Positions 1 to 33,775 of a stretch of DNA of 33,775 nucleotides are shown here, piece after piece (position 1 is the first letter of the stretch; every line of letters starts with the position of its first letter). The position numbers were made by a program, and so were the translations under genes. The notes below the pieces were generated by a model, which worked only from the letters and a program-made list of their open reading frames with translations, did no database searches and had not been told where the DNA came from. The stretch spans positions 1 to 33,775 of the forward strand of contig JALOLC010000027.1 of NCBI GenBank assembly GCA_025456175.1, written 5' to 3'. Origin of the DNA: Acidobacteriota bacterium (lineage in GTDB: Bacteria; Acidobacteriota; Aminicenantia; UBA2199).

Positions 1-20
1 CCTTGTGCTACCACTAGCCC

Positions 21-770
21 ATGGAAAAGGTGCTCGGCAATGCGCTGCGCAAGGAGCGGGAAGCGCGCGGCGTCTCGCTGGCCGACATCGCCCGCGAGAC
101 GCGCATCGGCACCCGCTTTCTTCAGGCCCTGGAAGAGGAGGATTTCGCGGCCTTTCCCGGAAACTTCTATGTTCATTATTACCTGAAGAGCTATCTGCAT
201 GCCTGCGGCGCGGATGAGACGGCTTTCTTCAATACCTACCAGCCCTACTTGACTTCCGCCCTCAAGGACGGCCTTGAGATCCCGCCCGACCGGTACATGC
301 ACAAGATGTCCTATCTCAAGTTCCGCAAGAGCCAGAAGATCCTCATGGCGATCGTGCTGCTGGCGCTGCTCGCCTTGCTGGCCTTTTTGCTTTTCGGCCC
401 GCCGCGGCTGCTGCGCAGGCTGACCGCCGCCGGCGCGCAGCACGCGGTCGCCATTCCGCCCTTCTCGGCCCACCTGTTCAGAACCGGCGCGGACCATTGC
501 CTGGACAAGGCGCCGCTCGTGGCGACGCTCGCCTTTGATTCCTCCTGCTGGGTGCGGCTGCTGCGCGGGTCCGACAAGATCGTGGAAAAGGTCTTTCAAA
601 AAGGGGACACGGTCTCGCTGCCCGGCTACCAGCTGACCCTGATCATCGAGAAGCCACAGGCGGTGCGCCTGAGCCTCAACGGCCGCGATGTCCCCTCACT
701 CCGCCGGGAGCCCGAGGCCGTCAAGCTGGTCGTCGACCCCGGCAACCTCCAGGAAATCCTGCAGCGCTGA
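21..770 (+). CDS. RodZ-like protein: N-terminal helix-turn-helix, one TM helix, C-terminal DUF4115-like domain
   Basis: LGNALRKEREARGVSLADIARETRIGTRFLQALEEEDFAAFPGNFYVHYYLKSYL is the typical RodZ/HTH_25 N-terminus; hydrophobic ILMAIVLLALLALLAFLLF; CWVRLL..VFQKGDTVSL..YQLTLII C-terminal domain. Confidence 0.85.
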   Translation: MEKVLGNALRKEREARGVSLADIARETRIGTRFLQALEEEDFAAFPGNFYVHYYLKSYLHACGADETAFFNTYQPYLTSALKDGLEIPPDRYMHKMSYLKFRKSQKILMAIVLLALLALLAFLLFGPPRLLRRLTAAGAQHAVAIPPFSAHLFRTGADHCLDKAPLVATLAFDSSCWVRLLRGSDKIVEKVFQKGDTVSLPGYQLTLIIEKPQAVRLSLNGRDVPSLRREPEAVKLVVDPGNLQEILQR

Positions 771-776
771 ACGGGC

Positions 777-1796
777 ATGGTCTCCAAGAATCCTTTGGTC
801 CAGAAGATCGCCGAGGGCGCCTCCAGCGAGGACCTGCTGCGCTACCTGCTCGACAAGCAGCTGGCCTTCACCGACGAGGAATACCTGGAGAGCCTGGTCT
901 TCGTCCTGACCGATCCCCGGGCCGCCACGCGCGCCCATGAGCTGCTGGGATTGATCCCGCAGCCGACCAAGGAGCAGTATGTCCAAAAGAAGGAAGCCGA
1001 TCTCAAGGTGGTCGACTTCATTCTCCAAGAAGCCTTGGACGGTGGGTATTTCGGCACCCTGACCCTGATCATCCAAAATCAGGGCTACCCCGCCGATTTC
1101 ATCCTGCGCATCGCCGCCCAGGGCCGGGCCGCGGTCCTGGAGTCCATGCTGGAGAACCAGGTGCGCCTGATCGCCTTCCCGGAAATCATGGAAAGGATGG
1201 AGGTCAATCCCGACTGCAACGCCTACATTCGCGGCCGCATCATGGAACTGCGCGATTTTTACCTCCGGCCGCAGGCCGCGGCCATCCCCGAGACCGAGGT
1301 GATCGAAAACCTGGCCGCGATCGTGGCCGAGGAGAAGAAAAAGGACCCGCAGCTGGACGCGGACCAGGTCAAGCAGGAGGCGCTGACCGCCCTGCAGCGC
1401 ATCAACCGCTTGGGTGTTTCGGATCGCGTGCGCCTGGCCCTGACCGGCAACAAGACCGAGCGCCTGGTGCTGATCAAGGACCCCAACAAGCTGGTGCAGG
1501 TGGCCGTGCTCGAAAGCCCCAAGATGGCCGACGACGAGGCGCTCATCCATGTCCGCAACCTGAGCCTGCCGGGGGAGATCATCGCCAAGATCGCCGCCAA
1601 CCGCGACTGGACGAAGAACTATACCATCATCCTCGCCCTGGTGGAGAACCCCAAGACGCCGGTCAGCCGCGCCATCAGCTTCGTCAAGCAGCTGCATGAC
1701 CGTGACCTCAAGCGGCTGGCCAAGGACCGCAACGTCAGCCCCGTGATCCGCACCCTGACCGAGAACCTGGTGAAGCAGAAGGAAAAGGTCAAGTAG
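777..1796 (+). CDS. Conserved hypothetical protein, all-helical, HEAT-like repeat character
   Basis: Full-length ORF 6 bp after the RodZ-like gene; repeated helical segments; no catalytic motif recognised. Confidence 0.7.
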   Translation: MVSKNPLVQKIAEGASSEDLLRYLLDKQLAFTDEEYLESLVFVLTDPRAATRAHELLGLIPQPTKEQYVQKKEADLKVVDFILQEALDGGYFGTLTLIIQNQGYPADFILRIAAQGRAAVLESMLENQVRLIAFPEIMERMEVNPDCNAYIRGRIMELRDFYLRPQAAAIPETEVIENLAAIVAEEKKKDPQLDADQVKQEALTALQRINRLGVSDRVRLALTGNKTERLVLIKDPNKLVQVAVLESPKMADDEALIHVRNLSLPGEIIAKIAANRDWTKNYTIILALVENPKTPVSRAISFVKQLHDRDLKRLAKDRNVSPVIRTLTENLVKQKEKVK

Positions 1797-3093
1797 CCAA
1801 CAGGCGGTAGATCAGTTTCTTGACGTCGAAAATAGTTGCGGTGCCGCCGAGCAGGTCAGGGCGGCTGCAGCCGATGAAGGCGTTGTCCTGGCGGTGCATG
1901 CCGGTGAAGTGGCTCGTGCCGCTTTGGCATTCCTTTTCCATTCCCCCCTTGAGGTCGATCCCGGGCGCCGAGAGCAGCACCAGGTCGGGGGCATGCGCGG
2001 CCTGGCTGCCGCTGTACAGCTCCTCCTTGAGGAACACCCGGCGCACGGCCTTGCTGGAGCCGACTTCGTAGCCCGCGAACAGCTGCCCAAGCTCGGAGCG
2101 GACCCTCTCGTAATCGCCTGCCGACACGCCCCCCCTGGGGTATTTCCCCTGCCGGTGGACGTAAAGCCGCGACGGGTCGAGGGCGAAGGCCTTGGCGCGC
2201 GGGCTGATGGCGGTCAGCCCCTTGGCGTCGGAGTTCTCGCGGACGAAGAAGCCGTTCTTGGCAAGGACCTGGTTCAGATAGACTTCGCTGCGGATGGGGC
2301 CGAAGCCGTGGTCGGAGAGGGCGATCACCTCGACGTTGCCCATGGCTTCGGCGCGCTCTAGGAGACTGGCGGCCGCCTGGTCGACCTCCTGGAAAAAGGC
2401 GGCGAACTCGCCGTGGAGCGCGTGGCCGGGGTCGGCATAGGCGTCGTAGAGAAAGTGCTGCAGGCGGTCGGTCCCGGTCACGGTGAACATGAAAACGTCC
2501 CACTGCTCCCTTTCCCAGAGCATGGCCGCGACCTGGCGGCGCACCTTCAGGGCGCAGTGCAGGTCGGCCAGGAACTCGGCCTGGCGCTCGCGGCCCTTGC
2601 CGGCGTCGACATCGATCTGGTAGCCTGCCTGCCTGAGCCAGGGCAGGTAGCGCGCCGGGTAGACCGCCTTTTCCAGGTCGAGGGCCACGAACCCGGAGAT
2701 CAGCACTCCGGGGATGGGCCGGGCCGGGTACGTGGCGGGCAGGTTGATGATCACCGAGCGCAGGCCGCGCGCCCCCAGCTCGTCAAAGAACGGCTCGGCC
2801 TTCAGGTCACGGAAGTCGGGGAAGCGGTACTGGTAGGAGCCGGGGACAAGGTCGACGAAGCCGTATATCCCGTGCTCGCCGGCCTGGGTGCCGGTCATGA
2901 AGCTGGACCAGGAGACGGCCGAAATCTCGGGTATGGATGCCGCCAGCGGCGCCAGCGCTTCCGCGGCGAAGAACTCCCGCAGGCGCGGCAGGAGCGAAGG
3001 CCGCTTGGCGCTGCCGGCGATCATCCCGTAGGAGACGCCGTCCAGTCCGATGATCAGGACTTTTTTCCCGCCCTGGCGGCTGCGGGTCCTCAC
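1789..3093 (-). CDS. Alkaline phosphatase superfamily protein (type I phosphodiesterase/nucleotide pyrophosphatase-like)
   Basis: KVLIIGLDGVSYGMI, SWSSFMTGTQAGEHGIYGF, TDRLQHFLYDAY and ALSDHGFGPI motifs. Confidence 0.85.
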   Translation of the reverse strand: MRTRSRQGGKKVLIIGLDGVSYGMIAGSAKRPSLLPRLREFFAAEALAPLAASIPEISAVSWSSFMTGTQAGEHGIYGFVDLVPGSYQYRFPDFRDLKAEPFFDELGARGLRSVIINLPATYPARPIPGVLISGFVALDLEKAVYPARYLPWLRQAGYQIDVDAGKGRERQAEFLADLHCALKVRRQVAAMLWEREQWDVFMFTVTGTDRLQHFLYDAYADPGHALHGEFAAFFQEVDQAAASLLERAEAMGNVEVIALSDHGFGPIRSEVYLNQVLAKNGFFVRENSDAKGLTAISPRAKAFALDPSRLYVHRQGKYPRGGVSAGDYERVRSELGQLFAGYEVGSSKAVRRVFLKEELYSGSQAAHAPDLVLLSAPGIDLKGGMEKECQSGTSHFTGMHRQDNAFIGCSRPDLLGGTATIFDVKKLIYRLLAT

Positions 3094-3138
3094 TTCCGTC
3101 TGGCAACGGCCGGGAGCGGCCGTAACGCGGGCTCCGCC

Positions 3139-4287
3139 TTACTCCACGAAGGGATGGCCATGCTTGAGTATCTCATCGGCGACCTCGCGGCGCATCATCG
3201 ACTCGGGCGGGACCTGCTTGCTGACCAGCTTCTCGCGGATGATCTTGCCGGCGAAGTCGATGTGGTCGCTCTGGGGGTGGGGGCAGGTCTTGTCGTTGGC
3301 GATGGAGTTGCATTTCTTGCAGAAGAAGAAGCTCATGAAGAACATGGGGATGATGCCCAGGTCGGGGAAGCTGTCGAAGATCTTCTGGGCGGCGAAGGGG
3401 TGGTAGTAGCTGCCAACGCCGGCGTGGTCGCGGCCGATGATGAAGTGCGAGCAGCCGAAGTTCTTGCGCACGATGGCGTGGAAGATGGCCTCCTTGGGGC
3501 CGGCGTAACGCATCTCGAACTGCAGGATGGACATGACCGTGTGTTCCTTGACGTAATACTCGTCGATCAGCGCCTTGTAGGAGTCGAGGATCACCTCGTC
3601 GGTGAAGTCGCCCGGCTTCTTCCTGCCGATCACCGGGTGGATGAACAGGCCGTCGACGATCGACTGCGCCGACTTCTGGACGTACTCGTGGCCGAGGTGC
3701 GCGACGTTGCGCGTCTGGAAGCCGACCACGGTGTTCCACTTCTTCTCCTTGAACAGCACGCGGGTCTCGCGCGGGGTCAGGTAGTAGGCGGGGAAACGGG
3801 TGATGGGCTCGCACAGGAGGTTGATGCTGCCGCCGACGAAGAACTCGCCGCCGGCCTTGATCTGCTGCACGCCGGGATGCTTCTCGTCCGTGGTGCCGAA
3901 GATGTTGCGCGCGTACTCCTCGAAGTCCCAGGCATAGATGTCCTCGACCTGCATGGAGGCGATCACGGCCTGCCCGGTCCTGAGGATGATGGTGTCGTTC
4001 TTGGCAAACTTCCTGGCTGCCGCGCGGTCGACGGGCAGGACGATGGGCAGGGTCCAGGCGTAGCCGCTGGCCAGCCGGCTGTTGTGGACCACCTCGCGAA
4101 AGTCCTCCTGATTCATGAAGCCCCGCAGGGGGGAAAAAACCCCGGTGGCGATGTTCTGTACCTCGATGGCCTTCTCCTCGTCGATTTCCAGGTTGAAGAA
4201 CCTGTCGCCGAACGAGAGGATGGCCTCGCGTTCCTTGGCCGACAGGACACGGTCGATCAGCTCGCCGCCGTGGGGTTTGACGATCAT
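3139..4287 (-). CDS. sat: Sulfate adenylyltransferase (ATP sulfurylase)
   Basis: GFQTRNVAHLGHEYVQ (QTRN and HxxH motifs), GRDHAGVGSYY, zinc-type CKKCNSIANDKTCPHP near the C-terminus. Confidence 0.95.
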   Translation of the reverse strand: MIVKPHGGELIDRVLSAKEREAILSFGDRFFNLEIDEEKAIEVQNIATGVFSPLRGFMNQEDFREVVHNSRLASGYAWTLPIVLPVDRAAARKFAKNDTIILRTGQAVIASMQVEDIYAWDFEEYARNIFGTTDEKHPGVQQIKAGGEFFVGGSINLLCEPITRFPAYYLTPRETRVLFKEKKWNTVVGFQTRNVAHLGHEYVQKSAQSIVDGLFIHPVIGRKKPGDFTDEVILDSYKALIDEYYVKEHTVMSILQFEMRYAGPKEAIFHAIVRKNFGCSHFIIGRDHAGVGSYYHPFAAQKIFDSFPDLGIIPMFFMSFFFCKKCNSIANDKTCPHPQSDHIDFAGKIIREKLVSKQVPPESMMRREVADEILKHGHPFVE

Positions 4288-4297
4288 GGTGCTCTCC

Positions 4298-5023
4298 TTA
4301 ACTGATGTAGCCGAGCTTTCTCAGCTTTTCGCGTACCGCGTCCTCCTCGGACTGGGACAGGTCGCCGGCGGCGCTGTTCTGGGCCGCGTACTGGCTGAGG
4401 ATGTGGGTGACGAAGGTCGGCAGGTCCGGAAAGCTCTGGCCGGCCATGATCCTGACCAGGTCCCGGCGCAGGTAGTCGGGGATGGCGATGTCCCGGCTGC
4501 CGCCCAGGTAGCCCAACTCCTCCAGCTTGCCCAGGATCTTTTTCAGGGACTCGGCCTCGGTCTCCTTGTCCGACTCCACCACCAGCTCCGGGTGCTCCGG
4601 CTCCTCGAAGGGGTCGGAGACTCCGGTGAAGTTCTTGATCTCGCCGGCCATGGCCTTGCGGTACATGCCCTTGACGTCGCGCTCCATGCATTTCTCCAGC
4701 GAGCACTTGACGTAGACCTCGACATAGTTGCCGATCAGCTTGCGGTTCTCCTCGCGGATGCTGCGGTAGGGCGAGACGAACGCCGCCGTCGTCACGGCCC
4801 CGTGCTTGGTCAGCAGGGAGCAGACGAAGCCCACGCGGCGGATATTTTCATCCCGGTCCTCCTTGGAAAAGCCCAGTCCCTTGCTCAGGTACTTGCGGGT
4901 GACGTCGCCATCCAAGTCCTCGCTGATGATGCCGCGCCTCTTCAGCTCGGCGCTCAGCTTCAGGGCCAGCGTGGTCTTTCCCGAGCAGGGAAGCCCGGTG
5001 AACCAAACCGTTACTCCTTTCAT
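4298..5023 (-). CDS. cysC: Adenylylsulfate kinase with about 65-aa C-terminal extension
   Basis: WFTGLPCSGKTTLALKL Walker A, LDGDVTRKYLSKGLGFSKEDRDENIRRVGFV, FVSPYRSIREENR; C-terminal extension from GGSRDIAIPDYL onward. Confidence 0.92.
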   Translation of the reverse strand: MKGVTVWFTGLPCSGKTTLALKLSAELKRRGIISEDLDGDVTRKYLSKGLGFSKEDRDENIRRVGFVCSLLTKHGAVTTAAFVSPYRSIREENRKLIGNYVEVYVKCSLEKCMERDVKGMYRKAMAGEIKNFTGVSDPFEEPEHPELVVESDKETEAESLKKILGKLEELGYLGGSRDIAIPDYLRRDLVRIMAGQSFPDLPTFVTHILSQYAAQNSAAGDLSQSEEDAVREKLRKLGYIS

Positions 5024-5057
5024 GTGTTGCTCCTTCTATATGAGATGGTACGAATGG

Positions 5058-5576
5058 CTAGCGCTGGACGACCAGGTACTTCTTGGGCAGGATGAGCTTG
5101 CTGGAGAAGCGGACGTTGGTCAGCAGGATCATGGCCCGCTCGCGGTCGGGCAGCTCCTCCTGGAATATCCCCTCCCAGCCCTCGAAGTCGCCTTCGTCGA
5201 TCAGGATGCGGTCGCCCTGGTGGAAATGGTCCTCGCGCCGGCGCAGCACGACCACGCCGCCGTTCTCGCGCGACTTGATGTCCTGGACCTTATCGTCGGC
5301 GAGGGTCCAGAGGTACTCGTTGCAGCCGAGGAGCGATTTCACCCCGCGGGTGTAGCGCACCTTCTGGTAGAACTCCTGGATGTCGAAGCGGGCGAACAGG
5401 TAGCCGCTGAACAGCGGGGCGATGCGGTCGACCCTGACCCTGTCCTTCTTGACCTTCTTGTTGTAGACCGGCAGGTACACGTCGATGCCCAGCGGGCGCA
5501 GGTTCTTTTCAGCGTCGAATTCCTGCTTGGGCTTGCTGTTGACGATGAACCAATCGCTGCCGGGAATGTCTTTCAT
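5058..5576 (-). CDS. NusG/RfaH-family transcription antitermination factor paralog
   Basis: DWFIVNSKPKQEFDAEKNL...VYLPVYNKK...PLFSGYLFARFD is an RfaH/UpxY/LoaP-type NGN domain; KOW-like C-terminus FHQGDRILIDEGDFEGWEGIFQEE. Confidence 0.87.
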   Translation of the reverse strand: MKDIPGSDWFIVNSKPKQEFDAEKNLRPLGIDVYLPVYNKKVKKDRVRVDRIAPLFSGYLFARFDIQEFYQKVRYTRGVKSLLGCNEYLWTLADDKVQDIKSRENGGVVVLRRREDHFHQGDRILIDEGDFEGWEGIFQEELPDRERAMILLTNVRFSSKLILPKKYLVVQR

Positions 5577-5582
5577 CAGGAA

Positions 5583-5611
5583 ATTTTAGAACAGATCGCC
5601 CGTTTTGTCAA
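5583..5611 (-). promoter_or_regulatory. Near-consensus promoter for NusG-like gene
   Basis: Minus strand TTGACA (5611-5606), N17, TAAAAT (5588-5583), ATG begins at 5576. Confidence 0.8.
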
Positions 5612-5665
5612 TGACCGGCCGGCGCCCCGCCGTCCCGCGGCTCCGGGCATTTTCGCCGCCAGATA

Positions 5666-5674
5666 TGCTATAAT
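5666..5674 (+). promoter_or_regulatory. Extended -10 promoter TGCTATAAT
   Basis: TGC 5666-5668, TATAAT 5669-5674, AAGGA before ATG 5692. Confidence 0.6.
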
Positions 5675-5691
5675 GCCCTCAAGGAAATAAA

Positions 5692-6330
5692 ATGACCCAG
5701 AATGAGAAAAACGGACCCGCTGCATCGCTCAGCGGCGCCCCGCAGGGCGATGAGATCCTGGACGAATACATCAGACCGTGGTGGCAGAACTCGAAGATCT
5801 GGCTGGGCGTCACGGTGCTGGTGATCGCGGCGGTCTTTGCCGTGGTCTACAAGAAGACCGTGCTGAACAAGGCGATCACCCCCGCCGAATTGAAGGCGGC
5901 CATCCAGCTGTTCGACATCTCCAGCCAGTGGAAGGTCACCGAGAAGGTCAGCGACGAGGATTTCCAGGGGATCATCCTGGCCCCCGAGGTCTCCTTCCGC
6001 CTGCGCAACGTCTCAAAAAAGGATTTGAGCTATGTCTTTTTGCTGGGGGTGTTCCGCTTCATGGACAGCGGCAAGGTGATCGGCGAAGGCTACCAAATGA
6101 CCCTGCGCACGCCCCTGCCTCCGGGAGGCGAGAGCGAGCGCATCACGCTCAACGCCGGCTTCGGCTACCGCGCCACCTCGGCGGCGGCCTTCGACAAGCA
6201 CAAGCAGGACTGGCGCAACTCCTTCTGCGAGGTGTTCGCCAAGTCGCACAACTCGGGATTGACGATGATCCGGACCTTCTATGTCAGCCGCCGGATCGAA
6301 GGCCAGGACCTTGAGGTCGAGATCCGCTAG
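5692..6330 (+). CDS. Conserved hypothetical membrane-anchored protein (single N-terminal TM)
   Basis: IWLGVTVLVIAAVFAVVY TM segment; soluble beta-rich C-terminal part; own extended -10 promoter. Confidence 0.65.
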   Translation: MTQNEKNGPAASLSGAPQGDEILDEYIRPWWQNSKIWLGVTVLVIAAVFAVVYKKTVLNKAITPAELKAAIQLFDISSQWKVTEKVSDEDFQGIILAPEVSFRLRNVSKKDLSYVFLLGVFRFMDSGKVIGEGYQMTLRTPLPPGGESERITLNAGFGYRATSAAAFDKHKQDWRNSFCEVFAKSHNSGLTMIRTFYVSRRIEGQDLEVEIR

Positions 6331-6338
6331 GGCGGGGC

Positions 6339-6824
6339 TTATTTCAGCAAGTCGGCGATCTTGTCCTTGAGAGCGCTTCCCCGCAGCTGCGTTGCCGCGA
6401 TCTTCCCCTGGCGGTCGATGACATAGGTCGAAGGAATGAACTCGACCTGGTACTTCTCGGCGAGCTCGCCTCCCGCCTGGCGGTCGATGACATGGACCCA
6501 GTCCATCCCCTTGTCGGCAACGAACTTGCGGGCGGCGTCGAGGTCGCGGTCGAGGCTGACGCTGAGCAGGACGAACTTCCGATTCTTGAAGCTCCTCTGG
6601 ATGTCGATCAAGTTCGGCACCTCGGCGCGGCAGGGGGGGCACCAGGTGGCCCAGAAATCGAGCAGCACGACCTTGCCTTTCAGGCCGGAGAGGGTCAGCT
6701 TTGCCCCTGAAATATCGGTCACGGTGAAGTCGGGCGGTGTGCCACCCGCCTCATGCCCGCGGCAGGAAATTGCCGCCGCCAGGAGGAACACGGCTATCAG
6801 GATTGATGATTTTGCTTGTTTCAT
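6339..6824 (-). CDS. TlpA/ResA-like thioredoxin-fold protein with signal peptide
   Basis: LLDFWATWCPPCRAEVPNL active site; N-terminal MKQAKSSILIAVFLLAAAISCRG; start at 6824 chosen over the upstream ATG because that ATG precedes the -10. Confidence 0.9.
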   Translation of the reverse strand: MKQAKSSILIAVFLLAAAISCRGHEAGGTPPDFTVTDISGAKLTLSGLKGKVVLLDFWATWCPPCRAEVPNLIDIQRSFKNRKFVLLSVSLDRDLDAARKFVADKGMDWVHVIDRQAGGELAEKYQVEFIPSTYVIDRQGKIAATQLRGSALKDKIADLLK

Positions 6825-6830
6825 GTCAAT

Positions 6831-6839
6831 ATTATACCA
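6831..6839 (-). promoter_or_regulatory. Extended -10 promoter TGGTATAAT for TlpA-like gene
   Basis: Minus strand TGGTATAAT followed by ATTGAC and ATG at 6824. Confidence 0.65.
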
Positions 6840-6945
6840 CAAAAGGTATGTTTAAAAAACTGCAAGGCCCCGTGGAACTGGCGGACGGTCAGTTGAATGA
6901 ATCGATCAGCGAGTTGGGGTTCTGTCCTTTTTTTTGGCCGCGGAT

Positions 6946-6974
6946 TTGCCTTCTCCGCAGCGTTGAGCTAGACT
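6946..6974 (+). promoter_or_regulatory. Sigma70-like promoter for DUF62 gene
   Basis: TTGCCT 6946-6951, N17, TAGACT 6969-6974. Confidence 0.5.
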
Positions 6975-6999
6975 GCTGCCCAGGAGCTCGGCAGGGGAG

Positions 7000-7797
7000 G
7001 TGAAAATGACCATCGGCATGATCACCGATTTCGGCGAGAACGATTATTTCGTGGGCACCTTGAAAGGCGTGATCAAGAAGATCAACCCCCAAGCCGGCGT
7101 CATTGACATCTGCCACGGCGTGCCCTCGTATTTCATCCCGGGCGGCTCTTACGTGCTGGAAAAAACCTATCGCTTTTTCCCTGCCGGCACGGTTTTCCTG
7201 GTGGTGGTCGATCCCGGGGTGGGCACCCAGCGCAAGCTGCTGCTGGCCACGGCCGCCGGCTTCAGTTTCGTCGCGCCCGACAACGGCATCCTGACCCCGA
7301 TCTTCGATCTGGGCCGGGACGTGCTTGTCCGCGAGATCAACCAGGACCGCTTCTTCCTGATCTCCGGTTCCTCCACTTTTGAGGCAAGGGACCGCATGGC
7401 CCCGATCGCCGCCCATCTCTCCCGCGGGGTTCCCGCCTCCGATATCGGCAGCGAGACGGCGGAATACGTTATCAACCTGGAATACCAACCGCAACTGCTG
7501 CCTCCCGACCGTATTGAGGGGCGGATCATCTGGGTGGACAAGTTCGGCAACATCATCACCAACGTGCCGGGGAAATGGCTCTTCGAGAAGCTGGGAAGCG
7601 GAGGCTTCACGCATTTCTCCTTGCGGCTCAACGATCGGGAGATCCGCGAGTACCGCCGGGATTATGCCTCGGCCAGCGGCCAGCCGTTCCTGCTGATCGG
7701 CAGCCACGGCAGCCTGGAGATCGCCATGAACCGCCGCCACGCCTTCCGGGAATTGCAGGCCGCGCTGTACCAGAAGTTCTTCATCGAATTTTCCTGA
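7000..7797 (+). CDS. SAM hydroxide adenosyltransferase (DUF62 / chlorinase-fluorinase superfamily)
   Basis: ITDFGENDYFVGTLKGVIKKINP, VVVDPGVGTQRK, APDNGILTP, WVDKFGNIITN, SHGSLEIA motifs; SD GGGGAGGTG. Confidence 0.9.
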   Translation: MKMTIGMITDFGENDYFVGTLKGVIKKINPQAGVIDICHGVPSYFIPGGSYVLEKTYRFFPAGTVFLVVVDPGVGTQRKLLLATAAGFSFVAPDNGILTPIFDLGRDVLVREINQDRFFLISGSSTFEARDRMAPIAAHLSRGVPASDIGSETAEYVINLEYQPQLLPPDRIEGRIIWVDKFGNIITNVPGKWLFEKLGSGGFTHFSLRLNDREIREYRRDYASASGQPFLLIGSHGSLEIAMNRRHAFRELQAALYQKFFIEFS

Positions 7798-7801
7798 GCG
7801 A

Positions 7802-7830
7802 TTGAATATTCTGGGGAATTGAACTATATT
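7802..7830 (+). promoter_or_regulatory. Sigma70-like promoter for rubrerythrin-like gene
   Basis: TTGAAT 7802-7807, N17, TATATT 7825-7830. Confidence 0.65.
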
Positions 7831-7877
7831 GTTGGCACTTCGGGCTGGCAAGTGAAAAACAGTACAGAGGTGAGAAC

Positions 7878-8360
7878 ATGTCGTATCTGCTGGACGTGAA
7901 GGAAATACTGGGGTTCGCCGTGTATATTGAAGAACGGGGCTATGAATTCTATGTCGAGGCGATGAAGAAGTTCGGCGAGCCGCGCGCCACCGAGCTCTTC
8001 CAGTACCTGGCCGACGAGGAGTTCAAGCATGAAAAGCTCTTCAGGGAGCTGCAGGGCCAGGAGGGCGATGTGAAGAGGGGGGAGCCCGACGCCGAATACC
8101 AGGCCTACATGAGGGAGTTCGTCAAGGCCCACCAGCTGGGCGACAGGGAGGCGATCCACGCCAAGCTGGACCGGCTGTCGACCCTGGGGGAAATCCTGGA
8201 CCTGGCCATGGGCTTCGAGAAGGATTCGATCGTCTTCTTTTCCGAGCTGAAGGAGATGTTCGCCAGGGGCCATACCGCCGCGATCGAGAGGGTCGTCCGC
8301 GAGGAGATGGGCCATTTGCGCAGGATCTTCCAGATGAAGCAACAGCTGGGCAGAACCTGA
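7878..8360 (+). CDS. Rubrerythrin/ferritin-like diiron protein
   Basis: EERGYEFYVEA, LADEEFKHEKLF, EKDSIVFFSEL, REEMGHLRRI (E..ExxH pairs); SD AGAGGTGA. Confidence 0.82.
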   Translation: MSYLLDVKEILGFAVYIEERGYEFYVEAMKKFGEPRATELFQYLADEEFKHEKLFRELQGQEGDVKRGEPDAEYQAYMREFVKAHQLGDREAIHAKLDRLSTLGEILDLAMGFEKDSIVFFSELKEMFARGHTAAIERVVREEMGHLRRIFQMKQQLGRT

Positions 8361-8389
8361 AGCCTTTTCAAGCAAGGCAAGGAGGGAGC

Positions 8390-8941
8390 ATGGAGTTGAT
8401 GGACCTGTTGGCCAAGCGCCGCGCCTACCGTTCGCTGGCGCCGGCCGCAATCGGCGAGGAAACGGCCCGTGACCTGGCCGCCGCCGCCGCGCTTTCGGCC
8501 TCCTGCTTCAACAAGCAGCCCTGGCGCTTCGTCTTCGCCTATGAAAAAGAAGTTCTGGACAAGCTGCTGCAGGCCATGAACAAGGGCAACGAGTGGACGC
8601 GGGCTGCATCCATGATCGTCGCCGTCTGCAGCCGCAGGGACCTGGCCTGCGTGGTCAGGGAGCGGGAATACTACCTGTTTGACGCCGGCATGGCCACCGC
8701 CTTCCTGATCCTGAGGGCAACCGAGAAGGGGCTGGTGGCCCACCCCATCGCCGGCTATGACGAGGAGAAAGCCAAGGAAGCCCTGGGCGTCCCCGGCGAC
8801 ATGACGCTGATCACCCTGGTCGTCGTTGGCAGGCACCTGCTGCCGCCCAGCGCGCTCTTGAACGAGCAGCAGCGGGAAATCGAGAAGACCAGGCCGGAGC
8901 GTTTGCCGCTTGACGAGATCATGAGGCTGAACCGCTTTTAG
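8390..8941 (+). CDS. Nitroreductase family protein
   Basis: MDLLAKRRAYRSL, SCFNKQPWRFVFAY, GMATAFLILRATEKGLVAHPIAGYDEEKAKEALGVP; SD AAGGAGG. Confidence 0.85.
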   Translation: MELMDLLAKRRAYRSLAPAAIGEETARDLAAAAALSASCFNKQPWRFVFAYEKEVLDKLLQAMNKGNEWTRAASMIVAVCSRRDLACVVREREYYLFDAGMATAFLILRATEKGLVAHPIAGYDEEKAKEALGVPGDMTLITLVVVGRHLLPPSALLNEQQREIEKTRPERLPLDEIMRLNRF

Positions 8942-8964
8942 CCGCAAGGCGCCGGGGCCGGCCG

Positions 8965-9417
8965 CTACGTGAGTTTTTGCAAGGCTTCCCTGGCCAGCTC
9001 GTCGGCGCGGTCGTTCAGCGCAATGTGGCTGTGCCCGGCCACCTTGTGGAACGTGAGGCGGGAAAAACCATCCTTCAGGGCCAGGAGCCGCAGCCAGAGA
9101 TCCTTGTTCTCCACCGGCTTCTTGCTGGCGTTCAGCCAGCCGTTCCTCTGCCAGCGCAGGTACCATTTCTGCAGCAGGCAATTGGCCAGATAGGCGCTGT
9201 CGGTGAACACCGCCACGGCCAGGGCGCGGTTCTTCACCGCCTCCAGCGCCTTGATGCAGGCCAGCAGCTCCATGCGGTTGTTGCTGGTGTTCCTCTCGGC
9301 GCCCGAGATTTCCCTGGCCTTGCCTTTGTATTGCAGGACGGCCCCCCAGCCGCCGCGGTTTTGCCGCTGCTGGTTGTTGCTGCAGGCGCCGTCGCAATAG
9401 ATGACGATCGTGTCCAT
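8965..9417 (-). CDS. rnhA: Ribonuclease HI
   Basis: IVIYCDGACSNN, GGWGAVLQYKG, NRMELLACIKAL, VFTDSAYLAN, KVAGHSHIALNDRADELA. Confidence 0.93.
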   Translation of the reverse strand: MDTIVIYCDGACSNNQQRQNRGGWGAVLQYKGKAREISGAERNTSNNRMELLACIKALEAVKNRALAVAVFTDSAYLANCLLQKWYLRWQRNGWLNASKKPVENKDLWLRLLALKDGFSRLTFHKVAGHSHIALNDRADELAREALQKLT

Positions 9418-9498
9418 TTTCAGTTCACCCCGAACTTGGGGGCCATTATAGCCCGTCGGCAAGTGGAAAACAATGAGGGCGTTGCCGTTTTTCCCGAC

Positions 9499-9527
9499 TT
9501 GACTTTCATTTTGTTGTGCATTACAGT
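9499..9527 (+). promoter_or_regulatory. Sigma70-like promoter for CheY-like gene
   Basis: TTGACT 9499-9504, N17, TACAGT 9522-9527. Confidence 0.6.
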
Positions 9528-9557
9528 TTTCCCATCCTCAAGAGAGATGGAAGTGCG

Positions 9558-10067
9558 ATGAGCAAGAAAATTGCCATCATTGATGACGATTGCATCATTC
9601 AGGAATCGCTTCAGGAGTTGTTCGGCGACGCGGGCTACCAGGTCTCCAGCGCCAGCGACGGCGCCAGCGGCCTGGAACTGATCGTTCGCGAGAAGCCCGA
9701 CCTGGTGGTGGTCGACATCCTCCTGCCGCGCATGCATGGCATCGCCCTCTGCGAGAAGCTCAAAGCCAGCGCCGATTTCAGCCACGTTCCGATCATTCTC
9801 ATGACGGGGGTGTACAAGGACGTGAACCTGCGCATGTACGTTCACAAGGGTCTGGCCGAGGATTTTATCGAGAAGCCTTTCCGCGAACGCGACCTGCTGG
9901 CGAAGATCGAAAAGCTCCTGGGCAAGGCCCCGGAAAAAGCCGAGGCCGAGCCCGCGGCGCTTCCCAATGCCGTACCTGAGCGCAGCCAGAAGGACCGGCC
10001 TGGCCGCTCGGTGGATCGCGATTTGGACGACCTGGTCAACTGGGCGCACAGCAAGGATATAAAGTAA
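9558..10067 (+). CDS. CheY-like response regulator with short C-terminal tail
   Basis: KIAIIDDDCIIQESL, DLVVVDILLPRMHGI, IILMTG, FIEKPF. Confidence 0.88.
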   Translation: MSKKIAIIDDDCIIQESLQELFGDAGYQVSSASDGASGLELIVREKPDLVVVDILLPRMHGIALCEKLKASADFSHVPIILMTGVYKDVNLRMYVHKGLAEDFIEKPFRERDLLAKIEKLLGKAPEKAEAEPAALPNAVPERSQKDRPGRSVDRDLDDLVNWAHSKDIK

Positions 10068-10089
10068 CAGGCTTCCAGGAGATCGAACT

Positions 10090-10288
10090 CGGTAAACGGT
10101 ACACGGTATACGGCGTACGGCAAGAGAAGGCAATAGTTAAGAAAAAAATTCCAAATAGCAAATAAATCCCAAGTTCCAAATCCCTATGACCCAAACGTAA
10201 GCCCTTTTCAGTTTCTTCTCCTAGTTTTGGTCATTGGTTCATTGGTGCTTTTCTTCACCGTCCACCGTTGACCCTAAACCGTAAACCA
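10090..10288. repeat. Intergenic AT-rich island bounded by inverted 7-bp-period arrays
   Basis: CGG at 10090, 10097, 10104, 10111, 10118; CC(G/C/A) on the plus strand at 10258, 10265, 10272, 10279, 10286; TTGGTCA-type units between. Confidence 0.8.
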
Positions 10289-10314
10289 AGTTCAATTACC
10301 AGGAGACCTGTTGA

Positions 10315-10803
10315 TCACGTTTTTCCGTGGGCCGGATGGTCTCCGCCGTGAGCCATGGCGCGGCCGTGCTCCATGACGCCGGCCAGCAGCGTGGCGCAGA
10401 GCTCCGCGCCGGGCAGCGAACCAGGAAAATTGACGATCAGCGTGCGCCCCTTCATGCCGCTGTAGGCGCGGGAAAAAACGGCGTGCGGGGTCTCGCGCAG
10501 CGATTCGCGGCGCAGCCATTCGCTGAGCCCGGGAATCTCGCGGTCGCACAGGCGGGCGCAGGTCTCGGGGGTGATGTCGCGCGGCGAGAGGCCGGTGCCG
10601 CCGCAGGTCAGGATATAGTCGCGGTCCAGGCGTTCCGTGATCGCCGCGGTGATCGCCTGCGCCTCGTCGGCGACGACCGCCATGGCGATGTCGGCGTCGG
10701 GGAACTTCGCCGCGAGTATCTCCCGGATGCGCGGCCCCGACAGGTCGGCATAGGCGCCGGCCGCGGCCCTATCCGAGACGGTAATCACCGCTATCTTGAG
10801 CAT
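10315..10803 (-). CDS. mogA: MogA/MoaB family molybdenum cofactor biosynthesis protein
   Basis: KIAVITVSDRAAAGAYADLSGPRI, ILTCGGTGLSPRDITPE, VNFPGSLPGAELC. Confidence 0.9.
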   Translation of the reverse strand: MLKIAVITVSDRAAAGAYADLSGPRIREILAAKFPDADIAMAVVADEAQAITAAITERLDRDYILTCGGTGLSPRDITPETCARLCDREIPGLSEWLRRESLRETPHAVFSRAYSGMKGRTLIVNFPGSLPGAELCATLLAGVMEHGRAMAHGGDHPAHGKT

Positions 10804-11206
10804 GGATCCTCCCTCCCTTGAGCACGCGGGCGAAGATGCCCTGCCGGGGCATGATGCAGTCGCCGACGGCGGCATAGATGGCGCAGCGGTCGTGGCACTC
10901 CTTGCCGATCTGGGTGATTTCCAGCTGAGCCTCGCCGATCACGATGGCCTCGCCCGCGTGCGCCTGCGTCCAGTCCACGCCGCGGGTGACGATGTTCTCG
11001 CCGAAGGCGCCGGGAGCCAGGGCCAGACCCTTGGCGCGCATGGTGTCAATGGCTTCACCGGCCAGGAGCGAGACCTGGCGGTGCCAGGGACCGGCGTGGG
11101 CGTCGCCCTCGACTCCATGTCCGGCGCGCAGGACGATCTCAGCGACCTCAATCTTCGCAACGCCCTTTTCCGCGGCGATGCAGACGGCTTCAACCGTGAA
11201 TCTCAT
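10769..11206 (-). CDS. MOSC domain-containing protein
   Basis: HGVEGDAHAGPWHRQVSLLA, PGAFGENIVTRG, GEAQLEITQIGKECHDRC. Confidence 0.9.
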   Translation of the reverse strand: MRFTVEAVCIAAEKGVAKIEVAEIVLRAGHGVEGDAHAGPWHRQVSLLAGEAIDTMRAKGLALAPGAFGENIVTRGVDWTQAHAGEAIVIGEAQLEITQIGKECHDRCAIYAAVGDCIMPRQGIFARVLKGGRIHAQDSGDYRLG

Positions 11207-11645
11207 CCTTGCTCTTCTCCAGCAGGGCGATGGCGCCGATGATCATGTTCTTGTCGACCGCCTTGCACATGTCGTACAGGGTCAGGGCCGCGACGCTGAC
11301 GGCGGTCAGCGCCTCCATTTCGACGCCGGTCCGGCCCTCGCAGACGGCCGTGGCCACGATCTCGACGCCGTCGGCCACGATGTGGAACTGGACGTCCAGC
11401 TGCTGGATGGCCAGCGGGTGGCAGAGGGGGATCAGCTCCGCCGTCTTCTTGCCGGCCTGGATGGCGGCGACGCGGGCCACCGCCAGGGCGTCGCCCTTCT
11501 GCAGGCGGTTCTCCTGCAGCAGCTCCAGGGTGGCCGGGGCCAGGATGATCTTGCCGCCGGCGACCGCCCGGCGCTGACTGTTCGGCTTGAGGCTGATATC
11601 GACCATGCGCGCTTTCCCCGAGTCGTCAAGGTGGGTCATTTTCAT
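11190..11645 (-). CDS. moaC: Cyclic pyranopterin monophosphate synthase
   Basis: MVDISLKPNSQRRAVAGG, KKTAELIPLCHPLAIQ, GRTGVEMEALTAVSVAALTLYDMCKAVDK. Confidence 0.96.
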   Translation of the reverse strand: MKMTHLDDSGKARMVDISLKPNSQRRAVAGGKIILAPATLELLQENRLQKGDALAVARVAAIQAGKKTAELIPLCHPLAIQQLDVQFHIVADGVEIVATAVCEGRTGVEMEALTAVSVAALTLYDMCKAVDKNMIIGAIALLEKSKDEIHG

Positions 11646-12464
11646 CTATCCTCCTATCTGCCAGTTGCCGCGATTGGCGCAGACGCTGCCGCGGGCGGGC
11701 TTGGCGGCCGCGGCCTGCATCAGGCTGGCGCGGATGTCGCTGAAGTCCACCGCGATCTCGCGGTCGGAAAACAGGCAGGGCTTGAGCTTGCCGTCCGCGG
11801 TGAGGCGCAGGCGGTTGCATACGCGGCAGGAAAGGGGCCTCTCGGCATCCAGCGCGCCCGGCGATGGTTGGGATGTCCTCAGTTCGTGCAGGCTGTAATG
11901 ATGGATGCGCTGCAGCCGCAGCCCGTTGCCACGGCAGAATTCCCTCAGTGCTTCGACCTCGCCGTCGTTGAAGCCGGGGATCAATACCATGTTGATCTTG
12001 GTCTGGGCGAAGCCGGCCGCGGTCGCGGCGCGGATGCCCGCCAGCACCTGGCCGATATCGCCGCCGCGGGTGACCTGCCGGTATTTCTCCGCGTCCAGGG
12101 TGTCCAGCGAGATGTTGAGGCGGTCCAGCCCCGCCCGCTTGAGCTCCCCGGCCAGTGGCGCCAGCAGCGTGCCGTTGCTGGTCAGGCTCACCTCGCCGAT
12201 CCCCGGCACGGCTTTGAGCTCGCGGACCAGGAAGGTGATGTTCAGGCGCAGCAGCGGCTCGCCGCCGGTCAGGCGCACCTTGCCTATCCCCAGCCCTACC
12301 GCCGCGGCGACCACGCGGGTGATCTGTTCGTAGGAGAGGATGTCGGCATGGTCCTTCAGGCGGATGCCCTCCGCCGGCATGCAGTAGGTGCAGCGCAGAT
12401 TGCAGCGGTCGGTCACCGAGACGCGCAGGTAGTCGATCTGGCGGTTAAAGGAGTCGAACATCAA
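11646..12464 (-). CDS. moaA: GTP 3',8-cyclase, compact (272 aa)
   Basis: LRVSVTDRCNLRCTYCMP radical SAM motif, RLTGGEPLLR, CRVCNRLRLTADGKLKPCLF second cluster, C-terminal IGG. Confidence 0.95.
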   Translation of the reverse strand: MMFDSFNRQIDYLRVSVTDRCNLRCTYCMPAEGIRLKDHADILSYEQITRVVAAAVGLGIGKVRLTGGEPLLRLNITFLVRELKAVPGIGEVSLTSNGTLLAPLAGELKRAGLDRLNISLDTLDAEKYRQVTRGGDIGQVLAGIRAATAAGFAQTKINMVLIPGFNDGEVEALREFCRGNGLRLQRIHHYSLHELRTSQPSPGALDAERPLSCRVCNRLRLTADGKLKPCLFSDREIAVDFSDIRASLMQAAAAKPARGSVCANRGNWQIGG

Positions 12465-13707
12465 CGCGGCTCCCGGCGGCGATCTCTTTCTGGCCCGTCG
12501 GCACCTGCAGCAGGCCGTTGGCCCGGGCCAGGGCGTGCAGGTGCGCCGAGCCGTGGTAGGAAACGAGTTCCGCCTTGCCGTGGCGCAGGATGACCGGGAT
12601 AAAAACCGTCCGCTCGCCGTTGCCGCGGCGGAAGGGGGAGGTCAGGGTCGCCTGCTGCCGGAGCGGCAGATCGTTGTTGCCCATCATCCGCTGCAGCAGG
12701 GGCTTGATCAAAACCTCGAAGATCACGAAGGTCGAGACGGGATTGCCGGGCAGGCCGAATGCGCACGGACCGGCAGCGGCCGTCCCCTCGTGGGACTGGC
12801 CGGCTGGGGCCGTCCCCTCGTGGGACTGGTCGGCCCGGGTGGAGAAAACCGTGGGCATGCCGGGCTGGACGGCGATCTTCTCGAAGTGCGGGGTAAAGCC
12901 CACGCTCCTCATCGCCGCCGGCACGTGGTCGAAATCCCCGGCCGAAACCCCGCCGGAAATGATCAGGATGTCGCATGCCTCCATGGCGGCGTTGATGGCC
13001 TCGGCCGTGGCCTCCGCGTCGTCCGCGACCCGCCCCAGCAGCACCGGCACCGCTCCCGCTTCCCGCGCCTGGGCCGAGAGCGAATGGGAGTTGCTATCGT
13101 AGATCCGTCCCGGCGCGAGCGGCGTGCCGGGATCGGCCAGCTCCGAGCCGGTGGTGATGATGCCCACCCGGGGGCGTCGGGCCACCGTGGCCTCGGCGCT
13201 GCCCAGCGAGGCCAGCAGCGCGACCTGGGCGGGCCGCAGGCGCACGCCCGCGGCTAGGACCAGCTTGCCCGCCGGCAGGTCCTCGCCCTGGCAACGGACG
13301 TTCACGTGGAGGTCCTGGGCCACGATCCTCATGAGGCCGTTCTCCTCGGCCGTGCATTCGCGCCGGACCACCCGGTCGGCGCCGGAAGGCATCATGGCCC
13401 CGGTCATGATCTTCGCGCATTGGCCAGGCGTAATAACGACCCGCGGCGGCGTGCCGGCGGCGATGGTCTCCACGACACGGAAAGCCGGGGAGGTGTCGCC
13501 GGAAATATAGGCGTAGCCGTCCATGGCCGACTTGTTGAATTCGGGGATGTCGCGGGGAGAAAACACGTCTTGGGCCAGGAAGCGGCCGGCAGCTTCCGCC
13601 AGCGGCACCATTTCGGGTGCAGGCGAGACCGGGAAGCTCATGATGGCCTTTTCCGCTTCCTCCAGGCTGATCATGGGTTTGGCCGTTATCATAAGGTTCT
13701 CGGGCAT
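12445..13707 (-). CDS. moeA: Molybdopterin molybdenumtransferase
   Basis: DIPEFNKSAMDGYA, KIMTGAMMPSGADRVV, IITTGSEL, IISGGVSAGDFDHV, FGLPGNPVSTF; start may be internal (MISLEEAEKAI). Confidence 0.95.
   Translation of the reverse strand: MPENLMITAKPMISLEEAEKAIMSFPVSPAPEMVPLAEAAGRFLAQDVFSPRDIPEFNKSAMDGYAYISGDTSPAFRVVETIAAGTPPRVVITPGQCAKIMTGAMMPSGADRVVRRECTAEENGLMRIVAQDLHVNVRCQGEDLPAGKLVLAAGVRLRPAQVALLASLGSAEATVARRPRVGIITTGSELADPGTPLAPGRIYDSNSHSLSAQAREAGAVPVLLGRVADDAEATAEAINAAMEACDILIISGGVSAGDFDHVPAAMRSVGFTPHFEKIAVQPGMPTVFSTRADQSHEGTAPAGQSHEGTAAAGPCAFGLPGNPVSTFVIFEVLIKPLLQRMMGNNDLPLRQQATLTSPFRRGNGERTVFIPVILRHGKAELVSYHGSAHLHALARANGLLQVPTGQKEIAAGSRVDVRLL
12781..12840 (-). repeat. Two 30-bp units in frame inside moeA (10-aa repeat QSHEGTAxAG)
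   Basis: cgtcccctcgtgggactgg at 12781 and 12811; each contains GTCCC-CTCGT-GGGAC hairpin potential. Confidence 0.85.
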
Positions 13708-13739
13708 CTATTGCAGTGAATGCTCTGTGTCTGCATCGT

Positions 13740-13838
13740 TTCTCCTTTCCAATCGGGGAGGCTGGGCTGTTTCCGGCCCGGCCCTGGCGGTCCATACGCC
13801 TAGCCCGGTATGGGTTGCAGGCCTATGAACTCGGAGAA
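13740..13838 (-). promoter_or_regulatory. Probable molybdenum (or tungsten) cofactor riboswitch upstream of moeA
   Basis: Leader RNA TTCTCCGAG...GGCCTGCAACCCATACCGGGCTAGGCGTATGGACCGCCAGGGCC GGGCCGGAAACAGCCC AGCCTCCCCGATTGGAAAGGAGAA; closing stem TTCTCC/GGAGAA, nested CCATAC/GTATGG and GGGC/GCCC stems; upstream of a Moco operon. Confidence 0.72.
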
Positions 13839-13843
13839 GCTGC

Positions 13844-13872
13844 ATCGTAGCAAAAAGCAGGCCGAAAAGCAA
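13844..13872 (-). promoter_or_regulatory. Sigma70-like promoter for moeA operon
   Basis: Minus strand TTGCTT (13872-13867), N17, TACGAT (13849-13844). Confidence 0.65.
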
Positions 13873-14013
13873 GTGCCGACGCCGTTTCCCCATCCTGATC
13901 CCGCCATGGCCCGCGCCGCCCATGCTGGGCAGGGCCAAGGCCTGAAAAAATTGATTTTCCGAATTCTCTAATCTTGTCGGTAATCTACACTGATTATCGC
14001 GGTTGCGGGCATC

Positions 14014-14042
14014 TTGACAATGCCGGCGCCTTGCGCTATATT
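14014..14042 (+). promoter_or_regulatory. Near-consensus sigma70-like promoter for the zincin gene
   Basis: TTGACA 14014-14019, N17, TATATT 14037-14042. Confidence 0.8.
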
Positions 14043-14128
14043 CACCCCTCGCTCCCTTGATCAAGCAAGACTGCCGGTGACTTCCGCCCAATCCCTGAGT
14101 TTCAGGCTGACAAGGCTCGAGAGAAGCT

Positions 14129-15166
14129 ATGAGCGCCAAGACCATTCGTTCACTTGTGCAGAGCTGGGAAACCGTGCGTTTCGAGCTGCTGAACCGCCGC
14201 ATCTCCGAACTCAACCTGAATCTCTCCGGTTCGCCGGCAGAGGTTTTCGTCCGCCGCCTGCACCGGGAGATGGAGGCCAAGGGCTTCCGTTTCAAGCCCA
14301 CCGTGTATCTCACCGACAGCTGGGGCTGTCCCGACCGCTCCCCGGTCATCGGCATCCCGTTCTACCTGGCCGATGACCGCCTGGCCCGGATCGAGGAGGA
14401 GCAAACGGGGGAGATCGAGGACGACAAGCGCATCATGGCCCTGCTGCGCCATGAGGCCGGCCATGCGGTGAACTACGCCTACCGGCTCTGGCGCCGGCCG
14501 GGATGGGAGGGAGTCTTCGGGCGCTTTACCCGCCCCTACCGCGATTTTTTCCGTCCCGACCACCTGAGCCGCGAGTATGTCCGGCATATCTCGGTCCCCC
14601 CGCACGGACGCACCTACGCCCAAAAGCATCCCGACGAGGATTTCGCCGAGACGTTCGCCGTCTGGCTGACGCCGCGCTCCGGCTGGCGTTTACGCTACCG
14701 CAACTGGCCGGTGCTGGCAAAGCTGCTGTTCGTTGACAAGCTGATGAAGGAAATCCGCCGCCGCGCCCCTGAGAATTCCAGGCTGCGCCTGCAGCGGCCG
14801 GCGGCGGCCATGAACCTCCTGCTTGCCGACCATTACGGAAAGAAGGCGGAGCGCTTCCGGCGCGCCGCCCGCGGCTATGTCGATGACCGGCTCCGCGAGG
14901 TCTTTCCTCCGCCCCGCGGCGCCATGCTGCGGCCGGCCTCCGAGCTGTTCCGCAAGCTCCACGCGCGCCTGCTCGAGCGCGTCGTCCTCTGGTCGAAGCT
15001 GAGCGAGCCCGAGGCCGCGGCCATTCTGCGCAAGCTGGAATCGCGCTCCAAGGTCTTGAAACTGTCCTACCGTCCCGGTCAGGAGGGGGAAAGGACCATG
15101 GATGTCGTCTCGCTGGCCGTGGCGATGGCCCTGGACTACGCTTATACCGGGCGCTTGACCGGCTGA
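14129..15166 (+). CDS. Putative zinc-binding metallopeptidase (zincin)
   Basis: LLRHEAGHAVNYAYRL (HExxH) and downstream HPDEDFAETFAVWL glutamate motif. Confidence 0.78.
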   Translation: MSAKTIRSLVQSWETVRFELLNRRISELNLNLSGSPAEVFVRRLHREMEAKGFRFKPTVYLTDSWGCPDRSPVIGIPFYLADDRLARIEEEQTGEIEDDKRIMALLRHEAGHAVNYAYRLWRRPGWEGVFGRFTRPYRDFFRPDHLSREYVRHISVPPHGRTYAQKHPDEDFAETFAVWLTPRSGWRLRYRNWPVLAKLLFVDKLMKEIRRRAPENSRLRLQRPAAAMNLLLADHYGKKAERFRRAARGYVDDRLREVFPPPRGAMLRPASELFRKLHARLLERVVLWSKLSEPEAAAILRKLESRSKVLKLSYRPGQEGERTMDVVSLAVAMALDYAYTGRLTG

Positions 15167-16248
15167 CGCCGGGTCCGCCTGCGCCGCGGCGCCGCGTCGG
15201 GCTTCGTGGAGAAGATCGGCAGGTGCATGTCGTAGGGCGGTCCCTCGAAGGCGGCCCGAATCACCGCCTGCAGCAGCTCGGGATAGGATATCCCCGCCCG
15301 CTCGGCCGAGCGGGCCAGCCCGATCCCCTTGTCCAGGCAGGGATTGCAGTTGACTTCCAGCACCCGTGGCAGCCCGTCCTCGTCGAGGCGAACGTCCACG
15401 CGGCCGTAGCCCCAGCCCCCGATCACCCGGAAGGCCCTGGCCGCGGTGTCGCTGATCAGCGCCGCCAGGGAGGGCTCGACCCGGGCCGGGCAGATCACCC
15501 GCGTGCGCTTGAACTCCACCGAGGTCTCCACCCACTTGGCCGCGTAGGACATGATGGGCGGGATCCCCTGCGGCAGCCGGGTGTAGTCCACCTCGGCCAG
15601 GGGCATCACGCGCAGCTTGCGGCCGCCCAGGATGCCGACGTTGAATTCGCGGCCGGGCAGGAAACCCTGGACCAGGGCCGGCTGCTTGTAGGATCCGATC
15701 ACTTGGCGCACCTGGTCGCGAAGCGCCTTCTTCGTGTGCACCACCGAATCGCGCCCCATGCCGATGCCAGCGTGCTCCTGGCCCGGGTGGACGATGAGCG
15801 GGAAATGCCACTTGTGGCCGTCGACGGCGGAGACCCGCTCCAGGAGGGTGGTGTCGGAGGGAATGGGGATTCCCGCCCCCTTCATCAGGCTGAGGGCCAT
15901 GTACTTGTCGCGGCTCAGCCCGAGGGCGAGGGCGGGGGAGCCGGTGATGGGGTAGCCGAGCATGCGGATGAACGCCGCGAAGCGCATCTCATAGAGGGCG
16001 CCGTGGACCACATCGTCGTACTGGTTGAAGATGACATGGGGACGGAGGCGCTTCAGCTTGCGCTGGAGCTTGGACAGGTCCCCGGCCAGGTGGATGATGA
16101 CCACGTCGTGGCCCAGGCCGCGCAGCGTGCGCGCCATGCGGCGGATCATCAGCCGCAGGTGATGGCCCGAACTGCTGTCGCTTGAAGCGGCCTCGTGCTG
16201 GGCTTCCTCGTAGGAGTTGTAAGCGATCGCGACCCGGAGTCGCTTCAT
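15142..16248 (-). CDS. ATP-grasp ligase (D-Ala-D-Ala ligase-like)
   Basis: GLSRDKYMALSLMKGAGIPIPSD, QGFLPGREFNVGILG, GYGRVDVRLDEDGLPRVLEVNCNPCLD; overlaps the zincin gene tail-to-tail by 25 bp. Confidence 0.85.
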   Translation of the reverse strand: MKRLRVAIAYNSYEEAQHEAASSDSSSGHHLRLMIRRMARTLRGLGHDVVIIHLAGDLSKLQRKLKRLRPHVIFNQYDDVVHGALYEMRFAAFIRMLGYPITGSPALALGLSRDKYMALSLMKGAGIPIPSDTTLLERVSAVDGHKWHFPLIVHPGQEHAGIGMGRDSVVHTKKALRDQVRQVIGSYKQPALVQGFLPGREFNVGILGGRKLRVMPLAEVDYTRLPQGIPPIMSYAAKWVETSVEFKRTRVICPARVEPSLAALISDTAARAFRVIGGWGYGRVDVRLDEDGLPRVLEVNCNPCLDKGIGLARSAERAGISYPELLQAVIRAAFEGPPYDMHLPIFSTKPDAAPRRRRTRRQPVKRPV

Positions 16249-16276
16249 GCCGTCTTTCCGCTTTTCATGTTCCTAT

Positions 16277-16305
16277 ATCTTAAAACAAATCACGGCCGAC
16301 TGCAA
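16277..16305 (-). promoter_or_regulatory. Sigma70-like promoter for ATP-grasp gene
   Basis: Minus strand TTGCAG (16305-16300), N17, TAAGAT (16282-16277). Confidence 0.5.
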
Positions 16306-16404
16306 CCGTTGGCTAGGCGAATGCCTGGCAGGGGAGAGCGCGGAGGCGGCCGCCCTGTTCAGGGCGCTGCGGTCAAAAGCGGAACGGCGCGCTTGGGGCG
16401 GGTT

Positions 16405-17591
16405 TCACTCGTAGCGCAGGGCCTCGATGGGATTGAGCGCCGCGGCCTTGCGCGCCGGGTAGTAGCCGAAGAAGACGCCCACGGCGCCGGCGAAGCCGAA
16501 GGAGAGCAGGACGTTGGCCGGCACGATGACCATGTTCCAGTCGGTGGTAAGGTCGAGGATCCAGGTGGCCAGGAAACCCAGCAGCACGCCGATCAGGCCG
16601 CCGGAGAGGCTGAGGACGATGGCTTCAATGAGGAACTGCACCAGGATGTCGCGGCTGCGGGCGCCGATGGCCATGCGGATGCCGATCTCATGGGTGCGCT
16701 CGGTGACCGAGACCAGCATGATGTTCCGATGGAGGCCAGCAGCACGGTCAGCACGCTGGAGGTTTCCTGGGCCGTGGAGGCGATGTCGGTCTGGTTGCGC
16801 ACGGTGAAGTCGTCGTCGCCGCCCTCAAGGATCTTGTGCGCTTCGCGCAGGATCGCGGTGACCTCGGCCTGGGCCTGCTCCATCTGCTCGAGCGAGACGG
16901 CCCGGGCCAGGATCTGGTTGACGTGCACGTGGCCGGACCCGCTCAGGCGGGTCAGCACGGTGGAATAGGGGGCGATGATCAGGTCGTCCTGGTCCATGCC
17001 GAAGGAGCTCTGCCCGCGCTCTTTCAGCACGCCGATGATCTTGAAGGGGACGTTGCGCACGCGCAGCTGCTGGCCGACCGGATCCTCGTCGGGGAACAGG
17101 TTCTTGACGACGGTCAAGCCGATGACGCAGACCTTGTTCTGGGCGCGGACGTCGGTTGCGGAGAAGAAGTCGCCGGAGCTCAGCGCCCAGTCGCGGATCT
17201 CCAGGTACTGCTCCGACACGCCCCAGACGCTCGAGTTCCAGTTGCCGCTGCCGCCGATGAGCTGGGCGCCGGAGCGCACCATCGGCGAAACGGCCTGGAT
17301 CAGCGTGGCGTTCTTCTTCAGCCGCTCAACGTCATCGAGGGTCAGCTGCACTCCCGCGTCGGGCCCCATGCGCACGCCGCGCGACTGCATGGAGCCGGGG
17401 AAGATGGTGAGCAGGTTGGTGCCCATGCTGGCGATCTGGTCCTGGATGCGCTTCTCCGCCCCCTTGCCGATGGCCACCATGGCGATGACGGACGCCACGC
17501 CGATGATGATGCCCAGCATGGTCAGCAGGGTGCGCATCTTGTTCTTGACGATCGACTTGAATGCCACCTTGATCAGGTTCTTCCACTTCAT
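16405..17591 (-). pseudogene. MacB-like ABC transporter permease, frame-disrupted
   Basis: N-terminal frame [42 protein letters not shown] ... [13 protein letters not shown]-terminal frame [23 protein letters not shown]...NPIEALRYE lies in another frame; junction near 16724-16730. Confidence 0.8.
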
Positions 17592-18355
17592 GGGCGCTCT
17601 CCTTGGCTGGCGGCCTGCCAGCGGCTCGGCTCCAGGTCGCGGACGGCGTCGTGGGGCCGGGGCACCGCCTGGTCGCGGATGATCCGTCCGTCGCGGAACT
17701 CGATGACCCGCTTGCAATAGTCGGCGATGTCGTGCTCGTGCGTCACCATGATCAGGGTGATGCCCAGGCGGTTCAGCTCCTGGAAGGTGGCCATGATCTC
17801 GACGCTGGTGCGCGAGTCGAGGTTGCCGGTGGGCTCGTCGGCCAGCACGATGGCCGGCTGGTTGACCAGGGCGCGGGCGATGGCCACCCGCTGCTGCTGT
17901 CCGCCGGACAGCTGATTCGGGAAATGATGGGCCCGATCGGCCAAGCCCACCCGCTCCAGAGCCTGGCGGGTCAGCTTCTCCACGTCGCCGATGTCCTGCC
18001 GCCGGGAATAGAGCAGAGGCAGTTCGACATTCTCGAAGGCGGTCGTCCGCGCCAGGAGGTTGAAGCCCTGGAAGACGAAGCCGATCTTGCGGTTGCGGAT
18101 GTCGGCCAGCTGGTCGTTGTCCAGCTCGTTGACATGGATGCCGTCGAGGTAGTAGTCGCCGCGAGTGGGGTGGTCCAGGCAGCCGAGGATGTTCAGCATG
18201 GTCGATTTGCCCGAGCCCGAGGCGCCCATGATGGCCACCATCTCGCCGGGGGCGATGCGCAGGTCGATCCCTTTCAGGGCCTCGACCTGGACCTCGCCGC
18301 TGTCGTAGATCTTCGTGATACTTTGGGTACGGATGACGGCGCTGGCATCGTTCAT
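17588..18355 (-). CDS. ABC transporter ATP-binding protein (MacB/LolD type)
   Basis: [51 protein letters not shown]. Confidence 0.95.
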
Positions 18356-18377
18356 GTGCCGCTCCTGCGGGGCCGCA

Positions 18378-19658
18378 TCACAGGATCCTCATGCGTGGCA
18401 TCGTTCTGGCGGCCTGCTCGGCGGCGGTCAGGTTGATGGCCTTGATGACCTGCATCCCTTCCTTGAGCTCGTCGGAGCGGATCTCGGTCATCTGGCCGTC
18501 GCTGATGCCGGTCCGCACGCGGACCGCCTTCAAGCCGCCGGACTCGTCGAGGAGCCAGATCAGCGCCACGTCGCGCGGCCGGCCGTTGCCGCCGCCACCC
18601 GGGAAGCCCCCCATGCCCATGGCCATGGGGAAGGATGGCCTGCCAGGCTGTCCGGGAGTCGCGCCGGAGGCGCCGGCGGTTCGGCTTTTCATCCGCTCGG
18701 CAAACTGCTTTTTCAGGACGGCGAGCATGTCCTCGCTGGGCTTGAGGCGCAGGGCGGCGTTGGCCACGCGCAGGACATGCTTGGCCTGGCCGACCAGGAA
18801 ATCGATGGTGGCGGTCATGCCGGGAAGGAGCACGCCGTCCTCGTTGGCCACGCTGACGACCACCGTATAGTTGACCACATTGTTCACCACGGCCGGCTCC
18901 AGGCGGATCTGGCTGACCTTCCCGGAGAATTTGCGGCTGGGCTGGGCCTGGACCGTGAAGCGCACGTCCTGCCCCTCCTGGATCTGGCCGATGTCGCTCT
19001 CGTCGACATTGGCCAGGATCTGCATCTTCTGTAGATCGTTGGCGATCAGAAACAGGGTGGGAGAGGAGAGGCTGGCGGCCACGGTCTGGCCGACGTCGAC
19101 GCTGCGCGAGATGACGATGCCGTCGATGGGGGCGGTGATGGAGGCGTAGCCGAGGTTGATGCGCGTACGCTCCAGGCTCGATTGGGCCGATTTCAATGTG
19201 GCCATGGCCAGCTCATGATTGACCTGGGCCTGCTCGAGATCGTTCTTGGTCTTGATGTTTTCCTTGAAGAGATACTGCATGCGCTCGAGGTCCTGCTTGG
19301 CCTGCTTCAGCTGGGCCCTGGCCTTTTCATAGGAGGATTCGGCCTCCGAGACCGCCATCTGCAGCGATGAGGTGTCGAGCATGGCGATCAGGTCGCCTTT
19401 CTTCACCATCCGGTTGAAGTCGGTGTAGATTTTGGCAATGCGTCCCGATACCTGGGTGCCGACCTGGACCGTGGTGACGGCGCCGAGGGTGCCGGTCGAG
19501 GAGACCACGGCCTCGAGGTCGCCGCGGTCAATCGGGGTCATGGTGTACCGGCTCTGGGTTTCATCACCTTTCCGGGTGAGAATCCAGGCTAGCGCAGCCA
19601 GCAGCAGTGCGGCCGCGATGATCATGACGGTCCTTCTTTTGCCCTTGAATATGCCCAC
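18378..19658 (-). CDS. Efflux periplasmic adaptor subunit (MacA/HlyD family), GTG start
   Basis: GTG at 19658 preceded by AGGAGG; signal-anchor MIIAAALLLAALAWIL; VVSSTGTLGAVTTVQVGTQVSGRIAKIYTDFN; coiled-coil hairpin. Confidence 0.88.
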   Translation of the reverse strand: MGIFKGKRRTVMIIAAALLLAALAWILTRKGDETQSRYTMTPIDRGDLEAVVSSTGTLGAVTTVQVGTQVSGRIAKIYTDFNRMVKKGDLIAMLDTSSLQMAVSEAESSYEKARAQLKQAKQDLERMQYLFKENIKTKNDLEQAQVNHELAMATLKSAQSSLERTRINLGYASITAPIDGIVISRSVDVGQTVAASLSSPTLFLIANDLQKMQILANVDESDIGQIQEGQDVRFTVQAQPSRKFSGKVSQIRLEPAVVNNVVNYTVVVSVANEDGVLLPGMTATIDFLVGQAKHVLRVANAALRLKPSEDMLAVLKKQFAERMKSRTAGASGATPGQPGRPSFPMAMGMGGFPGGGGNGRPRDVALIWLLDESGGLKAVRVRTGISDGQMTEIRSDELKEGMQVIKAINLTAAEQAARTMPRMRIL

Positions 19659-19839
19659 AGTTTCCTCCTGGGTGTTGAAATCCTTATATGATGCACTACC
19701 CGCCTTGGCTTTCAGGACGGTAGTACGGCTCAGCGGCCCCAAAGGTTTTTTCCAGCCGGGAAACAATCGCCGCGGCGTTTTCTTGCAGGGGCGCTTGATT
19801 TTCTTCGTAGGTGCGGGTATCCTGTTCAAGGAGACAGTC

Positions 19840-21009
19840 ATGAAATGGCAGGAGTGGCGACGCATGGATCCCGGGCCCGTCTCCCGGGTGGAAGCCGTGG
19901 ACCTGTTCCGCTTCTTGGTCCTGTTTTTCATGATCCAGGGGCACCTGTTCCGCGCCTACCTGCTGCCGGCGATCCGCCAGCTGCCTTGGTACAAGGTCCA
20001 CGAGGTGTTCCACGGCTTCGTCGCCCCCGGCTTCCTGTTTGCCGCCGGCTTCGCCGCCTTTCTTTCCTTCCACAACAAGAGGCAGAATTACATCCGCCTG
20101 GACCCCTCCTTCTTCAAGCGCCTGCGCCGCATTCTCTTCGTCATCGCCATCGGCTACTGGATCCACCTGCCCTTCTTTTCGCTGGGCAAGACGGTGCAGG
20201 CCATCCGCCTGGGAACCGCCAATGCCGCTGAATTCCTGAGTGTCAATATCCTGCAGTGCATCGGAATCGGCCTCCTGCTCTTCACCCTGCTGGCCGTGCT
20301 GCTCAAGAGCGAAAAGGCGGTCGTGCTGGCCACCGCCCTGGCCGGGGCCCTGTTCTTTTTCCTGGCAGGCCCGATGCAGGGTGTTCACCTCCATCCGGCG
20401 CTCGACCCCTTTTTGAACTACAACGCCCTTTGGCAAGCTCCCGGGGGTGCCCGCACGGTTGCCTCCTTCTTCCCCATCTTTCCCTGGGTGGGTTACCTGT
20501 GCATCGGCATCGTGGCGGCGTATCTCTATACGCAGCTGAAAAAGGAGGTCTTCTTTCGGCTGCTCCTTGGCCTGGGCATCGTATTCTTTCCCTGGTTCTT
20601 CTTCCATTCCAGCACGTTCTATTTCAAGGCCGAGCTGACCCTGAGCGGCAACCTGAACAAGATCGGCGGCATTTTTCTCCTCTTGTGCTGCAGCGACTGG
20701 CTGCTGCGGCGTTTTGGCGGGCGCTTCCTGGACCTGCTGAAAAAGGCCGGGAGCGAGTCGCTTTTCGTCTATGTGCTGCACCTGTTCCTAATTTTCAATT
20801 CCTTTTTCCGGCGCGGCTTGATGCCGCTTTTCGAGAACCGGCTGGATGTGGCGCAAGCGCTGCTGCTTTTCCTGGTCCTGCAGCTGGTGGTCTTCGCCTT
20901 GTCGCTCGCCTATCATCACATCAAGGAAAAGCAGCCGCGGCTGTGGCGCTGGGGTTTTACTATCTTCTGGGCGGTTTTCCTGCTGCTGTTCGTCTTGCGC
21001 CCCCACTGA
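19840..21009 (+). CDS. Multi-TM membrane protein, DUF1624/acyltransferase-3-like
   Basis: RVEAVDLFRFLVLFFMIQGHLFRAYL start typical of heparan N-acetyltransferase/acyltransferase-like proteins; about 10 hydrophobic helices; SD AAGGAGA. Confidence 0.65.
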   Translation: MKWQEWRRMDPGPVSRVEAVDLFRFLVLFFMIQGHLFRAYLLPAIRQLPWYKVHEVFHGFVAPGFLFAAGFAAFLSFHNKRQNYIRLDPSFFKRLRRILFVIAIGYWIHLPFFSLGKTVQAIRLGTANAAEFLSVNILQCIGIGLLLFTLLAVLLKSEKAVVLATALAGALFFFLAGPMQGVHLHPALDPFLNYNALWQAPGGARTVASFFPIFPWVGYLCIGIVAAYLYTQLKKEVFFRLLLGLGIVFFPWFFFHSSTFYFKAELTLSGNLNKIGGIFLLLCCSDWLLRRFGGRFLDLLKKAGSESLFVYVLHLFLIFNSFFRRGLMPLFENRLDVAQALLLFLVLQLVVFALSLAYHHIKEKQPRLWRWGFTIFWAVFLLLFVLRPH

Positions 21010-21072
21010 GCGCGCCCGGCAAGAAAGTGAGACCCGGTACTTTCTCCTCTTTCATTTGCTTTTTCTTGATGA

Positions 21073-21078
21073 TATAAT
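21073..21078 (+). promoter_or_regulatory. Extended -10 promoter (TGATATAAT) upstream of the DUF362 gene
   Basis: TGA at 21070-21072 followed by TATAAT 21073-21078. Confidence 0.5.
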
Positions 21079-21235
21079 CAGCGGGTCTGGAGGTATGGAT
21101 GAAGAGGATTTTATCGTGCCCTGGCGCGGTTTTCCGCCTCATCATGAGGTAGGTTCATCATCCACGGGAACGGATGATCCCCGAGTGAAGCATACCCTGC
21201 GTCGTTGGCACTGACCGCCTCCGGGACACGCGGAC

Positions 21236-22246
21236 ATGAAACGCAAAGAGATTGTCCTGATCAAGGAAACCAAGCAGAACGAGTTCGTCCGCAAGATCAT
21301 GGACTCCATCGCCCCCTTCCTGTCCATCCGCCCCGGCGACCGCGTCGCCATCAAGATCAACCTGTCGGGCGCCAAGGAGATCTACGCCAACACGCACTAC
21401 GAAACGGTCGACTCCCTGATCCAGTACCTGCGTGACAAACTGGCCATCCAGCGCATCGCCGTCGTTGAAGGCTCGGACGGTGCCTTCTTCTCCGCCAAGA
21501 CCACCTGGGACATCTTCTACAAGTTCAAATACAAGGAAGTAGAGCTGCAGGGGGCCACCCTGGGCGACCTGGATGAACTGCCCCATGAGCACAGCCTGCA
21601 GGTCGAGACCATCAGCGGGCCGCAACAGGTGCAGTTCTGCCGCTACCCGGCCGATTACCTGATCCTGGTAGTCCCGCCCAAAACACACAACATCTTCCCT
21701 GTCTCGCTCTCCATCCCCAACCTGATCGGCTTCGTCAAGCCCGAGCAGCGGGTGCTCATGTTCGGCGCCTCGGCCCAGGAGATGAAGCGCATCAACTTCT
21801 CCCAGAGCGAGAAGTATTTCCAGCTGGTGAGCTTCGCCAACCGCAACTTCGTCGCCCTGCTGAAGCAGATTCCGCCGTCGCTGGTGCTCATCGACGGCCT
21901 CTATGGCATGGAGGGCAAAGGCCCGATCAAGGGCAGCCCGGTTTTCCACGGCTTCGCCATCGCCTCCGAGGACCCCGTGGCCGCCGACGCCCTGGCCACC
22001 CATGTGATGGGCTTCAGTCCCGACGACGTTCCCTACCTCGACATGGCCTTCCGCGCGGGGCTGGGCAACAACCGCTGGCAGAACGTCATCGGCAGCGATC
22101 CCCAGCTGGTGAAGTTTCCCTATCGCCCCCACCCGCTGTTCCAGCGCCAGCGCAAGTACCGCGAGCGCGCCGCTGCGTCCGCGCCGGGAGAACCGCTTCC
22201 GTCCCCGGCGCCGCCCGCGGAGGAGGGGCCCGCCGCGATCAAGTAA
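21236..22246 (+). CDS. DUF362 domain-containing protein
   Basis: GDRVAIKINLSGAKE, IQRIAVVEGSDG, LVVPPKTH, SEDPVAADALATHVMGF. Confidence 0.8.
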   Translation: MKRKEIVLIKETKQNEFVRKIMDSIAPFLSIRPGDRVAIKINLSGAKEIYANTHYETVDSLIQYLRDKLAIQRIAVVEGSDGAFFSAKTTWDIFYKFKYKEVELQGATLGDLDELPHEHSLQVETISGPQQVQFCRYPADYLILVVPPKTHNIFPVSLSIPNLIGFVKPEQRVLMFGASAQEMKRINFSQSEKYFQLVSFANRNFVALLKQIPPSLVLIDGLYGMEGKGPIKGSPVFHGFAIASEDPVAADALATHVMGFSPDDVPYLDMAFRAGLGNNRWQNVIGSDPQLVKFPYRPHPLFQRQRKYRERAAASAPGEPLPSPAPPAEEGPAAIK

Positions 22247-22256
22247 GCCCCCCTGC

Positions 22257-22745
22257 TCAGCCGGGGCGCTCGCGTCGGGTGGCCGCCTTCCTGATCTCTC
22301 CGATCTTGCGGGCGATCGGGCGCAGGTGCGTCCCCGACCAGTATATTTTCGCGCAGCGGCCGCAGCGCTGGAAGGCGTTTTGGGTGCAGAAGACGTAGGG
22401 CGGAACGAGATCTCTCACCTTGTCTTTCTCGATTGGAGACAGTTCGCCGTTGCACAGCGAGCAGCGGGGCGGCAGCATGGTGCGGTCGAGGCCGTACGCC
22501 GCGACAAGCTCTTCCAGCTGCTGGCGCGGATGAACTCCATTCACCAGGCGGCTGGTGCCGGCGGGCATGAGCCCGTGCAGCTCCACGTCCTTGGTCAGCA
22601 GCACCCGGTTCTCCCCGAGGCACAGCTTTTTCAGATCGGCGTCGTCGGCCCCGTTGTCGTAGAAGGTGTCGATGCCCAGCAGGCGCAGCCACCTGGCCGT
22701 GCGCCCCAGCATGACGTCGCAGGCGAAGCGGGGCGGCAGGCGCAT
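22257..22745 (-). CDS. Mut7-C RNase domain protein with zinc ribbon
   Basis: RFACDVMLGRTARWLRLLGIDTFYDNGADDADL, RVLLTKDVEL; CSLCNGEL and CGRCAKIYWSGTH cysteine pairs. Confidence 0.9.
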   Translation of the reverse strand: MRLPPRFACDVMLGRTARWLRLLGIDTFYDNGADDADLKKLCLGENRVLLTKDVELHGLMPAGTSRLVNGVHPRQQLEELVAAYGLDRTMLPPRCSLCNGELSPIEKDKVRDLVPPYVFCTQNAFQRCGRCAKIYWSGTHLRPIARKIGEIRKAATRRERPG

Positions 22746-22758
22746 AAGATGAGCTCAG

Positions 22759-22890
22759 CGAAGAGAAGGGAAGAGAGAGGGAAGAACGAGGGAAGAGAGA
22801 GTGGGAAAAAGCGCTAAAAGTAACTCTGCCAGTGCTTTTTCACTCTGCCTTTCCCTCACTCTTCCCTCTGCCTTCCCTCTCTCCTCCCTT
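22759..22890. repeat. Polypurine/polypyrimidine inverted element built of 11-bp units
   Basis: GGGAAGA at 22768, 22779, 22790; TTCCC at 22851, 22862, 22873 and CTCCC at 22884; inner arms AGTGGGAAAAAGCGCT / AGTGCTTTTTCACT. Confidence 0.85.
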
Positions 22891-22897
22891 GGAACTG

Positions 22898-24385
22898 TTA
22901 GTATTCCTTGTCGCTGCTGGCGCGGGCGGCGCGGTTGTGGGCCCAGCTGCGTACTTTCTTGATCTGCTCCTCCATGGTGGTGGCCAGGGGCACCGAGGAG
23001 CCGAAGATGACGAAAAGGTCGTCCTCTTTCAGCTTGCGGCCTTCGGCGAAGGCTTCGTACATCCCCGAGATGATCACCTGCTCGATCTCCGAGCCCGACC
23101 AGTTCTTGGTGATCTGGGCCAATTGCGGGATGTTGAAGTCGCCGAGGTCGTTGCCGCGCTTGCTCAGGTGGATCCTGAAGATCTCCTCCCTTTCCTTGCG
23201 CGTGGGCAGGTCGATGAAGAAGATCTGGTCGAAGCGGCCGCGGCGCAGCAGCTCGGCCGGCAGCAGGTCGATGCGGTTGGCCGTGGCGGCGATGAAGATC
23301 TCCGAGGTGTGCTCCTGCATCCAGGTGAGGAAGTAGCCCAGGATGCGCGAGGAGGAACTGTCGGTGGTCTTGTCGCTGATGCCGCTCTCGATCTCGTCGA
23401 TCCAGAGGATGGCCGGGGCCACCGAGTCCATGGTCTTCAGCGAGCGGGCGAAGACGTCCTCGGGAGGACCGGCGATCCCGGAATAGACCAGGTTCATGTC
23501 CATGCGGAACAGGGGCAGATTCCAGAGGGTGGCGATGACCTTGGAGGCCAGGCTCTTGCCGCAGCCGGTGACTCCCATGGTCAGAATGCCCTTGGGCTTG
23601 TCCAGGCCGAATTCGCGGGCCTCCTTGGAAAAGGCCTTCTTGCGCTTCATGAGCCAGTCCTTCAGCTTGTCCAGGCCGCCCATGTCCTCCATGGTCAGGG
23701 CGTGGGTGAAATACTCCAGGACGTTCTCCTTGAGGATCAGCTGCTTCTTCTCCATGTGGATGGCCTCGATCAGGCCGATATGGATGCGCGGCTGCCCCTG
23801 GAAGGCCTTCATGTACGCCTTGGTCGCCTCGTCCAGGGTCAGACCCTGCACGGCGGTGACGAAGTGCCGCTGTTCCTCATCGCGGAGCTGCACCTGGGCC
23901 CCGGCCTTGGCCAGAGAGTCGAGGAACCTGGCGAAAAGCCCCTCCAGCTCCTCGTAGTCGGGCAGGTTGAAGTGAACGATGTCGATCTCCTTCCTCAGGC
24001 TCGCCGGCAGGTAATCGTCGGGAGAGACGAGGAAGAGGAACTTGCGGCTGCCCTTGAACTGCAGGTAGCATTCGCGGATTTGCCGCACCAGATCGAGCTC
24101 CTGGCGCAGCCGCGGGCTGAGGTCCTTGAAGATGTAGAACGCGGGCTCGCCGCCCTTCAGCGCCAGGTCCAGGGCGACGGCGGGATCCTTGCTGCCCGGG
24201 GCTGCAGCGTCGTTGCGGCTGAGGCCGTTGTGGCTGTCCCAGGAATAGACGTTCTGGTTCTTGAGGGTCTGCTGGCAGAGTTTCTTCAACAGGCCCTCGA
24301 CCCGCTTCTCCTCGAAGGAGACGACCTGCACGATCGGCTGCCCGGCGAGCAGGGAATCCTTGATGCGGCTGATGGATGGATTCAT
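22898..24385 (-). CDS. AAA family ATPase, Ycf46-like
   Basis: GILTMGVTGCGKSLASKVIA Walker A, AILWIDEIESG Walker B, FIAATANRIDLLPAELLRRGRFDQIFFIDLP; non-catalytic N-terminal domain as in Ycf46. Confidence 0.85.
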   Translation of the reverse strand: MNPSISRIKDSLLAGQPIVQVVSFEEKRVEGLLKKLCQQTLKNQNVYSWDSHNGLSRNDAAAPGSKDPAVALDLALKGGEPAFYIFKDLSPRLRQELDLVRQIRECYLQFKGSRKFLFLVSPDDYLPASLRKEIDIVHFNLPDYEELEGLFARFLDSLAKAGAQVQLRDEEQRHFVTAVQGLTLDEATKAYMKAFQGQPRIHIGLIEAIHMEKKQLILKENVLEYFTHALTMEDMGGLDKLKDWLMKRKKAFSKEAREFGLDKPKGILTMGVTGCGKSLASKVIATLWNLPLFRMDMNLVYSGIAGPPEDVFARSLKTMDSVAPAILWIDEIESGISDKTTDSSSSRILGYFLTWMQEHTSEIFIAATANRIDLLPAELLRRGRFDQIFFIDLPTRKEREEIFRIHLSKRGNDLGDFNIPQLAQITKNWSGSEIEQVIISGMYEAFAEGRKLKEDDLFVIFGSSVPLATTMEEQIKKVRSWAHNRAARASSDKEY

Positions 24386-25953
24386 TCGACGACCTCCAGG
24401 CTGCCAAAGTCGAGGACCTCGCCATAGGTGAAGACCACGGTGCGAATGCGGCTGCGGATGGCGAAGAAGTTCGCGTTGTAGTACAGGGGGACATAGAGGG
24501 CCTCGCTTTCCAAGGCGGCGCTGATCTGGGCCAGCGACCGGGTCTCCTCCATGGTCTGCGAACTGGGCAGGGAGTCGATCCGGGAATTGAGCTCGGGGAG
24601 GGCGAAGCCAAAAACGTTGTAGTAGCCGTTGGGCTCCACCAGATGGGTCAGGAAATGGTAGGCGGCGGGATAGTCGGGGATGCCCCCCAGCATGACGCTG
24701 GTGCGCGTCCGGTAGATGCGGTTGGTGAAATAGTCGTACTGGTCGCTGACGGGGATGACCTGCGCCTCGATGTTGAATCGGGCCAGCGCCCGGGCGATGT
24801 GCTCGGCCACAAGCTGCCGTTCATCGGCCAGGGTGAGGATGGTGAAGCGGATCTTGCCCGGCGGCAGCTCGGCGCGGATCGTGGCCGCCAGCGAATAGTC
24901 CATGCGGTAGTACGGGTTGTGTCCCAGTTGTCCGAAGGGCATCATGGAATGGGCCGGCACGGCCTGGCGCCGGAAGACCTTTTCCACCAATTCCTCGCGG
25001 TCGATGCCGTAGTTGATCAGCTGGCGCACGCGGCGGTCGCGCGTCTGGGCGTTTTCGCCCGGGTTCAAGACCAGGAAATTGAGGATGTTGGGGGAGGAAT
25101 TGACCACCCGGAAGTCGGGCTTGGCGGCGAATTCGGGGATCTCGCCGTGGGTGATGAGCAGGATATCAAAGGCTTCCTTGCATGGGGAGGCGATGGCGGT
25201 ATTGGCCGAGTAGAAGTCGATCGCTGCCACGTTGCCGCTGGGGGCGAAATAGTCGGGATTGCGCTCCAGCCGGAAGACGTTGAACTTCTGGGCGCGCAGG
25301 GTACGGGTTTCCCGGCCGACCAGCCGGAATGACCCGGTGCCGACCGGCCGGTCGCGAAAGGTCGCTTCATCCAGGCCGGCGTAGTCCCGGGGCACGATCG
25401 CCGCGTATTCGGCGGCCAGGAATTGCAGGAAGAACTTGAAGTTCTTGCTGAGCCGGATGCGAACGGTCTGCGCGTCGAGCGGCTGCAGGCCGCTCACCCG
25501 GGGGGCGCGCCCGGACAGGAAGTCCCGGTAGCCTTCGATGCATTTGATCTCGGCGTACTTGTCGCTGGCCTTGAGGATCAGCTGCTCCAGGGTGAAGACC
25601 ACGTCGGCCGCGCTGAAGGCCCGGCCGTCGTGGAAGCGCACGCCGCGCCGGAGGCGGAAGGTGTACTCGCGGTGATCGGGGGAGATGGTCCAGCTCTCGG
25701 CCAGCTCCGGGGCCAGGCTGCCCAGGTAGTTCGCCTTGACCAGGTTGTTGAAGATGATCTCGGTGAACTGGCCGTCGACGAAGACCTGCCCTTCGCTGGG
25801 GATCAGTGACCGCGGCTGGGGCAGGATGAACGCCTGGATGCGCGCCGGCTTGTTTTTAGCCTGCGCCTTGGGGGCGCCGCCGGGAGAGCCGCAGCAGGAC
25901 AGGACGGCAATCAGCGCCGAGGAGAGGAGCAGGACTTTCTTCAGGCAGGCCAT
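24382..25953 (-). CDS. Family 5 extracellular solute-binding lipoprotein (peptide-binding type)
   Basis: Lipobox-like ALIAVLSCCGS; LAESWTISPDHREYTFRLRRGVRFHDGRAFSAADVVFTLE; RRVRQLINYGIDREELV. Confidence 0.9.
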   Translation of the reverse strand: MACLKKVLLLSSALIAVLSCCGSPGGAPKAQAKNKPARIQAFILPQPRSLIPSEGQVFVDGQFTEIIFNNLVKANYLGSLAPELAESWTISPDHREYTFRLRRGVRFHDGRAFSAADVVFTLEQLILKASDKYAEIKCIEGYRDFLSGRAPRVSGLQPLDAQTVRIRLSKNFKFFLQFLAAEYAAIVPRDYAGLDEATFRDRPVGTGSFRLVGRETRTLRAQKFNVFRLERNPDYFAPSGNVAAIDFYSANTAIASPCKEAFDILLITHGEIPEFAAKPDFRVVNSSPNILNFLVLNPGENAQTRDRRVRQLINYGIDREELVEKVFRRQAVPAHSMMPFGQLGHNPYYRMDYSLAATIRAELPPGKIRFTILTLADERQLVAEHIARALARFNIEAQVIPVSDQYDYFTNRIYRTRTSVMLGGIPDYPAAYHFLTHLVEPNGYYNVFGFALPELNSRIDSLPSSQTMEETRSLAQISAALESEALYVPLYYNANFFAIRSRIRTVVFTYGEVLDFGSLEVVE

Positions 25954-25961
25954 CGTTCCCC

Positions 25962-26894
25962 TCAGATCCTGAGGTTCAGGGCTTTGGCCACGACGGTGAA
26001 CTCGGCGGGAAGCGTTGCGCCGATCTCGCCGTCGTACTCGATGTGGACCTCGTCGGGAGACTCCACCCGGACCTGCCGGGCCTTCAGGATAAGGACCTTG
26101 GGATGGCGGTCGATGGCGCCGGAGTAGAGCAGGCGCGAATTGGCCAGGATCTCCAGCCTTTTCATGGGTTCGATGAGAACCAGGTCGAAAACGCCGTCGT
26201 CGGGCTCGGCCCGGGGAGCGATGACCATGCCGCCGCCGAAGATCCTGCCGTTGGCCACGGCGCCGATCATGTACTCCCCCTGCAGCCGCCGGCCGTCGTC
26301 GAGGGTCAGCTGCACCTTCTTGCTCCGGTAGCTCATCATGGTGGAGAGCAGGCCGCGGTAGTAGGTGAGAGGGCCGCGGCGCGTGGACTGGATGGCGGAG
26401 ATCCTGCGGATCACCTCCGCTCCCAGTCCGAAGTCGGCCACGTTGATGAAGTACTGCGTTTTCGGCTGGTTGGCGCCAACCGGGCCGTCGTAGCGGATGC
26501 ATCCCATGTCGATCCTGCGGTTCCCCGAGTTCTTGATGTGCGCGGCCGATTTTTCGAAGTCGCCGGGGACCTTCATGAAGCGGATGAAATCCGAGCCCGT
26601 CCCCGAGGGAATGATGCCCACGGCCGCCTCGCGGTTGATGGCCTGCCCGGTCACGGCGTGGAGGTAGCCGCTGCTGATCTCGTTCAGCGTGCCGTCGCCG
26701 CCGACGCCGATGAGCAGGTCGAAGCCGTCCCGCAGCAGGTCGCGGGTGATCTCGGTCGCCTGGCGGGGCTTCTCGGTGAAGATGTATTTGAATTCCCGGA
26801 AGTGCGAGCGAATGGCCGCCTTGATCGTTTCCCAGTGCTTTCCTGTACGGCCGCGGGCCGAGCAGGGATTGACGATGACGTGGACCTTGTTCAC
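25962..26894 (-). CDS. Diacylglycerol kinase family lipid kinase
   Basis: VHVIVNPCSARGRTGK, LLIGVGGDGTLNEISSG, VGIIPSGTGSDFIR. Confidence 0.92.
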   Translation of the reverse strand: MNKVHVIVNPCSARGRTGKHWETIKAAIRSHFREFKYIFTEKPRQATEITRDLLRDGFDLLIGVGGDGTLNEISSGYLHAVTGQAINREAAVGIIPSGTGSDFIRFMKVPGDFEKSAAHIKNSGNRRIDMGCIRYDGPVGANQPKTQYFINVADFGLGAEVIRRISAIQSTRRGPLTYYRGLLSTMMSYRSKKVQLTLDDGRRLQGEYMIGAVANGRIFGGGMVIAPRAEPDDGVFDLVLIEPMKRLEILANSRLLYSGAIDRHPKVLILKARQVRVESPDEVHIEYDGEIGATLPAEFTVVAKALNLRI

Positions 26895-27379
26895 CGGCGT
26901 TCACTCCCGGCCGGGCGCAGGATGCGGCGGGCGGCCAGGCCGGCGATCGCCCCGGCGACAATGGCCAGCAGGAGGAACAGGCCGATGGCGATGACCATCA
27001 TCGCCTTGAACGGGCCGCTGGCCATGGCCTCGGCCTGGCCGTCGGCAAGGAACGGCGCCAGGGCCCGCGCCGACTCGACCATGGCGTCGAGCTTTTCCTG
27101 GGTCATGCCGATCATGGTCACGATGCCGACGAGAGAGAAGACCCCGCCTCCGGCGAGGCCGCTCAGGGCTCCGGCCAGCAGGGCGTCGCCGCGGCCCAGG
27201 GAGGGGTTCTGGCGGTAGAGCAGGTGCACGGTCAGCCCGGCGCCCAGGACGATCCAGGTCATGAAGAATAGGTTGAGCAGGTTCAGCCCGGGGAAGATGG
27301 ACAGAATCCCGGAGGCGCCGCCGCCGATCAGCACGCTCTTGCCGAGTCCTTGGATTGGCTTGGGGTTGGCTTCAGGCAA
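26891..27379 (-). CDS. Small integral membrane protein of unknown function
   Basis: Four hydrophobic segments, glycine-rich; start overlaps DAG kinase by 4 bp. Confidence 0.6.
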   Translation of the reverse strand: MPEANPKPIQGLGKSVLIGGGASGILSIFPGLNLLNLFFMTWIVLGAGLTVHLLYRQNPSLGRGDALLAGALSGLAGGGVFSLVGIVTMIGMTQEKLDAMVESARALAPFLADGQAEAMASGPFKAMMVIAIGLFLLLAIVAGAIAGLAARRILRPAGSERR

Positions 27380-27388
27380 AGGGCATCC

Positions 27389-28061
27389 CTAGTTGAGGAC
27401 TTCCAGGGTCCCGCCGATGTCGGAGGGCAGGGTGTCGGTGATGATGGTCTTTCCCGCCGTGGTCGTGTACTTGTAGATCTTGGTCCTGGTGCGGGAAGGC
27501 GGCGAGGAGAACGACTCGCTCATGCCCATCAGCGACAGAACGCGGCGGATGTAGTTCCGGGTCTCGCGATAGGGCGGGACGCCCTTGTGTTTGCTGACCG
27601 CTTCTTCGCCGGCATTGTACGCCGCCAGGGTCAGGGGGATGTTGCCGCTGTATTTTTCGTAGAGGTACTTCAGGTGCCGCACGCCGGCTTCGATGTTCTC
27701 GTGGGCGTTGTAGCGGTTGATCACGCCGTACTGCCGGGCCGTGTCACGCATCAACTGCATGATGCCCACCGCCCCCTTGGGGGAGACGGCGAACGGATTG
27801 AAGCTCGATTCGGCCTTGGCTACGGCGATGACCAAATCCTGACGCAGGTCGTGCTTCTGGGTCAGGGTCTGGATCTTCTGCTGGTAGGAGAGGGGCACCG
27901 CGTGGGAGCGGGGGGGACGGAGAACGGTGAGCCCGTCCCTGCCCCCGGAGGCGCGGTCCAGGGTATTGGAGAGGACGATGTGGCCGTTCTTGTCCTGGCG
28001 GACTACCAGGGCGGCGAAAAGGGAGCCGCCGATGAGCCAGGCGCCGCAGAAAACGATGATG

Positions 28062-28072
<11 letters not shown>
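27389..28072 (-). CDS. Lytic transglycosylase, SLT domain
   Basis: VIAVAKAESSFNPFAVSPKGAVGIMQLMRDTARQYGV, NIEAGVRHLKYL, TLAAYNAGEEAV. Confidence 0.92.
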
Positions 28073-30676
<2,604 letters not shown>

Positions 30677-30680
<4 letters not shown>

Positions 30681-31864
30681 TCGATTTCCAGCAGGTTATG
30701 GTCGCGGGTGGTATCCTCGGGCATCTTTTCCGGGGCGCCGCCGCCGATCTCCGACATGCGCTTTTCCATCTCCTCCATGGACATGTCCTTGGCGCTCTGC
30801 ACGCCGATCTTCTTGAGTTTGAACTCGTCGGGGTTGCTGGCCCATTTCAGCGCCTCGTCGAAGGAGATGAAGTTCTTCTGGTAGAGGGAATAGAGCGACT
30901 GGTCGAAGGTCTGCATGCCGTACTGCGAGATGCCCTGGGAAATGGCCTCCTTGATCAGCTTGGTCTTTTCCTGGGTGACGATGCAGTCCTGGATGAATGG
31001 GGTGCTGATGAGGATCTCGACGGCCGGCACGCGGCCCTTGTCGTCGGAGCGCGGCAGCAGGCGCATCGAGATGATGGCTTTGAGAACGGCGGCCAGCTGG
31101 ATGCGGATTTGCTTCTGATGGTGGGGGGCGAACATGGAGATGATGCGGTTGACCGTCTCCGGCGCATCCAGGGTGTGCAGGGTGGAAAGGACGAGGTGGC
31201 CGGTCTCGGCCGCCAGCAGCGCCGTCTCGATGGTCTCCAGGTCGCGCATCTCGCCGACCAGGATCACGTCGGGGTCCTGGCGCAGGGCGCTGCGCAGGGC
31301 CTTGGCGAAGTCGTTGGTGTCGGAGCCCACCTCGCGCTGGTTGATGATGCTCTTCTTGTCACGGTGCAGGTACTCGATGGGGTCCTCGATGGTGACGATG
31401 TGCTCGATGCGATGGATGTTGATGTAATCGATCATCGCCGCCAGCGAAGTGGACTTGCCGCTGCCGGTGGTGCCGGTGACCAGGACCAGGCCGCGCATCT
31501 CCTGGGAGATCCGCTCCAGGACCAGGGGCAGGTTCAGGTCGGTGATGCTCTTGATCTGGGTGGGAATGACGCGCAGCACCATGCCCACCGCGCCCCGCTG
31601 GTAGAAGACGTTGCAGCGGAATCGGCCCAGGCCGGGGATGCTGTAGGCCATGTCGATCTCGTGGTCGCGCTTGAACTTGTCCTTCTGCTCGCTGTTCATC
31701 ATGGCGAAGGCCATGGCGATGGTGTCTTCGGGCATCAGGCGCTTCAGTTCCACCAGGGGGTGCAGCAAGCCGTTGATGCGCACCACCGGGTGGTTGCCGA
31801 CTTTCAGGTGCAGGTCGGAAGCCGACCGTTCCACGCTGATTTTCAACAGATCGTCGATGTTCAT
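30677..31864 (-). CDS. pilT: Type IV pilus retraction ATPase PilT family
   Basis: SASDLHLKVGNHPVVRINGLL, LVTGTTGSGKSTSLAAMIDYIN, LRQDPDVILVGEMRDLETIETAL, TGHLVLSTLHT; SD CAGGAGGAG. Confidence 0.95.
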
Positions 31865-31923
31865 GTGCCGCTCCTCCTGAATGCAAAATATTATACAACA
31901 CAATGCGGCAAACTGGAAGAAAA

Positions 31924-31932
31924 TGCTATAAT
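31924..31932 (+). promoter_or_regulatory. Extended -10 promoter TGCTATAAT for RlpA-like gene
   Basis: TGC 31924-31926, TATAAT 31927-31932, ATG at 31940. Confidence 0.65.
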
Positions 31933-31939
31933 GACGGAC

Positions 31940-32695
31940 ATGAAGGCCTCTGCCCCTGTGGCCGCCTGCGCGCTGCTGCTCCTGCTGCCCGCCTGCGCCC
32001 GCGTCCGCGTCCAGCGGCTGGAGGTCGCCCCTGTCGCCGCGCCCGCCTCCGCCGCCAGGGGAAGTGGCGAGGTGCTCCAGACCGGCGTCGCTTCCTGGTA
32101 TGGCGCCGATTTTCACGGCCGGACGACGGCCAACGGTGAAATCTACGATATGCACAAGCTGACCGCCGCCCACCCTGAACTCCCTTTCCATTCCATCGTG
32201 GAGGTGGAGAACCTGGAGAACGGCCGCTGCGTGCGGGTGCGCATCAACGATCGCGGCCCATTCATCAAGGACCGCATCATCGACCTATCCCTGGCGGCGG
32301 CGCGGAGGCTGGACATGGCCGACCAGGGCACGGCCCGGGTCAACCTGCGCCGGGTACGCGGGGGAACTTCGGGAAACGCCCCCAGTCCCAATGGCAAGCC
32401 GGGATCTGCGGCTGGGGCTCCAGCGCGGGAGGTCATGCCGGCCCCCTACGAGCCGGCGACAGCTTGTTATGTCCAGGCCGGGGCCTTTTCTTTGCGAGAG
32501 AACGCCGAGGAGCTGCTCCGGGTCCTGAACGGCATTTTTCCCGGCCTGGCCTTCCGCGTGGCCCGCGAGGAGGGCCTGTTCAAGGTGATCTCCCCCAGGC
32601 TGGAGGCGGATGCCTGCCGCGACGTGCTGCGCAGGCTCGCCGCCTGCCAGCTGCCGGGCTTCCTCCGCGAGTCCGATGCCCCCGCCGGTGATTGA
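31940..32695 (+). CDS. RlpA-like lipoprotein (double-psi beta-barrel) with C-terminal SPOR-like domain
   Basis: LLLLPACARV lipobox; GVASWYGADFHGRTTANGEIYD; VRINDRGPFIKDRIIDLSLAAARRL; C-terminal CYVQAGAFSLRENAEELL; ATG at 31931 rejected because it lies in the -10. Confidence 0.88.
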   Translation: MKASAPVAACALLLLLPACARVRVQRLEVAPVAAPASAARGSGEVLQTGVASWYGADFHGRTTANGEIYDMHKLTAAHPELPFHSIVEVENLENGRCVRVRINDRGPFIKDRIIDLSLAAARRLDMADQGTARVNLRRVRGGTSGNAPSPNGKPGSAAGAPAREVMPAPYEPATACYVQAGAFSLRENAEELLRVLNGIFPGLAFRVAREEGLFKVISPRLEADACRDVLRRLAACQLPGFLRESDAPAGD

Positions 32696-32717
32696 ACCGC
32701 CTTGCGCGTTTTCCCTA

Positions 32718-32746
32718 TTGAAATGGCGTTTCACTTTTTTTACAAT
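32718..32746 (+). promoter_or_regulatory. Sigma70-like promoter for the response regulator-GGDEF gene
   Basis: TTGAAA 32718-32723, N17, TACAAT 32741-32746. Confidence 0.7.
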
Positions 32747-32798
32747 CCGGACATGAGATGGAAGGCGCGCCGACGCGGTGGGCGGAGGAGTAACGGCC

Positions 32799-33775
32799 AT
32801 GGCTGAAGAGCACCGGGAATGCGATAGGGAAGCGCAGGCCGTATCGCAGCGCATCCTGGTCGTTGACGACGATGACACGGTGCGCGGGTCACTGGGAGAC
32901 TTGCTGGAGTTCCATGGCTTCACGGTGACCGCCGTAGCCAGCGCCGGCCAGGCCCTGGAGGCGGTGGCCGAAAGCGATTTCGACCTGGTGATCTCCGACC
33001 TGGTCATGCCGGGCATTAGCGGCATCGAGCTGATCCAGGCAATCCGCAAGGCGGGAAAAGACATGCCGTTGCTGGTCATGACCGGTTTCGCATCGATCGA
33101 ATACGCCGTGGAGTCGATGAAGGCCGGTGCCTGCGATTTCATCACCAAGCCCCTGAAGTTCGACCACGTCATGCTGGTCATCCGCCGCGTGCTGGAGACC
33201 ACCACCTTGCGCAAGCTGGCCGGAGAGCGCGAGTTTTACAAGGACCTGTCCAACAGCGACGGCCTGACCCAGGTGGGCAACTACCGCCACTTCAGTCAGG
33301 TGCTGCAGCAGGAGATCGACCGCCAGCGCCGCTTCCACCGGCCGTTGACGCTGCTGATGATCGACATCGACGACTTCAAGAAGGTCAACGACCGCCTGGG
33401 ACATCCGGTCGGGGACATGGTCCTGGTCAGGATCGCCTCGCTGCTGAAGGGCGAGGTACGCGGCTTTGATTTCGTGGCCCGCTACGGCGGCGACGAGTTC
33501 ACCGTCATCCTGCCCGAGGTGTCGGAAAGAGCCGCCCTGGCCGTGGGCCGCCGCATCCTGCGCGCCGTCGGCCAGGCCGAGTTTTTTCCGCCCGAACGTG
33601 CCGGCAGCGACGCCATCAGCGTGACCATCGGCATTGCCTCCTTTCCCAAGGACGCCCGCGACGCCTCCGAACTGGTGGCCATGGCCGACCGCGCCATGTA
33701 TGCCGGGAAGAACTCCGGCAAGAACTGCCTGTGCGTCTGCGGCGAGGAGCAGGATGTCATTCGCCTGCGCCCGCC
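32799..33775 (+). CDS. Response regulator receiver-GGDEF diguanylate cyclase, truncated at window end
   Basis: Open frame absent from the supplied track because it has no stop: RILVVDDDDTVRGSLGDLLEFHGF, ISDLVMPGISGIELI, DFITKPLKFDH, RYGGDEF; SD GGAGGAG. Confidence 0.92.
   Translation, partial: MAEEHRECDREAQAVSQRILVVDDDDTVRGSLGDLLEFHGFTVTAVASAGQALEAVAESDFDLVISDLVMPGISGIELIQAIRKAGKDMPLLVMTGFASIEYAVESMKAGACDFITKPLKFDHVMLVIRRVLETTTLRKLAGEREFYKDLSNSDGLTQVGNYRHFSQVLQQEIDRQRRFHRPLTLLMIDIDDFKKVNDRLGHPVGDMVLVRIASLLKGEVRGFDFVARYGGDEFTVILPEVSERAALAVGRRILRAVGQAEFFPPERAGSDAISVTIGIASFPKDARDASELVAMADRAMYAGKNSGKNCLCVCGEEQDVIRLRP

Follow-up and report, generated by a model that had tools for sequence, protein, structure and literature searches.

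Analysis of a 33,775 bp stretch of DNA (hereafter the window) from an uncultured bacterium of the Candidatus Aminicenantes lineage revealed, at the head of a moeA-moaA-moaC-MOSC-mogA operon, a newly found member of the known Moco/Tuco riboswitch family that lacks stem P3. We consider it fairly likely that this RNA is an OFF riboswitch, probably sensing the tungsten cofactor, whose output is relayed to moeA via a mini-ORF located directly behind its closing stem P1.

When the whole window was compared by cmscan with all 4227 Rfam families, RF01055 was the sole hit exceeding its Rfam gathering score (58.2 bits against a gathering score of 36, E = 1.2e-11), which bears out the original prediction, made from the sequence letters, of a Moco/Tuco riboswitch ahead of moeA. 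The match covers the full model length (positions 1-135) with 13 model positions around P3 deleted, which agrees with the P3-lacking, Tuco-associated class that the original prediction had put forward for testing, an assignment that is itself a correlation (PMC2408646). The predicted closing stem, TTCTCC paired with GGAGAA over a span of 99 nt, was recovered at its exact coordinates as P1.

Covariation was counted on the Rfam consensus structure projected onto the window, using an alignment of the 14 moeA-linked copies within the genus. In this alignment 86% of the cells are paired, compared with 34-60% for slid controls, and compensatory changes are present in the related genomes, with 12 pairs changed on both sides compared with 6.2 in shuffles (0 of 500 shuffles were equally high). 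The pairs of P1, outer P2 and P4 are 90-95% kept in the 13 relatives. P1 hardly varies, and the covariation evidence therefore rests on P2, of which the outer seven pairs (13830-13824/13796-13790) are 93% kept and six of eleven pairs show changes on both sides, and on the GAAA-capped stem P4. Minimum free energy folding of the longer leader did not produce the plain P1. The original prediction had listed four pairings, of which the closing stem stands, while GGCCTG/CAGGGCC and CCATAC/GTATGG do not belong to the structure, with just 35-50% of their pairs kept in the 13 relatives. The hairpin GGGCCGGAAACAGCCC is located at 13779-13764 and AGCCTCCCCGATTGGAAAGGAG at 13763-13742. The string ACGATGCAG does occur twice (13848-13840 and 13739-13731); it is not kept in the relatives and was rejected as a functional repeat, and its duplication looks like a coincidence.

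Table 1. Features of the riboswitch region and its operon (window coordinates), and of the repeat found at the P3 site of related aptamers (locus and genome:contig coordinates).
Feature	Position	Strand	Remarks
Promoter	13844..13872	-	-35 TTGCTT 13872-13867, 17-nt spacer, -10 TACGAT 13849-13844; exact match
Moco/Tuco riboswitch aptamer, P3 absent	13726..13848	-	cmscan, RF01055
P1 5' strand (TTCTCC)	13833..13838	-	pairs with 13740-13745; 95% of pairs kept in relatives
P2 5' strand	13820..13830	-	partner 13790-13800
P2 3' strand	13790..13800	-	partner 13820-13830
P4, GAAA-capped stem	13759..13784 (13784-13774 / 13769-13759)	-	90% of pairs kept; both-side changes in 6/11 pairs
P1 3' strand	13740..13748	-	GGAGAA (13745-13740) invariant in 14 aligned copies
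Mini-ORF (uORF) MQTQSIHCNRCPRTL, 15 codons	13689..13736	-	stop TGA overlaps moeA ATG as ATGA (13692-13689)
moeA (MoeA/Glp-type molybdotransferase)	12445..13692	-	NCBIfam MoeA/Glp models, E 1e-90 to 1e-91, under curated cut-offs
moaA (short, about 272 aa)	11646..12464	-	TIGR02666, E 2.9e-80, slightly below cut-off
moaC	11190..11645	-	TIGR00581, over its cut-off
MOSC-domain protein	10769..11206	-	matches MOSC part of PRK14499
mogA/moaB-type molybdopterin adenylyltransferase	10315..10875	-	TIGR00177, over its cut-off
Palindromic repeat at P3 site	L063 G005:C17:7824-7895; L066 G012:C49:9312-9384		

The TTGCTT-N17-TACGAT promoter of the original prediction, whose -10 element lies 5 nt before TTCTCC of P1, was found exactly where it had been placed, and its position is supported by the 13 relatives. 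Because these share TTGACC (where the window has the weak TTGCTT), a 17-nt spacer, an extended -10 and a constant distance to P1, transcription likely starts at the foot of P1, in line with the start predicted on the closing stem. A consensus promoter scan did not list the promoter of the window, its -35 being too weak. An additional transcript could arise from a further promoter-like site of this strand at 14020-13993, and a near-consensus promoter, TTGACA-17-TATATT, is located on the plus strand at 14014-14042, serving a divergent gene at 14129 that weakly matches a zinc metallopeptidase family.

The window's own genome, comprised of 188 contigs and 73.5% complete, contains two copies of the RF01055 RNA, and both precede genes for the Mo/W cofactors or their metals: the moeA operon, and a TupA-like gene directly downstream of the second copy. 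The nearest relatives of the MoeA protein are from metagenome-assembled genomes, labelled mostly Candidatus Aminicenantes or Acidobacteriota. The moeA start at 13692 was fixed by an alignment of 13 proteins. The MoeA of the window has, around residues 287-306, an insertion of 20 residues with the internal repeat QSHEGTA present twice, which is absent in 12 relatives and possibly represents a dispersed repeat inside the gene. For the mogA/moaB-type gene, the real start is probably at 10803, with GGGAGGGAGG ahead of it.

The control mechanism had been left open in the original prediction because moeA lacks an obvious Shine-Dalgarno sequence. Its anti-SD duplex indeed reaches just -3.0 kcal/mol, so that moeA hardly has a Shine-Dalgarno itself, and the likely answer is the mini-ORF that overlaps moeA. 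AAACG separates the GGAG of P1 from the mini-ORF ATG, and AAAGGAG (13742-13748) in the 3' strand of P1 doubles as the mini-ORF Shine-Dalgarno, with an anti-SD duplex of -7.1 kcal/mol. The reading frame (ATG CAG ACA CAG AGC ATT CAC TGC AAT AGA TGC CCG AGA ACC TTA TGA) is out of frame with moeA and ends at its start codon, and the ribosome-binding site in P1 does not serve the first structural gene.

This arrangement recurs in the genus, in 12 of the 14 moeA copies (the window and 11 other genomes): an ATG or GTG located 5-8 nt after GGAG starts a 12-18-codon ORF, and the stop of this ORF begins -10 to +8 nt relative to the moeA start. The Shine-Dalgarno of the mini-ORF has a strength of -7.1 kcal/mol in all 12, and that of moeA ranges from -3.8 to +1.9 kcal/mol. 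The start-to-start distance is 43, 46 or 49 nt (all 1 mod 3) in 11 copies and 44 nt in the window, whose frame thus differs from the other 11, yet its stop also meets the moeA start. Among the two exceptions, G001 has an ATG after P1 from which the frame runs into moeA as an in-frame fusion, and G005 (L076, about 1611, G005:C139) lacks an ATG or GTG where one would be expected; an ATA is found there, with the frame open into moeA. An ATA also follows P1 in L003 (about 1958, G000:C154), in frame with tupA, where other copies have ATG; in both loci it may be a weak AUA start codon or a sequence error. There was no sign of a conserved peptide in the mini-ORF, the differences being equally distributed over the three codon positions (236/234/211), and a leader peptide with conserved residues, such as the CNRC of the window, was rejected on the same grounds. 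The features that are kept are therefore the start, the open frame and the position of the stop.

Under the proposed mechanism, which is the simplest reading of these features, the aptamer would be stabilised and P1 would close when the cofactor is plentiful; this would hide the GGAG in its 3' strand, and the mini-ORF would therefore not be translated. With the mini-ORF silent, moeA would remain untranslated as well. When the cofactor is scarce, P1 would open, allowing ribosomes to load on the GGAG and translate the 15 codons; after terminating at the ATGA, they would reinitiate on moeA and the rest of the operon. Since the end of the mini-ORF overlaps the start of moeA, the ribosome itself seems to carry the signal across.

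The second riboswitch locus of the genus is mostly positioned ahead of a gene for a TonB-dependent receptor (called by Pfam in G008, by sequence resemblance in the others), and in two genomes ahead of a gene of unknown family. An exact ATGA overlap was found in seven of the 11 copies examined (G003, G004, G006, G008, G012, G013 and G014); in the remaining copies the frame extends into the gene (G011), opens directly into it (G005) or stops earlier (G001 and G015). The overlaps at this locus strengthen the case made by the moeA copies. The gene downstream has a Shine-Dalgarno of its own at this TonB-receptor locus, unlike moeA, and most or nearly all copies carry a CCTCC arm able to mask it, which pairs with this Shine-Dalgarno in folds without the P1 3' strand. 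We regard the chances as even that one genus has rewired a tungsten-cofactor riboswitch at both loci, moeA and the usual TonB-receptor locus, such that the closing stem would control only a relay ORF without a conserved peptide. The stop of this ORF would hand the ribosomes on to the real gene, and the switch would therefore work by termination-reinitiation. The mini-ORF looks like a derived feature of the genus, because, among copies from the other families of this class, nearly all that have a start behind P1 read from it directly into a long gene.

Several further observations were made on aptamers of this class. In two species, a dispersed palindromic repeat about 73 bp long (Table 1) occupies the P3 position in the second Moco riboswitch. 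A dozen or more copies of this repeat are found in each of the two genomes (G005 and G012), and a repeat-derived hairpin replaces P3 in an otherwise P3-less aptamer. Genes resembling those for TonB-dependent receptors directly follow Moco-family riboswitches in several Aminicenantes families (L043, by Pfam; L075, L035, L041, L064 and others, by sequence resemblance), which suggests a role in bringing tungstate, molybdate or a chelate of either across the outer membrane. At four loci (L059, L061, L086 and L206) the aptamer is followed by an apparent intrinsic terminator, GGGCATGC...GCATGCCC and then a T-run. These seem to represent a transcriptional platform, and with them the class seems to comprise at least three types of platform. 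No intrinsic terminator that could act as platform was found within 13600-14150 of the window.

The recurrence of the mini-ORF has to be weighed against a rival reading, an ordinary riboswitch in which P1 sequesters the ribosome-binding site, the mini-ORF is incidental, access of ribosomes to the region near P1 is decisive, and moeA initiates alone from its weak Shine-Dalgarno once the leader unfolds. P1 holds the ribosome-binding site in this manner in E. coli moaA (PMC2408646), the peptide is not conserved, and chance would account for some of the stop placements: when the spacers were dinucleotide-shuffled and the frame was taken at random, 23-67% of the trials at a given locus gave an ORF ending near moeA (p 0.23-0.67), which is not rare. 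Only the whole set is improbable, with a product across the 12 loci of 10^-5.6, a figure that ignores relatedness; the genomes are related, and the effective independent lineages are therefore fewer than 12, so that the statistical support is moderate. We nevertheless judge this reading unlikely, as moeA lies 52-61 nt from GGAG across the genus without a good Shine-Dalgarno, the frame and stop placement are kept despite these varying spacer lengths, and the sole departures are in-frame continuations into moeA. Control by alternative base pairing between the P1 3' strand and a downstream anti-sequestor, to which translation of the mini-ORF would contribute little, appears highly improbable. At the second locus CCTCC has two possible partners, the P1 3' strand and the Shine-Dalgarno of the gene, and G017, G018 and G023, from other genera, have a complement of the P1 3' strand in the form of CTCCTTCC or CCTTTCC, but no such complement was found in the moeA leader of the window, nor is one common to the moeA leaders of the genus.

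As for the ligand, the original prediction had proposed to look for tungsten or molybdenum enzymes and transporters elsewhere in the genome, and this search points to tungsten as the cofactor metal. Enzymes of the AOR family are encoded in 15 of the 16 genomes of the genus, and AOR-family genes are present in the window's own genome as well. A TupA-like tungstate-binding protein was found in 13 of the 16, with matches below the curated cut-off of the family, which also holds for the TupA-like gene under the second riboswitch. ModA was found in none of the 16 genomes, whereas the same model was positive in 11 of 14 control genomes. In a related genus, a P3-less Moco riboswitch (L052, G026:C13) is located directly ahead of a gene for aldehyde ferredoxin oxidoreductase, a tungsten enzyme family, which provides supporting evidence for the Tuco reading. 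Enzymes of the DMSO-reductase family, which can use Mo or W, are encoded in 16 of 16 genomes, and as potential molybdenum users they would fit Moco as the ligand, a change under which the relay through the mini-ORF may still hold. Sequence cannot decide between the two cofactors, given that the link between P3 and Tuco is correlative, but the absence of P3 and of ModA, the presence of TupA-like and AOR genes, and the RNA directly before an AOR gene in the related genus make Moco a doubtful candidate; the aptamer probably senses the tungsten cofactor.

If true, relay by the ribosome would be an expression platform new to the Moco/Tuco family, and no previous description of a Moco riboswitch with a uORF relay was found in open-access papers. 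Such a relay is one answer to the question of how a gene without a ribosome-binding site can be under riboswitch control. In a lineage that has genes for tungstate uptake but lacks ModA, the P3-lacking aptamers are also well suited to testing the 2008 proposal that loss of P3 corresponds to sensing of the tungsten cofactor.

The RNA described here resembles the P3-lacking class of RF01055 (PMC2408646) in its aptamer, the absent P3, the genes served and the ribosome-binding site within P1, but differs in that this site serves a 15-codon ORF overlapping moeA and not a structural gene; Candidatus Aminicenantes is absent from the groups that the 2008 abstract names (PMC2408646). With the Moco RNA of E. 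coli moaA it shares the ribosome-binding site inside P1 and the proposed OFF switch acting on translation, whereas in E. coli P3 is present and the RNA acts on moaA directly, without an ORF in between. The closest precedent for the relay model is the B12 riboswitch of M. tuberculosis ppe2, where expression by termination-reinitiation from the uORF uPPE2 was demonstrated experimentally (PMC11260477). Both would combine an OFF riboswitch with a gene without a Shine-Dalgarno and an AUGA overlap with the uORF; the aptamer and ligand are different, and the masking element is separate in M. tuberculosis, while here the Shine-Dalgarno is in the aptamer's own closing stem (PMC11260477). With the Moco/Tuco family, the kind of uORF relay reported in M. 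tuberculosis would extend to a second riboswitch class unrelated to the first, which suggests that this design arises repeatedly.
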